Shown here: piece after piece, positions 1 through 64,000 of the stretch
Position numbering within the stretch: position 1 is the first letter of the stretch
Layout of the letters: every line of letters starts with the position of its first letter
Source of the DNA: Alicyclobacillus contaminans DSM 17975
Lineage (GTDB): Bacteria > Bacillota > Bacilli > Alicyclobacillales > Alicyclobacillaceae
Length of the DNA: 64,000 nucleotides
Reading direction: 5' to 3'
Assembly: GCF_000429525.1 (NCBI RefSeq)
Contig: NZ_AUCA01000004.1
Location: 1 to 64,000 of the forward strand
Notes under the pieces: model-generated
What the model saw: the letters and a program-made list of their open reading frames with translations, nothing else
Database searches by the model: none
Told to the model about the DNA's origin: nothing
Made by a program: the position numbers and the translations under genes

Positions 1-12
1 TTCCTGCAGCTG

Positions 13-1410
13 ATGGCTGACCTTCAATCGGCAATATCTAACTCCAGGAGCTTTGCAGAGTTGGAGGAGGGCGTGGAAAAGGCCGTCAAAGTGAGCGCAC
101 GCAGTCTGCTGTCACAGGCCTTGGAGGCCGTGGATGAACAGCTCATGCACTCTCGGGACAAAAAACGCCTGGAGTTGGTCAACCGGAAACAGCGTACGAT
201 TGTGACAACTGTGGGAGAAGTGACGTTTTGGAGGCGGTACTACAGGGATCGACAAACCGGCCAGGGATGTTGTTTGCTGGACGAGCACTTAGGTCTCACG
301 CCGCGGCAGCGAGTATCCCCTCGGTTGCGGGAGAAGGCGGTTGCGTTGGCGGTGGAGATGCCCTATCACCGGGTGGAAAAAGTCCTCCAGGAGTTCGTGC
401 CGGGTGTTAGCGCCATGACGATTTGGCAAGAGGTACAGCAGATTGGGGCTGCCGAACGTCAGTGGGCGGAATCGTGGAGAGAGGCAGTCTTTGAGCAAGG
501 GCAGACTCCTCCCGGTCAGCGGCGTGTGGACGAACTGCATGTAGAGGCAGACGGGATGGTGGTCCGAGCCCGGGACCCACAGGGCCGACGTCGGCATATT
601 GAGGTCAAACTGGCGGTGGCGTATGAGGGAAAACGCGAGGTGGCAAAAGGACGGCGTGAACTGATGGGACGCCGGATTGCGGCTGGTGTGTCCGAGGGCC
701 AAGAGTTCTGGGAACAGACCGTGGCGCAGTTTGGCCACGCCTGGGACTGGAGCGGAGTGAACGGCTGCTGGCTGGGCACGGACGGGGCTGCGTGGGCAAA
801 ACAGGGACTGGACATGTTACCCGGCGCTAAGCACCGGTTGGACCCGTATCACTTACGTAAAGCGCTGCTGCAGGCCTTAAGACCAGAGGATGCGGCTTAC
901 CGCGAGGTATGCGAGGGTCTGGAAGCTGGGGAATGGGAACGGATTGACCGAGTACTGATGAATGTGGAGCGTCGCAGCCGAGGCCCGGTGAAAGAGCGCG
1001 TGCGGCAGCTGAGAGGGTACCTATATCACAACTGGGACGGAATTGTGACATCGGAGGCTGCTGCTAGCCTCGGGACGATTGAGGGACAGGTGTTCCACCA
1101 CCTTGCACGGCGGATGAAACGGCACGGAGCGCGTTGGAGCGCGTCAGGGGCTGACCATCTGGTTCGGGTCATGGCGGTGCGAGCGAACCGAGAGGCGTAT
1201 CACTTGGCTGATAACGGCACCAAGAAAGAGGAACAGGCCCGGGTGCCAAAACAAGCGTTCGCCAGCGGGAATATGGCTGAGCGCAAGCGCCAGGCGGCAG
1301 AGAGTTGGCTGCAGGTACATCTGCCGGCTCTGGATGGACCGCACGCGGGCCGACCGTGGGTCAAGTACGTCCTGCGGGAGTTGGTACGGTCTCCATTCAC
1401 AGTTGCATAA
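13..1410 (+). CDS. ISLre2-family (UPF0236) transposase, possibly 5'-truncated by window edge
   Basis: A 465-residue protein resembling the UPF0236/ISLre2 transposases: an N-terminal helical part, a zone of the type TVGEVTFWRRYYRD near residue 68, and a long basic C-terminal half. These enzymes mobilise single-gene insertion sequences. The frame is open back to base 1, so the true start may lie outside the window. I see no frameshift or internal stop, so the gene looks intact. The element's right end should lie in 1411-1548 before the HMA gene, but I could not define a terminal repeat without the left end. Family assignment is by recognition of the overall sequence. Confidence 0.8.
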   Translation: MADLQSAISNSRSFAELEEGVEKAVKVSARSLLSQALEAVDEQLMHSRDKKRLELVNRKQRTIVTTVGEVTFWRRYYRDRQTGQGCCLLDEHLGLTPRQRVSPRLREKAVALAVEMPYHRVEKVLQEFVPGVSAMTIWQEVQQIGAAERQWAESWREAVFEQGQTPPGQRRVDELHVEADGMVVRARDPQGRRRHIEVKLAVAYEGKREVAKGRRELMGRRIAAGVSEGQEFWEQTVAQFGHAWDWSGVNGCWLGTDGAAWAKQGLDMLPGAKHRLDPYHLRKALLQALRPEDAAYREVCEGLEAGEWERIDRVLMNVERRSRGPVKERVRQLRGYLYHNWDGIVTSEAAASLGTIEGQVFHHLARRMKRHGARWSASGADHLVRVMAVRANREAYHLADNGTKKEEQARVPKQAFASGNMAERKRQAAESWLQVHLPALDGPHAGRPWVKYVLRELVRSPFTVA

Positions 1411-1548
1411 ATGCTTGACGGTGAGGTCTTACCTACCGGAACTTGACACGGACATGCGCATCGCGTATGTGGAGCCCCGGCGTGGACTGGAGTAGAATGG
1501 AGAGAGATGGATGACGGGCAGTGCGCCGAAAGGTTGTGAGGACAGCAA
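1411..1548. other. Intergenic gap that should hold the right end of the insertion element
   Basis: These 138 bases separate the transposase from the metallochaperone gene. They should contain the right terminus of the ISLre2-like element and the promoter of the next genes. I could not pair a terminal inverted repeat because the left end is outside the window. Confidence 0.3.
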
Positions 1549-1782
1549 ATGGTTACATTTCGGTTTGGCGTAGATGGCATGACCTGTGAACACTGCGGTA
1601 AAGCCGTGGAACGGGCGTTGTCCGTGCTTCCCGGAGTGCGCTCGGTGCAGGTGGATGTGGCGTCGGGAGCGGCAACGGTGGTGGCCGAGTCGGAATGCCC
1701 CAGTCAGTGGCTGAAAGCGGCCGTCGAAGAGGCGGGATATCGGCTGGTTGGAGATTCCGCGGTGGATTCGGTAAGATGTTAG
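1549..1782 (+). CDS. Small heavy-metal-associated (HMA) domain protein, CopZ-like
   Basis: This 77-residue protein is a single HMA domain. The metal-binding loop GMTCEHC sits at residues 10-16 with Cys13 and Cys16, followed by the usual helix, and the length is typical of free-standing copper chaperones such as CopZ. It probably carries Cu(I) or a similar soft metal in the cytoplasm. No P-type ATPase or CsoR-type regulator lies next to it, so its partner must be elsewhere. The ATG follows a GAGGAC ribosome site. Metal identity is inferred from family only. Confidence 0.85.
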   Translation: MVTFRFGVDGMTCEHCGKAVERALSVLPGVRSVQVDVASGAATVVAESECPSQWLKAAVEEAGYRLVGDSAVDSVRC

Positions 1783-1845
1783 CTGATTGCCTTTGCGGCC
1801 AGCCGACTCCGGCAGGCCGAAGGAAAAGTTGAGGGAGGATTTCGC

Positions 1846-2187
1846 GTGACAGCCATTCACGGGGTTGTAGGCATTGTGACGTTGATTGTTTCCGTGGCGC
1901 TGCTGTTGTGGAATGCATTTCGCCTGGGGCGTCGGCTGCAGACGCCGAGCTATCGGATGGTTCTCGTCGGTTTGTTGGATCTCCAGGTGTTGCTCGGCAT
2001 CATCACTTGGATCATACATCCGCGGGGCGGCGCGTGGCTGTTGCACCCGCTGTTCGCGCTGGTGGCTGCCGCGGTGGCGCATACCATGCTGAAGGAGCGG
2101 CGCAAGGGCCAAATTCAGATGATTGGGTACGTCTTGGTGTTCGCATTGTTGGTGGTGACCGTTTTGCTCAGCGGGCGTCATGGATAA
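1846..2187 (+). CDS. Small integral membrane protein, unknown function
   Basis: A 113-residue hydrophobic protein starting at GTG behind GAGGGAGG. Four membrane segments can be read, roughly residues 4-24, 39-58, 64-83 and 90-109, with charged loops such as LKERRKGQ between the last two. It resembles short YisL-type membrane proteins of Bacilli in size and arrangement, but I cannot assign it with certainty. It follows the HMA gene by 63 bases in the same direction and may be cotranscribed with it. Confidence 0.7.
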   Translation: MTAIHGVVGIVTLIVSVALLLWNAFRLGRRLQTPSYRMVLVGLLDLQVLLGIITWIIHPRGGAWLLHPLFALVAAAVAHTMLKERRKGQIQMIGYVLVFALLVVTVLLSGRHG

Positions 2188-2278
2188 TGAAGGAGGCACT
2201 CGGTGGCCGGAGATGGGCATCCTCGGCTGATGCGCCAGGTGGAACCCAAACGTAAAGAAAGGATTGGAAACCCGTTTG

Positions 2279-3172
2279 ATGACATCTTCATCACCCTATC
2301 AACAACCGTTGCGGGTGGCGCTGGCAGCGGCCTTGGACGCCGGCGACTACTTCGCTTCTCGGATTGACACTATTCACGAGGTCAAAACCAAGTCGTCGCC
2401 GTCCGACTTGGTCACCGATGTCGATCCGGAATGTGAACGGCGAATTCGAGCATGCATCCAACAGTCGTTTCCGGATCATGCCGTGCTCGGCGAGGAGTCG
2501 ACGGCGCCGGGGTGGCAGGCGTCCATGGCGGCCACGGCGGAGGTGGCGTCGGCATCACATCTGTGGATTGTGGATCCATTGGACGGCACCACAAACTTCG
2601 TTCAGGGTTTGCCGTTGTCCGTCGTCTCCATCGCCTATGCCGAAGCCGGCCGCCTGTGTGCCGGTGTAGTGTACGATCCGTACCGCCAGGAGGTCTTTTA
2701 CGCCATGCGCGGTGCGGGTTCGTTCGTCGCGAAGGCCGAGGAGATTCGCGCGGCGCTGCGGGGGTCTGCATCCACACTGCCCGGACGGACGCTGTCGGTA
2801 CAGAAGGATAAGCCGCTCAAGGGGTGCGTCGTCGGGACCGGTGTCCCCACGCGCGGTCAGGCGCGCGACTGGACGACCGCGGCGGCGCTTCGGTTGGCTG
2901 GGAACATCAAGAGCCTTCGGGCGCTCGGTGCGGCGGCGCTGCAATTGGCGTACGTGGCAGCGGGCCGACTTGACGCATTTTGGGAATACGACCTGAACGC
3001 TTGGGATTTGGCTGCTGGCGTCCTGTTGATATGGGAAGCCGGTGGATGCGTGCAGAGCATGGATGGACAGACCTACCATTTACAGGTTCGCGATGTGGTG
3101 GCGGCCGGCACAGAAGCTACGGCGACCGCGATTCAGGAGGTTGTTTCCATCCCGGGTGAACGGAGAGGATGA
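2279..3172 (+). CDS. Inositol monophosphatase family protein
   Basis: A 297-residue Mg-dependent sugar-phosphate phosphatase of the inositol monophosphatase/CysQ fold. The metal-binding motifs are present: VLGEES, then WIVDPLDGTTNF, then AWDLAAG near the C-terminus. The ATG at 2279 is preferred to an upstream in-frame TTG at 2264, which lies directly on the AAAGAAAGGA ribosome site. The stop overlaps the next start by four bases (ATGA), so it is translationally coupled to pncB. The exact substrate (inositol phosphate, 3'-phosphoadenosine phosphate, NADP or a sugar bisphosphate) cannot be read from sequence; coupling to NAD synthesis makes a nucleotide phosphate worth considering. Confidence 0.85.
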   Translation: MTSSSPYQQPLRVALAAALDAGDYFASRIDTIHEVKTKSSPSDLVTDVDPECERRIRACIQQSFPDHAVLGEESTAPGWQASMAATAEVASASHLWIVDPLDGTTNFVQGLPLSVVSIAYAEAGRLCAGVVYDPYRQEVFYAMRGAGSFVAKAEEIRAALRGSASTLPGRTLSVQKDKPLKGCVVGTGVPTRGQARDWTTAAALRLAGNIKSLRALGAAALQLAYVAAGRLDAFWEYDLNAWDLAAGVLLIWEAGGCVQSMDGQTYHLQVRDVVAAGTEATATAIQEVVSIPGERRG

Positions 3173-4710
3173 CAGACTCCATGTTGAATGAGACCGCGTT
3201 CTTGGATATGCAGCGTGTGGCGGGGGAGCGGATGGCCGTGGTGGAACAGCTGCCGTGCTATCGCGGTCGTCCCGTTACGCTGTTCACCGACCTGTATCAA
3301 TTGACGATGATGTACGGCCAATATCAGGCAGGACAACACCGGCAGCGCGTGGTGTTCGATCTCTTTTATCGCAAGAACCCCTCCCAAAACGGATATGTCA
3401 TCGCGGCCGGTTTGGAGCAGGTGGTCTGGTATCTGCAAAATCTTCGCTTTGGGTCGGAGGAAATTGATTATCTGCGGCAACTGCGGATGTTTGACGAATC
3501 GTTCCTCGACGAATTGCGGCGGTTTCGCTTTACCGGAGACCTGTTCGCCGTTCCGGAAGGCACCATCGTTTTCCCACACGAGCCATTGCTTCGCGTGGAG
3601 GGGCCGATTTTCGAAGTTCAATTGGTGGAGTCTGCGTTGATGTCGTTCATCAACCACCAGAGTCTCATTGCGACCAAGGCCCAGCGGGTGGTGGACGCCG
3701 CTCAGAGCGGTGGAAAGCGCGGGCCGGTCATCGAAATGGGATTGCGCCGCGCACAGAACATGGACGCCGCAGTGTTCGGTGCGAGGGCGGCGTACATCGG
3801 CGGTTGCGTGGCCACCAGCAACGTCTTGGCCGGGCAGAGTTTTGGCATTCCGGTGGCCGGCACTCAGGGTCACGCGTGGATACAGAGCTTCCCGTCGGAA
3901 TTGGAGGCGTTTCGAGCTTACTACCGCGCGTTTCCGGACAACACCGTCCTGTTGGTGGATACGTACGATGTGCTTCGCAGCGGGGTTCCGAATGCCATCA
4001 CCGTCGCCAAGGAGATGGAGAAGGACGGCCGCCAACTGCGCGGTATTCGCATCGACAGCGGCGACCTCGCCTACCTGTCCAAACGCGCCCGTGCGATGCT
4101 GGATGCGGCAGGACTGACGTATGTGGAGATTGTGGCGTCGTCCGATTTGGACGAGTGGACAATCCGCGATTTGATCATGCAGGAGGCGCGGATTGACTCC
4201 TGGGGGGTTGGAACGCATCTCATCACGAGCTACGACCACCCTGCGCTGGGATGTGTCTACAAACTCGCGGCGCAGGAAGAGAACGGCCGCCTGGTGCCGC
4301 GCATCAAAGTGTCGGAGAACGCGGAGAAAGTGACGAATCCGGGAAAGAAGAAGGTGCTGCGGCTGCTCGTCGACGGGATCGCGTCGGCGGATCTGATTGC
4401 GTTGGATGATGAACAGTTCAATCCCGCGGAACCGTTGGAATTGTTCGATCCGGTCCACACCTACAAGCGCAAGGTGATCCAGAACTACGAAATTCAGGAA
4501 CTGTTGGTGCCCGTGGTGGTGGGTGGCGAGCTGGTCTATGAATTGCCGTCGTTGGCCGCCATTCGCGAACACGTCGTGATGGGATTGTCGCAGTTCTCTT
4601 CGGAGGTCAAGCGCCACGTCAATCCTCATATTTATCATGTGGATCTGTCGGACAAATTGTGGAACTTGAAGCAGCACCTGCTGCGCCAATGGCGTCCGCA
4701 CGCGAGGTAG
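3169..4710 (+). CDS. pncB: Nicotinate phosphoribosyltransferase
   Basis: A 513-residue enzyme converting nicotinate, PRPP and ATP to nicotinate mononucleotide in the Preiss-Handler NAD salvage pathway. Visible motifs are TDLYQLTM near the N-terminus, [16 protein letters not shown], the GTQGHAW segment corresponding to the region of the phosphorylated histidine, [13 protein letters not shown] in the phosphate-binding barrel, and [11 protein letters not shown]. The length matches the family. The start overlaps the stop of the inositol-phosphatase gene by four bases. A GC-rich hairpin follows before ispH. Confidence 0.95.
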
Positions 4711-4718
4711 AATGAAGA

Positions 4719-4737
4719 TGGGCGCCCTGGGCGCCCA
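4719..4737 (+). terminator. Intergenic GC hairpin between pncB and ispH
   Basis: A perfect 8-bp stem TGGGCGCC/GGCGCCCA with a 3-base loop lies directly after the pncB stop. There is no T-run, so it may attenuate or stabilise RNA rather than terminate fully. Confidence 0.45.
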
Positions 4738-4766
4738 ACCCTGTGAGAAATGGAGGTGTGTTACGA

Positions 4767-5726
4767 ATGGAGGTCATCAAGATTTCCCCCCGCGGCTACT
4801 GTTATGGCGTCGTGGACGCGATGACGCTGGCGAAACAGGCGGCGGACAATCCAACGCTGCCCCGCCCGATTTACATCCTCGGGATGATTGTCCACAACCG
4901 GCATGTGGTGGAGGCGTTCGAACGCGAGGGCGTCATCACGCTGGACGGGGCCAACCGACTGGAACTGTTGGAGCAGGTTCACGAAGGCACCGTCATCTTC
5001 ACGGCTCACGGCGTATCTCCGGAAGTCAAGCGGCGTGCGCGGGAACGCGGACTCCATGTGATTGACGCCACCTGCCCCGATGTGACCCGCACGCATGATC
5101 TGATTCGGGAAAAGGTGGCCGCGGGATACGATATCATCTACATCGGCCGCAAGGGACACCCGGAACCGGAAGGTGCGGTGGGTGTCGCCCCGGATCGGGT
5201 GCATTTGATTGAAGATATGGAGGACATCGCAGCGCTGCAGTTGGACAATCCGAAAATCGCCATCACCAACCAGACGACGATGAGCCAGTGGGATACTGCC
5301 GAATTGATGCAGGCGGTGCGAGCGCGGTATCCGCAGGCGGAGATTTACAATGAAATCTGCATGGCGACGCAAACCCGCCAGCAGGCGGTGGCGGAACAGG
5401 CAAGGCACGCGGATTTGTGCATTGTGGTGGGAGATCCGCGGAGCAACAACTCGAACCGGCTGGCGCAGGTGTCGGAAGAAATCGCGGGGACGAAGGCGTA
5501 TCGGGTGGCAGATGTAACGGAAATTCAGCGGGAGTGGCTGCACGGGGTCAAGAAAGTGGCGGTCACGGCCGGAGCATCCACGCCGACGCCCATCACCCGG
5601 GAGGTCATCGCGTATCTGGAGCGATATGACGAAAACGATCCCAGTACGTGGGAGCCGATTCGGACCGTGAACCCGGATCGGCTGTTGCCGACGGTCCACA
5701 GATCGGATGCTTCGAAGGCGCCCTGA
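4767..5726 (+). CDS. ispH: 4-hydroxy-3-methylbut-2-enyl diphosphate reductase
   Basis: A 319-residue [4Fe-4S] enzyme of the MEP isoprenoid pathway, reducing HMBPP to IPP and DMAPP. The three cluster cysteines are visible: Cys12 (GYCYGV), Cys103 (DATCPDV) and Cys198 ([10 protein letters not shown]). Substrate-binding histidines His43 and His81 are also present, as are the C-terminal motifs [13 protein letters not shown] and TAGASTPTP. The ATG at 4767 follows GGAGGTG (4752-4758) with an 8-base spacer; a GTG at 4743 is in frame but lacks a site. Confidence 0.97.
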
Positions 5727-5839
5727 CACGGAGGCGGGATGAAGGGAATCCTGACCAAAGACCGGTGGGCGGGTGTGCGCCGGGCGGCAGCGTCTAGCGC
5801 CCCGATGGATTCAAGTTGGTAGTGATGGGAGAGTGGAAC

Positions 5840-6031
5840 GTGCAAGTTGTCCTCCTGCTCGTGCTCTTGGCGATGGCCATCCTGTGCCTGTGGCTGCGCA
5901 AACGCGCGGTGCGTTGGTTGTTCACGCTGCTCGCTGTGGTGTTTTGGGTGGCGTTTCTCGTGCTGTTCGGTTTCATCATCGGATACACGGCTGGTGTAAA
6001 AGGAATTCACATAGTTAAGGCACTATTTTGA
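5840..6031 (+). CDS. Small two-helix membrane protein
   Basis: A 63-residue hydrophobic protein with two membrane segments (about residues 2-20 and 27-50) separated by a basic turn WLRKRAVRW. The GTG at 5840 is chosen because GGGAGAG lies 6 to 8 bases upstream; an in-frame ATG at 5825 has no comparable site. I recognise no family. It stands alone between ispH and proline dehydrogenase. Confidence 0.55.
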   Translation: MQVVLLLVLLAMAILCLWLRKRAVRWLFTLLAVVFWVAFLVLFGFIIGYTAGVKGIHIVKALF

Positions 6032-6074
6032 TCGATTTCTTCGCATATTGGCGTGTCACGGTTCAAATTCAGTG

Positions 6075-6080
6075 TATAAT
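6075..6080 (+). promoter_or_regulatory. Candidate -10 box upstream of proline dehydrogenase
   Basis: A perfect TATAAT lies 75 bases before the proline dehydrogenase ATG in an AT-rich stretch. The -35 is poor: a TTGGCG at 6048-6053 is 21 bases away, so an activator may help. Confidence 0.45.
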
Positions 6081-6155
6081 AAATGCACGTGATCGGGAGA
6101 ATCATGCTCCTGGCATTGCACCATCGCTGTGTGCAGAAAACGGAGGCGAACGAGA

Positions 6156-7070
6156 ATGGAACAGCTGATGCGTTCCCTGCTTTTGTCGATGGCGCAAAAT
6201 CGTGCGGCCAACCGTTGGGCGAAGCGGTACGGCCTGCGCTTGGGTGCGCAGAAATTCGTGGCAGGGGAGACGATTGAGGACGCGGTGGCGACCGTACGCG
6301 CGCTCAATCAACAGGGAATTAAGGTGACATTGGATCACCTGGGAGAATTCGTGAACGATGAAGCAGAAGCGAATGAATCGGCGGATTACTGCATTCGAAC
6401 ACTGGAGGCCATTCACGAGGCCGGTGTGGATTCTTCGCTGTCACTGAAAATGACACAAATGGGGCTCGATATCAGCCGGGATTTGTGTATGAAAAATATG
6501 CGCCGCATCCTCGATGTGGCCAAGCAGTATGATCTATTGGTCACCATTGACATGGAAGACTATGCGCACTGCCAAATTACACTGGACATTCTCGACGAAC
6601 TGCGCCAGGACTACGACAACGTCGGAACCGTCATTCAGTCGTATTTGTATCGCAGTCTGGAAGATGTGCTGCGCTTGGGCGGGCAGGGCGTGCACCTGCG
6701 AATTGTCAAAGGTGCCTACAAAGAATCCCCGGAGGTGGCGTTCCCGGATAAAGCGGACGTTGACGCCAATTACCTGAAATTGATGGAAGCGCAATTGCTG
6801 AGTCCGGGATTCGCCGCGATTGCGACCCATGACGAGCGGATTATCGCACAGGCAAAGGACTTCATTCAGAAGCATAATATCGCAAAGGACAAGTACGAGT
6901 TCCAGATGCTGTACGGCATCAAGACCAGTCTGCAGCAACAGCTGGTTCGCGAAGGGTATCCGCTTCGGGTGTATGTGCCGTACGGAAACGATTGGTACGG
7001 GTATTTCATGCGTCGGCTGGCCGAGCGTCCTGCGAACGTGGCCTTTGTCCTCAAGGGAATGTTCAAGTGA
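6156..7070 (+). CDS. Proline dehydrogenase (monofunctional, PutB/FadM type)
   Basis: A 304-residue FAD enzyme oxidising proline to pyrroline-5-carboxylate, the first step of proline catabolism. Family motifs are visible: LSLKMTQMGLDIS, HLRIVKGAYKES, IATHDERII, YEFQMLYGI and the C-terminal VPYGNDWYGYFMRRLAERPAN. The length fits the free-standing Gram-positive enzyme rather than the fused PutA. The ATG has GGAGG at 6142-6146 with a 9-base spacer. No P5C dehydrogenase or proline transporter lies nearby. Confidence 0.95.
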   Translation: MEQLMRSLLLSMAQNRAANRWAKRYGLRLGAQKFVAGETIEDAVATVRALNQQGIKVTLDHLGEFVNDEAEANESADYCIRTLEAIHEAGVDSSLSLKMTQMGLDISRDLCMKNMRRILDVAKQYDLLVTIDMEDYAHCQITLDILDELRQDYDNVGTVIQSYLYRSLEDVLRLGGQGVHLRIVKGAYKESPEVAFPDKADVDANYLKLMEAQLLSPGFAAIATHDERIIAQAKDFIQKHNIAKDKYEFQMLYGIKTSLQQQLVREGYPLRVYVPYGNDWYGYFMRRLAERPANVAFVLKGMFK

Positions 7071-7138
7071 AACGCCCTCGTGGGTGTTATGGCGCACAGC
7101 CGGCATGAAAGCCCTCACATTGCAGACAGCGTGGGATG

Positions 7139-7165
7139 GCCCCGTCATTCTTTGGATGGCGGGGC
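7139..7165 (+). terminator. Hairpin after proline dehydrogenase
   Basis: GCCCCGTCAT (7139-7148) pairs with ATGGCGGGGC (7156-7165), with one G-T wobble, between two convergent genes. The following bases are TGCTT, so the T-run is weak. Confidence 0.45.
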
Positions 7166-7190
7166 TGCTTGCATACGTTGGGCCGACGCA

Positions 7191-7946
7191 TCAGGACGGA
7201 TCCATCGGATGTGGCGGCGTCGAGAAAGACAGGTTCTCGATCCGCCGCTCGAAGTGTTCGCGCAATTCCCCGTAGCTGGTTAACGCGCTCCTTCCCTCAT
7301 CTGTCAGTTGATATACGCCGCGGGCGACGCGCTCAAACCAACCGTACACATTGTCGGCGAGGATGGACTGGGTTTTCTCCGGACTGCTCCCGAGCTGCCG
7401 AAGCGTCTTCGGCGACAGGGGACCGTAGCGCGCCAGGCAGGTGGCAATCCACAGCGCTTGCTCCCGGTACGCCGTGAGCAGGGGGCGCCGCGTGCTGCCA
7501 CCCACGTTCGCATGGCTGTGACGCGCCGAAGCTTCCCGCAGGAGTGCTTCCGCAGCCCGGGCGCGGTGGCGTCCGCGGTACGGGCGAGGGGTTTCCACCA
7601 CCTGCACGCGGTCCGATGCCGGCAGGTGGCTGTCGAGGGCCACGAACAGGAGGCCCAGTTCCAGCCGGCGCAGGACCGTGCGGAGTCGACGCCATTCGCC
7701 GCGTGCCGGATTGGCTTTTGGCCTTGGCACCGCGATGTACACGGATGGTGTGAATTTCTGTCGATCCACGGCCTGCGCCACCACCTCCAGATTCAGCGTC
7801 CGTTTCATTTCTACAACAATCAATTCGTCCGCGCGATAGGCGACAATGTCACAATGTTTGACCTCAGCCTGCACGGTATAGCCGAGCTTGGCGAAGAACG
7901 CCTCAAGCGGTGGGTACATATCGGTCTCGCGAAACGCGCGGGTCAC
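7191..7946 (-). CDS. DUF2161 family protein, putative PD-(D/E)XK nuclease
   Basis: A 251-residue protein of the DUF2161 family, predicted to contain a PD-(D/E)XK phosphodiesterase core. After ETDMYPPLEAFFAKLGY the core motif appears as CDIVAY followed by VVEMKRT, giving the Asp and the Glu-x-Lys expected for catalysis. The C-terminal part (YGPLSPKTLRQLG, RGVYQLTDEG) looks like a winged-helix DNA-binding domain. The GTG at 7946 follows GGAGG with an 8-base spacer; the open frame extends to 8072 but upstream ATGs lack good sites. It lies 82 bases downstream of the GT4 gene on the same strand. Biological role is unknown. Confidence 0.75.
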   Translation of the reverse strand: MTRAFRETDMYPPLEAFFAKLGYTVQAEVKHCDIVAYRADELIVVEMKRTLNLEVVAQAVDRQKFTPSVYIAVPRPKANPARGEWRRLRTVLRRLELGLLFVALDSHLPASDRVQVVETPRPYRGRHRARAAEALLREASARHSHANVGGSTRRPLLTAYREQALWIATCLARYGPLSPKTLRQLGSSPEKTQSILADNVYGWFERVARGVYQLTDEGRSALTSYGELREHFERRIENLSFSTPPHPMDPS

Positions 7947-8028
7947 GTTGGTTTCCTCCATCATTCGCGTGCAGGGCACACGCTGACCATCTCCCGAGCG
8001 ACGGGTATCCTCGTTCATCCCCACCATG

Positions 8029-9111
8029 TTAGCATGTGAGACCCAGCTCTCGGTACAGGCGCTCGAACGCACGCCCTGTCCGACGCCAGGTGAACTGCTC
8101 CGCGCGGTTCCGCGTTTGATCCGCCAAGTGCTGCAAGTGCTCTCGATGTTCCGCCAGCGTGCGAAAGACTTCGGCGAACGCTTCCGGTCGGCGATAGTCG
8201 CGGATGAGCACGCCGCACTCGGAGGTGATCACCTCTGGAATTCCGCCGACCCGACTGGCCACCACCGGTACACCGGCCGCCAGTGCCTCCACGTTGACCA
8301 GTCCAAACGCTTCGTCCCACTGCGACGGACAGACGAGCACGTCCGCGTCGGCAAACCATTCCGGCAGATCCGACGGTGAGACAAAGCCAATCCATTGAAT
8401 GGGCAATCTGCGGGTGCGCTGTTCCAAGCGTTTCCGATACTGACGTTCCCACGGATGGGTGCCGCCGATGATGGTGGCCCGCACCGGGATCTTCATCTTC
8501 ACCAATTGGCGCACCGCTTCCACCAGCACATGCACCCCCTTCTGTCGAATGACCCGTCCCACGAACAGGATGCGAAACGGTGGGTCAGCCTCCTTCCGGC
8601 GCTCCATTGCGGTGAACGCATCGAGAGACACCCCGGGGTGAATCACGGCTGCGCGCCAGTCCCGGTTGGATAGGTGAAATCGCCGACGAATCTCCCGCTG
8701 CAGGTAGCGGCTGTTCGTCACCACGGCATCCACTGATTTCAATACGGCGCGCGCCTGGCGCACCGAGATGTGCCGAGGTCCGAGAAACGTGGTGGAGTGC
8801 AGGTTGAGGACGATTTTCGCGTGGGGGACCATCCGTCGGATGGCGGGCACCCAACTCGGCCGATTTTCCACCTGGACGATGTCCGGTTGCTGCCGTCGCA
8901 GATGGCGCATGACCGCCCGTCGGTAGGCCTGTCCGCGCTTTGAAATCACGGTGTGATGCTGGCCAAGCGGCGTGCGCCCAGGACTGTAGAGGGCAATCCG
9001 AACGTTTCTCCGGATCAGTTCATCGGCGAGGGATTGTAGGTAAATCTGCACAGAACCACCGCGCGATGCCGGTATGGGGAGGTCATCGGGGGCAATGAGG
9101 GCAATCTGCAT
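8029..9111 (-). CDS. GT4-family glycosyltransferase (CotSA-like context)
   Basis: A 360-residue GT-B glycosyltransferase. The N-terminal domain begins ALIAPDDLPIPASRGG, and the nucleotide-sugar domain carries ILFVGRVIRQKGVHVLVEA and the donor-binding signature AFGLVNVEALAAGVPVVAS. It is cytoplasmic, without signal or membrane segments. The ATG at 9111 has GGAGG upstream; the open frame continues to 9180 without support. It is divergent from the YheC/D gene and next to a CotS-like kinase, the same company kept by CotSA in Bacillus spore coats, so a role in spore-surface sugar transfer is inferred. Donor and acceptor are unknown. Confidence 0.88.
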   Translation of the reverse strand: MQIALIAPDDLPIPASRGGSVQIYLQSLADELIRRNVRIALYSPGRTPLGQHHTVISKRGQAYRRAVMRHLRRQQPDIVQVENRPSWVPAIRRMVPHAKIVLNLHSTTFLGPRHISVRQARAVLKSVDAVVTNSRYLQREIRRRFHLSNRDWRAAVIHPGVSLDAFTAMERRKEADPPFRILFVGRVIRQKGVHVLVEAVRQLVKMKIPVRATIIGGTHPWERQYRKRLEQRTRRLPIQWIGFVSPSDLPEWFADADVLVCPSQWDEAFGLVNVEALAAGVPVVASRVGGIPEVITSECGVLIRDYRRPEAFAEVFRTLAEHREHLQHLADQTRNRAEQFTWRRTGRAFERLYRELGLTC

Positions 9112-9179
9112 CTCTGCTTCGTCCTCCTTGTGTATCGGTGGGGGATGGGCGGTCACCCATGCGTACGGCGTTTTCCACA

Positions 9180-9188
9180 CATACCATG
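9180..9188 (+). promoter_or_regulatory. CATACCATG box, candidate mother-cell sigma -10
   Basis: CATACCATG lies 36 bases before the YheC/D start and resembles the -10 of sigma E (CATACANT) or sigma K (CATANNNTA), one mismatch from either. The same nine bases occur upstream of the nucleotide-sugar dehydrogenase gene at the other end of this cluster. No convincing -35 is seen here. Confidence 0.3.
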
Positions 9189-9223
9189 ATGCGTAGTCAA
9201 TGGGCTGGAATGGGGGAGCAGCC

Positions 9224-10423
9224 GTGCTGATTGTGCTGACCGGATGGTTGCCTGACCAGGTGAGATTGGCGCGCCGTCAATGGACGTTTCAACAATTGGG
9301 GCATGCGGCGCTGGCTTACCAGATGCCGGTGCTGGTCGCCACGCCGCCGCATCTGAATGCCGCGCGACGACGGGTCAGCGGCCGACTGTATCAGGAACAG
9401 AGTCCACCCTTCTGGACGACCGCCCGAATGCGGCTGCCCGAACGGTGTGTCGTCTACGACGCCATGTATCTCTCCGATTTGCGGACCCATCGGTCGACCT
9501 ATCGAAAACTGCAACGGGACTTCCAACAATGGGAGATCCCTTATTTCAACCCGGCACTGCCGGCCAAAGACAAACTGTACCGGTGGCTGCAGCGCGATGC
9601 GGGCGAGGAGACCTTCGCCCGGCTGCCGGAAACAGTGTATGACATCACGGTCGAGGACGTACCGCCTTTGTTTGAAGTATGCGATGCGTGGTGGCTCAAG
9701 CCGGTGTACGGTTCCGGCGGGCGAAACGTGTTGTACATGCGTCGCGTGGGCCGGAACCGGTGGTACGTTGCCGGGGACCGTTTTTTTCGCCAGACCGTTC
9801 GCACGGAAGTGGACAGATCCGGCCTGCGCAGAATCGTCGGCTATGCGCTGAGGCGTCGTCGCTATCTGGCCCAGAGACACGTGCCGCTGTTGACCTCTGT
9901 CGATGGGCGCACGCTGGATTTTCGCGTGACGGTCCAGCGCGGGCAGCGCGGCACCTGGGGAATGACCGCGCTCACAGCGAGGTTGTCCGCTGCGGGGTCC
10001 ATGTTGACCAACTACCACGCGGGCGGCTCCATCCGTTCACTGACCCGGCAGTCCGTCGAGGACCTGAACTGGTTGGCTCGGCATCAACTCACGGATATCC
10101 CGCTGGCCACGGCGGTGTCCGGGGCGCTGCAGATTGCCAAGCGGATCCAACAGCACATCGCGCACTTGGGGATTCTCGGCGTGGATCTCGGCATGTCTCA
10201 GGATGGCCGGTGGTACGTCTACGACTGCAACAGCCGCCCTGGACGGGACATTCTGACGGACCCGGAGGTATCCGATTTTATGCGCGGCGTGGCAGGATTC
10301 GCAGCACACCTGCTGCGGGAGATGTCGGACCCGGACGGTTCTCCGGAGACGGCCCTGGCCGTGGACGGGCGAGAGAGCGAGACTTCCGCAGCGGATGCAT
10401 GTTTCACGGAGCCGTCCCCGTAA
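9224..10423 (+). CDS. YheC/YheD family endospore coat-associated ATP-grasp protein
   Basis: A 399-residue member of the YheC/YheD group, which is found in spore formers and has an ATP-grasp-like fold. Visible features are an N-terminal domain (LTGWLPDQVRLARRQW), a central YFNPALPAKDKLYRWL segment, the WWLKPVYGSGGRNV nucleotide-binding loop, and the C-terminal LGVDLGMSQDGRWYVYDCNSRPG, typical of metal-binding ATP-grasp cores. The GTG at 9224 follows GGGGGAG with a short spacer. It converges on the CotS-like gene, overlapping it tail to tail by 20 bases. The reaction catalysed by this family is not known. Confidence 0.85.
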   Translation: MLIVLTGWLPDQVRLARRQWTFQQLGHAALAYQMPVLVATPPHLNAARRRVSGRLYQEQSPPFWTTARMRLPERCVVYDAMYLSDLRTHRSTYRKLQRDFQQWEIPYFNPALPAKDKLYRWLQRDAGEETFARLPETVYDITVEDVPPLFEVCDAWWLKPVYGSGGRNVLYMRRVGRNRWYVAGDRFFRQTVRTEVDRSGLRRIVGYALRRRRYLAQRHVPLLTSVDGRTLDFRVTVQRGQRGTWGMTALTARLSAAGSMLTNYHAGGSIRSLTRQSVEDLNWLARHQLTDIPLATAVSGALQIAKRIQQHIAHLGILGVDLGMSQDGRWYVYDCNSRPGRDILTDPEVSDFMRGVAGFAAHLLREMSDPDGSPETALAVDGRESETSAADACFTEPSP

Positions 10424-11426
10424 CAGCCGCTGCGTCCAGGTATGCAATGGCTGCCTGCCGCACTGCCCACGTGTCGCGGATGCCCGGCCACGTCGGGGGA
10501 AGGGTGCCGGCGGCCAATTGTCTCGCCGTTGACCAGGCTTCCCTGGGGAGGCTGAAGTACGCGGCCACGGCGCGCCGCTCCACAGTCGACAGAGGCCGAA
10601 TCTGCTCGTATCCCCGCAGCAGCGCTGTCATTCGATCCGGGTTGAAATCGGCGGTGTTTGCCAGCGTTCGCGCCAATTCTTCCAGCGGATTTCCCCAGCG
10701 TAGTCGCTCCCAGTCGAGCAGAATCACACGGTGCTGGTGGACCAATACGTTGGGGCGGGTGACGTCCCCGTGAATTCGAGAAGGCTTCGTTTGCCGCCGG
10801 TGCAGCATCTCCCGTACATCCGGCGCCCCCAGCGTGCTGTGCGCGCGCTCCGTCATCTGCTGCACTTCCTCTGCATGCGCTTCCAACCATTGCGCGGCAG
10901 CCGCCAACTCCGGGTCTTTGGCGGTGGTGTGGCGGAGATTTTGGAGAAGGGCGTTCAGCTGTGGCCCCCTCGTGATGTTCGCGGTCCATTCCACCGGATG
11001 CGTCCGCTGTGTGGGTTCTCGGTGGCGGTGCAAGCGGGCCAAGGCGCGACCCAGCCGCTCGAAGTCATGCGCGTCGGTGGACAGGGGTGCGCCGTCTATC
11101 CATTCCGTCGCATAGTAGACAACCCCAGCGCGCAGCACCCAGGGATACCCTCTTCTCGTGAAGAACCACTGCGGCATATGGCGGTACCCGGAACGAAGCA
11201 GACAATCCACATGTTTCCATATACTGCGGAATCGTCGCTCAGATCTTCGATATGGCTTGAGAAGAATCTTACGTTCCCCCAGATGCACGCACCATGCGGC
11301 CGACGGCCGATACAGCGAAGGCACCGGCCGTATCTCCTGAACGGACCATCCATACTCCGACAGGACGGCGGAGATTATCGACTTTGCCGCCGCATCGTTG
11401 AGACCTGGCGTCGAACGTTTCGCCAT
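10404..11426 (-). CDS. CotS-type spore coat kinase-like protein (APH fold)
   Basis: A 340-residue protein of the aminoglycoside-phosphotransferase/CotS fold. The N-terminal lobe shows a lysine in KILLKPYRR, the catalytic loop reads IHGDVTRPNVLV and the metal motif is ILLDWERLRWG, so kinase residues look retained. CotS and its relatives are spore coat proteins in Bacillus. The ATG at 11426 lies inside the 3' end of the upstream tandem GT2 gene, giving a 52-base same-strand overlap and probable translational coupling. Function on the spore surface is inferred from family and neighbours. Confidence 0.8.
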   Translation of the reverse strand: MAKRSTPGLNDAAAKSIISAVLSEYGWSVQEIRPVPSLYRPSAAWCVHLGERKILLKPYRRSERRFRSIWKHVDCLLRSGYRHMPQWFFTRRGYPWVLRAGVVYYATEWIDGAPLSTDAHDFERLGRALARLHRHREPTQRTHPVEWTANITRGPQLNALLQNLRHTTAKDPELAAAAQWLEAHAEEVQQMTERAHSTLGAPDVREMLHRRQTKPSRIHGDVTRPNVLVHQHRVILLDWERLRWGNPLEELARTLANTADFNPDRMTALLRGYEQIRPLSTVERRAVAAYFSLPREAWSTARQLAAGTLPPTWPGIRDTWAVRQAAIAYLDAAAVTGTAP

Positions 11427-13081
11427 CTCTGCCCTTGCCTCCTCATCCGTCGTTGGGGCTCCGCCACACATTGGGCCGCAGTGGATTGCAACACACCAAG
11501 GTCGCGGGTCTGCGGAAATCCAGCCCGTTCTCCCCGGTGTTCGAACAAAACCGCCAGGGCCTCCACATGATCTCCGAGGATCATTTGGGCGAGCGGCGCA
11601 CCGAACCTCGGGGAATGAATGCGTGCACGGTACCGATTGGGTTGTACCACGTCGACCGCGTGAGGCGCTGTGATGGTCAGTCCCCGCAGCACAGCCGTGA
11701 CCATCGCCCTCGGCGGTACGGCCAGGTCGGACTGTGGAATCTCACGCAGCGCCCGCTGGCTGAGCGCGTGGGGAATCGCCGTAAGCGACGCAATGCCCAG
11801 GTGCTTCTGGCCCAACGCCAGGTTGAGCATGCGTTTCACGGTCGAAACCGGATCGGTTTGCCGCGACAGCGGGAGGTAGGATTCGAGGCGGTTCAACGCC
11901 ACATCGGCCCCGTTTGCAATGGCATCGCCAAAAGCGTGTATATCCCGAGGATGAATGGCGAAGTCGGCGTCCAGGAAGATGGCGCACGCGGCGTCGGCAA
12001 CGTGCGTGACGCCGATGGCCCGACCGACATCGTGGCCGACTCGTTGCGGGTAGCATTCGACCTGCGCGCCAGCCGCGGCGGCCGCGGCGGCGGTTGCGTC
12101 TCTCGATCCGTTCTCAATCACGCAGACACACTCCGCCCCCGCGTTTCTGGCGGCGTGCACGACGTCGGCCACGGTTTGGCTCTCGTTGTGCGCGGGAATC
12201 ACGATGGCGATGGACATCGCTGGGCTCGCCATCCGCGCCGCGCCATCGTCTTCTCCAGACGCGCGTTCATGCCCATCCTTCATCGCCGGTATCAGATCTC
12301 GGCGTCTATCCCCATCCGGAAAGCCTCCGCGCACGCCTCGTTGGGCAATCAGGTAGGCGATGGCCTGCAGATGGTCACCCAGGATCAACGCCTTGGTTCG
12401 CCTCGGATGTCTTCCTTGCCGAGGGTTTCGCGAGGACACGTTGATGTGGTGAGCCGCTCGCACGCGCAACCCCGCCAAGATAGCGCGTGCGTGAGCCACC
12501 GGGGGCACTGCGAGGTGTTCCCAACCGATGGCGTTCAGGGCTCTCGCGGTGATGGCGTGCGGAACGGTGGTGAATGAAGCGGCCCCGAGGTCCGGACGGT
12601 GCAGCAACAGGTTCAAGGTCCGCTTCGCCACCGCGGTGGGATGGTGAAACCACCCTCCCTGCCGGCGGGGATAGTGGTTGAGCGCCACGTCGGCGCCGTT
12701 GTGCAGCGCCAGGACAAACGGCTGCAGTTCTTCGGGGCTCCACACAATGTCGGCGTCCAAAAACAGGATGTATCTGCCGCGCGCCACACGGGCGCCGAGC
12801 GCCCGCCCCACATCGTGGCCACATGGCTGCGGAAGGGAGATGAGCCGTGCGCCGGCGCGTCTGGCGATGGCCTCCGTATCATCCGTACATCCATTGGCGA
12901 CCACAATAACTTCTCGAACGGCCCTCCAACGGACGAGGCGCGGAAGCGTTCGCTTCAGTGTGTGTGCTTCGTTGTAGGCGGGCAGGACAATGCTGACGCA
13001 GCGCCGCGGCAGCCGCACAGCTCGGGCTGGCGCGGCGGACGATTGGCTGCGGATTCGTCGGTTGCGCTTGAGGGAATTCAC
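11375..13081 (-). CDS. Tandem two-domain GT2 glycosyltransferase
   Basis: A 568-residue protein made of two GT2 (GT-A) domains in one chain. Domain 1 spans about residues 29-255 and domain 2 about 290-523, joined by a charged linker. Each has the opening motif (SIVLPAYNEA and AIVIPAHNES), a GHDVGRA segment, a FLDAD catalytic DxD (109-111 and 371-373), NGADVALN, and a closing ILGDH...GFP element. The two halves are clearly an internal duplication of period about 268 residues. Both keep the DxD, so both could be active. The GTG start has only a weak upstream site. The 3' end overlaps the CotS-like gene. Confidence 0.85.
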   Translation of the reverse strand: MNSLKRNRRIRSQSSAAPARAVRLPRRCVSIVLPAYNEAHTLKRTLPRLVRWRAVREVIVVANGCTDDTEAIARRAGARLISLPQPCGHDVGRALGARVARGRYILFLDADIVWSPEELQPFVLALHNGADVALNHYPRRQGGWFHHPTAVAKRTLNLLLHRPDLGAASFTTVPHAITARALNAIGWEHLAVPPVAHARAILAGLRVRAAHHINVSSRNPRQGRHPRRTKALILGDHLQAIAYLIAQRGVRGGFPDGDRRRDLIPAMKDGHERASGEDDGAARMASPAMSIAIVIPAHNESQTVADVVHAARNAGAECVCVIENGSRDATAAAAAAAGAQVECYPQRVGHDVGRAIGVTHVADAACAIFLDADFAIHPRDIHAFGDAIANGADVALNRLESYLPLSRQTDPVSTVKRMLNLALGQKHLGIASLTAIPHALSQRALREIPQSDLAVPPRAMVTAVLRGLTITAPHAVDVVQPNRYRARIHSPRFGAPLAQMILGDHVEALAVLFEHRGERAGFPQTRDLGVLQSTAAQCVAEPQRRMRRQGQRWRNVRRQVSTMRRQSR

Positions 13082-13323
13082 CGTTTTCCAACCATCCTTC
13101 CTGTACCCGTTAGCTCATTCTACGTTCCACACGCACCACGGACGAGGCCATTCGCCCGGCGTGCGGATAAATTCAGGCCCGTCAATACCGTGCCCCGGGT
13201 CTTTGCCGCGGTGTGCGGAGCGAGAGCGGCCCGGAGTCCGCGAATACACGTGTCCACCTGCAGCCAGAGGGCATATGGTTGAAGGCAAGCCAAGCAGCCG
13301 CAGAGTGAGAGAGGTGAGACGCA
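13082..13323. other. Divergent regulatory gap
   Basis: This 242-base gap separates the tandem GT2 gene from the rightward sugar operon. On the + strand, CATATGGTT at 13272-13280 is one base off the sigma K -10 CATANNNTA, with a CACC at 13254-13257 in the -35 zone. No gene is visible. Confidence 0.3.
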
Positions 13324-14382
13324 ATGCTGAACGTGGGGTTGATTGGGTGCGGGTTCATCGCGCAAAAGCACGTGCGCGCTCTGCTCTTGGAACCGGACGT
13401 GCACCTGGTGGCGGTGACCGACACCGTTCCTGAATCGATGCAATCGGTGGTTTCCCAGTGTGAGCAGTCTGGACGCCGTGCCCCCAAGGCGTTCGCCAGC
13501 CACCATGAGCTGTTGGCCTGTTCGACGGTCGATACGGTGGTGGTGGCGGTTCCCAGCGGACTGCATGCGAAGATGGCCAAGCAGGCGTTGATGCAGGGAA
13601 AGCACGTGGTCGTCGAAAAGCCGATGGCGCTGTCGACAGCAGACGCGGAAGAACTGTGCACACTGGCTGATGCGGTCGGGCGGCGGCTGGTGGTCTGTCA
13701 CCAGAAGCGGTTTTACCCGCACCTTCAGCGCGTCCACGACATCGTGGCGCAGGGGAAGCTCGGCGACATTGTGTTTGCCGAGGTTTCCTTGATGTACAAC
13801 CGAAATGACGCCTATTACCAGTCGGCGAACTGGCGCGGTACAAAGGCGATGGATGGCGGGTTGCTGCTCAACCAAGGCATTCACAACCTGGACCTCCTGC
13901 TGTGGTTCACGGGGGTACCCAGCGCTGTGTTGGGCGATGTATCTCGGCAATTGCGCGCGATTGAGACGGAAGATACTGCGGCGGCCATCCTGCGTTACGC
14001 CAATGGACGGTTGGCGACCGTCTCCGCCACGGTATGCGCACACCCGCGCGTGTCCGGAGAGCGCATCGCGCTGTTCGGCACGCGAGGAGGCATCGAAATG
14101 ACGGGGAAACAGCTGGAGCACATGGAGCGTTGGGAGGTGGAAGGCGTGGAGCGCCCGGAATTTGTTGAGGTCAATCCGTACCGCTGTCTGTATCGCGATT
14201 TGCAGCGGGCCATCGAACGCGGCACGCGGCCGAGTGTGGACGGATGGGAAGGTTGGAAAGCGCTGCGAACCATTCTGGCCATCTACGAGGCCGAGGCCGC
14301 GCGGACCGTGGTCCATCTTCCGGATCATCCCGCCTTCCCATCCGAAAAGTCCAGGGAGATGTCGGGTGATGGCGATGTATGA
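13324..14382 (+). CDS. Gfo/Idh/MocA oxidoreductase, WbpB-like sugar-nucleotide 3-dehydrogenase
   Basis: A 352-residue NAD(P)-dependent oxidoreductase. The Rossmann motif GLIGCGFIAQKH starts at residue 5 and the family signature EKPMALSTADAEEL is present, followed by HQKRFYPHLQ and a MDGGLLLNQGIHNLDLL active-site strand. WbpB-type members oxidise UDP-GlcNAc-uronate at C3. That role is inferred here because WbpA-, WbpE- and WbpD-type genes are in the same cluster. It starts with a good GAGAGAGGTGAG site and overlaps the following epimerase gene by 14 bases. Confidence 0.8.
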   Translation: MLNVGLIGCGFIAQKHVRALLLEPDVHLVAVTDTVPESMQSVVSQCEQSGRRAPKAFASHHELLACSTVDTVVVAVPSGLHAKMAKQALMQGKHVVVEKPMALSTADAEELCTLADAVGRRLVVCHQKRFYPHLQRVHDIVAQGKLGDIVFAEVSLMYNRNDAYYQSANWRGTKAMDGGLLLNQGIHNLDLLLWFTGVPSAVLGDVSRQLRAIETEDTAAAILRYANGRLATVSATVCAHPRVSGERIALFGTRGGIEMTGKQLEHMERWEVEGVERPEFVEVNPYRCLYRDLQRAIERGTRPSVDGWEGWKALRTILAIYEAEAARTVVHLPDHPAFPSEKSREMSGDGDV

Positions 14383-15337
14383 AGGGCAGCGAATCCTGGT
14401 GACCGGAGGTGCGGGATTTCTCGGGAGCAACCTCGTCCGGGCGCTGTTGCCCGAAGCTTCGCACGTCTGGGTTCTGGACGATTTATTCACCGGTCAACAG
14501 TCGGCAATTCCAACTTCTCCGAAGGTCACATTCGTTCGCGGCAGCGTGACGGATGGGGCGTTGCTCCGGACGATTCTCCCGCAGGTGGATACCGTATTTC
14601 ACTTCGCCGCACGGAACATCGTTTTGTCCGAGCGGCAGCCGGAGAGCGATTTCCGGGTCAACGCAGAGGGGACGGTGCAGTTGCTGCTGAACGCCCTCGC
14701 AGCGCCGAACATCCGGCGAATTGTCTACGCATCCACCGCCTCGGTGTACGGAAACAGTCGGCAGCTTCCGGCCGCCGAAGGAGAGTACGACATATCGGTT
14801 CCGTACGCGGCGAGCAAAATGACCGGGGAATTGTTTGCCGCCGCGTATTTCAAGGCGTACGGCTTGCCCGTCACGTGTCTGCGGTTTTCCAATGTGTACG
14901 GACCGGGACAGGTTCCCACCAATCCGTACTGCGGCGTGGTTTCAAAATTCATGGAGGCGGTGGCCGCCGGCGAACCGATGTCCATCTATGGAGATGGGAC
15001 GCAGACGAGAGACTTCACGCACGTGGACGATGCCATCGCGGCCGCGCTGTTGGCGGGACAATCGGAGCACGTGCTGGGCGGCGTGTTCAATGTGGGCACC
15101 GGGGTAGAAACGGAGATCAACACGCTGGCCAAGTTGGTGGGAGAAGTTGTCGAACATGTGCCGTACCCCGTTCGCTATCTGCCCAAGCGAAACATTGACA
15201 CGGTCTATCGAAGAGCGGTCAACGCCGAACGCCTGAAGACTCGAACGGGATGGCAGCCAAAGATCAGCCTTCGCGCAGGACTGGCGAGGACCTGGGTGTG
15301 GTTTCAACAAATCCGGAACGGGGGCGTAGAACGATGA
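14369..15337 (+). CDS. NAD-dependent sugar epimerase/dehydratase (extended SDR)
   Basis: A 322-residue extended short-chain dehydrogenase acting on nucleotide sugars. It shows GGAGFLGSNLVRAL (NAD binding), FHFAA, ASTASVYG, the catalytic YAASK and LRFSNVYGPGQ. C-terminal IDTVYRRAVNAERLK is typical of UDP-hexose epimerase-like members. The exact activity (4-epimerase, decarboxylase or 4,6-dehydratase) is not decidable. The ATG at 14369 follows AGGGAG, inside the 3' end of the preceding gene, and its stop overlaps the next start as ATGA, so this is a tight operon. Confidence 0.85.
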   Translation: MAMYEGQRILVTGGAGFLGSNLVRALLPEASHVWVLDDLFTGQQSAIPTSPKVTFVRGSVTDGALLRTILPQVDTVFHFAARNIVLSERQPESDFRVNAEGTVQLLLNALAAPNIRRIVYASTASVYGNSRQLPAAEGEYDISVPYAASKMTGELFAAAYFKAYGLPVTCLRFSNVYGPGQVPTNPYCGVVSKFMEAVAAGEPMSIYGDGTQTRDFTHVDDAIAAALLAGQSEHVLGGVFNVGTGVETEINTLAKLVGEVVEHVPYPVRYLPKRNIDTVYRRAVNAERLKTRTGWQPKISLRAGLARTWVWFQQIRNGGVER

Positions 15338-16068
15338 GCGAGCCGTGGATTCACCCGTCGGCCCAAATGGGCCATGGGTGCACGCTTGGGCGCAATGCGG
15401 TGATTCACGCCGGGGCACGGTTGGGGAACAACGTGGAGATTGGCGATAACGTGGTCATCTGTGAAGGGACGGAAATTGGCGACGGGTCGCGCATTGGCCC
15501 CAATTCCGTATTGGGCAAGCAGCCAATGAGCAATCGCCGAATGAAACGGCAGGCCAGCTCGATGCCTCCCCTGCGCATGGGGCGCGAGGTGGAGATTGGC
15601 GCCAGCGTTGTTCTGTTTGCCGGCAGCACGTTCGGCGATGGGGTGTTGATTGGGGACTTGGCCACGGTGCGTGAAGAAGTGCGTGTGGGCGACGATTCGG
15701 TCATTGGACGGGCGGTGATTGTGGAACTCAAAACCGCGATTGGCAAGCGGGTGGTGGTTCAATCGGGGGCGTACATCACAGGGGATTCCATCCTGGAAGA
15801 CGACGTGTTCGTGGGACCGGAAGTGTCCACCTCCAACGACAAGTACATGGGATTAAGGCCTTATGCGTATCGGGGGCCTCACATTGAGGTGAACGCTCGC
15901 ATTGGAAACAACGCCACGCTGTTGCCCGGTGTGAGAATCGGCAAAAACGCCATCGTCGGCGCGGGAACGGTTGTGACCAAGGACGTGGATCCGGGAGATG
16001 TGGTCGTGGGAGTGCCGGCCAAGCGCGTACTCGCACACCGCTTTAAGGACGCGTCGGAAGAAGCGTGA
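15334..16068 (+). CDS. Left-handed beta-helix acyltransferase, WbpD-like N-acetyltransferase
   Basis: A 244-residue protein made almost entirely of hexapeptide repeats (for example GARLGNNVEIGDNVVI and LLPGVRIGKNAIVGAGTVVTKDV), the left-handed beta-helix trimeric acyltransferase fold. The ending VVGVPAKRVL is shared with WbpD and related UDP-amino-sugar N-acetyltransferases. It is longer than WbpD because of extra coils after residue 60. In this cluster the likely reaction is acetylation of the 3-amino group installed by the DegT-type enzyme. It overlaps the preceding gene by ATGA. Confidence 0.8.
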   Translation: MSEPWIHPSAQMGHGCTLGRNAVIHAGARLGNNVEIGDNVVICEGTEIGDGSRIGPNSVLGKQPMSNRRMKRQASSMPPLRMGREVEIGASVVLFAGSTFGDGVLIGDLATVREEVRVGDDSVIGRAVIVELKTAIGKRVVVQSGAYITGDSILEDDVFVGPEVSTSNDKYMGLRPYAYRGPHIEVNARIGNNATLLPGVRIGKNAIVGAGTVVTKDVDPGDVVVGVPAKRVLAHRFKDASEEA

Positions 16069-16171
16069 TGTGAGAAGTTTCACTCGGTGTGTGAAGCATC
16101 TCATCGCGCTGCCCCGCCCCGGGTAGGTGTTGCTTCCCGGACCATTGCGTCCACATAAGATCCCGTGGGTG

Positions 16172-17167
16172 ATGACATTGAAGGTGCTGGCGCTGCTTTC
16201 GCAGGACGTGTTCAGGTTGTCCATGGGCTGGGTCCTGGAGGAACTCGGGCACCGGGTGTACTACCTGAATCAAATTCAGGAGGACACGTTGGAACAGGCC
16301 ATCCGGACGTTTGCGCCGGACATTTTTTTCGACATGGGGTGGGATGCGCATTTCAAACCGGTCCGGATTCCGTTGTTGGGCGCGATTCTCAAGAAATACC
16401 GACTGTACCATGTCTATTTCGCAGAGGAAGACTGGCTGCACTTCGAGCGTTGGTCAAAGCAGTACATCACCCAGGTGACACCGCACTTCGTGCTGACGCG
16501 CAGCCGGCGCTGTCTGCCGGAGTATTGCGGAATGGGCATCCGGGCGGCGTACTTGGACGTAGGCTGCAATCCGAGCTTCCATCGGACAGTTGCCCCTCAT
16601 TCAACCTATGCTTGCGATGTCTCGGTGGCGGCCAACGCGCAGTTGAGATGGGACATTTTTCGGCGCCAGAGCATCGCCAACCTGGTCCTGGCTCTGTCAG
16701 AAACCCCTCACAATTTCCAGATTTGGGGGGGAGGCTGGGACGAAATCGAATCGCATTACGGGGTTGCCAATCCTAGCGCGAAGGTTTGGAAAGGTGTGCT
16801 TCCATACGCGAAAACGCCTGTTCTCTACAACTCTTCATCCATCAACCTGAGCATTCAGTCGGTTGAAGATCAGGTCAGCAACCGCACGTACGACATTCTG
16901 GCCGCCGGGGGATTTCTGTTGACATCGGATACGCCGGGTGTGCGGGAACAACTTCAGCCAGGCGTCCATTGCGACGTCTCCGCGTCCGCAGAGGAAACGC
17001 GGGAGAAGGTGAGCTTTTATTTGGCGAACGAATCCGTGCGAAACCGGATTGCCAAGGCGGGGCAGGAATACGCCCGGCGGCAGTTTTCGTATCAGCGCAC
17101 GTTGCCTGCCGTTTGGCAGTTGGTGGAGCAGGATTTGGCGCGATTCAGGGGGGCGAAACGACGGTGA
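16172..17167 (+). CDS. CgeB-family glycosyltransferase
   Basis: A 331-residue member of the CgeB/Glyco_trans_1_2 family. It has an N-terminal domain (MGWVLEELGHRVYYLNQ, DIFFDMGWDAHF), a short basic middle and a C-terminal donor domain with VSNRTYDILAAGGFLLTSDTPG, the usual signature of this group. CgeB takes part in late maturation of the Bacillus subtilis spore outer layer. The ATG at 16172 has only a weak GTGGGTG site. Its stop overlaps the aminotransferase start by four bases (GTGA). Confidence 0.8.
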   Translation: MTLKVLALLSQDVFRLSMGWVLEELGHRVYYLNQIQEDTLEQAIRTFAPDIFFDMGWDAHFKPVRIPLLGAILKKYRLYHVYFAEEDWLHFERWSKQYITQVTPHFVLTRSRRCLPEYCGMGIRAAYLDVGCNPSFHRTVAPHSTYACDVSVAANAQLRWDIFRRQSIANLVLALSETPHNFQIWGGGWDEIESHYGVANPSAKVWKGVLPYAKTPVLYNSSSINLSIQSVEDQVSNRTYDILAAGGFLLTSDTPGVREQLQPGVHCDVSASAEETREKVSFYLANESVRNRIAKAGQEYARRQFSYQRTLPAVWQLVEQDLARFRGAKRR

Positions 17168-18288
17168 TTCAGGTTCCGCTGTTGGACTTGAGCTATCAGT
17201 GGCGGTCCGAAAAGGACCATTTGTTGGCCAGCGTCGAGCGGGTGCTGGAGCGTGGACAGTACATCCTCGGACCTGAGGTCCGGGCGCTCGAGCAGGAAAT
17301 TGCAGCCTATTGCGGTGTCGGCCACGCGGTGGCGGTCGGCAATGGCACGGATGCGCTGATTCTGTTGTTGAAGGCCTTTGACATCGGGCCCGGAGATGAG
17401 GTCATCACGACGCCGTTCACGTTTTTTGCCACGGCCGAGGCCATCGTTCAGGTCGGTGCCACGCCCGTCTTCGCGGATGTGGATCCCGCGACGTATCTGC
17501 TGACCGCCGCTGCGGTGGAGAAGCGGATCACGGCGCGAACCAAGGCCATTCTGGTGGTTCATCTGTTCGGGCAAATGGCTGACATGACGGAATTGGGGCG
17601 CTTGGCCGAGGCACATCGCATTCATCTGTTGGAGGACGCGTGCCAGTCCATCGGCGCCGCGTGGGATGGACACGGTGTCGGGAGCCAGAGCGACGGGGCT
17701 GCCCTGTCCTTTTTCCCGACCAAGAATCTGGGCGCGTATGGCGACGGGGGCATGGTCTTGATGCGGGATGAAGACCGAGCCCTGCGGTTGAGGCGGCTGA
17801 GGGTCCACGGCAGTGTGGCGAAGTACGTTCATCAGGAGATTGGCTGGAACAGCCGACTGGATGAGCTGCAGGCGGCGATGCTCCGGGTGAAATTGCAGCG
17901 CCTTGATGCGTGGACCAACGAACGCATCGCCATTGCACAATGCTATCATGCGGCATTCGCCGATTTGCCCGTCCATCTTCCGCGGCCGGCCGCCATGGCA
18001 AGGCATGTCTATCATCTGTATACCGTGACCGTGCCGCAGCGAGATCAGGTACAGCGGGCGTTGGCGGAGGATGGCATACAGACCGGCGTCTACTATCCGA
18101 TACCGTTACATCTGCAGGAGGCCCTGCGTTCGCTCGGGCATCAACCGGGGGATTTCCCGGTCTCGGAGCAATTGGCGCAGCAAGCGCTGTCGCTGCCGCT
18201 GTATCCAGGGATGGAAGGATGGCGGCAGGATGCGGTGATTCGGGCGTTTCGCAAAGCGGTTCTGACCCTCCCAAAGGTGCAGGGGTGA
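17164..18288 (+). CDS. DegT/DnrJ/EryC1 aminotransferase, WbpE-like
   Basis: A 374-residue PLP-dependent sugar aminotransferase. The start is GTG at 17164 behind AGGGGGGCG. Motifs are GNGTDALILLLKA, TTPFTFFATAEAI, LLEDACQSIGA and FFPTKNLGAYGDGG, in which the lysine is the PLP ligand. The C-terminal VYYPIPLHLQEAL is typical of the family. WbpE-type enzymes transfer an amino group from glutamate to the 3-keto sugar made by WbpB-type enzymes, and that coupling is likely here. It is embedded in the operon by a 4-base overlap with the CgeB-like gene. Confidence 0.88.
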   Translation: MIQVPLLDLSYQWRSEKDHLLASVERVLERGQYILGPEVRALEQEIAAYCGVGHAVAVGNGTDALILLLKAFDIGPGDEVITTPFTFFATAEAIVQVGATPVFADVDPATYLLTAAAVEKRITARTKAILVVHLFGQMADMTELGRLAEAHRIHLLEDACQSIGAAWDGHGVGSQSDGAALSFFPTKNLGAYGDGGMVLMRDEDRALRLRRLRVHGSVAKYVHQEIGWNSRLDELQAAMLRVKLQRLDAWTNERIAIAQCYHAAFADLPVHLPRPAAMARHVYHLYTVTVPQRDQVQRALAEDGIQTGVYYPIPLHLQEALRSLGHQPGDFPVSEQLAQQALSLPLYPGMEGWRQDAVIRAFRKAVLTLPKVQG

Positions 18289-18293
18289 CAGAT

Positions 18294-19484
18294 ATGAAGG
18301 TATTTCAGGCACCCATCGAGATTGCGGGACAAATGGGACTGTTGACCAAGGGATTGAAAGCTCTGGGGCACGAGGTGAAGAGTTACAACTTGTGGACGAC
18401 CTATCTCGCCTATCGGAGACATATTCACAACGTGAGTTTGAGCCGATTGCAGTCGACCTTCGAACGGCATAAGGCGGAATTCGATGTCTTCCACTTCCAT
18501 TACGGCCAAGGCTTCACGACGAACCACGCAGAGTTTCGCTACGCAGGCAGAAAGGGCAAAGTGGCCCTGATGCACTACTGGGGAAGCGATGTCCGTACGG
18601 AGTCGAAGGCGACGGCCAACAATCCCTATGCCAAGCTGATTGGTCAGTTCGAAGATGAACGTCGCGTCAAACGGCATTTGAAACGGCACAGTCGTTATTT
18701 TCCAGCCTGTATTGTCCAAGATTTCGAGGTGGTCCCCTACGTTGTCGAATATTTCGACCGGGTGTACGTCTTGCCGGTTGCGGTGGATCTGGCCAAATTC
18801 ACGCCGCGGTACCCGAGCGGCGAAGGAGAGGAACCGGTGATTTTGCACGCGCCGACGCAGCCGTACTTCAAAGGTACCGCCTACATCGAAGAAACGCTTC
18901 AACGGCTGCGAGATGAAGGGTTCCGATTTCGCTATCAGAAGGTGGAGGGCATGTCCCACGAGGAGGCTCTGAAACAGTATAAAACGGCCGATCTCGTGAT
19001 TGATCAGGTGCTCTGCGGATCGCACGGATTGTTTGCGGTGGAAGCGATGGCCTACGGAAAACCGGTGATTTCTTATATTCGCGAAGATTTGAGGATGCAT
19101 TTTCCGGAGGACCTGCCCATTGTGTCCGCCAACCCGGCCACGCTCTACGACGCCGTCCGCAGGCTGCTTGTACATCCCGAGACCTGGGCGGAGATGGGCC
19201 GTAAAGGGCGGCGGTATGTGGAACGGTGTCACGCACTGCCAGCGGTGGCGAAATCCCTCGATTGGATATACAGGCGGGAACGCAGGCTGCGTGAGACAGG
19301 GGACGAGCATCCCACGCGGCCCTGCGTGATTCAGTGGCTGGGGGCGGAGCTCCGGTGTTATCCCATCCATCGCAGCACTCGGCGCGTGGATGTCCGGCAG
19401 ATTCCCGTACCGAAGCCGAAACGGTCCGGTGTCCGCCGGGGATCGCGGATTGCCGCGCGCACGCAGGTGCGCGGTGTTCGTTGA
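18294..19484 (+). CDS. Glycosyltransferase, paralogue A of the DUF4855-flanking pair
   Basis: A 396-residue GT-B protein starting at ATG 18294 behind AGGGGTGACAG. Characteristic segments are PIEIAGQMGLLTKGLK at the N-terminus, FHFHYGQGF, MHYWGSDVRT, VILHAPTQPYFKGT, and DQVLCGSHGLFAVEAMAYGKPV in the donor domain. It is clearly paralogous to the protein at 20535. A 70-residue basic tail after RRERRLRE is absent from the paralogue and may be a recent extension. Likely role: adding a sugar in the spore-surface glycan. Substrates are unknown. Confidence 0.8.
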   Translation: MKVFQAPIEIAGQMGLLTKGLKALGHEVKSYNLWTTYLAYRRHIHNVSLSRLQSTFERHKAEFDVFHFHYGQGFTTNHAEFRYAGRKGKVALMHYWGSDVRTESKATANNPYAKLIGQFEDERRVKRHLKRHSRYFPACIVQDFEVVPYVVEYFDRVYVLPVAVDLAKFTPRYPSGEGEEPVILHAPTQPYFKGTAYIEETLQRLRDEGFRFRYQKVEGMSHEEALKQYKTADLVIDQVLCGSHGLFAVEAMAYGKPVISYIREDLRMHFPEDLPIVSANPATLYDAVRRLLVHPETWAEMGRKGRRYVERCHALPAVAKSLDWIYRRERRLRETGDEHPTRPCVIQWLGAELRCYPIHRSTRRVDVRQIPVPKPKRSGVRRGSRIAARTQVRGVR

Positions 19485-19531
19485 ACGTGGGGGTTCATCT
19501 GTTCGGTGGAAATTGATGTTTGGGAGGTTGG

Positions 19532-20521
19532 ATGGGTGTGGCGTTTTTAACGGCTTCAGAATTGGGGTTGGCCAACCATGTGTTGCACTGCCCTTATCTC
19601 CGCTCGATGAACGGGGCCGAGGTCCGGAGATGGTCGGTGAACGAGTTGCGGCCGGCGGTGATGTACCTCCATCAGAATGAGGTGGTGGACTCGTTTTTTG
19701 GCGGGCTGCTGTTTGAAGCGGACACCGCGTGGAGCGGGGAAGGCGTCTCCTCGAAAACATTGGGTTTTGGGCGGCCGGGTTCATTGACCGCTTGGCAGCA
19801 GGCGCTGGACGATCTCTTTTTGCCGGGATTCAACATGGACGCGGCGCTGCAGGTGTCGCGGCAGCGGCCTTTTCAGAAGTTGTTGGACATCTGGGTCGCG
19901 TTGCCGTATCCTCAGCCTGCTCAACAAGCATTCGGTCTGCTGGACGGGCGGATGTTGAATTTCCGGGTGCAGGAGGACCGGATAACTGCGCTCAAATGGT
20001 GGGTGGACCAGGTCGTCACTCGGTACTATGCGCTGAGTCAGTTGGTTCCCGGTCATTTGGGCGTGCTGCGCGGGTTTGCGTGGACCAAGAGCTCGCTGTC
20101 CGACGAGGATGAAGCCCTCGCGAGCGCCATTGCGAAGCACGTGCACGCGCATGGACTGAAGTTGATGTGGATTCAGAACTACGTCTCCGGCAAGGCGCTG
20201 TCCGGCTACAATATGGGGTTCGACCTGATTCTTATGCGGCCGACGTACCTCGGAATTCCGCCAAGAGATGAGAAGTGGGTTCGATATGCCTCCATGTTGG
20301 CGGAAGCGTACCGTTTCGGCATGACGATGTGGGGGGAAGAGCGGATCAATCCGCGCCAAATACTGGATTTGATGAACATCGGTCAGGCGGATTTCATGCA
20401 TGCGTACCAAACCTACGAGCTTCCGTATTCACGGATTCTTGACTGGTACGTTCGCAACGATCCCCTGTACGTCTACCTGTACGCCTATACGAAGGGCGCG
20501 TTCGCGAAAATCCCAGGATAA
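19532..20521 (+). CDS. DUF4855-like protein, glycan-associated
   Basis: A 329-residue soluble protein I tentatively place with DUF4855 proteins, which have a glycosidase-like barrel and are common in spore formers. It is rich in aromatic residues (KWWVDQVVTRYYAL, MWIQNYVSGK, EAYRFGMTMWGEE), as in sugar-binding barrels. There is no signal peptide. The start is uncertain: ATG 19532 is only four bases from GGGAGG, while a GTG at 19538 has better spacing. It sits between two paralogous glycosyltransferases, so it probably acts on or binds the same glycan. Catalytic residues could not be identified. Confidence 0.55.
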   Translation: MGVAFLTASELGLANHVLHCPYLRSMNGAEVRRWSVNELRPAVMYLHQNEVVDSFFGGLLFEADTAWSGEGVSSKTLGFGRPGSLTAWQQALDDLFLPGFNMDAALQVSRQRPFQKLLDIWVALPYPQPAQQAFGLLDGRMLNFRVQEDRITALKWWVDQVVTRYYALSQLVPGHLGVLRGFAWTKSSLSDEDEALASAIAKHVHAHGLKLMWIQNYVSGKALSGYNMGFDLILMRPTYLGIPPRDEKWVRYASMLAEAYRFGMTMWGEERINPRQILDLMNIGQADFMHAYQTYELPYSRILDWYVRNDPLYVYLYAYTKGAFAKIPG

Positions 20522-20534
20522 GGAGAATGTGCTC

Positions 20535-21533
20535 ATGCGCGTAGTACACGGTCCGATTGAAATCGCAGGTCAGATGGGGATTTTGAGCAAGGGGCTGCAG
20601 GATCGTGGCATCACGTCCGCAGCGTACAACAACTTCCATACGTATCTGGGATACCGGGACTACATTCACAATGTGGACGCCTTTGAGATTGAATATCTGT
20701 TTCCGGATGTCCTCGAATATTTTGACGCATTCCATTTTCACTACGCTTCCACGATGCTGCCCGAGTTTCGGGATTTGCCGTACATCAAGGCGCTGGGGAA
20801 ACCGATGGTCATGCACCATTGGGGAAACGATGTGCGCACGCACGCGGTGGCTTCGCGGAACAATCCGTACGTGTACACCGGAGACTCGCCGCCGCCGGAG
20901 CAGGTTCATCAAACGTTGACGGCGTTGTCGAGCATGATTGATCACGCCATCGTTCAGGACTATGAGGTGTACTCGTACGTGTCTCCGTATTACAAGCACG
21001 TCCATATCCTGCCCATCGCCATGGACGTGACGGCACGTGCCCCCAGCTATCCGTCTACGCTCGAAACGACGCCGCTCATCCTGCACGCCCCGACGAATCC
21101 CGCGTTCAAGGGGACCATCTACGTGGAAGCTGCTGTGGAACGGCTTCGGGTGGAAGGGTTTCCGATTCGATATCGGCGCATTGAGCAGATGAGCAATGCA
21201 GAGGCGCTGGCGCTGTATCGAGAAGCGGACATTGTGGTGGATCAAATTCTCTGCGGATCTTACGGCATGTTGGCCGTTGAGGCGATGAGTCTCGGGAAGC
21301 CGGTGATTGGCTTCATCCGGGAGGACTTAAAACCCTTGTATCCGGAGGTGCCGCCGATTGTCTCCGCGAATCCGGCGAACATTTACGAGGTGTTGAAGCA
21401 GCTCGTGACGTCTCCGCTGTTGCGGCACCAACTGGGAGAGCAGGGAAGAAGGTACGTGGAAAAGTACCACCATCTTCCAGTGGTGATTGAGCGGCTGCTC
21501 GACATTTACAGGGCGGCTGGCGCGGTGGTGTAG
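20535..21533 (+). CDS. Glycosyltransferase, paralogue B of the DUF4855-flanking pair
   Basis: A 332-residue GT-B protein with AGGAG upstream of ATG 20535. It matches paralogue A throughout: PIEIAGQMGILSKGLQ, FHFHYAS, MHHWGNDVRTH, LILHAPTNPAFKGT and DQILCGSYGMLAVEAMSLGKPV. Length and order of motifs agree, except that the C-terminal tail of A is missing. The pair probably arose by duplication and may add two different sugars or act in turn. It is the last gene of the rightward operon, ended by a strong two-way terminator. Confidence 0.82.
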   Translation: MRVVHGPIEIAGQMGILSKGLQDRGITSAAYNNFHTYLGYRDYIHNVDAFEIEYLFPDVLEYFDAFHFHYASTMLPEFRDLPYIKALGKPMVMHHWGNDVRTHAVASRNNPYVYTGDSPPPEQVHQTLTALSSMIDHAIVQDYEVYSYVSPYYKHVHILPIAMDVTARAPSYPSTLETTPLILHAPTNPAFKGTIYVEAAVERLRVEGFPIRYRRIEQMSNAEALALYREADIVVDQILCGSYGMLAVEAMSLGKPVIGFIREDLKPLYPEVPPIVSANPANIYEVLKQLVTSPLLRHQLGEQGRRYVEKYHHLPVVIERLLDIYRAAGAVV

Positions 21534-21535
21534 CG

Positions 21536-21585
21536 AAAAAAACACCCTCCATCCCCGGTGCGTCTGGGAATGGAGGGTGTTTTTA
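21536..21585. terminator. Bidirectional terminator
   Basis: AAAAACACCCTCCAT (21538-21552) pairs perfectly with ATGGAGGGTGTTTTT (21570-21584), giving a stem with A and T runs on both sides. It serves both the rightward glycan operon and the convergent dehydrogenase gene. Confidence 0.92.
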
Positions 21586-21596
21586 TGTGAAACGGG

Positions 21597-22886
21597 TCAA
21601 AGCGGGGTGACCTTGGCGGCGCGGTGGTGACGAAATAGATTCTGCGTGTCCAGAATCGCTCGGGCGTGCGCCAGAATGCGCTCGTAGTTGACCACGCGAT
21701 GGCCGACGAGAAGCGCCACGACATCGAAGGAGGCGATTTGTTCCGGAATCAGGTCCGGGAGTGACGCGATGTCCTGACCGTTGACGCGGACGAGGGGAAC
21801 GTACGGATCGAAATAGCTCACCGCGGCTTGGCGATCCAGCAGTTCGGCGAACACTTTCAGGCCGGCGCTCTCCCGCACGTCGTTGACATCCGGTTTGTAC
21901 GTCACTCCCAGCAACAGCACGCGTGGATGCGGAGACGCGCACATGCGGAGAATTCTATCCGCCACGTACGTCGGCATGCGGTCGTTGACGGCTCTGGCCA
22001 ACTGAATGAAGCGGACGGGGTCTCCCTGCAGCGTGGAGAACCAGTCGAGGTAGAGCGGATCGACCGGGATGCAGTGTCCGCCTGCGCCCGGACTCGGGTA
22101 GTACGGCGTGAATCCGTACGGTTTCGTGGCGGCGGCGTCAATCGCTTCCCACAGGTCAATGCCCCATTTGTGGCAGAGAACAGCCAATTCGTTCATGGCC
22201 GAGATGTTGATGAACCGCTGTGTGTTTTCGACGAGCTTGGTGAGTTCTGCAACACGCGGTGAGGAGACGGGAACAATCCTGCGGAAAACGTGGGCATACA
22301 ACGCGCTCGCCCGCTCCAGCGACAGGTGGTCGATGCCGCCGACAACCTTCGGGATGTCCCGCATGTCGTATCGGCTGCCGGGATTGATCCGTTCGGGTGA
22401 GTACGCGAGGCTGAAATCGGTGCCCGCGGACCACCCGCTCTGCTCGAGCACGGGCCTCAGATGATCCTCGGTCGTTCCCGGAAAAGTGGAGCTTTCCAGG
22501 ACAACCAGCTGTCCTTGCTGCAAATGCTGAGAAATCGAGTGAGCCGCGCCGAGAACGAACCGGAGGTCCGGATGCCCTTGGTCGTCCAGCGGGGTGGGGA
22601 CGCAGAGAATGATGGCGTCGGCTTGCGCCACGGCATCGAACGCGGTGGAGGAGTCGAACCGCTCCGACTGCGCGAGGGCGGCCATCGACGCATCCTCGAC
22701 GTCGGTGAGATAACTTTTCCCGCTTTTCAACAAGGAAATTTTGCGACGATCCACATCAATTCCGGTGACTCGAAGCCCCTGCTTCCAAAATTCTATGGCC
22801 AACGGAAGGCCGACATATCCCAGCCCTACAATACAGACGTGCTGTGGACCCGTGGATGGTTCTCTGGCTTCCATCGCCATGCACAT
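21597..22886 (-). CDS. Nucleotide-sugar 6-dehydrogenase, WbpA-like (UDP-GlcNAc dehydrogenase)
   Basis: A 429-residue UDP-sugar 6-dehydrogenase. The NAD motif is VCIVGLGYVGLPLA, then VPTPLDDQG, ESSTFPGTTE, and the catalytic cysteine in GAGGHCIPVDPLYLDW. The stretch TKPYGFTPYYP before it is like WbpA-type UDP-N-acetylglucosamine dehydrogenases rather than UDP-glucose enzymes. This would make UDP-GlcNAc-uronate, the first step of the diacetamido-uronate pathway whose later steps are encoded nearby. ATG 22886 follows AGAGGTG; the open frame reaches 23060 without further signals. Confidence 0.88.
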   Translation of the reverse strand: MCMAMEAREPSTGPQHVCIVGLGYVGLPLAIEFWKQGLRVTGIDVDRRKISLLKSGKSYLTDVEDASMAALAQSERFDSSTAFDAVAQADAIILCVPTPLDDQGHPDLRFVLGAAHSISQHLQQGQLVVLESSTFPGTTEDHLRPVLEQSGWSAGTDFSLAYSPERINPGSRYDMRDIPKVVGGIDHLSLERASALYAHVFRRIVPVSSPRVAELTKLVENTQRFINISAMNELAVLCHKWGIDLWEAIDAAATKPYGFTPYYPSPGAGGHCIPVDPLYLDWFSTLQGDPVRFIQLARAVNDRMPTYVADRILRMCASPHPRVLLLGVTYKPDVNDVRESAGLKVFAELLDRQAAVSYFDPYVPLVRVNGQDIASLPDLIPEQIASFDVVALLVGHRVVNYERILAHARAILDTQNLFRHHRAAKVTPL

Positions 22887-22911
22887 CGTCACCTCTTTTC
22901 GTATTCCACGA

Positions 22912-22920
22912 CATGGTATG
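22912..22920 (-). promoter_or_regulatory. CATACCATG box upstream of nucleotide-sugar dehydrogenase
   Basis: On the minus strand CATACCATG lies 25 bases before the ATG, with TACA about 16 bases further upstream. This resembles a sigma K promoter (mACm, 16, CATANNNTA). The same box precedes the YheC/D gene. Confidence 0.35.
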
Positions 22921-23087
22921 GACATGCGAAAAGGGATGTATCGTACAAGGGGCCAGTGGAGCGGGAAATGTGCGTCCGTACAGAACTTTTTCCAATTCAC
23001 TCGATATTCCGACCGCTCGCTTCGGCGCGGCTCTGTTACAATGAGGAGGCATGGATTCATGGACAGGGTTGAGAGGAGCGGCGAGAG

Positions 23088-24194
23088 ATGGGAATGGAAT
23101 CAGTGTATCGGGAACGTTTTGCACATCTGAAAGAGGTGTTGAAACAGATTCACCTGGACGGTGTCGTCATTACTTCCCCCGCGAATCTGTACTATTTCAC
23201 CGGCATTTGGCTGGAAACCGGAGAGCGCGCGGCCGCATTGATGGTTCGGCCGGACAGGGAGCCGGTTTGGGTGGTCCACGAAATGTTTGCGAACGAAGTG
23301 GCTGGAGCGGATGTGCAAAAGGTGTTTTGGAAAGATGGCACCTCACCCTATCCTCTGATGGCGCAGGCTGTCGGCGTAAATGCGCGGCTGGCAATAGACG
23401 GGCAATGGGCGGCGCGCCATCTCATCCAGTTGATGGCGGCGCGCCCCACCGCACCGAAACCAGTGGCTGCGGATGCTGTGTTGAGCGCGCTTCGGGAACG
23501 AAAGGACCCGTCGGAGCTGCAAAAGCTTCAGAGGGCTTCCGAGATGGCCGATGAGGTCATGGAGAAATTGAAAGCATGGCTGCGCCCGGGCCTGACAGAG
23601 GCCGCGGTGGCGCAGGAATTGGAGCGGCTGTGGCGCGAGGTGGGCAGTGAAGGTCTGTCGTTCCCCATCATCGTCGCTTCCGGACGCAATGGTGCCGCAC
23701 CGCATCATGAACCCGACGATACGGTGCTGGTGGAGGGAACCACGGTGATTGTGGATACGGGCGGCGTTTATCAACACTATGTCTCCGACACCACGCGCAC
23801 GTTTGTCCTCGGCGAACCGTCGGAGGAAGTGCGGGCGGTGTACGAGTGCGTGCTGCGGGCGCAGTTGGTCGGCATTGAGACCGCCAAGCCCGGTGTTCGC
23901 CTGACCGAAGTGGATGAAGCGGTTCGACGCACCATTGAGGAGGCGGGATACGGACCGTATTTCACGCATCGAACGGGTCACGGCGTGGGATTGGATATTC
24001 ACGAAGAACCCTTTGTGGTGACGGGCAACGAGGCGGTGCTGGAGCCCGGGATGGTGATGAGCATCGAGCCGGGGGTGTACTTGCCGGGTAAGTTTGGCGT
24101 TCGGATTGAGGATCTGGTGGTGATTGAGGAGAACGGAGCGAGATCGCTGAATCAATTCTCCAAATCACTGGCGGATGTGACCATTCGCCTGTGA
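23088..24194 (+). CDS. M24 family Xaa-Pro peptidase
   Basis: A 368-residue metallopeptidase of the Xaa-Pro dipeptidase/aminopeptidase P type. The N-terminal creatinase-like domain spans about residues 1-130. The pita-bread domain carries the metal ligands in [35 protein letters not shown] and [10 protein letters not shown] with a late Glu in [11 protein letters not shown]. It cleaves X-Pro bonds in the cytoplasm. GAGAGGAGCGG precedes the ATG; a second ATG two codons on is also possible. It stands alone, divergent from the dehydrogenase. Confidence 0.92.
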
Positions 24195-24220
24195 AGGGAT
24201 GAATGGACCTGTGGCGAGCG

Positions 24221-24272
24221 CCGGACGAAGGATGGAAGAGCGTTGGCGCTCCATCCATCAGGCTTCGTCCGG
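24221..24272. terminator. Long hairpin between convergent genes
   Basis: CCGGACGAAG (24221-24230) pairs with CTTCGTCCGG (24263-24272), with inner GGATGGA/TCCATCC pairing. It spans the end of the yfhH-like gene and could end transcription from both sides, though no T-run is present. Confidence 0.5.
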
Positions 24273-24578
24273 GGCTTCCAGCATGGCGATGGGCACGGCG
24301 GCAGAAGCGGCGTTGGACGCTCGGGTGCCCCAGGCCATCACCCCTTCCAGGTGGCTAACGGTGAGGTGGTCGTCCTCTTCCGCAATTCGGTAGGACCGGC
24401 CCAATTCAATGTGGACGGTGTCCCGAATCAAGTAGGATTTGGCCAGATACCATTTTTTCATGTGCACTTCGTATTCGCTCCAACGCGCGTTGTCAAACGC
24501 CTCCTGCCCCAATTGCTGCAACGATTTCATCTCGGCCTGCAATTCCTCGGGGGTCATCTGGCTGTATCGTTTCTGCAT
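24258..24578 (-). CDS. yfhH: YfhH-like DUF1811 protein
   Basis: A 106-residue protein of the DUF1811 (YfhH) family of Bacilli. It starts with MQKRYSQMTPEELQAEM, the usual family opening, and has a helical first half followed by a beta-rich SH3-like part (LGRSYRIAEEDDHLTVSHLEG). Its function is unknown. It lies 15 bases after ytrI on the same strand and is likely the third gene of that operon. A GAGGCGAC site precedes the ATG. Confidence 0.85.
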   Translation of the reverse strand: MQKRYSQMTPEELQAEMKSLQQLGQEAFDNARWSEYEVHMKKWYLAKSYLIRDTVHIELGRSYRIAEEDDHLTVSHLEGVMAWGTRASNAASAAVPIAMLEAPDEA

Positions 24579-24593
24579 CTGCGTCGCCTCGGT

Positions 24594-25052
24594 TCATGAA
24601 GTGGTTGTTGGGATGAGTGTCAGGCCAATGGTCAACGTTTCGGAGATGGCCGTGTAGTTCACCTTGACCTTGTACTGCGTCTGATCGACGGTGAATATTT
24701 TATCATTCATGAAATCTCTCGGCATGGTCGGCTGACTGTTCAGGGTGGAGACTTCGGTTCCAATCAAAAAGCCGATTTGGCTTCGGACCCATTGGGTCAC
24801 ATCCACTTTTGAGACGCCCGCGGGCAGCTGCGGTTCGACATCGACGACGATGTTCTGAATCAGCCGTTTGGGATTGGATTGCTCCAATTTCAAGGAAAGC
24901 AGTTCTCGTTCGTGCGTCAAATCCGTATTCTCCTGTTTGAGGCTGGCGTTCTCGTAGCGCAACAGGGTCACGTCGCGCCCTTGATAGAGGAACATGGCCG
25001 CAGCGCCAATGGCTATGCCCAGCAGTGCGGAAGCGATGTTCGGGCGGTTCAT
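24594..25052 (-). CDS. ytrI: Sporulation membrane protein YtrI
   Basis: A 152-residue protein with one N-terminal membrane segment (ASALLGIAIGAAAMFLY), then a coiled-coil (NASLKQENTDLTHERELLSLKLEQS) and a beta-rich extracytoplasmic domain. This is the layout of YtrI, which with YtrH is needed for efficient sporulation in Bacillus subtilis, where the pair is under sigma E. The start overlaps the ytrH stop as ATGA. The exact molecular job of YtrI is not known. Confidence 0.85.
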   Translation of the reverse strand: MNRPNIASALLGIAIGAAAMFLYQGRDVTLLRYENASLKQENTDLTHERELLSLKLEQSNPKRLIQNIVVDVEPQLPAGVSKVDVTQWVRSQIGFLIGTEVSTLNSQPTMPRDFMNDKIFTVDQTQYKVKVNYTAISETLTIGLTLIPTTTS

Positions 25053-25396
25053 TCCTGCGTGCTCCCCCCGGCCAGCCAGTGCATGACAAGAGCACCCAAC
25101 TGACATCCGATAAACGCCACGATGAAGTAAATCAGTTGTTTCCCGACGGTATCTATCTTGCGCGACCACATCCCGTCGCCAATGGCCTTCAGAGCGTCCA
25201 TGGATCCACCGAGCGCCGCGACCATCGCCCAGATCTTCAATCGTTCCGCCAGACTTTCCATGAACAAAAAGGGCGGGCGGTGGGTGGTCATCATGACGGC
25301 AATGCCGCCGAAGATGGATCCTCCGACCACCATGCCAAATGCCACCAGAAAACTGACAAACAAGTTGGATAGGGTGGATGCCGAAATCGACATCAT
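25049..25396 (-). CDS. ytrH: Sporulation membrane protein YtrH
   Basis: A 115-residue protein with three hydrophobic segments, around residues 9-32, 50-65 and 85-105, matching the YtrH family: FVSFLVAFGMVVGGSIFGG, then ERLKIWAMVAALGGSMDALKAIGDG. It acts in the sporulating mother cell membrane with YtrI. GAGGAGG lies 7 bases before ATG 25396; a second ATG follows immediately. It is divergent from the helicase gene. Confidence 0.88.
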   Translation of the reverse strand: MMSISASTLSNLFVSFLVAFGMVVGGSIFGGIAVMMTTHRPPFLFMESLAERLKIWAMVAALGGSMDALKAIGDGMWSRKIDTVGKQLIYFIVAFIGCQLGALVMHWLAGGSTQE

Positions 25397-25428
25397 GGCT
25401 GCGCCTCCTCGGTCGCCTTGCTTGTACC

Positions 25429-25459
25429 ATGGATACGGAGCGGATCGACGTTTTATGCC
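25429..25459 (-). promoter_or_regulatory. Candidate sigma E promoter of ytrH
   Basis: On the minus strand GGCATAAAA (25451-25459) and CGTATCCAT (25429-25437) are about 13-14 bases apart, similar to sigma E -35 and -10 elements. This agrees with sigma E control of ytrHI in Bacillus subtilis, but the -10 match is loose. Confidence 0.35.
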
Positions 25460-25502
25460 AGTGCAAGCGGAGTGGATGGATGCGGAGACGCCGGCGTCGC
25501 GG

Positions 25503-25508
25503 TATAAT
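25503..25508 (+). promoter_or_regulatory. -10 box of SNF2 helicase operon
   Basis: TATAAT occurs 64 bases before the helicase ATG. A clear -35 at 16-18 bases was not found. Confidence 0.4.
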
Positions 25509-25571
25509 GAATGAATCGAGTTTTTTGGAAGACGTCCGGATACCTCGGGCAAGGGAGGACAGTGGATTCGC

Positions 25572-28500
25572 ATGCGCACAGCAGCGCGGTGGAATGGAGT
25601 GTATGTGCCGAATCAACAGTTCGGAAAGCCAGGGCGCGGCATGCTGTGGCTGACCGGGGAAACGAACGCGTCGAACGTGAGGGAGAGGTTGCAGCGGGCG
25701 TTCGGAGCCATTGGGGACGTGGCACTCTGGTCAGAGAAGGACGATCCACAGATGGAGCGGTTTTCCCAGCCGGGGGCTGTGGTGGTGGATGAAGATACAT
25801 ACTTTCGCGCGGTGGCGGAAATGGCGGCGCGAGACGATGGGAAGCCGGCGCGGTCTCTGGAGTTCTCGCTGCTTTCGGCGGCGCCTTCTCTGGCGTGGCA
25901 ATGCCACCTGTTTCGACTGGCGGTGGATCTGGTTGCCCGTGGTGACGTGTTGGCTTGTGCGGCGCCCGCCGGCAGCCGGTGGACCGACATGTACGCAGCG
26001 TGTTTCGAATTGGCGCAGAGCGGCGATGAGTCGCTCGGATTGTGGCGCAGCGCCGTGGGGGAGTACGCTGCGGCATGGGTGCCCGCGTGGTGCACACCGC
26101 GTCTGCGCGCGCTGCGCAATCTGTGGCTGAACCAAGCCGAAGAGATGGTGCCGGTGACGCCGGAGGGGTGGACGGCGCGGCATGCGGGAGAACAGTGGCT
26201 GTGGCGGGCTGTGGATTGGGTGATGCGGCGATGGGGCCGGCCGAAGTTGACCGATGGGGGGCAGGGCGGCACGTCCTATCGGGTGATGTATCGCGGGGAG
26301 GAAGACATGCTGCGGCAGTTCGCCGAAGCGCTGCACTCGAGCGAAAATCGTTTTTTTGCCGATGGGTGGTTGATCTGGCGGACGCTGCGGCAGGGCTTTG
26401 CGACGAGCGGCTGGCGCCGGGAATGGTTGGAAGATGCGTCGGGGAAGTCGTACTACCATGTGGAATTGGAATTGACGCCGCCCAAAGAGCACGTTCAGGC
26501 AGAGTGGACAGTTCAGATTTACATTGCCCACAATGAATGGAATGCGCGGAGACCGCTGGCGGACTGGTGGACAACACCCAGTCGTCACTGGCGCGTGGGG
26601 CGGGAGATGCTATTTGCGCCGGACACGTGGTTTCTTCCGCAGCTGTTGGCTGCGGCCGCCGTCTGGCCGGAATTGGCGGAGGCGTTGGCGCGGCCGGGGG
26701 TGTCCTTTGTCGTCCTGTCGCCGGACGATGTGTACTCGTTCTTGACGGAGCGACTCCCCGCGCTCGAGGAACTGGGAATTCCCGTTCGCTACCCGGACAT
26801 TTCCACACACCCGCTGTCGGACATCCGAATCAAGGTGCGAGTCCAAAGAACGCACCGCAGGCAGCAGAGAACGTCGTCCGCGGTGCGAGAGCGCTGGTTT
26901 TCTGCGGAACAGCTCGTGGATTTTGACTGGACGGTGGCGCTTGGCGACGTGGAACTGCCGGCGGAAACGTTTGAGCAGATGGTGGCGCGAGGAACGCCGT
27001 TCGTGCAGGTGGGCGGATCGTGGAAATTGATCCCGATGCAGGCCATTCTCAAACAATTGGAGCAGCTTCGGGCGGGCCGCGGCGCCAAGTCGCTGAACGC
27101 CGTGCAATTTACGCGCGCGGTGCTCTTGGCGGAAGGGGAGACGGAAGGGGCCGCGGTCGATGTGGAATTTGACCAGACGGCCACCGACGCGAGGCAGGTG
27201 CTGCGGGCGCTGCTCCGTGCGCATACGCCGGTGCTGTTGGAGCCCCCCAGCGGATTTCGCGGCACGCTGCGCGCCTATCAACGGCTCGGTTACGCGTGGT
27301 TGGCCCATCTCCGATCCGCCGGCTGCGGCGCTGTCCTGGCCGATGATATGGGGCTGGGAAAAACCATTCAGGTGCTGGCGTATCTGTTGCATTTGAAGGA
27401 GACCCGCGCCGCGGAGGGCGTGCATCTGCTGATTTGCCCCACGTCTCTGGTCGCCAACTGGCGTACGGAAATCCAGCGGTTTGCGCCGGAGCTGCGCGTG
27501 TATGTGCATCACGGAGCACATCGGCACGTTCCCGCGGCGGATGGGCGCTCACCACTCGAAGTGGCGAGGGAAAACTGCGACGTGGTGCTGACGACGTACG
27601 CCACGGTCGTGCGCGACGCGGAACTGCTGCAGGCGCTTGCATGGGATGCGGTGATTGCGGACGAGGCGCAGAATATCAAGAATCCGGAGACCAAACAGGC
27701 GCGGGCGGTCCACGGTTTGCACGCGATTCACCGCATCGCGCTGACGGGGACTCCCATGGAGAATCGCCTGGAGGAATTGTGGTCGATTGTCCAATTTGTC
27801 AATCCCGGCTATCTCGGGAGCTTGACGTGGTTTCGCCAGACATTCGCCATTCCGATTGCCCAGAGGGAGCAAGCGGCCGCGCGCCGGCTGCAGCGGCTTT
27901 TGCATCCGCTGTTGTTGCGGCGCAGCAAGTCCGATCCGGCGATTCAACTGGAGCTTCCGGAGAAATGGGAATTCACTCAGTATGCGGCGTTGACGGCGGA
28001 ACAGGCGGCGCTCTATCAGTCGGTGGTGGATCAACTGTTCACGGGACTGCCTCATGGGCGGAGCATGTCCCGCAGGGGGCAGATTCTGGCCTCTCTGGTG
28101 CGGCTGAAGCAGGTGTGTGATCATCCGTGTCTGCTTCAGGGGGGAAGGGCGACAGAGGAACAATCGGGAAAGCTGCGGCTGCTGCTCGATCTGCTGGAAA
28201 CGGTGCTGGCGGAAGGGGAAGCGGCACTGGTGTTCACCCAATTTCGGGAAATGGGCTGGATTTTGTGCGACGCGATGGCGCAGCGGTTTGGCTGGCGGCC
28301 GCAGTTTTTGCACGGCGGTCTCGGGGCCGTGGAACGAGGGCAGATGGTGGATCGCTTTCAGCGTTCCGAAGATCCGGCACCGGTGCTCGTGCTGTCGCTG
28401 AAGGCCGGTGGCGTGGGATTGAATCTGACGCGGGCAAACCACGTTTTTCACTACGACCGCTGGTGGAATCCGGCGGTGGAGGACCAGGCCACAGATCGGG

Positions 28501-28730
28501 CGTATCGCATTGGCCAGGTGCGGGATGTGCAGGTGCACAAACTGATTTGTCCGGGGACCTTGGAAGAGCGGATTGACACCTTGATTCAGTCCAAACGCAC
28601 GCTGTCATCCGCGATTGTGGGACAATCAGAGCAGTGGTTGACGGAATTGGACAACGAGACCTTGCGGTCGTTGTTTGAGCTGGACGTCAAGGCGGCCATG
28701 GAGGCGGAAGCATGGGCAAGCGATCTGTAG
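25572..28730 (+). CDS. SNF2-family DEAD/DEAH-like helicase with N-terminal DUF3670-type region
   Basis: A 1052-residue SNF2/RapA-like ATPase. The first half (about 1-560) is the bacterial SNF2-associated region of the DUF3670 type. The motor follows: Walker A in DDMGLGKTIQ, DEAQ box in VIADEAQNIKN, motif III LTGTPMENRLEELW, and in the C-lobe FLHGG, LVLSLKAGGVGLNLT and TDRAYRIGQ. Such enzymes translocate on duplex DNA and remodel DNA-protein complexes, and the bacterial ones are usually paired with a SWIM protein, as here. GGGAGG lies about 14 bases before the ATG. Overlap with the next gene is 19 bases. Confidence 0.92.
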   Translation: MRTAARWNGVYVPNQQFGKPGRGMLWLTGETNASNVRERLQRAFGAIGDVALWSEKDDPQMERFSQPGAVVVDEDTYFRAVAEMAARDDGKPARSLEFSLLSAAPSLAWQCHLFRLAVDLVARGDVLACAAPAGSRWTDMYAACFELAQSGDESLGLWRSAVGEYAAAWVPAWCTPRLRALRNLWLNQAEEMVPVTPEGWTARHAGEQWLWRAVDWVMRRWGRPKLTDGGQGGTSYRVMYRGEEDMLRQFAEALHSSENRFFADGWLIWRTLRQGFATSGWRREWLEDASGKSYYHVELELTPPKEHVQAEWTVQIYIAHNEWNARRPLADWWTTPSRHWRVGREMLFAPDTWFLPQLLAAAAVWPELAEALARPGVSFVVLSPDDVYSFLTERLPALEELGIPVRYPDISTHPLSDIRIKVRVQRTHRRQQRTSSAVRERWFSAEQLVDFDWTVALGDVELPAETFEQMVARGTPFVQVGGSWKLIPMQAILKQLEQLRAGRGAKSLNAVQFTRAVLLAEGETEGAAVDVEFDQTATDARQVLRALLRAHTPVLLEPPSGFRGTLRAYQRLGYAWLAHLRSAGCGAVLADDMGLGKTIQVLAYLLHLKETRAAEGVHLLICPTSLVANWRTEIQRFAPELRVYVHHGAHRHVPAADGRSPLEVARENCDVVLTTYATVVRDAELLQALAWDAVIADEAQNIKNPETKQARAVHGLHAIHRIALTGTPMENRLEELWSIVQFVNPGYLGSLTWFRQTFAIPIAQREQAAARRLQRLLHPLLLRRSKSDPAIQLELPEKWEFTQYAALTAEQAALYQSVVDQLFTGLPHGRSMSRRGQILASLVRLKQVCDHPCLLQGGRATEEQSGKLRLLLDLLETVLAEGEAALVFTQFREMGWILCDAMAQRFGWRPQFLHGGLGAVERGQMVDRFQRSEDPAPVLVLSLKAGGVGLNLTRANHVFHYDRWWNPAVEDQATDRAYRIGQVRDVQVHKLICPGTLEERIDTLIQSKRTLSSAIVGQSEQWLTELDNETLRSLFELDVKAAMEAEAWASDL

Positions 28731-29440
28731 GAAAGACGGGATTTGTGGAAGGGCGCTGGAAACCGTTGTTGGAACGGGCGGAAAGCAGCCGCTTGCGTCG
28801 CGCGCGCGCGTTGGTGAAACAAGGAGCGGTTCGCATGGTGACGGTCGCGGAGGGCTGGGTGTCCGGTCGCGTACGCTCGACGCAGTCGCATCAGGAGCTC
28901 GTGCAGGTGCGAACGGTGGACTGGTGGGTGCCGTACACGGACAAGTTGGCGCTGTGGCTGGCTCGCCGCCCGGATTGGCTGGCTGCGCTGTATGCGCGGG
29001 TATGGAATTTGGAGTTTGTTGCTTTCGTGGAACAGGCTGGACTGACGCTGTTTCCCCAGCCGTCGATGGTGGATGATTGGCTGGCGGAAGCTCGGTGCTC
29101 CTGTTCGGATCCGAACGCGCTGTGTCCACACGTATTGGCGTTGGTATGGTACATGATTGGCGAAATGCAGAACAGCCCATGGATTGCTCTTCGATACGTC
29201 GGCGTGGATATGGAACCGTTGATGTCCGTGGTGAAGATGCACAGCACCGTGCCCGAACTGCCTTCACAGTCTGAGGTGCGCTCGGGAGACGAATGGATGA
29301 TGGCGGAAACCGAAGAGGAGAAAGTCAGTTTTCAGTCGTCGGATAGCGCAGCGGACTATGGATTGCGGCAACGCATCGCGCCCGCGGTGGACGCCGCCAC
29401 ATTTGCCGAGTGGAGGCGTCGCTACATCACGTGGGACTGA
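28712..29440 (+). CDS. SWIM zinc-finger protein, partner of the SNF2 helicase
   Basis: A 242-residue protein with one SWIM zinc finger, C-x-C...C-x-H, at Cys129, Cys131, Cys138 and His140 (ARCSCSDPNALCPHV). SWIM proteins bind DNA or partner proteins, and the SNF2-SWIM gene pair is common in Gram-positive bacteria. GGAGG at 28700-28704 precedes the ATG, which lies inside the helicase 3' end, so translation is coupled. The last 60 residues are acidic and low in complexity. It lies just upstream of the SOS mutasome operon. Confidence 0.88.
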   Translation: MGKRSVGKTGFVEGRWKPLLERAESSRLRRARALVKQGAVRMVTVAEGWVSGRVRSTQSHQELVQVRTVDWWVPYTDKLALWLARRPDWLAALYARVWNLEFVAFVEQAGLTLFPQPSMVDDWLAEARCSCSDPNALCPHVLALVWYMIGEMQNSPWIALRYVGVDMEPLMSVVKMHSTVPELPSQSEVRSGDEWMMAETEEEKVSFQSSDSAADYGLRQRIAPAVDAATFAEWRRRYITWD

Positions 29441-29571
29441 GTGTCTGTCACCTCGGGTTCTTCCTGGCCACTGAATGCGCGGGTTTGCCCCGGACCCGAA
29501 AGCACTTGTCGGGCGGCCATGCCAATCAGCGCACTCAGGACAATGATGGTCAACACAAAGCCGAACCCCAT
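29422..29571 (-). CDS. Small single-pass membrane protein (49 aa)
   Basis: A short gene on the minus strand starting MGFGFVLTIIVLSALIGMAA, one membrane helix at residues 3-21, then a polar acidic tail ending TDTQSHVM. AAGGAG at 29581-29586 lies 9 bases before ATG 29571; an ATG at 29577 is also possible but too close. The stop codon lies within the 3' end of the SWIM gene, a 19-base antisense overlap. No family is recognised. The strong ribosome site plus membrane helix support a real gene. Confidence 0.6.
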   Translation of the reverse strand: MGFGFVLTIIVLSALIGMAARQVLSGPGQTRAFSGQEEPEVTDTQSHVM

Positions 29572-29692
29572 GATCATCCTCTCCTTCGTCTGAATTTCTT
29601 ATCAATATAGACGAAACAACAGCGAGAAATGTTTCACAGAGGAATACTGAAAGGAAAACAAACTGCTGACAGCGAGGCCAGATTTTACATGA

Positions 29693-29704
29693 GAACACAT
29701 GTTT
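29693..29704. promoter_or_regulatory. LexA (DinR) box 1
   Basis: GAACACATGTTT matches the Gram-positive SOS box (CGAACRNRYGTTYC) at 12 of 14 positions when flanks are counted. It overlaps the -35 element at 29703-29708. Confidence 0.75.
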
Positions 29705-29730
29705 GCACCGGTCGGCCGTGCGCATATAAT
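29703..29730 (+). promoter_or_regulatory. Vegetative promoter of imuB-dnaE2 operon
   Basis: TTGCAC (29703-29708) and a perfect TATAAT (29725-29730) are 16 bases apart, a sigma A promoter. LexA boxes lie on its -35 and just downstream of its start point. Confidence 0.85.
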
Positions 29731-29745
29731 GAATACCGTGAATGA

Positions 29746-29757
29746 GAACATATGTTC
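29746..29757. promoter_or_regulatory. LexA (DinR) box 2, perfect palindrome
   Basis: GAACATATGTTC is a perfect palindromic SOS box core, 13 of 14 to the Bacillus consensus with flanks. It lies about 10 bases past the predicted transcription start and 23 bases before the imuB ATG, well placed for repression. Confidence 0.9.
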
Positions 29758-29780
29758 CCGTTTGGCGAGGGTGAAGACCG

Positions 29781-31043
29781 ATGCGATTTACGTTGTTCGG
29801 ATTCGCGGAAGGGGTATTGGGACAGCGAACACACGGGCCATGGGCGGTGCTGAGAGACGGGGTGGTGCTGGACGCCTCCATCTCCGCCCGCAAGCGGGGG
29901 GTAGGGCCGGGGGTGTCCGCCACCGCCGCAAAGGCGCTGCTGCCAGAGCTGGAATTCGAGGAGGAACCTGTTTCTTCGCCGCCGGTGATGGAGTGGTTAT
30001 GGCGTCGGCTGTGGGCGATTTCCCCTTGGCTGGAGACCTGCGGCGAGACGGCGTTTTGGCTGCAAATCCCGGGAACCCAACCGCCGTTTCGAGAAGTTCG
30101 CCAATTGCTGTTGGATGTGGAGCGAGCCTTTCATGGGGAGCAGCGGGTGCGCGTGGGGCTGGCGGAATCGCCGTTTTTGGCGAGAGCGCTGGTGGAATGG
30201 GGACGATGGGAGCGGGTGCCGCAGGCTCGGTGTTTTCGGATTGGACGACAATTGTGGCTCGTGTCCCCCGGATTGGCGAACGGACCGCTGGGCCGCCCGG
30301 ATGTAAGGACCGGTGCGGCCGCGGACGGGCGGTGGGCCAAACCGCTTCCCATCCGCGCGCTGTGGACGCTGGCCGAGGATAAACGGGAAGCGCTGGAGAG
30401 GCTCGGGATCTTCCGGTTGGGGCAATTGGAGCGGGTGCCGGCGACGCGGCTGCGCCGTCATTTTGGCAAGGAGGCGCTGGAGTGGTTCCGTTGGTTGGAG
30501 CCGACGACGGGCGGAATCCGGGTCAACTATCCGCGCCCTCAACATGGCCGGAGTTGGCAGGCGGTGTTGGGGGAGGAGGCAGCGTTGGAACAGCGCTGGG
30601 AGATTGTTCAAAGTCTGATTCGAGATTTGACGGCGACGTTGGAGCAGGCGATGTGCGGAGCGCTTCGCGCGCGTCTGGAGTGGGAGAGCGACGCGGGAGA
30701 AGGGCGATACGAGCGCGCCGTCCAGCGTCCGCTGCATACCCCGGAAGCCTGGTTGGCGGCTGTAGAACCCGGAATGAATGCGTGCCGCGGCCGAATTTTG
30801 CGGCGGCTGGCGGTGTATGCGGAGGAATTGCGCCCATTGCAAACGGTCCAGACATCGTGGCTGGATTGTCGCGGGATGGCTTGGGAACAGACGCGGCGAA
30901 AACGGTCCTTGGAGCGCTGGATGGAACAGATAAACAGAAGGTATCCCAGGATGCTGCAGTGGGGAATCAAGCCCACTTTTCGCGAACAGCGGCTGCAGGC
31001 GTTGCATCGCGCACTGGAGGAGGCAGCGCCACAGCGGAATTAA
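29781..31043 (+). CDS. imuB: ImuB-like catalytically inactive Y-family polymerase
   Basis: A 420-residue protein of the ImuB (DnaE2-associated Y-family) type. The N-terminal part (VVLDASISARKRGVGPGVSATAAKALLPEL) aligns with the Y-family palm, but the acidic catalytic residues (DMD and SxDE motifs) are missing, as expected of ImuB. The region LERLGIFRLGQLERVPATRLRRHFG is the thumb helix-hairpin-helix. ImuB links DnaE2 to the sliding clamp during translesion synthesis. GAGGGTG precedes the ATG. The usual C-terminal DUF6504 part is absent and found in the next gene. Confidence 0.8.
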   Translation: MRFTLFGFAEGVLGQRTHGPWAVLRDGVVLDASISARKRGVGPGVSATAAKALLPELEFEEEPVSSPPVMEWLWRRLWAISPWLETCGETAFWLQIPGTQPPFREVRQLLLDVERAFHGEQRVRVGLAESPFLARALVEWGRWERVPQARCFRIGRQLWLVSPGLANGPLGRPDVRTGAAADGRWAKPLPIRALWTLAEDKREALERLGIFRLGQLERVPATRLRRHFGKEALEWFRWLEPTTGGIRVNYPRPQHGRSWQAVLGEEAALEQRWEIVQSLIRDLTATLEQAMCGALRARLEWESDAGEGRYERAVQRPLHTPEAWLAAVEPGMNACRGRILRRLAVYAEELRPLQTVQTSWLDCRGMAWEQTRRKRSLERWMEQINRRYPRMLQWGIKPTFREQRLQALHRALEEAAPQRN

Positions 31044-31055
31044 GGAGGCGTCAGC

Positions 31056-31298
31056 GTGTCCAGGATTGTTCAGAGGCCCATTCGAATTCATCGTTGGCGG
31101 AATGGGAAACCCCTGTGCTTTTCGGATGGTCCGGTTGTTCATCGGGTGCGCGAGGTGATTGACAGCTGGTCGGAGATGGGCAACTGGTGGGATGGAGAAG
31201 GGGGGCGAACGATGCTGCGCGTGTGGACCGATGCCGAGGCGGCCTTTGATTTGGAATGCGTTGAGGAGCGGTGGTTCATCTACCGGATCTGGGATTGA
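31056..31298 (+). CDS. Stand-alone DUF6504-like mutasome protein
   Basis: An 80-residue protein with the layout of DUF6504, a domain usually fused to the C-terminus of ImuB or encoded beside it: VVHRVREVIDSWSEMGNWWDGEGG, a beta strand RTMLRVWTDAEAAFDLE and an ending WFIYRIWD. It lies 12 bases after imuB and 12 before dnaE2, with GGAGG at its start, so it belongs to the same operon. Its role is unknown; contact with DnaE2 or ImuB is inferred from gene order. Confidence 0.7.
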   Translation: MSRIVQRPIRIHRWRNGKPLCFSDGPVVHRVREVIDSWSEMGNWWDGEGGRTMLRVWTDAEAAFDLECVEERWFIYRIWD

Positions 31299-31310
31299 GG
31301 GATGTTCGAC

Positions 31311-34300
31311 ATGTTCATTCACCTGCATTGCCATTCTCCATTCTCATTTCTGGACGGTGCTTCATCTATTGAACAGTTGGTGGCGCAAGCGCATCTGCAG
31401 AAGATGCCCGCCCTTGCGCTGACGGATCACAATACGGTCGCGGGGCTGCCGGCGTTTCATCGCTGGGCGGCGGTGTACGGTGTCAAGCCGATTTCCGGGG
31501 CGGAGGTGACGCTGATGGACGGCGCCCACCTGACGCTTTTAGCTGCCACGGCCTCGGGATACGCCAACCTTTGCAAGCTGTTGACCCAAGCGCACGCCGG
31601 AGCGGGGAGGCGGCTTGATCCGCGCCTCTCGGAAGCGGCCCTGTTCCATCATCGGGAAGGGTTGCTGGTGTTGTCCGGCTGTTGGCGGGGGCCCGTTGCG
31701 CGGGCGTTGCTGCGCGGAGACAGAGCGGCGGCGGAAGCGGTGGCGCGCCGTTATCGGGAAAACTTCGCGGACGCGTTTTATCTCGAAGTGCATGCGGACG
31801 ACTATCCGTTTTCGCGGCGGCTGATGAGGGCGCTGGCGGATTTGGGCGAACATCTTCGGATCCCGTTGGTGGCCACGGGCAATGTCCATTATCACCAGCC
31901 GGATCGATTTCCGGTGCACGATATTTTGACCTGCGTCCGCCTCGGGTGCGACGTGCGCGTTCCCCATGCGGATCGGCCGCTGAACGACAAGCGCTGGTTG
32001 TTCGACGAAGCGGAGGCAAAGCGGCGGTTTGCGCAGCTGCCCGCATCCGCCATCGCGAATACGATGAAGATTGCGGAGCAATGCGAGGTGGTGCTGCGCC
32101 TGCACGACGCGCTGTTTCCAGCGTTCCCGCTGCCAAGCGGGGTGTCCAGCGCCTCGGCATTCTTGCGGACGCTGGTGTTTCGCGGCGCCAGGGATCGCTT
32201 TGGACGCGTGGATCGACATTTACAAAATCGGTTGGAACACGAACTGAACATCATTGAACAGCTGGGCTATGTGGACTATTTTTTAGTGGTCTGGGACATC
32301 GTCCGCCACGCGCGCAGCCGGGGCATTCGCTGTGTGGGCAGAGGCTCCGCCGCAGATTCCGCCGTGGCCTTCTGTCTCTATCTCACAGATGTGGATGCGG
32401 CGGGACGAGGCCTGTTATTCGAGCGGTTCATGAGCTTGGAGCGCGCGGAGAAACCGGATATTGACATCGACTTTGACAGCCGTCGCCGAGATGAGGTGAT
32501 CTCATACGTCTATGAGAAGTATGGCGCCGAACATGTGGCTCGCGTCGCAACGTACCAGACTTTTCGCGGAAGATCCGCCATTCGGGACATCGGCGCGGCG
32601 CTGGGATTGCCGGCTGACCTGCTCGACGCGTTGGCAAAACGGGTGCCTTGGATGACGCATGCGGATCGGCTGGAACACGCACTCGCAGAGGTTCCGGAAT
32701 TGAAGGGATTCTCCGATTTTCAGTCGGCGTTTCGCTGGTTGCATCGATTGGCCGCGGCAGTGGCCGGGTTTCCGAGGCACTTTGGAATGCACCTCGGCGG
32801 TCTCGTCATCAGCCGGCGGCCACTGCTGGAGACGACCCCGTTGCAGCCGTCCGCCAAAGGAGAATGGATGACGCCGTTTGACAAGGAAGGCGTGGAGGAC
32901 GTGGGCCTGGTGAAGCTGGATCTGTTGTCTCTGCGCACGCTGTCGGCGGTGGAAAACACGCTGGTGTTGCGAAAACAGCAGGGGAAGGCGGTGAATTACG
33001 ACAGCATTCCACTGGATGACACGGAGACCTTTGACCTGTTGAGCCGTGGAGACACCATCGGTGTGTTTCAATTGGAGAGTCCCGCGCAGCGGGTGCTGCA
33101 ATCGCGGTTGAAGCCAAAGAGCTTGGAGGACATTGTGGCGAGCGTTGCCCTGATTCGTCCAGGCCCCATCCAGGGCAACATGGTGGATCCCTTTCTTCTG
33201 CGCCGGCGCGGCGAAGTCCCCATCACCTACCTGCATCCGAAGTTGGAACCGATTCTTGGCAAGACATACGGCGTTGTGCTGTTTCAGGAACAGGTGATTG
33301 AGATTGCGACGGCGATTGCCCATTTCACGCCGGGTGAAGCGGATCAACTGCGGCGGGTCATGAGCAGGGCCAGGTCTCACGCGGAAATGGAGAAAATCGG
33401 CCAGCACTTTTTGAAAAAGGCGAAGGCGGCGGGGGTGTCGCCCGACGTCGCGGAAATCATTTTTTCCTACATTCAGGGATATGCGAGTTACGGCTTCTGC
33501 GAAGCGCACGCCGCCGCGTTCGCGACCACCGCGTACAAAACGGCTTATTTGGCGCGCCATTATCCGGCGGAGTTTTTTGCTTCCATTCTTAATCAGTATC
33601 CCATGGGCTACTATCCGGTTCACGTCATTTGCGCCGAAGCGCGGCGGCGGGGAATTGACATTCGAGGGGTGGACATTCAGCGCAGTACCTGGATGTGCAC
33701 GGTGGAATCCCCAGGCGCCATCCGGTTGGGTTTCTGCCGCATTAAAGGGTTTCGCGAGTCGTTGGCCGACACGCTCTGCCGAGAGCGGGAATTGCGTGGC
33801 CCCTACACATCGGTCCTCGACTGTCTGCGGCGCGTACCGGCATTGGATGGGTTGACTGCGGAGCGGCTGATTCGCGTAGGTGCGTTCGATGGCGTGATGG
33901 ATTCCCGGCGGCAGGCGCTCTGGCAGCTTCCGGATTGGCTCGGGATGCGCTCCGCGCTGCCGCTGCCGGTGGACGAAGAACGGGTTGCGACGGCGGGGGA
34001 GGTGGGGGAATTCTCGCTTGCGGCCAAGCTGACGGATGAATACAATTTACTCGGCGTTGGGGTTTCCGGTCATTGGGCCGCTCTCTTGCGACCACATCTT
34101 GAAAAACTGGCGTACAAAACCGCTGCGGCGATGGACGAGCTGCCGGACAACACGTTGGTCAAAGCCGCTGGTTTGGTTGTGCGGCCGCACCGGCCGCCAA
34201 CACGCAGTGGGAAGACGGTCGTATTTTTTACATTGGAAGATGAGACGGGCTTCGTGGATGCAGTCATGTTTGAGCCGGTATATCGCAGCGGCGGCGGTGC

Positions 34301-34442
34301 GGTGGTGTTCACACCGTTGGGGCGCTGGGTTGGAATGGAAGGCACCGTGCAGCGACGGGACAAAGGACGCGCGCAAGTGGTGGTGTCCAGGGTCTGGCCG
34401 CTGCAACATCTGCTGACTCAACCGGCATGGGGTGATTGTTGA
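31311..34442 (+). CDS. dnaE2: Error-prone DNA polymerase III alpha subunit DnaE2
   Basis: A 1043-residue C-family polymerase. The PHP domain starts FIHLHCHSPFSFLDGA, and the catalytic aspartates are in KPDIDIDFDSRRRDEVI with the palm loop CVGRGSAADSAVAFCLY. Later motifs are GVFQLESPAQR, RPGPIQGNMV and GYASYGFCEAHAAAFA, then an OB domain (KTVVFFTLEDETGFVDAVMF). Length and PHP sequence fit DnaE2 rather than the replicative enzymes. It makes damage-induced mutations with ImuB. ATG 31311 is preferred to ATG 31302 because of GAGGG spacing. Expression should be SOS-induced through the LexA boxes upstream. Confidence 0.92.
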   Translation: MFIHLHCHSPFSFLDGASSIEQLVAQAHLQKMPALALTDHNTVAGLPAFHRWAAVYGVKPISGAEVTLMDGAHLTLLAATASGYANLCKLLTQAHAGAGRRLDPRLSEAALFHHREGLLVLSGCWRGPVARALLRGDRAAAEAVARRYRENFADAFYLEVHADDYPFSRRLMRALADLGEHLRIPLVATGNVHYHQPDRFPVHDILTCVRLGCDVRVPHADRPLNDKRWLFDEAEAKRRFAQLPASAIANTMKIAEQCEVVLRLHDALFPAFPLPSGVSSASAFLRTLVFRGARDRFGRVDRHLQNRLEHELNIIEQLGYVDYFLVVWDIVRHARSRGIRCVGRGSAADSAVAFCLYLTDVDAAGRGLLFERFMSLERAEKPDIDIDFDSRRRDEVISYVYEKYGAEHVARVATYQTFRGRSAIRDIGAALGLPADLLDALAKRVPWMTHADRLEHALAEVPELKGFSDFQSAFRWLHRLAAAVAGFPRHFGMHLGGLVISRRPLLETTPLQPSAKGEWMTPFDKEGVEDVGLVKLDLLSLRTLSAVENTLVLRKQQGKAVNYDSIPLDDTETFDLLSRGDTIGVFQLESPAQRVLQSRLKPKSLEDIVASVALIRPGPIQGNMVDPFLLRRRGEVPITYLHPKLEPILGKTYGVVLFQEQVIEIATAIAHFTPGEADQLRRVMSRARSHAEMEKIGQHFLKKAKAAGVSPDVAEIIFSYIQGYASYGFCEAHAAAFATTAYKTAYLARHYPAEFFASILNQYPMGYYPVHVICAEARRRGIDIRGVDIQRSTWMCTVESPGAIRLGFCRIKGFRESLADTLCRERELRGPYTSVLDCLRRVPALDGLTAERLIRVGAFDGVMDSRRQALWQLPDWLGMRSALPLPVDEERVATAGEVGEFSLAAKLTDEYNLLGVGVSGHWAALLRPHLEKLAYKTAAAMDELPDNTLVKAAGLVVRPHRPPTRSGKTVVFFTLEDETGFVDAVMFEPVYRSGGGAVVFTPLGRWVGMEGTVQRRDKGRAQVVVSRVWPLQHLLTQPAWGDC

Positions 34443-34496
34443 AAGGGGCATGCATAAAGCGCATGTGCTTTGGGCCCGCATGAAGGGGGGAAGCCA

Positions 34497-35573
34497 TTGC
34501 GAAAGCGTTGGAAAGGAATCTGGTATCCGCTGCTTGCGGTGGCGTTCGTCATCGCCACGGGATGTGGTGTCGATGACGGCGGCAATCGGATGGCCAAGGA
34601 AACCTCGGTTCGGCCATTGCCGCCGCCGGTATCGGATCACGGAATGACCCTTGTGTGGGGCAACGACGTGAAAACGCAAGCGCTGGCCATGATTCGCGGC
34701 AGCCAGAAGTACTGTTATCTGGATATGTACGAATTGTCCGATCCGGACATCATTCAGGCGCTCATCGCCGCTCATGAACGGGGGACCGACGTCCGCGTGG
34801 TGTTGGATGCCACGGAGTCCAACAGCCAACACGTGGGCCTGCCCATGCTGAAGCGGGCGGGGGTTCCGGTCGAGTCGCAGCGAATCCACCGCGGCATCTC
34901 CCATATTAAAATGCTGTTGGCCGATGGGGCGGATGGCGGCGTTCTGATAGGCGGAATGAATTTTGGCGAGCACAGTTGGGACAACAACGACGCATCGGTG
35001 CACATGCCGATGGCGAATCCATCCTTCCTCGCCGTGTTCCATTGGGATTGGCAGCGCGCACAGGGAGAACCGGCCGAAGCGCCTTCCGCACAAATGCCGC
35101 TGCTCAACGAACGGACGGTGGAGCGGCACGTGGTGGACGCCATCAATGAAGCACAGTCCACCGTCTATCTGGAAGCCTTCAACTTGTCGGACTGGGCGGT
35201 GCTCAACGCGCTCACTGCGGCCAGCCGGCGGGGGGTCGCCGTGGAGGTGTTGTTAGATCCCGGACAGCATCAAAACCTTTCGGCGGCCGATCAATTGCGC
35301 GACGCCGGTGCGACGGTTCGCTTTTACAAACCGTACGATGCTGAGTCGATGCATGCGAAAATTCTCGATGTGGATCACGGACGCACGTTTATCATTGGCA
35401 GCGCCAATTTCAGTCACCAGGCGTACACCTACAACCATGAAGGGGATATTGAGCTGCACGGGTTTTCGACATTCGATCAATCGCTCACCAAGAATCTGAC
35501 CCTGCAGATTGAACGCGGGACCGACTATCCGGTTCACCGCAGGGCATCGTCGGGAGGAGCCGACCATGACTAA
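34497..35573 (+). CDS. Phospholipase D-like lipoprotein
   Basis: A 358-residue secreted protein with a lipoprotein signal: basic RKRWK, hydrophobic LLAVAFVIATG and a lipobox cysteine near residue 23. Two PLD HKD motifs are complete: HIKMLLAD followed by GGMNFGEHS, and HAKILDVD followed by IGSANFSHQ. It likely hydrolyses or transfers phosphatidyl groups at the outer membrane face. TTG 34497 is chosen for its GGGGGGAAG site. It overlaps the downstream PAP2 gene by eight bases, which suggests joint work in lipid turnover. Confidence 0.85.
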   Translation: MRKRWKGIWYPLLAVAFVIATGCGVDDGGNRMAKETSVRPLPPPVSDHGMTLVWGNDVKTQALAMIRGSQKYCYLDMYELSDPDIIQALIAAHERGTDVRVVLDATESNSQHVGLPMLKRAGVPVESQRIHRGISHIKMLLADGADGGVLIGGMNFGEHSWDNNDASVHMPMANPSFLAVFHWDWQRAQGEPAEAPSAQMPLLNERTVERHVVDAINEAQSTVYLEAFNLSDWAVLNALTAASRRGVAVEVLLDPGQHQNLSAADQLRDAGATVRFYKPYDAESMHAKILDVDHGRTFIIGSANFSHQAYTYNHEGDIELHGFSTFDQSLTKNLTLQIERGTDYPVHRRASSGGADHD

Positions 35574-36189
35574 GGAGGTGCTCCTGGCCAGGCACGAAGC
35601 CGTCACGGAAGAACGGGAGTGGTTCCGCCGCTGGATCCATCGGCTTCATTACCCGTTCGGCTGGGAACTGCGCATATCGGAGTTCTGTCACGTACGCTGG
35701 GATAGAATCCCGTTGCTCACGGGAGCGATGGCGGTGGCGGCGACGTATACTCCCATTTCCATGATGGGGTTGATTGTCCTGACCTCCCTCTGGTCACAGT
35801 GGACGGGTGCTTGGCCCGGCGCCATTCAGCACGGGTTGATTGCGGTGCTGGCAGCGGTGTTGGCCCGCGGGTTGAACGAACCGCTGTCTCGCGTCGTGGC
35901 CCGGCCGCGGCCATTTGAAATCCTCGGCTTTCGACCCCTGGTCGACCACGATGGCGGGGAAGCGTTTCCGAGCAACCATGCGACGGGCGCATTTGCCCTG
36001 GCGCTCAGCATGAGTGGCGTCCCGGGCCTGAGCGGCATTTTTGTGACTTTGGCCATTGTGCTGTGTTTGTCCAGGGTGTACGCAGGAGTGCACACCGTCA
36101 CCGATGTCTGCGCCGGCGCTTTGCACGGAAGTGCGGTCGCGCTGCTGGTGAACGGGCTGGTGTCCGCCACCGGTCTTCCGCTGCACTGA
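35566..36189 (+). CDS. PAP2-superfamily membrane phosphatase (BcrC-like)
   Basis: A 207-residue PAP2 enzyme with about five membrane segments after a 45-residue charged N-terminus. The active-site motifs are SRVVARPRP, then PSNHATGAFA, then SRVYAGVHTVTDV, the order found in undecaprenyl-pyrophosphate phosphatases of the BcrC kind. Recycling of undecaprenyl carrier is the most likely role; phosphatidic acid is an alternative because of the coupled PLD gene. GGGAGGAG lies before ATG 35566. Confidence 0.85.
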   Translation: MTKEVLLARHEAVTEEREWFRRWIHRLHYPFGWELRISEFCHVRWDRIPLLTGAMAVAATYTPISMMGLIVLTSLWSQWTGAWPGAIQHGLIAVLAAVLARGLNEPLSRVVARPRPFEILGFRPLVDHDGGEAFPSNHATGAFALALSMSGVPGLSGIFVTLAIVLCLSRVYAGVHTVTDVCAGALHGSAVALLVNGLVSATGLPLH

Positions 36190-36365
36190 GAGTTGCGGCC
36201 GTGAACGGACTGTCTGCCTATCTATCCGTGGACCTCTGCCTTCGCTGGCAGTTCACCACATGAAACGGAAAACATGGGATATGGTAAGAGCGTACGACGG
36301 CATGCACAGAGCGGACGGCAGACTCCGGAGAATGTCGCAGGCAAAGGCGCAGGTGGTGTGTGGAT

Positions 36366-36731
36366 ATGATATGGCCCCGAATCTTTTTCACGGCCGGCGT
36401 GGCCCTGTTGGCTGCGGGCATGGTGCCTATCCCGGCGTGGGCGCAGACACACGTGGAGATGCAGCTGCGGGACGGGGGCATTCAGCCCGCGCAAATCACG
36501 GTGCGGCGCGGTGAGAACGTGACCATTCACGCGGTGAACACGGGTCAACAGGTGCACAATCTGGTCATTCCGGACTTTTACGTTTTCTCCAACAACCTGC
36601 GGGCGGGGGAAGGTGTTACGGTACAGTTTCGGCCGGATAAAGTAGGGCGGTTCAGGTATTACTCCGACAGGTCGGTGAACGGAGGGAGAGCTCCTGAACC
36701 GGGTATGACGGGGACGCTGGTGGTTCAATGA
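36366..36731 (+). CDS. Secreted cupredoxin-like protein lacking the copper cysteine
   Basis: A 121-residue exported protein. The signal peptide ends AWA at residues 24-26. The remainder is a cupredoxin-like beta sandwich: GIQPAQITVRRGENVTIHAVNTGQQVHNLVI, then VGRFRYYSDRS and GMTGTLVV. His64 and Met114 stand at copper-ligand positions, but the usual cysteine after FYY is Ser100, so a normal type 1 copper site is doubtful. ATG 36366 follows AGGTGGTG. Confidence 0.75.
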   Translation: MIWPRIFFTAGVALLAAGMVPIPAWAQTHVEMQLRDGGIQPAQITVRRGENVTIHAVNTGQQVHNLVIPDFYVFSNNLRAGEGVTVQFRPDKVGRFRYYSDRSVNGGRAPEPGMTGTLVVQ

Positions 36732-36758
36732 GGGGGGGAGGTGAGTCCGGACCCCCTC
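36731..36758 (+). terminator. GC hairpin after cupredoxin gene
   Basis: GAGGGGG pairs with CCCCCTC across a 14-base loop at the end of the gene. No T-run follows, so the call is weak. Confidence 0.35.
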
Positions 36759-36827
36759 GAATGAGAATGCGGCCGTGGTAGAATGGATATGACAGATGTC
36801 CACATCACTCGACGGGGGGATTGGCCG

Positions 36828-37277
36828 ATGGAGATGCAGATACAGGCCAACTGGCAGGGCAAGCGTCACTTTATTGCGGAAGGCGCATCCGGACACTCGG
36901 TGAGCATCGACGCCAAAGCGGACGTTGGCGGCGAGGACAAAGGAGTTCGTCCGATGGAATTGCTGTTGATGGGGCTCGCGGGATGCACCGGGATTGATGT
37001 CACGATGATTCTCGAGAAGATGCGACAACCACTGGACGGGTTCCGCATGGAAGTGCGCGGCATACGCCGAGAGGAACATCCCCAGGCATTTACAGAGATT
37101 CACATCTACTATTACATCGACGGACAGGTGGACGAGCAGAAAGCTTGGCGGGCGATTCGGCTGAGCGAGGAAACGTACTGCTCCGCCTCCGCATCGCTGA
37201 AGGCGGACATTGTGCCGCACCTGATTCTCAACGGTGTGGAAGTGGCGCAAACCGGAGCACACGGTGGTCAAGCGTAA
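36828..37277 (+). CDS. OsmC/Ohr-family protein (YhfA-like)
   Basis: A 149-residue OsmC-fold protein. The core helix motif PMELLLMGLAGCTGIDV contains the first cysteine, and ETYCSASASLKAD holds the second, matching the two-cysteine peroxide-reducing arrangement of the family. YhfA-like members are less studied than OsmC and Ohr. ATG 36828 has a CGGGGGGA site; upstream ATGs in frame lack one. A TAGAAT -10-like sequence occurs at 36779-36784. Confidence 0.88.
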   Translation: MEMQIQANWQGKRHFIAEGASGHSVSIDAKADVGGEDKGVRPMELLLMGLAGCTGIDVTMILEKMRQPLDGFRMEVRGIRREEHPQAFTEIHIYYYIDGQVDEQKAWRAIRLSEETYCSASASLKADIVPHLILNGVEVAQTGAHGGQA

Positions 37278-37294
37278 TCCCCGTGTGCTCCGGT
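37251..37294. terminator. 14-bp perfect hairpin across the OsmC stop codon
   Basis: ACCGGAGCACACGG (37251-37264) pairs perfectly with CCGTGTGCTCCGGT (37281-37294), with a 16-base loop carrying the stop codon. It lies between convergent genes. Confidence 0.6.
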
Positions 37295-37345
37295 CGCATT
37301 GTGCCGCGTTTTCAGGAAAACCTGCGGCCCACAAGCCTCACCGCA

Positions 37346-37690
37346 TCAACCGGGCGGCCACTGCAACTGCCGTCCGCCAATCAGGTGGTAGTGAAGGTGC
37401 GGGACGGTCTGTTGGCCATGCCAGCCGATGTTGGTCACCAGGCGATAGCCATCTTTGGCGATGCCCAACTCTTCCGCCACATGTTGCGCGGCCATGTGGA
37501 GCCTGCCGACCAATTCCGCGTCTTCCGGTGCCACGTGATGCGCCGATTGGATGTGTTTCTTCGGGATGACCAGCACATGCACCGGCGCCTGCGGACGGAT
37601 GTCGCGGAACGCCAAGACATCGTCCGTTTCATACACATTTTCACTCGGGAGTTCGCCTGCAACGATTTTGCAGAAAATACAGTCAGACAC
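37346..37690 (-). CDS. HIT family nucleotide hydrolase (HinT-like)
   Basis: A 114-residue histidine-triad protein. The N-terminus CIFCKIVAGELP and the catalytic triad PHLHYHLIGGRQ are typical of HinT-type purine nucleoside phosphoramidases. GTG 37690 is chosen because GGAG lies 8 bases upstream and gives the usual family length. It is divergent from the aminotransferase gene. Confidence 0.92.
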   Translation of the reverse strand: MSDCIFCKIVAGELPSENVYETDDVLAFRDIRPQAPVHVLVIPKKHIQSAHHVAPEDAELVGRLHMAAQHVAEELGIAKDGYRLVTNIGWHGQQTVPHLHYHLIGGRQLQWPPG

Positions 37691-37785
37691 CGTGACCACT
37701 CCTTTTTCTTCTTGTAGTGTATCACGTATCGGGCGTAAACTCATGTCAAACCGGTTGTGTTGAGGTAGAAGGGGAGGAGCATGGA

Positions 37786-38760
37786 ATGCCGGATATCTTT
37801 TACTACCAGGGTCGCTTTTTGAATCATGATGAACATCCCGTGCCTATAGAAGATCGCGGGCATCAATTCGGTGATGGCGTGTACGAAGTGGTTCGGGTGT
37901 ACGGAGGAGCGCCCTTTCTGTTGGACTGGCATCTCGAACGCATGGAGCGGAGTCTCCGGGCTTTGGACATGGAGAACCCCATGGCGCGGGCGGAATGGGA
38001 AGCTCTCATTGCGGAGGCCATTCGCCGGAGCGGCTATGCCGAAGCGCAGGTGTACTGGCAGGTCACCCGCGGCAGCGCCCCGCGTGTCCACACCTTTCCC
38101 ACCGGCGCCGTCCATGTCAGTCTGACCGTTCGCGCCACGGCCGCAAAAGCGACGCAGCAGCGGGCTCGGTTGCTGGCGTTGCCAGATGAGCGCTGGGCGA
38201 ACGTGTGGATCAAGTCCATCAACCTGCTGCCCAATGTGGTCGCGAAGGAAAATGCCAAGCGCGCGTCTGCCGTCGAAGCGCTCTATGTCCGCAACGGGAT
38301 GATCACAGAGGGCGCCGGGAGCAACGCGTTCTTTGTCCGTGCCGGAGTGCTCTACACGGCGCCGGCGAACCGCTACATACTGGGAGGAATCACGCGTCGC
38401 TTCGTCCTGTCGCTGGCGGAATCCTTGGGCATTCCGGTGGTGGAACGCTCACTCCTGCTGGATGAATTGGATTCTGTCGACGAAGTGTTTATGACCAGCA
38501 GCACGCAGGATATCCTCCCCATCGATGAAGTTGTGACAACACCGACCTACCTTCGCCAGTTGCAAGCTCTGCCGGAGACGGCGTCGGACAGCTTGCTCTT
38601 GGGGAAGGATGTGGACGTTGTACCTCTCTGGCAATCGATGGTGGAAGCGGAGATGACGCACCGCCTGCAGGCAGCCTTCCAACAAATCCTCGAGGATGTT
38701 CGGAACCATGGGATTGGCGCGAACGGCGCGGACCTGTTGACCCATTTCAGTCAAATTTAA
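37786..38760 (+). CDS. Class IV PLP aminotransferase (D-amino acid transaminase-like)
   Basis: A 324-residue fold-type IV aminotransferase. It shows DRGHQFGDGVYEVVRVYGG near the N-terminus, the PLP lysine in WIKSINLLPNVVAKENAK, and GMITEGAGSNAFFV plus FMTSSTQDILPI later. This pattern favours D-amino acid transaminase over branched-chain enzymes, and such an enzyme would supply D-Ala/D-Glu for peptidoglycan. GGGGAGGAG lies 6 bases before ATG 37786. It is followed by the fad promoter region. Confidence 0.82.
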   Translation: MPDIFYYQGRFLNHDEHPVPIEDRGHQFGDGVYEVVRVYGGAPFLLDWHLERMERSLRALDMENPMARAEWEALIAEAIRRSGYAEAQVYWQVTRGSAPRVHTFPTGAVHVSLTVRATAAKATQQRARLLALPDERWANVWIKSINLLPNVVAKENAKRASAVEALYVRNGMITEGAGSNAFFVRAGVLYTAPANRYILGGITRRFVLSLAESLGIPVVERSLLLDELDSVDEVFMTSSTQDILPIDEVVTTPTYLRQLQALPETASDSLLLGKDVDVVPLWQSMVEAEMTHRLQAAFQQILEDVRNHGIGANGADLLTHFSQI

Positions 38761-38814
38761 AAATGAAGGGCTATTCAGTATCGGGAGAATCTGATAAGAT
38801 AGTACCTGAGAATC

Positions 38815-38830
38815 TACCGACCGGTCGGTA
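38815..38830. promoter_or_regulatory. Perfect 16-bp palindromic operator of the fad operon
   Basis: TACCGACCGGTCGGTA is a perfect palindrome 31 bases before the fadN start and 14 bases after a TAAGAT -10-like box (38795-38800). TetR-family fatty-acid regulators recognise ACCGACCGGTCGGT-type sites, so it is probably a repressor operator responding to acyl-CoA. Confidence 0.8.
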
Positions 38831-38860
38831 ACAATGGCCGTGTACGAGGAGGATTGACCA

Positions 38861-41266
38861 GTGGCGCGACAAATCCGCAAAGCGGGCGTGATTGGCGCTG
38901 GCGTGATGGGAGCGGCCATCGCGGCGCACTTGGCAAACGTCGGCATCCCCGTGGTTCTGTTGGACATTGTCCCGAAGGAACTGATGCCCGAGGAAGCCAA
39001 GAAAGGCCTGACGTTGGAATCGAGAGCGGTTCGCAATCGTTTGGCCCTGCAAGGTTTGGAAGCTGCAAAACGGGCGAAGCCCGCGTCATTTTTCTCGCCG
39101 GATGACGCTCTGTTGATTGAAGTGGGAAACTTGGAGGACGACCTGCAACGGCTCGGGGAATGTGACTGGGTGATTGAGGTCGTGGTGGAAAACCTGGCAG
39201 TCAAACAGCAGTTGCTTGCGAAGCTGGAGGGCGTCGTGCGTCCGGACGCCATTGTGAGCTCCAACACGTCTGGGATTTCCATCGCGGAGATGGTCAAAGA
39301 CCGCTCGGAGTCATTTCGAAAGCGGTTCCTCGGCACCCACTTTTTCAACCCACCGCGCTACATGAAATTATTAGAAATCATTCCTGGACCGGACACGGAT
39401 CCGGAAATCTGTACGTTCATGAAAGCGTTTGGCGAACGCGTATTGGGCAAAGGCGTGGTGTTCGCCAAGGACACGCCGAACTTCATCGCCAATCGCATCG
39501 GCACCTACGGTTTGTTGGTGACGTTGCAAGCGATGGAAAAATTCGGGCTCGGCGTCGACGAGGTGGACGCCATCACGGGACCGGTGATGGGACGGCCGAA
39601 AAGCGCCACCTTCCGCACACTGGACCTGGTTGGACTGGATACGTTCGTCCACGTGGCCAAGAACGTGCAGGCCTCCGTTTCCGATGAAGCGGAGAAGGCC
39701 GCCTTTGCCATACCTGACTACATTGAAAAGATGGTGCAGAACCGGTGGCTCGGAGAAAAAACCGGCCAAGGATTCTTCCGTCGCGTGCAGGGGGAGGGTG
39801 GAAAGGAAATTCATGCCCTGGACCTTGCCACGCTTGAGTACCGTCCGCGCAGGAAATTGAAATCCGCCGCACTGGACGCGGCCAAAAACGCGCCCGGCAC
39901 TGGGCGTAAAATCCGTACATTGATTCAGGGAAAGGACCCCGCGGCCCAGTTCGCTTGGGAAGTGCTCAAAAAGGTGTTGCTGTACACCGCTGAAAAGCAA
40001 ACGGAGATTGCGGACGACATCGTGGCCGTGGACAACGCGATGAAGTGGGGATTCAGTTGGGAACTGGGGCCCTACGAAACGTGGGACGCGATTGGCCTGG
40101 TGGAGTCTGTGGAACGGATGCGCACAGAAAGAGAGACCATTCCTTCCTTTGTCGAAGACCTGTTGGCCTCGGGGAAGACATCGTTCTATGATCGGAAACC
40201 CGGAGAAGTCCCCGGTTTCTACGTGGGCCGCGGTGAGTATCGCCAGGTGGAGGAACCCAAGGAACGAATTTCGCTGGCGCGCCTCAAAGAACAGGGCAAG
40301 GTGATTCGCAAGAACAACGGAGCCAGCCTGATTGACCTCGGTGACGGGGTGGCCTGTTTGGAAGTTCACTCTTTGAAACAGGCCCTCGGTGTGGATGTTT
40401 TGCAGATGGCCAACTTCGCTGCGGAAGAGGTGTCCGCCAACTGGGATGCTTTGGTGATTGCCGCAGAGGCCAAAAACTTCTGCGTCGGCGCGAACCTGGC
40501 GCTGATGCTGATGGAAGCCCAGGACGAAAACTGGGATGAGATTGAGCAGGCGGTTCGCTATACGCAGCAAACGTTCTTCAAACTGAAGTACCTGGATAAA
40601 CCGGTTGTGACGGCACCGTACGCGATGGCGCTCGGCGGCGGGCTCGAATTGACGTATGCGGGCACACACGTGCAGGCTGCGGCGGAGAGCTACCTGGGAC
40701 TGGTCGAGGTCGGTGTGGGCCTCATCCCCGGCGGCGGCGGCAACAAAGAACTGTTGATCCGCCTGACGGAAGGCGTGCCCAACCAGGTCAACGAGCGGTT
40801 GGACCAATTCGTCGCCAAAGCGTTTGAAACCATCGGCACCGCGAAGGTTTCGACGAGTGCGAAGGACGCCAAGAACCTGGGCTACCTGCGGGCGTCGGAC
40901 GGCATCAGCGTCAACCGCGACTATCAACTCTACGACGCCAAGCAGGCGGCGCTGGGGCTGGCCAAGTCGGGATTCCTGCGCAAACACCCGCAGAAGATTC
41001 CGGTCATCGGCGAATCGGGTGCTGCGTTGCTCAAAATGGGCGTTTACACCATGAAGATGAGCGGATACATTTCCGAGCACGACGAAAAGATTGCGAAACA
41101 ATTGATCCGCGTGCTCACCGGTGGCTCCGTTCCGCGCGGCACGCTGGTCACCGAGGAATACCTGCTGGATTTGGAGCGCGAAGCGTTCCTCAGTTTGATT
41201 GGCGAACCGAAAACGCAGCAGCGCATGCAGTACATGCTCACAAACGGGAAGCCGCTTCGCAACTGA
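38861..41266 (+). CDS. fadN: 3-hydroxyacyl-CoA dehydrogenase/enoyl-CoA hydratase (FadN)
   Basis: An 801-residue beta-oxidation enzyme. The dehydrogenase half has the NAD loop GVIGAGVMG at residues 9-17 and the catalytic His in [13 protein letters not shown] crotonase-like domain follows in the second half ([40 protein letters not shown]). This matches FadN (YusL) of Bacillus subtilis. The start is GTG behind GAGGAGGAT. It leads the fadN-fadA-fadE operon under the palindromic operator. Confidence 0.93.
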
Positions 41267-41294
41267 TGCGAGGGTGAATAGGAGGGAAATTCCT

Positions 41295-42476
41295 GTGAGA
41301 GAAGCAGTGATTGTCGCGGGTGCGCGCACAGCCATTGGTAAGGCTCCCAAAGGCACTCTCCGCAACACGCGTCCGGACGACCTGGGTGCGCTGGTGGTGT
41401 CCGATTTGCTCAAACGGGCGCCGCAGGTGGCTCCCGAAGACATTGAGGACATTATCATGGGATGCGCCATCCCGGAAGCGGAACAGGGCATGAATGTGGC
41501 TCGCATCATCGCAATGCGCGCTGGATTGCCAACCGCGGTGCCCGGCGTGACGGTGAATCGGTTTTGTTCCTCCGGTTTGCAAACCATCGCCATGGCTGCC
41601 CAACAAATCATGAGCGGCATGGCCGACGTGGTGATTGCCGGCGGGGTGGAGACCATGAGCTTGATTCCCATGGGCGGCTACAATCTGTCTCCGAACCCGG
41701 AACTCGTTGAGCACTTTCCGGAAGTGTACATGTCGATGGGCCATACCGCTGAGCAGGTGGCCTCGCGGTTTGGAATTTCTCGCGAAGACCAGGATGCCTT
41801 TGCTCTGCGCAGCCATCAACGGGCAGCGGCCGCCATTCAGGCCGGCAAGTTCAAGGATGAAATTGTCCCTGTGACCGTCAAACAGACGGTGATGGACCCG
41901 GACGGCAAGCCGGTGCAGAAAGAGGTTGTCTTCGACACCGACGAGGGCGTGCGCCTGGACACATCTTTGGAAGCTTTGGCGAAACTTCGCCCCGCGTTCA
42001 GCCTGAAAGGAACTGTGACCGCCGGCAATTCGTCTCAGACCAGCGATGGTGCAGCCGCCGTGCTCGTCATGTCGGCGGATCGGGCGCGCGAGTACGGCCT
42101 AAAACCGCTCGCGGCATTTCGCGCCTTCGCTGTGGCGGGGGTTGATCCGGACATCATGGGGGTCGGGCCGGTGGCGGCTGTGCCGAAGGCGCTCAAACTG
42201 GCGGGTTTGACACTGGCGGACATCGACCTGATTGAGCTGAATGAAGCGTTTGCGTCGCAGGCGCTGCATGTCATTCGAACGCTGGAGATGGATGAATCCA
42301 AAGTGAACGTGAACGGCGGCGCGATTGCGCTCGGCCATCCGCTCGGCTGCACGGGCGCGCGGTTGACCGTGTCGATTCTGAATGAACTCCAGCGTACCGG
42401 CGGCCGCTACGGCCTTGTCACCATGTGCATCGGCGGCGGCATGGGCGCTGCGGGCATTGTGGAGCGCATCTCTTAA
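41295..42476 (+). CDS. fadA: Acetyl-CoA C-acyltransferase (3-ketoacyl-CoA thiolase)
   Basis: A 393-residue thiolase. The nucleophile is Cys91 in [10 protein letters not shown]; the histidine is in [16 protein letters not shown] and the second cysteine in [11 protein letters not shown]. It releases acetyl-CoA in the last step of beta-oxidation. GTG 41295 follows AGGAGGG, 28 bases after fadN. Order and sequence match fadA (yusK) of Bacillus. Confidence 0.95.
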
Positions 42477-42532
42477 CGCCTGGCGAATCACGGGAGCGAC
42501 CGTCGAATGGCGGTCCAAAGGAGGAATCTCGC

Positions 42533-44305
42533 ATGAGCACGAAGGAACAGGAACTGACGAAAGGTGCTGCGTTTCTGATTGAGGACATCGCGCCGGAAAA
42601 AGTGTTCACCCCGGAAGATTTCAGCAAGGAACACCAGATGATTGCGGAGACCACGCGCCAGTTTGTCGAAGGTGAAGTGGTGCCGAACGCGGAACGACTC
42701 GAGCACCAGGATTGGGAACTGACCGTTCAATTGCTGCACAAGGCCGGGGAGTTGGGGCTGCTTGCGGCGGACATTCCGGAAGAGTACGACGGGCTTGGCG
42801 TGGACAAAGTGTCGTCGGCCCTGATCACGGAGTATATGACCCGCGGCGGATCGTTCGCACTCAGTCACGGCGCTCACGTGGGCATTGGAACATTGCCCAT
42901 CGTTTACTTCGGCAATGAGGAACAGCGGAAGAAGTACCTGCCGAAACTGGCGACCGGTGAATGGATTGCCGCGTATGCACTGACGGAACCCGGGTCCGGT
43001 TCCGATGCACTCGGCGCGAAGACGGTGGCGAAACTGTCGGAAGACGGAAAGTACTGGATTCTGAACGGCACCAAGCAGTTCATCACCAACTCGGCCTTCG
43101 CCGATGTGTTCGTGGTGTATGCGAAGATTGACGGCGAGAAGTTCTCGGCCTTCATCGTGGAGCGGACTTTCCCCGGTGTTTCCACAGGCGTCGAAGAAAA
43201 GAAGATGGGCATCAAGGCGTCATCCACCCGGCAGTTGATTTTGGAAGACGCCAAGGTGCCGGTGGAGAACCTGCTCGGAGAGCCCGGCAAAGGCCACGTG
43301 ATTGCGTTCAACATCCTCAACATCGGCCGCTATAAACTGGCCGTTGGCTGCGTCGGCGGGATGAAGGGCGCACTGGAAGTGGCGGTGAAGTATGCGAAGG
43401 AACGCAAGCAGTTCAAACAACCGATTGCGAATTTCCCGCTGATTCAGCAAAAGATTGCCAACATGAACATCAAGGCGTTCGTCACCGAGAGCATGGTCTA
43501 TCGGTCCACGGGAGATATCGACAAGCAATTGGACTCGCTCGGCGACCACATTGACGGTCGCACGGCGGCGAAAGCCATTGAGGAGTACGCGCTGGAATGC
43601 TCGGTGGGCAAAGTCTACGCGTCCGAGGCGCTCGACTACGTGGTGGACGAAACGGTGCAGATCTTCGGCGGTGCGGGGTTCATTCAGGATTATCCGGCGG
43701 AACGGATGTATCGCGACGCGCGGATCAACCGGATTTTCGAAGGAACCAACGAAATCAACCGCCTGATCATTCCGGCGACGCTGCTGCGCAAGGCGATGAA
43801 GGGTGAGCTTGCGCTGCTGCAGGCGGCGCAAGGCCTGCAGCAGGAGTTGCTGGGCGCGTTGCCGATGGTGGACGAATCGGAACTGCTTGGCGCGGAAAAG
43901 CACATGCTCGCGATGGCGAAGAAGATCTTCCTGTTCGTCGGCGGCAGCGCCGTGCAGAAGTACATGCAGAAACTTGAAGAGGAGCAGGAAATTCTCGCGA
44001 ACCTGGCGGACATCGTGATTGAAATCTACGCGATGGAAAGCGCCATTGCACGGACGCTGAAGGCGATGGAAGCGGGCAAAGACGCCGAGAACAAAGTGGA
44101 CATGGTGAAGGTCTATGTCCCGGAGGCGTTCGTTCGGATTGAGGGATATGCGCGTGAAATTCTGGCGGCCATGGAGGAAGGCGATGCCCTTCGGACACAG
44201 CTGGCGGTTCTGCGCAAGCTGACCCGATTCCAGCCGGTGAATTCCAAGGAACTGAAGCGCCGCATTGCGGCACGCGTCATCGAGGCGGAAAAGTACCAGG
44301 CCTAA
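42533..44305 (+). CDS. fadE: Acyl-CoA dehydrogenase (FadE type, long form)
   Basis: A 590-residue flavoenzyme, longer than the usual 380 residues because of a C-terminal helical extension of about 170 residues, as in FadE (YusJ). Family motifs are YALTEPGSGSDAL, FITNSAFADVFVVYA, and the catalytic base in RIFEGTNEINR. It oxidises acyl-CoA to enoyl-CoA and passes electrons to ETF. AAAGGAGG precedes ATG 42533, 56 bases after fadA. Confidence 0.94.
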   Translation: MSTKEQELTKGAAFLIEDIAPEKVFTPEDFSKEHQMIAETTRQFVEGEVVPNAERLEHQDWELTVQLLHKAGELGLLAADIPEEYDGLGVDKVSSALITEYMTRGGSFALSHGAHVGIGTLPIVYFGNEEQRKKYLPKLATGEWIAAYALTEPGSGSDALGAKTVAKLSEDGKYWILNGTKQFITNSAFADVFVVYAKIDGEKFSAFIVERTFPGVSTGVEEKKMGIKASSTRQLILEDAKVPVENLLGEPGKGHVIAFNILNIGRYKLAVGCVGGMKGALEVAVKYAKERKQFKQPIANFPLIQQKIANMNIKAFVTESMVYRSTGDIDKQLDSLGDHIDGRTAAKAIEEYALECSVGKVYASEALDYVVDETVQIFGGAGFIQDYPAERMYRDARINRIFEGTNEINRLIIPATLLRKAMKGELALLQAAQGLQQELLGALPMVDESELLGAEKHMLAMAKKIFLFVGGSAVQKYMQKLEEEQEILANLADIVIEIYAMESAIARTLKAMEAGKDAENKVDMVKVYVPEAFVRIEGYAREILAAMEEGDALRTQLAVLRKLTRFQPVNSKELKRRIAARVIEAEKYQA

Positions 44306-44562
44306 TACGAGGCGGGGTGCCATGCCGCAGAGGATGTGAAGGCTGGTACGTGGAAAGACGGGGCTGCCCTGAACCTTACGAAGAGGGGACGGGGTGGCCC
44401 CACGTTCTTTTTCAGCACCTGCGACGGGTAACTCGCCACGTATTTCCCGATGGGAATCGATGATAAAGAGAAGAAGAAATGGTCGATGAGACATCCTACG
44501 GCGACCACCGCGGCGAATACCACGCAAAGCCCGAGCGCCTTGGTCCATGGTTTCTTGCGCAT
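44302..44562 (-). pseudogene. Fragment of a small membrane protein (possibly DUF5412-like)
   Basis: An 86-codon frame with a good GGGAGG site before ATG 44562. Its first 50 residues look real: basic start, one membrane helix (LGLCVVFAAVVAVGCLI) and FFFSLSSIPIGKYVAS, which recalls DUF5412 proteins. After that the reading runs through a GC-rich hairpin and the end of fadE on the other strand and loses any family likeness. I read it as a truncated gene; confidence is low. Confidence 0.35.
44390..44412 (+). terminator. Possible fad operon terminator
   Basis: A short GGGG-TGG-CCCC stem followed by ACGTTCTTTTTC, 85 bases past the fadE stop. The T-run supports termination, though the stem is short. 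Confidence 0.45.
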
Positions 44563-44718
44563 CTCTACCTCCCATGGACGAACTGTCTATTGGGAATTGT
44601 ACAACCATTTTGTCAATCATCAGTCGAGATTCGTGGACGGGAGAACGGGAGGCGTTTTACACTGAAACCAGGGGAACTCCGCTGGCGGTCAGCGGAGGGA
44701 AGGGAGGTCGCTTTCTCG

Positions 44719-44985
44719 ATGGTGCCGGATCATGCGATGGTATGGATTGCAGGTGTGATTCCACTATTGTCCCTCGTGATTCCGTTTGGGTTGTACTGGT
44801 GGCTCCAGCGCGTCTGGATTCCCACGCTGGTGGTGGCCGTTGGGACGGTGGCGGCGATGGCAACCGTGTTCACCTTCCATTTCTGGCCATGGCTGCTCCT
44901 GTACCTGTTTCTCTGCTGGTTCGCGTGTTGGGCCGCCCGGATGACCAAAGATCGACAGTGGTTTCCGGAATCTCCGCAGTCGTGA
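44719..44985 (+). CDS. Small membrane protein, DUF2651-like
   Basis: An 88-residue protein with three hydrophobic segments (about residues 8-25, 33-50 and 54-72) and a charged tail RMTKDRQWFPES. Size and pattern recall DUF2651 (YbeC-type) proteins. GGGAGG lies 11 bases before ATG 44719; longer in-frame starts up to 44479 overlap the opposite gene and lack a site. Function unknown. Confidence 0.5.
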   Translation: MVPDHAMVWIAGVIPLLSLVIPFGLYWWLQRVWIPTLVVAVGTVAAMATVFTFHFWPWLLLYLFLCWFACWAARMTKDRQWFPESPQS

Positions 44986-45057
44986 ACAGCGGGATATGCA
45001 CAGCGCCAGCCGGTCGAAACACCCCAAGCGGGGAGGATGTGTGAAACATGATGCCGC

Positions 45058-45091
45058 GAGTGGATGCGGCCATGTTATGACGCATCCACTC
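45058..45091. terminator. 11-bp perfect hairpin between convergent genes
   Basis: GAGTGGATGCG (45058-45068) pairs with CGCATCCACTC (45081-45091) around a 12-base loop. No T-run, but it sits between convergent genes. Confidence 0.45.
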
Positions 45092-45109
45092 CGCGTTGGC
45101 ACAATACGC

Positions 45110-45820
45110 TTACAGTTGCATCATTTCCTCGTGCAGCCGGGTATACATCAAGGCTTCCGACTTCGCGATGGAAGCGCCCACCTCGTACATGGTCGCGAGC
45201 TCTTCCGGTTTGGTGTAATTCACCAGGACGTCTTTGCACAGCTGATAGTGGTGAGGTTCGTGCTCGTCCGCGTGGGCATCCCAGAACAACAGGTTGAGAG
45301 GACCTTCGGCCTGATACGTCGGATGCCGCAATCCGTCCGCGATGGCCTTCATCACCGTGCCGGCGAACATTTCCGATCCGAAGCCCACCGCAGCCATCGC
45401 CTCCAGGGGCGTCGCCTGTCGGAAGAATGAGATGAACGTCTCAATCGCGTCCGACACGGCGGAAGACATCGGAATCAACGGTATTCCGCGTTCATCCAGT
45501 TCGACCGTGGGATACACGGAGAGCAAAAACGTCTTGTACAGTTGTTCATGCGACCGACCCGGCGCTCCTCGGCCCGCCTCGTCCCAGAGATTGTCCGCGA
45601 GCGGAACCCACCAGGTGTCCAACGGCGCCATCGCGGAAATCGCCGCGCCGAGCACGCGCGGGAAATGCCGACTGTAGTATGAATACTGGACAGCAAAGTG
45701 GCGAATTTGCGCCATGGAGTAGCGGCCTTCGCGAAGATGGGTGAGAAATGGCGCGCTCAGAAACTCCTCTTCCACCAGTTGATCCATGGCGCGCTCCACA
45801 TCGGAATACGTTTGCAGCAC
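45110..45820 (-). CDS. Haem-oxygenase-like diiron oxidase family protein
   Basis: A 236-residue helical protein of the haem-oxygenase-like/TenA/CADD group (iron-containing redox enzymes). Likely metal ligands are Glu81 and His91 (DEAGRGAPGRSHEQL), Glu150 (FGSEMF) and the C-terminal cluster His183, His187, His190 (DAHADEHEPHH). The middle one is normally Asp in CADD-type enzymes. Possible roles include oxygen-dependent cofactor synthesis, as in CADD-linked para-aminobenzoate formation. GTG 45820 follows AAGGAGG with a 7-base spacer, which moves the start inside an in-frame ATG at 45850. Confidence 0.75.
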   Translation of the reverse strand: MLQTYSDVERAMDQLVEEEFLSAPFLTHLREGRYSMAQIRHFAVQYSYYSRHFPRVLGAAISAMAPLDTWWVPLADNLWDEAGRGAPGRSHEQLYKTFLLSVYPTVELDERGIPLIPMSSAVSDAIETFISFFRQATPLEAMAAVGFGSEMFAGTVMKAIADGLRHPTYQAEGPLNLLFWDAHADEHEPHHYQLCKDVLVNYTKPEELATMYEVGASIAKSEALMYTRLHEEMMQL

Positions 45821-45975
45821 GAACGTTCCTCCTTGCAAGACTTTCAGCATTTTTCCCGACCGGAGAGAATGTCGGTCGGGGCATCCAGCCCCTAGTCTAG
45901 CATGTTCGGACACCAACGCCCAATTCCGTGCTGGAAACCGCGCGCATCTGGCGAGGGAGGCTTTTCCATTCAGCT

Positions 45976-46734
45976 TTACGCCGCGCTCGGCGGCGTGTAC
46001 CAGTCGGGCAGGATATAGACCGGGACATCTGTTTGCACGCCGAATTGCCGCGCAAAGGCTACACTGCTGCAATACACGTCGATGTGCGCGCCCACAATGG
46101 CGCCTCCCGTGTCCTCGGCCACGCGGAAGCCGACACCGGGAATGTACAATTTGGTGCCGTACGGAATGATGCGCGGATCGACTGCGACGGTCACGCCCTG
46201 CAAGGCACGGGTTCCCGTGGAGGTGATGCCGAACAGCGGATCCGCCGGCGTCTTCCCTGTGGATTCATAGCCAGCCGTGTACGCCGTAACCGTGCAGAAT
46301 AGAATCTTGGTCCCAACGGGCATGACTTTCGGCCGTTCGGAACGAGACGCCATCACCTGCTGGCGCGCCACCGCAATGTCTCGCAGTTCATTGTTGGCTG
46401 CTCCGGGCTTGCTGGCGCCGCCCCCGGATGTCGTGTAGTGCAGAGATTGTCCAATTTGCAGACGCTCTGGCGCGGTGACGTGGTTCTGATGCATCAGTTC
46501 CCCGACACTGACGCCCAATTTCTTTGCGACTTCCCACAGCGTATCTCCGGGGTGCACCGTGTAGACATGGGTGGTCGCCTGTTCGACGCGTTCCGCCACC
46601 CCTGCCAGACGGGCGACCAGTGTGTCCGACTCCTGCGGAATGGGATGGGCAGCGTCGGCGAAACAAATCCACGGCGTCAACAACAGCAGGGTTAGAACGG
46701 TCCACCACAGCCGCTTTGAACTCAACATGTCCAT
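45976..46734 (-). CDS. Secreted LysM and 3D-domain protein
   Basis: A 252-residue exported protein. A signal or anchor segment (LWWTVLTLLLLTPWICFA) is followed by a LysM peptidoglycan-binding domain at about 57-100 and a C-terminal 3D domain at about 179-221, whose three aspartates are Asp186, Asp208 and Asp219. This is the layout of YocH-like wall proteins, which cut or remodel peptidoglycan. ATG 46734 has AGGAGAGAGG just upstream. It is expressed leftward after the nfo terminator. Confidence 0.88.
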   Translation of the reverse strand: MDMLSSKRLWWTVLTLLLLTPWICFADAAHPIPQESDTLVARLAGVAERVEQATTHVYTVHPGDTLWEVAKKLGVSVGELMHQNHVTAPERLQIGQSLHYTTSGGGASKPGAANNELRDIAVARQQVMASRSERPKVMPVGTKILFCTVTAYTAGYESTGKTPADPLFGITSTGTRALQGVTVAVDPRIIPYGTKLYIPGVGFRVAEDTGGAIVGAHIDVYCSSVAFARQFGVQTDVPVYILPDWYTPPSAA

Positions 46735-46823
46735 CCTCTCTCCTTCTCCTAGCGTGCCTAGCAAAGCTTGATCTTCCCTATCAGCATCGTCCGGAACTTG
46801 AGAGGATAAACCTGCCAGAATAG

Positions 46824-46854
46824 AAAAAGACACCGCACCAGGCGGTGCGGTGTC
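46824..46854 (-). terminator. Terminator of nfo
   Basis: GACACCGCACC (46829-46839) and GGTGCGGTGTC (46844-46854) form a perfect 11-bp stem. On the minus strand it is followed by TTTTT (46828 down to 46824), a classical intrinsic terminator. Confidence 0.9.
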
Positions 46855-46874
46855 CCGAATGTCTGCGGGAGGCA

Positions 46875-47729
46875 TCAACGGCCGAGCAGCAAATCGATTT
46901 CAGAGCGGTACTTTCCGCCCGGCGTCTCGAGAATTTGCGGGATTCCGCGAAGCACATCGTGGTGGACAATCCGGCGGAGCGCCTCCAGCCCGAGCGATCC
47001 CTCTCCGATGTTGGCGTGCCGATCTTTTCTCGATCCAAACGGCGTTTTCGAATCGTTGATATGGGCGACCTTCAGCTTGTCCAGTCCAATGATGTCGTCA
47101 AACTTCTGCAGGAATCCGTCGAAGTCGTTGACGATGTCGTAGCCGTAGCTGTAGTTGTGGCAGGTGTCTATGCACACGCCGAGCTTCTCCTTGTGCGTCA
47201 CCAACGCCATGATTTCAGCAATTTGCTCCAGCGAATTCCCCACTTTCGATCCGTCCCCGGCCATGGTCTCCAGGCACAGCGTCAGCGATTCGTCCCCGGT
47301 CAAGATGCCGTTGAGCGCTTCCGCAATGCGGCGGATGGCGTAGGTCTCGCCTTCGCCCACGTGACTGCCCGGGTGCATGACAATGTAGCGGAAACCGAGG
47401 TATTCCACACGTTGGATTTCCTCGGTGAGGACGTTCACGCCGTACTCCCAGGTGTCTTCTTTCGGACTGGCGAGATTGACCAGGTAGGAGAGGTGCACCA
47501 CCGGGTCTTCAATGCCGTGCTCCGCCATGATGGCGAACGCTTCATCCCGGTTGAATTCCGTGATGGGACGGGCTTTTCCGCCTCGGTTGCTGCGTGTATA
47601 AATCATGTACGTATTTGCATCATAAGACAGAGTTTCTTCCACCGCAGCCAACAGGCCGGTCTTTGCAATCGACACGTTGGCGCCGAGGAAGATGCCCTTC
47701 TCCGTATCATAGGTTCGCGGTGACGTCAT
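46875..47729 (-). CDS. nfo: Endonuclease IV
   Basis: A 284-residue AP endonuclease of base-excision repair. The zinc-binding residues lie in VMHPGSHVGEG, LCLETMAGDGSK, CIDTCHNYSYG, KVAHINDSK and RHANIGEGSLG, all in family order. It nicks DNA 5' to abasic sites. GAGGAGG lies upstream of the ATG. It is divergent from the PBP gene and ended by a clear terminator. Confidence 0.97.
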   Translation of the reverse strand: MTSPRTYDTEKGIFLGANVSIAKTGLLAAVEETLSYDANTYMIYTRSNRGGKARPITEFNRDEAFAIMAEHGIEDPVVHLSYLVNLASPKEDTWEYGVNVLTEEIQRVEYLGFRYIVMHPGSHVGEGETYAIRRIAEALNGILTGDESLTLCLETMAGDGSKVGNSLEQIAEIMALVTHKEKLGVCIDTCHNYSYGYDIVNDFDGFLQKFDDIIGLDKLKVAHINDSKTPFGSRKDRHANIGEGSLGLEALRRIVHHDVLRGIPQILETPGGKYRSEIDLLLGR

Positions 47730-47867
47730 CGCGGCTTCTGCCTCCTCACGTGGGATACGTGTTCAGCATAACAACTTTCCAATCCGCTGCCAAATGGAAC
47801 ACGGCTTTGCTGCAACCGCCGCGGCGCTCACGTTTGGTGTAGGTGAGTGAGAAAGGAGGGGACGTGG

Positions 47868-49937
47868 TTGGAAGAACAGGATGACGCACGCACCCGGCGA
47901 CTTCCCGTGCTCTACGGCATGGTGTTCCTCGCGCTGTCCAGTCTCATCACCCGGTTGGGTTATCTGCAAATTGCACATGGCGCCGACTTTCGGGCCAGAG
48001 CCACCGCCACACGCATCAGCAAAGTCCCGGAACTGCCGTCCCGCGGCTGGATCTACGACGCCAACGGCGTCCTGTTGGCGTATGATCAGCCTTCGTTCAT
48101 CATTCTGTACAATCAGAGGGCTGCGTCTTCGGAATCGCCGGAACACCTGGCCCGGAGGCTGGCATCGGGAATCGGCGTTGCCGAGAAAGACCTGCGGGTC
48201 TTGCTTGAACAGGCTTCGAAAGGTCCCGCGGCGACGGTCGATCTGGTCCAGAACGCGAACATCCGGCAGGTCTCATTCATACACGAACATCAATCGGAGT
48301 TTCCCGGGATTCAGGTGCAGGTGGTTCCTACCCGCGTCTATCCGTACGGCGACCTGGCCGGTCACGTGCTGGGGTATGTCGGACGTCAGTCCGGTCAGGA
48401 GCGCCCGCTGTATGCAAGAAAGAACTACAACATTCGTCAATGGGTGGGGAAGGACGGTGTGGAGAAGCAGTACGAGGCGGAGCTGCAGGGCCAACTCGGC
48501 TACCGCGTGCAACAGACGAGCAGCGCAGGCGTGCCGCTCGAGACTTTTGGCTGGCAGCCCGCGCCCGTCGCCGGTCGCACGCTGCAATTGACGCTGAATG
48601 CGGCACTGCAGGCGAGGGCCCAGCAGATTGTCCAGGACACCCTTCGCGAGGTGGCGCATGAGCACCACTATCATCCCACCGAAGCGGGGGTTGTCTTGCT
48701 CAAGCCGAACGATGGCTCCATTCTGGCCTTGGTCAGTTATCCTTATTACAATCCCGCGTGGTTTCTCAGCCCGCAGGAACTGCGTCGGCACTGGAACTAC
48801 CTGTGGGACCCCAAACTCACGCCTACGGTGAACCACGTGATTCAGAGCCGCCATCCACCCGGTTCCACGGTCAAGCCGGTCAATCTGCTCGCCGCTCTGC
48901 ACGAAGGGGTGGTGACGCCGCATACCACAATTGCCGATCCGGGATTCGCCATGGTGGGCACCTACCGCGCCAACGATGACGTCCGAAGCGGTCACGGGCG
49001 GGTGGGGCCGGTGGAAGCTCTGAAAGTTTCCTGTGACACATTTTTTTATTACGTCGGCATGTGGCTGGCGAATTGGCACGACGGTCCACCCGCCGGACAG
49101 ACGGTGGCCCACTGGCTGTGGCGGGATCATGTGCGCGGGTTGAACGCGTTGTACCTGTGGGAAATGCGATTTGGATTGGGACGGCGAACGGGTGTGGATT
49201 TGCCCGGCGAGTTGGAGGGCCTGTTCTTTCACGACGACGCCGTCAAACAGCGCGCCGTACCCTATTCGGTGCAGGCGGCGGTGGCGGCGCTGCGCGCGCG
49301 CGGCTATTTCCCGAACCGCTCTTTGCTGTATGACAACGCGGCGGCCGCGATTGGGCAGATGCAGCAGTTCACCGTCATAGAACTCGCGCAGTACGTCGCC
49401 GCGCTGGCCAACGGCGGCCGCCGGGTGCAGCCGCACGTGGTGCGCGCCATCTATCCACCGGGGGCGCGGCCAGGCCAAGCTCAGCCATTGCGGCAGATTC
49501 AGGGCAGGGTGATGGACGAGGTTCGGCTGCCGGCGGCCCACTGGGCCGTGCTTCGAAAAGGGATGTATGAAGTGGTGAATGCGCCCGGAGGAACGGCCTA
49601 CGCCGCCTTCCGCGGGGCACCGTACGCGGCGGCGGGCAAGACGGGGACGGCCCAGGTCGGTCCGGGGCGGGACGATACGTCGGTGTTCATCGCATACGCG
49701 CCGGCAGAGAAGCCCGAAGTTGCGGTGGCGGTGGTGGTGCCGGGGGGAGGCAGCAGCTATGATACCGCGGTGCCGATGGCGAGACGGCTGCTCGACACGT
49801 ACTTTCAACTGTCGCACGCTCCATTTTTTCCACCGTCTCAGTGGTTGGATGACGCGGATGTCCTGCGCCGCTGGCCGGGTTCGTCCGGCGGCACCCCACC
49901 GGTCGGCATCAGATCCGCAGGGATTCCGCAGCCCTGA
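47868..49937 (+). CDS. Penicillin-binding transpeptidase (PBP2/MrdA-like)
   Basis: A 689-residue class B penicillin-binding protein with one N-terminal membrane helix (LPVLYGMVFLALSSLITRLGYL). The dimerisation part (LPSRGWIYDANGVLLAYD) is followed by the transpeptidase motifs STVK at residues 333-336, SCD at 388-390 and KTG at 591-593. It cross-links peptidoglycan during elongation or sporulation. TTG 47868 is chosen because AAAGGAGG is 7 bases upstream; a GTG at 47847 is open but unsupported. Confidence 0.9.
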   Translation: MEEQDDARTRRLPVLYGMVFLALSSLITRLGYLQIAHGADFRARATATRISKVPELPSRGWIYDANGVLLAYDQPSFIILYNQRAASSESPEHLARRLASGIGVAEKDLRVLLEQASKGPAATVDLVQNANIRQVSFIHEHQSEFPGIQVQVVPTRVYPYGDLAGHVLGYVGRQSGQERPLYARKNYNIRQWVGKDGVEKQYEAELQGQLGYRVQQTSSAGVPLETFGWQPAPVAGRTLQLTLNAALQARAQQIVQDTLREVAHEHHYHPTEAGVVLLKPNDGSILALVSYPYYNPAWFLSPQELRRHWNYLWDPKLTPTVNHVIQSRHPPGSTVKPVNLLAALHEGVVTPHTTIADPGFAMVGTYRANDDVRSGHGRVGPVEALKVSCDTFFYYVGMWLANWHDGPPAGQTVAHWLWRDHVRGLNALYLWEMRFGLGRRTGVDLPGELEGLFFHDDAVKQRAVPYSVQAAVAALRARGYFPNRSLLYDNAAAAIGQMQQFTVIELAQYVAALANGGRRVQPHVVRAIYPPGARPGQAQPLRQIQGRVMDEVRLPAAHWAVLRKGMYEVVNAPGGTAYAAFRGAPYAAAGKTGTAQVGPGRDDTSVFIAYAPAEKPEVAVAVVVPGGGSSYDTAVPMARRLLDTYFQLSHAPFFPPSQWLDDADVLRRWPGSSGGTPPVGIRSAGIPQP

Positions 49938-49951
49938 GGGGCTCGCGCCTC

Positions 49952-49980
49952 TTGACGATGCGCGGCCCATTCCCTAGACT
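49952..49980 (+). promoter_or_regulatory. Promoter of tetR-icmF operon
   Basis: TTGACG (49952-49957) and TAGACT (49975-49980) are 17 bases apart, a good sigma A promoter directly before the operator. Confidence 0.8.
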
Positions 49981-49985
49981 GAAAT

Positions 49986-50003
49986 TGAGCGAGCGCTCGG
50001 TCA
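49986..50003. promoter_or_regulatory. Pseudo-palindromic TetR operator at the start point
   Basis: TGAGCGAGCGCTCGGTCA is an 18-bp near-palindrome with one mismatched pair, lying at the predicted start of transcription. It suggests autoregulation by the TetR gene that follows. Its form resembles the fad operator at 38815-38830. Confidence 0.75.
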
Positions 50004-50015
50004 GGAGGGGTGTGC

Positions 50016-50684
50016 GTGGGCGTTCAAATCGGCAGCAATGTGAAAGACCCGGAACGGATTCGAGAACGCCGTCGGCAGATTGTGGAAGCTGCCGTGCAAC
50101 TGTTTTCGGAGAAAGGGTTTCACAAGACCACCACACGCGAAATTGCTCGCGCCAGCGGTTTGTCCAACGGTGCGCTGTACGAGTACGTCACGTCCAAGGA
50201 GGACATTCTCTTTCTGGTCTGTCAACACATCCACCAGGAGATCTTCAGCCGGCTCGCCCAAACGGTGACCACGGCGACCCATGGTGCGGAGAGACTCAAA
50301 ACGGCCATCGAGGGCCTGTTTGACGTCATGCACGACATGCAGGCGGACGTTCTGTTGATTTACCAGGAGGCGAAGTCTCTGCCAAAGCTGTACCTGACGG
50401 AAGTGCTGCGGCACGAGCAGGAGATTGTCGCTTGGTTTGAACAGCAGCTTCGTCATGGCGTCGCGGATGGGACGCTCGGGATATCAGAGGAGCAGATTCC
50501 TCTCCTGGCACAGGATATTGTGGTGATGGGACAGATGTGGGCGTTTCGACGTTGGGCCTTGAAAGGGATTTCATTTTCGCAATTTCGCGAACTGCAAATT
50601 CGCATGCTGATGGCGGCAGCCAGCGGATCCACCGCTTCGGCCGAGGTGTCGGCACAGTCTGGGAGAAGGGGGACTTTGCAATGA
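50016..50684 (+). CDS. TetR-family regulator of icmF operon
   Basis: A 222-residue regulator. The helix-turn-helix at about residues 17-60 reads [46 protein letters not shown], typical of TetR. The C-terminal helical domain has no clear ligand signature. GTG 50016 follows AGGAGGGG. The stop overlaps the icmF start as ATGA, so both are coupled. It probably represses its own operon through the operator and may also act on the fad operon. Confidence 0.88.
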
Positions 50685-53600
50685 CGAGTTCCATGGAACA
50701 AATGGACAGGGTGTCGCAGGTCGCGGACCTCTCATCGGAGAGGGCCGCAGAACCGTGGGGGCAAACGCAGGAGCGACAGCCGTACCGGCCCAAGCATCCG
50801 GTTCGGTTTGTGACGGCGTCCAGTCTGTTTGACGGGCACGACGCGTCCATCAACATCATGCGCCGGATTCTGCAGGCAACCGGCGCTGAAGTGATTCACC
50901 TGGGACACAACCGCTCTGTCGACGAAATTGTAAGCGCTGCCATTCAAGAGGACGCGCAGGGGATTGCGGTCAGTTCGTATCAGGGCGGGCACGTCGAGTT
51001 CTTCAAGTACATGTACGACCTTCTTCAAGAGCGCGGGGCATCGCACATCCGGATATTCGGGGGCGGAGGCGGCGTCATCGTTCCCGAAGAAATTGCGGAG
51101 CTTGAGGCGTACGGCATCGCCAAGATCTTTTCTCCCGACGATGGCCGCCGGCTTGGTCTGCAGGGGATGATCAACCACATGATCCGCGTCTGCGACGAGG
51201 CCCTGCCCTGCGACCCTGACTCGTTGCTCAGGGAATTGTCGACAGCGGCGCCGCATGCGATGGCGCGATTGGTTACGTATGTCGAACAGACGGCGGAGGA
51301 CAACCCTGCTCTGCATGCGCTGCGGACTCAGCTGGACGCGAAGGCTCGGGCGGTTCCGGTGGTGGGCATCACGGGCACCGGCGGCGCCGGGAAATCCTCC
51401 CTCACCGATGAGCTGGTGCGGCGGTTCCTGCGCGATTTTCCCGACAAGACCATCGCCATCTTTTCTATCGATCCTTCCAAACAAAAGACGGGCGGTGCGT
51501 TGCTCGGGGATAGGATTCGCATGAATGCCATTCACCACCCGAACGTCTACATGCGCAGCTTGGCGACCCGCTCCGCAAAAGGGGAGTTGTCCGCCGCCAC
51601 CAGAGACGCCATTCGCTTGGCCAGGGCGGCCGGATTCGACCTGGTGCTGGTGGAAACCAGCGGGATTGGTCAGGGCGACGCGGACGTGGTGGATGTGGCG
51701 GACGTCTCGCTCTACGTGATGACCGCAGAGTACGGGGCGCCCTCCCAGTTGGAGAAGATTGATATGTTGGACTACGCCGATCTGGTGGCCATCAACAAGT
51801 TCGACCGGCGCGGTTCGGAGGATGCCCTGCGCTATGTGAAAAAGCAGGTCCAGCGCAACCGCAACGCATTTGCGCAGCCGGTCGAGGCAATGCCGGTGTA
51901 CGGAACAGTGGCGAGTCAGTTCAACGATCCTGGGGCGAACGTGCTCTACCGGGCTCTGATAGACACCATCAATCGCAAGTGCGGTACCGACTGGCAGAGC
52001 CAGCTCGAGGTGGGGCAGGCGTCGGATCGCAAGCGAGCCATCATTCCTGGAGAGCGTTCGCAATACTTGCTGGACATTGTCAACACGGTGCGCAAATACC
52101 GGGAGCGCACGGAGAAACAGGTAACATGGGCGCGGCGCGCGTACCAGCTTAAAGGTGCACTGCAGGTGATGCGGGAGCGTTCGACGCCGGAGTCGGTGAC
52201 TCATGCGCTGGAAGCGGCCTATGAAGAGACGTGGCGGGTGTTGGAGCGGGACGTGCAGGAAATCATCCAGGGCTGGCAGGAGAAGAAGGCGCGGTACAAG
52301 GCGGACGAGTTGGTGACGTCCGTGCGCGGCCGTGAAATCCGCAGTCCGTTGTACACCACGTCGCTGTCCGGCACGCGGATTCCGAAAGTCTGCTTGCCGG
52401 ACTACGAGGACTGGGGAGACATCGTCAAGTGGTCGCTCAAGGAGAACGTGCCGGGCGAGTTTCCGTACACCGCTGGCGTGTTTCCACTCAAGCGGACGGA
52501 AGAAGAGCCGAAGCGTCAATTCGCTGGGGAAGGCACGCCGGAGCGGACCAATCGACGCTTCCACTACCTCTCCCAAAACGATACGGCCAAGCGTTTGTCG
52601 ACTGCGTTTGACAGCGTGACGCTCTACGGCGAGGATCCGGATGTACGGCCTGACATTTACGGAAAAATCGGAGAAAGCGGCGTCAGCATCTGCACCCTGG
52701 ACGACATGAAGAAGCTGTACGCGGGCTTTGACCTGTGCGCACCCAACACCAGCGTGTCCATGACCATCAACGGCCCGGCACCCATCCTGCTGGCGATGTA
52801 CATGAACACGGCAATCGATCAACAGGTGGAGAAGTTCGTGGCGGACACCGGCCGTCAGCCGACCGCCAGCGAGTACGAGGAGATTCGTGAACGGACCCTG
52901 CAGACGGTACGGGGCACGGTCCAGGCCGATATACTCAAGGAGGATCAGGGGCAGAACACGTGCATCTTCTCGACCGAATTCGCTTTGCGGATGATGGGCG
53001 ACATCCAACAGTACTTCATTGACCACAAGGTGCGCAATTACTACTCGGTCAGCATCAGCGGCTACCACATTGCGGAAGCGGGCGCCAATCCCATCACCCA
53101 ATTGGCGTTCACGCTGGCGAACGCGTTCACGTATGTGGAGTACTATGTCAGCCGGGGCATGCACATCGACGACTTTGCGCCGAATCTCTCCTTCTTTTTC
53201 AGCAATGGGATGGATCCGGAGTATACGGTGATTGGCCGCGTGGCGCGGCGCATTTGGGCGACGGTGATGCGCGATCGGTACGGTGCGAACGAACGCAGTC
53301 AAAAGCTGAAGTATCACATCCAGACGTCCGGCCGCTCCCTGCACGCACAGGAAATCGACTTCAACGACATTCGGACCACGCTGCAGGCGTTGATTGCCAT
53401 CTACGACAACTGCAACTCGCTGCACACCAACGCCTACGACGAAGCCATCACCACTCCGACGGAGGAATCGGTGCGGCGGGCGATGGCCATCCAGATGATC
53501 ATCAATCGCGAGTTTGGTTTGGCCAAGAATGAAAATCCTCTGCAGGGAAGTTTCATTGTTGAGGAACTGACCGACCTGGTGGAGGAAGCTGTGATGCAGG

Positions 53601-54019
53601 AATTCCTTCGCCTGAACGACCGAGGCGGTGTGCTCGGCGCAATGGAAACACAATACCAACGCAGTAGGATACAGGAAGAATCATTGTACTATGAGGAACT
53701 GAAACATTCTGGCCAATTGCCCATCATCGGGGTCAACACGTTCATCAATCCGAAGACGCTCGCCCCCGACTACCAGCCTCCGAAGGTGGAACTGGCCCGC
53801 GCTTCACAGGAGGAGAAACAGCAGCAGATTGAAAATCTGCGGCGTTTCCACGAGGCGCATCGGGACGAAGCTCCTGCGGCGCTGCGGCGATTGCAGGAGG
53901 TGGCGCAGCGGGGAGACAATATCTTCGCAGAACTGATGGAGACGGTAAAGGTGGCGAGTCTGGGGCAGATCACGCACGCGCTGTACGCGGTGGGCGGAAA
54001 ATATCGCCGAAACATGTGA
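50681..54019 (+). CDS. icmF: Fused isobutyryl-CoA mutase IcmF (B12-dependent)
   Basis: A 1112-residue fused mutase. The B12-binding domain comes first, with base-off motif [11 protein letters not shown] (His53), then SSYQGGH and GGGGGV. A G3E-type GTPase chaperone (MeaI) follows, with P-loop GTGGAGKSS at 232-240 and [12 protein letters not shown]. The C-terminal half is the TIM-barrel mutase ([49 protein letters not shown]). It interconverts isobutyryl-CoA and n-butyryl-CoA, linking valine breakdown with fatty acids. The operon ends in a strong hairpin at 54033-54065. Confidence 0.96.
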
Positions 54020-54032
54020 ATCCACGTCAGAG

Positions 54033-54065
54033 GAACAGGCGGCGGCCGATTGCCGCCGCCTGTTC
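54033..54065 (+). terminator. Hairpin after icmF
   Basis: GAACAGGCGGCGGC (54033-54046) pairs perfectly with GCCGCCGCCTGTTC (54052-54065), loop CGATT. The stem is very stable; a T-run is lacking. Confidence 0.75.
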
Positions 54066-54152
54066 TAGGATGGCTGCCAGCGGGGTACACTAACGCCTGC
54101 ACAAGGGACCGCAGACCTTCACACACGCTCTGCGGCACAGGAGGGTGGCGAG

Positions 54153-54434
54153 GTGACAGCAAAAGAGCGAGCGCAAAACGGGTTGCTGCTGGCGGCGATG
54201 ATCTTCTGCTTCACATCCGCGGGAGCCGGCGTATCGCATGCCGTGCATGCGCGGACAGTGCCACCGGCGGCCAAACTGACATCGGCGCCCCGTTCCAACC
54301 CATCTCTGCACGAGACAAATCCCTCTCGAGGAGACGAACCCGCGGGGAATGACGCAGCAGTGAAGCGGTACGGCGCACCGAGACTGCCGACATCGGAAGG
54401 GGCAGACAAAGCTGCCGAACAGAAGGGGAGGTGA
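54153..54434 (+). CDS. Small secreted or periplasmic-type protein, unknown
   Basis: A 93-residue protein with an N-terminal hydrophobic segment (LLLAAMIFCFTSAGAGVSHA) that looks like a signal peptide cut near residue 30. The remainder is polar, proline-rich and low in structure. AGGAGGG lies 7 bases before the GTG. It is followed immediately by an MFS gene. No family is recognised. Confidence 0.5.
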   Translation: MTAKERAQNGLLLAAMIFCFTSAGAGVSHAVHARTVPPAAKLTSAPRSNPSLHETNPSRGDEPAGNDAAVKRYGAPRLPTSEGADKAAEQKGR

Positions 54435-54436
54435 AC

Positions 54437-55705
54437 GTGCTGAAGCGCAAGCCACTCGCCGGCCATGCCTGGTGGCTGCTGGGGATTAGTGGGATTTTCT
54501 CGATTTCCGTCGGATTGTCGAATACGTTTGTCAACGTATACCTGTGGAAAGTGGACCATCGATACACCAGCATCGGCTGGTACAATTTTGCGATCTACTG
54601 CATGATTCCTCTCACGTTTCTCGTTGCCGGTTGGTTGGCGAAACGTTGGCACAGTGTGGCCACCCTGCGCATGGGCATTGTGCTGCATGGTTTGTTTTAC
54701 CTGATAGCTCTGTTGGGGGGAACGGCCGCGGGCCGCCTGCCGGTGTTGCTCGGCGTCATGATGGGATTGGCCGCCGGATTCTATTGGTGTTCGTTCAACG
54801 CACTCAGTCTTCAGTTCACCGCATTGGGAACCCGGGATTGGTTTTACAGTCTGAATGGCGTGATGGGCGCCATCGCGGGCGTGGTGGCACCGCCGGTGGC
54901 TGGATGGCTGATTTCAGCGGAAGATCGATGGGGCGGCTTGAGCGGCTATCACTGGATTTTCACGCTTTCTCTCATACTGTTTGGGTGCGCGGCGCTGTGT
55001 ACGTTGAAGCTGCACGCCAATGCCCGACGCGGACAGTTGAAGATGTGGAGCGCTCTGCAATCGCTCGCGCGCCGTCCATGGCGCATGATCCTGTTCGGAT
55101 GTCTGATTTACGGGCTGCGGGAAGGCGTGTTTTTGTTTCTCATTGGCCTGCTGATGTACATCGCCACAGGCAGTGAATTGAAACTGGGGGAATTTTTCCT
55201 CTTGCAGGGTGTGCTGTCGTTTGCTTCGTTTTTTATCGTCGGCAGACTCGTTAAACCGCCGACCCGGCTGCGCTATCTCGGCGCGGGAGCCATTTGCATG
55301 GCCGCAACCGCTTTGCTGTTTCTGCTTCCCATCAGCGCGCGCTTGTTGATGGTTTACGGGGCTGTCATCTCGTTGGTGCTGCCGATGTTTCTGGTGCCGC
55401 TTCAGGGATTCGTGTTCGATACCATCAGCCAGTTGCCGGACGCGACGACGTACCGGATGGAGTACATCATTCTCCGGGAAATTTTTGAAAACATCGGCCG
55501 AGTGACTGGCATCGGTGTGTTCATTGGGTTGATGACGATGTCACCGACTGCCCTCGCCATCAGCAGGTTCGCCGCAGCCCTCGGATTTGTTCAACTGTTC
55601 ACCTGGATGCTGATTGCCGTCGGTCAACGCAGGGTGGGGCGAACGCCCAGCGGACCAGCGGGAAAACCGTTGCTTCAGCGGGCGACAGCGCGAGTCGGTC
55701 GCTGA
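54437..55705 (+). CDS. MFS transporter (YqgE-like)
   Basis: A 422-residue transporter with about 11-12 membrane segments and no large loops. GTG 54437 follows GGGGAGG. The first helix has GISGIFSISVGLSNTFVNVYLW, and the central RRPWRMILFGCLIYGLREGVF marks the start of the second half. It resembles the uncharacterised YqgE-like MFS proteins of Bacilli. The last helix is followed by a basic tail. Substrate unknown. Confidence 0.8.
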   Translation: MLKRKPLAGHAWWLLGISGIFSISVGLSNTFVNVYLWKVDHRYTSIGWYNFAIYCMIPLTFLVAGWLAKRWHSVATLRMGIVLHGLFYLIALLGGTAAGRLPVLLGVMMGLAAGFYWCSFNALSLQFTALGTRDWFYSLNGVMGAIAGVVAPPVAGWLISAEDRWGGLSGYHWIFTLSLILFGCAALCTLKLHANARRGQLKMWSALQSLARRPWRMILFGCLIYGLREGVFLFLIGLLMYIATGSELKLGEFFLLQGVLSFASFFIVGRLVKPPTRLRYLGAGAICMAATALLFLLPISARLLMVYGAVISLVLPMFLVPLQGFVFDTISQLPDATTYRMEYIILREIFENIGRVTGIGVFIGLMTMSPTALAISRFAAALGFVQLFTWMLIAVGQRRVGRTPSGPAGKPLLQRATARVGR

Positions 55706-55711
55706 ATGAAC

Positions 55712-55743
55712 AAAGACCGGGAACGCTGGCCGTCCCGGTCTTT
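55712..55743. terminator. Bidirectional terminator after MFS gene
   Basis: AAAGACCGGGA (55712-55722) pairs perfectly with TCCCGGTCTTT (55733-55743) in a 10-base-loop stem, with A and T ends on both sides. Confidence 0.88.
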
Positions 55744-55799
55744 CTCCTTGCGCCCATCTTCCCGGCCAGATGACTGACAAGTTGAAAAGATGAGAGAAA

Positions 55800-56036
55800 T
55801 TACTTTTGAAAGAAGTCCCGATTCTTTTGGATGAACTCCTTCTCCTCTTCCGGGACGAAGTCCTCCATGTAGATTGCAGACACTGGGCAAACCGCTTCGC
55901 AAGCACCGCAGTCAATACAGAGGTCAGGATCAATGTAGTATTGATCTTCGCCCTCATGGATGGCATCAACGGGGCAGGTTTCTACACAGTCAGCGGCTTT
56001 TTCGCCGATGCAAGGCGACGTAATGACAAATGCCAC
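55800..56036 (-). CDS. fdxA: 7Fe ferredoxin ([3Fe-4S][4Fe-4S])
   Basis: A 78-residue ferredoxin. Cys9, Cys17 and Cys21 (SPCIGEKAADCVETCP) form the 3Fe-type half, and Cys40, Cys43, Cys46 and Cys50 (CIDCGACEAVCP) form the 4Fe half, the same spacing as Azotobacter FdI. It carries electrons in the cytoplasm. GTG 56036 follows GGAGGAG with a 7-base spacer; the frame reaches 56438 but upstream sequence is not protein-like. Confidence 0.95.
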   Translation of the reverse strand: MAFVITSPCIGEKAADCVETCPVDAIHEGEDQYYIDPDLCIDCGACEAVCPVSAIYMEDFVPEEEKEFIQKNRDFFQK

Positions 56037-56137
56037 GAAGGACTCCTCCTCAAGACCAGGTAAGTTGGTGAAAATGCTAGCTCCATGATATATCAGCGAC
56101 CTGTCCATTTCAACAGTTGGTCCCCTGGATGCCTGCG

Positions 56138-57154
56138 TCACGCCAATTCGGAACAGGCGTCCGGCTGTCTTGGGCCTGCCGCCGCGTCCGAGGCGACCAT
56201 CCGCGCCGCTTCCTGCTTGGCAGCCCACCACTCCACAGCGATGGGGCACAGTTGTGTCATGGCCACGCCGAGGGCCGCGCCCGCAATGACGTCGATGCCA
56301 TAATGAAACCGCAGGTACAGTGTGGAAAAAACAATCAAAAATGTCATCGGTGCATACAACCACAACCAGCGGCGCCGATAGCGGCCAATGAGCACCACCA
56401 TGACCACGCTGATGCCGGTGTGCAGGCTTGGGAAGCAATCGCGCGCAACCAGGGTTTGATCATGTAGAAACACATTGGTGAGCCCTCCCACCGGATGTGG
56501 AAACGGTACGGTGAAGAGCGGCCCGATGGCCGGAACCATGATGTAGGTCAGGTAGCCCACGTAAAACGTGGCGAGGGCCGTGAAAACGAATTCCAAAACG
56601 GCCCGGCGGCTGTGCGTCAAGAGCACCAAAATGGTGGAGTAGGTCAAGACGAACCAGGACATGTACGCAAAACTGAGCACGTCCGTCAGGGGCTTGCAAA
56701 TGAGATGGCTCAACCACTCGGACGGCAATTTCCCGAAGAACAGCGTGCGGTCTATGTGTTGCAGGGCCATGTCCCGATCAAACGGATTAAACACGGAGAT
56801 GTAAAAGTTGACGATTTTATAGATGGCGAGCATGGTACAGAACGCGAGCAGCACGCGAATCAAAAAGGCCAATTGCCGAAGCATCCGATGGTTCTTCCGG
56901 TGCAGCAGTGCGAGCAACAAGAACAACAGGGCAAATGCACCGGTGAACCACCACGTGAGGGCGTTCTGGTAAGCGCCCGCCACCGCGCTCGCTACCTTCC
57001 AATGATAGCCGCTGATGCCAATAATGTCGTCCAGTTTTCTCGCGGCGCCGAAGAATACAGCAATGGCCGCCGCGGACACCACGGCGCCGAGCAATTCGTA
57101 CAGTTCGAGTTGAAAGAGGGCTCGCATCATGAGGCGGCGCGTCTTCTGAGACAT
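56138..57154 (-). CDS. PAP2-superfamily membrane protein (PAP2_3 type)
   Basis: A 338-residue membrane protein with about eight hydrophobic segments. The C-terminal PAP2 motifs are RDCFPSLHTGISVVM and STLYLRFHYGIDVIAG, as in the inositolphosphotransferase/PAP2_3 group. It likely acts on phospholipid or isoprenoid phosphates at the outer face. GAGGAG lies 6 bases before ATG 57154. Confidence 0.85.
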   Translation of the reverse strand: MSQKTRRLMMRALFQLELYELLGAVVSAAAIAVFFGAARKLDDIIGISGYHWKVASAVAGAYQNALTWWFTGAFALLFLLLALLHRKNHRMLRQLAFLIRVLLAFCTMLAIYKIVNFYISVFNPFDRDMALQHIDRTLFFGKLPSEWLSHLICKPLTDVLSFAYMSWFVLTYSTILVLLTHSRRAVLEFVFTALATFYVGYLTYIMVPAIGPLFTVPFPHPVGGLTNVFLHDQTLVARDCFPSLHTGISVVMVVLIGRYRRRWLWLYAPMTFLIVFSTLYLRFHYGIDVIAGAALGVAMTQLCPIAVEWWAAKQEAARMVASDAAAGPRQPDACSELA

Positions 57155-57521
57155 AGGAACTCCTCTCGATACACAAAATGGTTCCGCAGGTCTATCTTGC
57201 AACATTGTAGATGGTTTTGCAGTGCAGAGAAAGTGGACAGATGTCGGTGTTTGGCGGACGCTGCCGGAAACGATGGAACACGTTTTGACTGTGATTCATA
57301 CACTGATGTGTTGACACGACAGCACGACCACCTTCCCGAGAGGGTGTTCATATAGGGGACCGGGGATTTTCCGCCTGGACTCGGGGATGGGCGGAGTCCC
57401 CAGTTTCTCCCCACTGGCGAAACATGAGGCTGAATGGATTTGAAATCGCTTTCAAAGGTGTGGGCATACGGCATAGAAGGTGACCATAAGAATGCTATAA
57501 AAAACGAAGGAAGGGATTCGG
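57155..57521. other. Long intergenic gap with no gene seen
   Basis: This 367-base stretch separates two divergent genes. It contains a small hairpin GGACTC/GAGTCC at 57377-57399 and TATAAA at about 57495, close to the next gene. I see no protein-coding frame or RNA gene here. Confidence 0.5.
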
Positions 57522-57767
57522 TTGTTTCAATGCCCGGTTTGCGGAGAGTTGATGGAGGCCCTCACCAATGTGCACTGCACCGTTCGTCACCGGATGACCA
57601 AAAACGAATTTCTGGCGCGTCACGGATCGCCGAAGTATGTGACACCCCGCATGGACAGCGAGGTGCAGCGGTGGATTCGTGACGCGCAAGTCATTCGGCG
57701 GCTGGATTTCGATATGGCGCAGGCGGCGGCGCGGACGCTGTTTCGCAGAGGCACCACGCATGCGTAG
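57522..57767 (+). CDS. Small zinc-ribbon-like protein, unknown
   Basis: An 81-residue protein starting at TTG behind AAGGAAGGG. It has a CPVCGELM pair of cysteines and a later HCTVRHRMTKNEFLARHGSPKY, which suggests a zinc-binding fold followed by a basic helix of the kind seen in DNA-binding or nuclease-associated small proteins. I cannot name its family. It stands alone. Confidence 0.5.
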   Translation: MFQCPVCGELMEALTNVHCTVRHRMTKNEFLARHGSPKYVTPRMDSEVQRWIRDAQVIRRLDFDMAQAAARTLFRRGTTHA

Positions 57768-57809
57768 CGCGGGATGCACGACGGTGGACAAACGGGCCTG
57801 CAGACCAGC

Positions 57810-57839
57810 TTGATAATGACATGGGGATCGGATCATACT
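57810..57839 (+). promoter_or_regulatory. Candidate promoter of the M16 peptidase pair
   Basis: TTGATA (57810-57815) and CATACT (57834-57839) are 18 bases apart, 94 bases before the ymfF-like gene. Confidence 0.4.
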
Positions 57840-57933
57840 GATGAGGAATGAAAGAGGCGGCAGGCCTCTGGCTTCATGCGTTGTGCAGAACGGCGCAAAG
57901 CGCACATGACGCCCGGCATCGGGCGAGATTGGG

Positions 57934-59244
57934 GTGCCAGACTTGGGGACATTCATCACGCAAACTGACGGACGCTTTGCCGTCCATCTTCTGTCCACCG
58001 ACAAATTTCGCACGCGGTACCTCGCATTGAAAGTGGCCCGGCCGCTCCATCGTCAACACGTCACCGCGTTGGCGATGTTGCCTTACCTCTGGATGCAGGG
58101 TACAACCACGCTTCCTTCGGCCAGGGAGGTGCTCCGTTACGCCGACTCCCTGTTCGGCGCCTCGGTTCGGACGCTCATCCAGCGGCGGGGGCATCAGCAG
58201 GTGCTCGAGGTTCAGGCCACCGCGCCGGAAGTTGGGACGTTCAACGGCGCAGACGCGGTGCTGGAAGAATTGGAGTCATTGGTAATTCAACTGGCGGTGA
58301 ACCCGGCCCATACGGGGGACGCGTTCCCAAGCGACCATGTGGAGCGCGAAAAAACGCTGCACGAGCGGCGGATTCAGAGCGTGTTCGACAACAAAATTAC
58401 ATACGCGCTGGAACGGTCCTGGGAGGCGGCGTGCGCCGGACAGCCGGTGGGGCTGCCTCGTTTGGGGTATCGGGAAGACCTCCGGGCGCTGACCGCGGCG
58501 TCGCTGTGGTCATTGCAGCAGGAGGTGCTCGCCGAATCGGATGTACACTTTTACGTGGTGGGCAAGCTGCACGATGAGCCATCGGTGGCGGCGAAGATTC
58601 TGAACCGGCTGCGGCAAGCGTTCGGAGACCACGGGCGAGGCGCTGCGGGAAGTCCCGTTCATGCGTTGGCGGTCCGTCGCGGCGAGGTTCAACAGGTGGT
58701 CGAGAAACAGCGCGTCCAACAGGGAAAATTGAATCTCGTTTTTCGAACCGGTGTGTCCTATGGAGACGACGAGTACGTTCCGCTGCTGTTGGCCAATGGC
58801 GTGCTCGGCGGTTTCCCCCACTCGAAGTTGTTCATGAATGTGCGCGAAAAGGCGAGTTTGGCGTACTATGCGTCGAGCATGCTCGACGGACTGACCGGAC
58901 TTGCCGTGGTCCAGACCGGCATCGAAACGGCCAATCGCGACAAGGCGTACGACATCATTCGCGCGCAGGTCGATGCACTGCAAGCGGGGCAGGTCACCGA
59001 CGATGAACTGGAATTCACCCGACGAGGATTGACCAATCAATACCGGCAGGTTCTAGATCAACCGGCGTCCCTGGCGGAGATTCACTTCAGTGCGACGCTG
59101 GCCGGCGTGGAGCGAGACGTCGAGCGGCTGATTCAGCAAATCGGCGAGGTGGACAAAGCAGCGGTGGTGGACGCGGCCTCCCGCTTCTCACTCGACACCG
59201 TGTATTTTCTGACCAGCGATGCGGAGGTGACCACAGGTGCGTGA
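57934..59244 (+). CDS. M16-family protein, YmfF-like (zinc site absent)
   Basis: A 436-residue protein of the pitrilysin fold. The HxxEH zinc motif expected near residue 50 is replaced by PYLWMQ, so it is probably not catalytic alone. The C-terminal half keeps the YASSML and LTNQYRQVLDQP segments of the family. It is paired with the active-looking partner that follows, as in Bacillus ymfF-ymfH. The start is uncertain: GTG 57934 and TTG 57943 both have possible sites. Stop and next start overlap by eight bases. Confidence 0.85.
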   Translation: MPDLGTFITQTDGRFAVHLLSTDKFRTRYLALKVARPLHRQHVTALAMLPYLWMQGTTTLPSAREVLRYADSLFGASVRTLIQRRGHQQVLEVQATAPEVGTFNGADAVLEELESLVIQLAVNPAHTGDAFPSDHVEREKTLHERRIQSVFDNKITYALERSWEAACAGQPVGLPRLGYREDLRALTAASLWSLQQEVLAESDVHFYVVGKLHDEPSVAAKILNRLRQAFGDHGRGAAGSPVHALAVRRGEVQQVVEKQRVQQGKLNLVFRTGVSYGDDEYVPLLLANGVLGGFPHSKLFMNVREKASLAYYASSMLDGLTGLAVVQTGIETANRDKAYDIIRAQVDALQAGQVTDDELEFTRRGLTNQYRQVLDQPASLAEIHFSATLAGVERDVERLIQQIGEVDKAAVVDAASRFSLDTVYFLTSDAEVTTGA

Positions 59245-60520
59245 AATCCACTACGATTCGTTGCAGCTGACCCTGTATCGCGATGTGTTGGACAACGGGC
59301 TGGTTGTCTATCTGTTGCCGAAAGCGGGGTTCCAGCAAACGTTCGCCTCGTTCACGACGAAGTACGGATCGATTGACAGTCAATTTCGGCTGGCTCATCA
59401 ACCGCAGGTGATCACGGTTCCGGATGGCATTGCGCATTTTTTGGAACACAAGATGTTTGAAAAAGAGCGCGGCGACGTGTTTCCGGAGTTTGCGAAACTG
59501 GGGGCGTCGGCGAACGCTTTCACCACGTTTGACCAGACCACCTACCTGTTCTCGTCCACCGATCACGTGCTGGAAAACACCGAGGTTCTGCTAAATTTCG
59601 TCCAAGAACCTTGGTTCTCCGAGCAAAGCGTGGAGAAGGAGAAGGGGATTATCGGCCAGGAGATCCGCATGTACGACGACAATCCGGATTGGCAGGTCTT
59701 CTTCAACCTGCTGCGGGCGCTGTACAAGCATCACCCCGTGCATCTGCCGATTGCGGGGACGGTCGAGTCGATTGCGGGGATTACCCCGGACATTCTCTAC
59801 ACGTGCCATGAGACGTTCTACCATCCGTCCAACATGATGTTTTTCGCGGTGGGAGGGTTTCATCCCGAGGCGTTGCTGGCGCACATTCGAAAGAATCAAG
59901 CAGCGAAATCGTTCGGCCCGGCGCCCGCGATTGACCGCGTACTGCCGGAGGAACCAGGGCCGGTGAGTGAGCCGAATCGGACGGTCCATCTCGGGGTGAG
60001 TCAACCGCGTTGTCTGATGGGCTGGAAAGACGCCAAAACCGGTCTTTCCGGGCCGGCGCAATTGGCGCAGGAAATGCTGACCGGCGTGGTGTTGGAGGCC
60101 CTGTTTGGGAAAAGCAGCGACTTCTACCACCGCCTGATGGATGCCGGACTCATTGACCAAAACTTTTCGTGGGAGTACGAATGCGCGCCCACCTACGGGT
60201 ATTCGGTGCTCGGAGGAAATACGCCCAACCCGCAAGCGCTGGTGGACACGGTGCAGTCGCTGATTGATGAAGCGATGAAGATCGGCGTGTCCGAGGAGGC
60301 GTTTGAACGAAGCCGGAGAAAGGCGATTGGCCGCTTCATCGCCACTCTGGACAGTCCTGGCGCGGTGGCGAGAAGCTTCGTCAGCTACGCATTGCGCGGA
60401 GCGGACGTGTTCACCACCATCGACGTCCTTGAACGCCTGACGCTGCAGCAGGTCAATGATCGCTTGCGAGAACATTTTGCGGAAAGTCAGCGGGCCGTGT
60501 CCGTCGTTCTGCCCGCTTGA
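59237..60520 (+). CDS. M16-family metallopeptidase, YmfH-like
   Basis: A 427-residue zinc peptidase. The metal motif HxxEH is HFLEHKMF near residue 72, followed by ASANAFTTFDQTTY and IIGQEIRMYDDNPDW, which holds the third metal ligand Glu. It likely forms a complex with the upstream YmfF-like protein to degrade peptides. GGAGGTG is 7 bases before the GTG. It ends at a two-way terminator. Confidence 0.9.
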   Translation: MREIHYDSLQLTLYRDVLDNGLVVYLLPKAGFQQTFASFTTKYGSIDSQFRLAHQPQVITVPDGIAHFLEHKMFEKERGDVFPEFAKLGASANAFTTFDQTTYLFSSTDHVLENTEVLLNFVQEPWFSEQSVEKEKGIIGQEIRMYDDNPDWQVFFNLLRALYKHHPVHLPIAGTVESIAGITPDILYTCHETFYHPSNMMFFAVGGFHPEALLAHIRKNQAAKSFGPAPAIDRVLPEEPGPVSEPNRTVHLGVSQPRCLMGWKDAKTGLSGPAQLAQEMLTGVVLEALFGKSSDFYHRLMDAGLIDQNFSWEYECAPTYGYSVLGGNTPNPQALVDTVQSLIDEAMKIGVSEEAFERSRRKAIGRFIATLDSPGAVARSFVSYALRGADVFTTIDVLERLTLQQVNDRLREHFAESQRAVSVVLPA

Positions 60521-60537
60521 CGAATGAGAAGCATGTA

Positions 60538-60559
60538 CAGCGGCCGGATTCGGCCGCTG
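60538..60559. terminator. Bidirectional hairpin between ymfH-like and tcdA
   Basis: CAGCGGCCG (60538-60546) pairs with CGGCCGCTG (60551-60559) around a 4-base loop GATT, between convergent genes. Confidence 0.65.
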
Positions 60560-60562
60560 GTT

Positions 60563-61330
60563 TCACGCTTCCGGATGGACGCCGGTCAGGTCGTGAATCA
60601 CGACACTGGCGAGAATCAGTCCCGCGACCGAAGGGACGTAGGCGGTGCTTGCCGGCGGCATCTTCGCCTTGCGGACGGGGGATTGGGCCGCTTCCGGGGA
60701 GACAATCTGTCGTCGCACATCCTCCCGCGGTTTGCGCGGACGCTCCGTGGAACAGACGGTCTTTACGCCGCGTGTGATCCCGTATTTTTTCAATTCGCGG
60801 CGGAGCACTTTTGCGATGGGATCGATTCGCGTATCGGCCAGATCCATCACGCGAAAACGCGTCGGATCGATTTTGTTGGCCGCTCCCATGCTGGACACAA
60901 TGGGAATATTGCGCTGGACGCACTCTTTGATGAGCAGGATTTTCGCCGTCACAATGTCGATGGCATCCACGACGTAATCCAACGAATGCGCGAACAGCTG
61001 CTCCTTGGTGTCTTCCAGGAAGAACGTCTGCAGCGCAATCACCTCACAGTCGGGATTGATCTGTGCGATGCGCTCCTTCATCACCTCCACCTTGGGCCGT
61101 CCGACGGTGGTGACCAGCGCGGGAATCTGCCGGTTCACGTTGGTGATGTCCACGACGTCCTTGTCAATCAAGATCAGACGACCGATGCCTGTGCGCGCCA
61201 ACGCTTCCATGGCGAACGATCCCACGCCGCCTGCGCCAAGCACAGCGACCGTCTTTCGCTTCAGCGTTTCCACGCCTTCCTTTCCAAAAACCAACTCTGT
61301 TCGTGAAAATTGCGTGAGAATGGTCAACAC
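60563..61330 (-). CDS. tcdA: tRNA threonylcarbamoyladenosine dehydratase TcdA
   Basis: A 255-residue ThiF/MoeB-like E1-type enzyme that cyclises t6A37 in tRNA. The N-terminus TQFSRTELVFGKEGVETL is typical, followed by AVLGAGGVGSF (ATP binding), LIDKDVVDITNVNRQIPA and the active cysteine in VCSTERPRKP. The start is uncertain; GTG 61330 gives the usual family N-terminus, while an ATG at 61369 is also open. Confidence 0.88.
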   Translation of the reverse strand: MLTILTQFSRTELVFGKEGVETLKRKTVAVLGAGGVGSFAMEALARTGIGRLILIDKDVVDITNVNRQIPALVTTVGRPKVEVMKERIAQINPDCEVIALQTFFLEDTKEQLFAHSLDYVVDAIDIVTAKILLIKECVQRNIPIVSSMGAANKIDPTRFRVMDLADTRIDPIAKVLRRELKKYGITRGVKTVCSTERPRKPREDVRRQIVSPEAAQSPVRKAKMPPASTAYVPSVAGLILASVVIHDLTGVHPEA

Positions 61331-61458
61331 ATCCCGTTTTGTCGATTTTGGGTCGGCTCGGTTGGGCATTGGCAATGCCACCCACCCTGCACGACTTGGG
61401 TCTATCGACATTATACGGAATTGCCGCGCTGTGTCCACGCAACTACCGGCGGTGCCCG

Positions 61459-62169
61459 TCAATCCGTTCCCTGCCACGCCACCCAATGCCGGGAGGACGT
61501 CAAACAGAACCAACGCCCGGCCATTTTCACCACAAGGCGACGACCGGTGTCATCCTCTACATCGGCCAGCCACTGCACCGGCGCGTCGGGCAGATTTCCG
61601 GAGATGTCCCGCCAAGTTTGGCCGCCATCGGTCGTTTCGTACACATGTCCCGGGTGATCCGGCGTGGCGGATGCATACCCGGCGAAGCCGACGGCGATGC
61701 CTGTGTCGGTCGAACGGTCCGGGAGCGGTGCCACCTGAACAATGGTTCGATTGGGCAAGCCGTAGGAATGGTTCTGCCAGTGGCCGCCCTGTCCGACCAA
61801 CAGGTTGCCGGTCAACGTTCCGACGTACCAGGTGCTGCCCTGACGCATAAACGCGGTGATGCCGTCGACACCGTAACCTTCCGTTCCAGGAATGCGCGCT
61901 TCGGTCAGGTCGGGCGAGAGGGGTGTCCAACGGCGTCCGGTCGGATCCCAGGCGCTGATTTCGTGTACAGCCCGATAGGTGGTGTTTCCGTCGCTCCAGT
62001 ATACCGGCGGCGGTCCATTCGGCAGCGGGGCGTCCGAGCTTGCCGCCGCACCCCCGGAGGCCGAAGGTGCGGGGCGCTGCCCATGCGTCCAGCTGACGGC
62101 GGTGGGGATGGACAAAGCGGCCAACACGACCGGCACATACGCTTTGATGGAGACGCTTCGCCGCAGCAT
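61459..62169 (-). CDS. Secreted BNR-repeat-like protein
   Basis: A 236-residue exported protein. A signal sequence (SIKAYVPVVLAALSIPTAVSW) follows the start, then a serine/alanine-rich stretch and a beta-propeller-like domain. A typical Asp-box (TTDGGQTWRDIS) suggests a BNR/sialidase-type propeller. No catalytic residues are evident. GAGGAGGG lies before the ATG. It lies 128 bases upstream of tcdA on the same strand. Confidence 0.65.
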   Translation of the reverse strand: MLRRSVSIKAYVPVVLAALSIPTAVSWTHGQRPAPSASGGAAASSDAPLPNGPPPVYWSDGNTTYRAVHEISAWDPTGRRWTPLSPDLTEARIPGTEGYGVDGITAFMRQGSTWYVGTLTGNLLVGQGGHWQNHSYGLPNRTIVQVAPLPDRSTDTGIAVGFAGYASATPDHPGHVYETTDGGQTWRDISGNLPDAPVQWLADVEDDTGRRLVVKMAGRWFCLTSSRHWVAWQGTD

Positions 62170-62388
62170 CCGGATCCCTCCTCAATCATCTGTGCATAAG
62201 GATACTCCTAGTGGGGTGGCGATCCGTGTCAAAGGGCGTGTGGTGCGTGGCAAAAATCTTTCAACAGCAATCGCCGTTCATCCTGAATTTTCGAGAGGAT
62301 ATTTCCCGGAACTCCGAATTGCGCTACAGTGTACTCTGGAAACCCGCGGCCACCCATGGGGACGTGGGTTGGGAGAGGAAGATGACGG

Positions 62389-63591
62389 GTGCGGACGATG
62401 GCGTTTCAGATTGCGTTGTTGGCGATGCTGTTGTTCGGCGCGATTGACATCTCGCGCGGATTGGCTGCGCCCATGATGCAGTCGGATTGGAATATCACGT
62501 ACTGGCAGCTCGGCATTGCGTTTTCGGCCAACTCGTTCGGATATGTGGTGTCCAGCTTCGCGAGCGGGATGATTCTGCATCGCGTGGGCCTGCGGAGGGC
62601 CATTGTCACCGGGGCTCTCCTCAGTGCTGCGGGGCTCTTGGGATTGGCGTGGCGCCACGAATTCGCGCTTGTCGTGCTTGGATTTCTGGTGTACGGTGTG
62701 GGTTCCGGTGTGTTGGAAATCGGGATCAACGGCGTCGTTCCAGCGTTGGCGGGAGATACTCCGTCGACGTCGTTGTTCAACCTCTTGCACGGTTTGTACG
62801 GTGCGGGGGCTTTCGGTTTTCCGGTGGTGGCCGTCTGGTTGATGGGGCGGCTCCACGGATGGCGGCCGCTGTACGCCCTGTTGGCCATGGGGCTGTTGTG
62901 CGTCTGGCTGCTCGGCACGCTGACAAAGCATCCCGTCCTGCGCCGAACGGCGACGGATGCGGTGGAGCGCGCGCCGGACGGTGCGGCGCCGCGTGCTCGC
63001 CGTGCGGGAAGCCTATACCGCAGTCCGCTGCTGTATGTGCTGTTGGTGGCCATCACCGCTTACGTGATGGCGGAGGCGGCTGTGTGCGGTTGGCTGCCCA
63101 CGTACCTGGTCCATGCGCGAAACGTGTCGCTGGACAGCAGCTCCCTGTGTCTCTCGGGGTTCTACCTGACGTTTACGGCGGGACGGTTGACCGCCCCTCT
63201 GTGGGTCCAGCGGGCGGGAAGATATCGCGCCCTCCTGTTCAGCGTCTGTCTGGCGCTGGTCGCCTTTTGCTGCGCGCTGTGGGTCGGGTGGCCCATCCCG
63301 CTGTTCATTGCCGCAGGTGCTGGGTTTGCCATCGTGTTTCCGACCATCGCTGCGGTGGCCAGTGACATGTTTCGAGCGGAAGCGGGCGTGGTCATCGGCG
63401 TGTTGTATACGGCGGCGGGGTTCGGATCGATGATGCTGAACGCGCTCATCGGCTGGCTGTCCTCCCGGTTCGGCATCGGCGTCGGTTTTTCCACCACGGC
63501 ACTGTTTCTGTGCGTGGTACTGGCGTGCACCTGGCTGGCGCAGAAAGTGGCGCCACCGCACCGGGAAGCAGCGGCTCCGATGGTCAGTTGA
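62389..63591 (+). CDS. MFS transporter
   Basis: A 400-residue transporter with about 12 membrane segments. The signature between segments 2 and 3 reads GMILHRVGLRRAIVTGALL, and the second half has GRLTAPLWVQRAGRYRALL. The centre (residues 185-210) is a charged cytoplasmic loop. Sequence is of the drug/sugar exporter kind, substrate unknown. GGGAGAGG lies upstream; starts at 62389 (GTG) and 62398 (ATG) are both open. Confidence 0.85.
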   Translation: MRTMAFQIALLAMLLFGAIDISRGLAAPMMQSDWNITYWQLGIAFSANSFGYVVSSFASGMILHRVGLRRAIVTGALLSAAGLLGLAWRHEFALVVLGFLVYGVGSGVLEIGINGVVPALAGDTPSTSLFNLLHGLYGAGAFGFPVVAVWLMGRLHGWRPLYALLAMGLLCVWLLGTLTKHPVLRRTATDAVERAPDGAAPRARRAGSLYRSPLLYVLLVAITAYVMAEAAVCGWLPTYLVHARNVSLDSSSLCLSGFYLTFTAGRLTAPLWVQRAGRYRALLFSVCLALVAFCCALWVGWPIPLFIAAGAGFAIVFPTIAAVASDMFRAEAGVVIGVLYTAAGFGSMMLNALIGWLSSRFGIGVGFSTTALFLCVVLACTWLAQKVAPPHREAAAPMVS

Positions 63592-63600
63592 CAGGAGCAG

Positions 63601-63618
63601 GGCGCGTTCGTCCGCGCC
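63601..63618 (+). terminator. Short GC hairpin after MFS gene
   Basis: GGCGCG and CGCGCC pair around a 6-base loop just after the MFS stop. No T-run. Confidence 0.35.
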
Positions 63619-63667
63619 GAAGGTTCCATGCACTGGATGTGTATTGTAATATTTAGTCTTCTTTTCA

Positions 63668-63682
63668 AAGAAAGCGTATTCA
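63668..63682. promoter_or_regulatory. cre-like CcpA site upstream of acsA
   Basis: AAGAAAGCGTATTCA matches the cre consensus WTGNAANCGNWNNCA at all but one position and overlaps the -35 of the acsA promoter. acsA is repressed by CcpA in Bacillus subtilis. Confidence 0.6.
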
Positions 63683-63707
63683 ATTATGCGCTGTCTTCTG
63701 GTATGCT
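63679..63707 (+). promoter_or_regulatory. Candidate promoter of acsA
   Basis: TTCAAT (63679-63684) and TATGCT (63702-63707) are 17 bases apart, 102 bases before the acsA ATG. Confidence 0.55.
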
Positions 63708-63808
63708 AGACATAGAGGTATCTATATTTCATATTTACAGAACAATCAATCTCCCGTGTCCCGTCCAACGGCGCGAGGGGATTTGGTGAATGCGAGGAGG
63801 AGGAGAGA

Positions 63809-64000
63809 ATGACCACGACCGGCAATTTGGATGCATTGTTGCGCGAGACGCGCGTTTTTCCGCCTTCTGACGAATTTCGGGCACAGGCGAATGTGAACGA
63901 TGAACGCATCTATGAAAGGGCGGCGCAGGATCCAGAGGCTTACTGGGCGGAGCAGGCGCAGCAGCTGACGTGGTTCCGGCCATTTGAGCAAATTCTCGAA
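63809..64000 (+). CDS. acsA: Acetyl-CoA synthetase, N-terminal fragment (cut by window end)
   Basis: The first 64 codons of an AMP-forming acetyl-CoA synthetase; the gene runs off the window. The visible sequence LLRETRVFPPSDEFRAQANVNDERIYERAAQDPE and YWAEQAQQLTWFRPFEQ is the conserved N-terminal helix-rich segment of Acs. It activates acetate to acetyl-CoA. A strong GAGGAGGAGGAGAG site precedes the ATG. A cre-like site lies in the promoter. Confidence 0.9.
   Translation, partial: MTTTGNLDALLRETRVFPPSDEFRAQANVNDERIYERAAQDPEAYWAEQAQQLTWFRPFEQILE

Follow-up and report, generated by a model that had tools for sequence, protein, structure and literature searches.

A conserved palindrome before fadNAE in Alicyclobacillus contaminans is a predicted TetR-type operator, probably of a PfmR-like repressor

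The fadN-fadA-fadE operon of Alicyclobacillus contaminans DSM 17975 is preceded by a perfect 16-bp palindrome, TACCGACCGGTCGGTA (here termed the fad box), which is separated by 30 bp from the fadN start codon, a GTG at 38861, in the 64,000-nucleotide stretch of DNA that we analysed (the window). From sequence comparison the fad box is, with high probability, a TetR-type operator that is read neither by FadR, the regulator of the equivalent genes in Bacillus subtilis, nor by the TetR protein encoded with icmF elsewhere in the window. The complete reading, which we favour with more reserve, is that the fad box is the operator both of fadNAE and of a fadF-like gene, that its likeliest repressor is a TetR protein resembling Thermus PfmR and encoded on contig C13 of the same genome, and that this repressor would be released by a ligand. 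The features to which we refer are collected in Table 1.

Table 1. Location of the features discussed; coordinates are those of the window unless prefixed by a contig (C) or locus (L) label
Feature	Coordinates	Strand	Basis or remark
Extended -10 of fadN promoter (predicted), TG-A-TAAGAT	38792..38800	+	Alignment of 11 promoters
fad box TACCGACCGGTCGGTA, predicted TetR operator	38815..38830	.	Perfect 16-bp palindrome and conservation
fadN, hydroxyacyl-CoA dehydrogenase/enoyl-CoA hydratase	38861..41266	+	NCBIfam FadB-type model, full length, 568 bits (below cut-off of 999)
fadA, acyl-CoA thiolase	41199..42476 (open frame; model from residue 33)	+	NF005805, 641 bits (cut-off 633)
fadE, acyl-CoA dehydrogenase	42425..44305 (open frame; model from residue 46)	+	NF058590, 974 bits (cut-off 600)
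tetR-icmF promoter (predicted), TTGACG-17-TAGACT	49952..49980	+	Promoter prediction
Operator of icmF TetR, TGAGCGAGCGCTCGGTCA, distinct in type from the fad box	49986..50003	.	TGAGCGAGCGCTCAGTC type, 26 of 27 loci
TetR of icmF operon, unlikely to read the fad box	50016..50684	+	Sequence comparison
icmF, fused isobutyryl-CoA mutase	50681..54019	+	NF045497 equivalog, 1953 bits (cut-off 1500)
PfmR-like TetR (C13 TetR)	C13:409-993	-	Adjoins mcsA, mcsB, clpC
PaaR-like TetR (C51 TetR)	L042:5134-5703		Adjoins paaA gene

A single 16-bp palindrome in 64 kb is unremarkable. Two perfect ones were found in the window against 1.25 expected, and the 14-mer ACCGACCGGTCGGT has eight matches there within three mismatches against a shuffled mean of 4.8; the significance of the fad box is therefore not evident from the window alone, but follows from its conservation across genomes. 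(The other perfect palindrome, GTCGAGCATGCTCGAC, lies at 58872-58887.) Of 59 genomes of the order, 14 contain the exact 14-mer and 1 contains the reversed control. A survey by coordinates covered 53 of the 56 fadN-bearing genomes (in G044, G045 and G053 the upstream DNA could not be read); within two mismatches the 14-mer precedes fadN in 27 of the 40 that belong to the window's family, taken to be Alicyclobacillaceae, and in 0 of the 13 from the sister family. Twenty-five of the 27 family boxes were tabulated and read CTACCGACYGGTYGGT, apart from one row that differs by one base. Whilst the window counts, and the presence of near-identical boxes within a gene of the metallo-beta-lactamase fold, could be taken to mean that the palindrome arose by chance or through a coincidence of coding sequence, the fad box is intergenic and is retained in many genera upstream of two distinct beta-oxidation genes, and we find such an origin scarcely credible. 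The preliminary description of this DNA, which had singled out a perfect palindrome upstream of the fad operon, is accordingly borne out: the site is present, is conserved, and bears the hallmarks of a repressor operator.

As to the metallo-beta-lactamase-fold gene itself, the box-like stretch lies within its coding sequence at C18:50136 (L046:6137) in A. contaminans and in L159, L163 and L326. These boxes look like a coding coincidence (a Pfam check was made on the A. contaminans copy only) and were rejected as operators.

Alignment of 11 fadN promoters identifies a predicted extended -10 element directly 5' of the fad box, in which TG (38792-38793 in the window) is invariant and the hexamer (TAAGAT, 38795-38800, in the window) reads TATGAT in 7 of the 11. 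A consensus promoter scan of the window did not report this fadN -10, because no good -35 element lies upstream of it. With a conserved TG and -10 directly on its 5' side, the box is therefore predicted to lie just past the start point. The site TGAGCGAGCGCTCGGTCA at the icmF promoter is likewise just downstream of a predicted -10 element, and the earlier statement that both sites lie at or just after the start points holds, with the fadN and icmF start points taken as predicted positions.

The fad box also points to a second target. A scan of 12 genomes with a degenerate form, ACCRAYYRRTYGGT, gave 44 sites, compared with five for the reversed control, and of these 11 are at fadN and a further 11 at a gene for an iron-sulphur protein that has CCG and Fer4 domains (11 of the 12 genomes). 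Ten copies of this gene are 71-90% identical to that of A. contaminans, before which the box lies at C8:77255-77270, 20 bp 5' of the start. We term the gene FadF-like because FadF (YwjF) of B. subtilis is described, in the passages available to us, as a reductase that binds iron-sulphur and belongs to the FadR regulon (PMC2743287, PMC4525379); the two are matched by description. A FAS1-type dehydratase gene (in G000 and G001), a short-chain dehydrogenase gene (G000) and etfB (G041) account for four further sites, and 18 are not at these named genes, some of them falling in coding sequence.

In B. subtilis, fadNAE and fadF are known to be repressed by FadR (PMC4525379, in the part consulted), and A. 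contaminans possesses a full FadR (268 bits, cut-off 200), whose gene has TGAATGACAATTCATTCA upstream and etfB downstream. It might thus be proposed that FadR, with altered specificity, reads the fad box. However, at all 30 fadR promoters read in this family the FadR box TGAATGANNNNTCATTCA stands unchanged (at most one mismatch), the region upstream of fadN in the window contains no FadR box within three mismatches, and a FadR match is missing from two genomes that have the fadN box (G002 and G041). On the evidence of the unchanged box at fadR we rejected a FadR of drifted specificity as the reader, and consider it highly unlikely. One of the 30 fadR promoters contains a stretch within three mismatches of the fad box, and among the sites examined FadR in this family keeps only the fadR promoter. 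With the FadR box kept at fadR and the fad box at fadN and fadF, fadNAE and fadF so appear to be under another TetR, and fadR-etfB under FadR. The arrangement resembles the B. subtilis FadR regulon as described (PMC4525379) in its targets (fadNAE and a FadF-like gene) and in the predicted TetR type of its repressor, but differs in that the operator there is TGAATGANNNNTCATTCA, read by FadR, whereas fadN here has another operator and another predicted repressor.

A different regulator had been put forward in the preliminary description, which regarded the fad palindrome as related to the icmF operator and proposed that the TetR at 50016, or a close paralogue, governs both operons. The pattern on which this was founded, CGANCGNTCGGT, is indeed common to both window sites, the genes concerned are 11 kb apart, and the TetR is found in 21 of the 27 box-bearing family genomes. 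However, the operator could be compared at 27 of 30 icmF-TetR loci (L176, L178 and L181 were left out), and among these 27 promoters the shared pattern is confined to that of the window; 26 of them, the window included, carry the conserved operator TGAGCGAGCGCTCAGTC (reversed in the sister family), which differs from the fad box. Seventeen other family icmF operators end in CTCAGTC, and that of the window in CTCGGTC. Six box-bearing genomes (G009, G019, G023, G024, G025 and G037, the last only 62% complete) have no match to the icmF TetR at E<=1e-20, and this protein scores 31.9 bits against PfmR. Nor did a scan of the A. contaminans genome for the icmF motif, a check the preliminary description had suggested, favour a wider role: the lone additional site within two mismatches lies in an amino-acid permease gene, and three more were found at three mismatches. 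Operator conservation, together with the box-bearing genomes that lack the TetR, led us to reject the icmF TetR as a common regulator; that it or a close paralogue reads both sites is improbable in the extreme. The notion of a paralogous regulator survives only in a broad sense, in that another TetR of this genome, not close kin of the icmF protein, is the better candidate.

A profile search of the A. contaminans genome returned ten TetR_N matches, of which the C13 TetR is, in our assessment, the probable reader of the fad box. It aligns with PfmR of Thermus thermophilus (TTHB023; structure 3VPR, PMC10636190, as given in the portion seen) over nearly the full length at 97.5 bits, and when the TetR proteins of the genome were ranked against PfmR it came first (95.8 bits), followed by the C51 TetR (79.6), FadR (44.6) and the icmF TetR (31.9); kinship is here judged by pairwise homology scores. 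Like the proposed reader, PfmR belongs to the TetR family; its published sites, in the sections available, have the form TACCGACCGNTNGGTN, often lie over the start point and serve fatty-acid genes, and one of them, CCTACCGACCGGTCGG, has the tightest KD in its promoter table, 0.3 nM (PMC7022988). The suggestion that the fad box be compared with fatty-acid TetR sites of Thermus proved well founded: TACCGACCGGTCGGTA fits the PfmR operator form, the box of the window reads TCTACCGACCGGTCGG, one base from CCTACCGACCGGTCGG, and fad boxes share the PfmR-type trait of standing at fatty-acid genes (fadN and the fadF-like gene) near the predicted start point.

The distribution of the C13 TetR is consistent with this assignment. 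Its orthologs are found in 26 of 41 family genomes, including 25 of the 27 that bear the box as against 1 of the 13 that do not, although this co-occurrence is worth about one independent loss, because the FadR tree places in a single clade the seven sampled genomes that lack both C13 TetR and box (a further five without both are outside its sample). At 8 of 30 loci the C13 ortholog has near-boxes, such as ACCAACCGGTCGTT, upstream of its gene. Counted in a fixed stretch, from which 5 of 30 C13 and 4 of 30 icmF-TetR loci dropped out, they occur at 6 of 25 C13 loci against 1.1% of shuffles, and at 2 of 26 icmF-TetR and 1 of 30 FadR loci, which is suggestive, and no more, of an autoregulation-type site. 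At the promoter of the A. contaminans C13 gene itself the best fad-box match has four mismatches. Further exceptions are G009, with boxes at fadN and fadF and no C13 ortholog, the 62%-complete G037, with a two-mismatch box and no C13 ortholog, and G033, with the ortholog and no fadN box. Unlike pfmR, the C13 gene is in neither a fatty-acid nor a phenylacetate operon; a gene that we take to be ctsR lies between it and mcsA-mcsB-clpC. The likeness to PfmR has other limits: Thermus is of another phylum, pfmR stands first in an operon of ten fatty-acid and, according to its authors, phenylacetate genes with sites of its own (PMC7022988, in the sections available) whilst C13 adjoins mcsA-mcsB-clpC, and a near-box at the own gene is seen in only some C13 orthologs. 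It is these exceptions (G009, G037 and G033), the single phylogenetic event, the four mismatches at the own promoter and the existence of other TetR proteins that hold the C13 assignment at the level of probable.

Another TetR of the same genome, namely the PaaR-like C51 TetR, C54, C15, C5 or C10, could read the fad box instead, an alternative that we hold to be unlikely but that has to be taken seriously. G009 has its boxes without a C13 ortholog, the C51 TetR ranks second against PfmR, and in Burkholderia cenocepacia, according to the passages at hand (PMC2770484), an inverted repeat identical to the 14-mer ACCGACCGGTCGGT is needed for negative control of paaA and is the site through which PaaR acts. 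That system, however, concerns phenylacetate genes in a proteobacterium, and the PaaR-like C51 group of our own survey has an operator of its own, the palindrome AAGCAAGCGCTTGCTT, within three mismatches at the promoters of 18 of 20 homologs (all but those of G002 and G041); the group also occurs in genomes without a fad box, for example G007 and G018. The presence of AAGCAAGCGCTTGCTT at its own promoter led us to reject the C51 TetR as the reader. FadR, the icmF TetR and the PaaR-like TetR each have a separate, conserved operator. The comparison of promoter footprints comprised the C13, FadR, icmF TetR and C51 groups. The reading frame of the C54 TetR (L026) runs into an apparent hotdog thioesterase-type domain, named by eye, and that of a further TetR, C7 (L032), has only 147 residues and is perhaps truncated or frameshifted.

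Taking the PfmR-like C13 TetR as the reader, a dimer would sit on the fad box just past the extended -10 element and, by analogy with PfmR and from the position of the box, would when bound stop initiation or promoter escape at fadN and fadF. An acyl-CoA or a related intermediate would release it, and FadR would go on controlling fadR-etfB through its own box. In this scheme the fad box, its position and conservation, its recurrence at fadF, the missing FadR box at fadN and the separate operators of the other TetR proteins are read from the sequences, and the identity of the reader, the repression and the ligand are what we infer. Among the matches listed in a literature search, none dealt with the regulation of fad genes in Alicyclobacillus, which is a weak negative.

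Three different operators have been met at the fadNAE operon in Bacilli. In addition to the fad box and the FadR box, a third palindrome, TTGACYRATCAGTCAA, precedes fadN in 12 of the 13 sister-family genomes (L251-L253, L268-L274, L276 and L278); it resembles the published Thermus SbtR consensus, TGACYrnnyRGTCA, as quoted in the portion of the source seen. Among 80 named fadN loci, nine have the fad box (six Alicyclobacillus, one Alicyclobacillaceae and two Bacillota MAGs), 48 the FadR box TGAATGANNNNTCATTCA and one the motif TTGACYRATCAGTCAA, the remaining 22 having none of the three. At fadN, the fad box of the Alicyclobacillaceae thus occupies the place of the FadR box of many other bacilli.

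Two further arrangements were observed. In ten genomes with neither C13 TetR nor box (G006-G008, G010, G014-G018 and G020; L255-L264) the end of a FadF-like gene lies directly 5' of fadN, and in the seven of these that were read at fadR a FadF-like gene starts divergently from fadR, the FadR box lying between the two. In G041, which has no FadR match, a fad-type box, ACCAACCGGTCGGT, lies before etfB (L333:1119), a gene that in A. contaminans follows fadR; the peroxiredoxin-like gene upstream in the G041 locus has no match in the fadR locus of A. contaminans.

These observations may be the outcome of a turnover of regulators, in which fadNAE and fadF of this family left FadR for a PfmR-like TetR whilst fadR-etfB stayed, two acyl-CoA sensors splitting one pathway between them; we put the chances of this at about even. 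If it is true, it would represent a readable case of regulatory rewiring, in which one set of catabolic genes is controlled by FadR in many bacilli and by a PfmR-like repressor in Alicyclobacillaceae, with one clade apparently under FadR again, and would provide a likely function for an orphan TetR carried by 26 of 41 genomes of the family.
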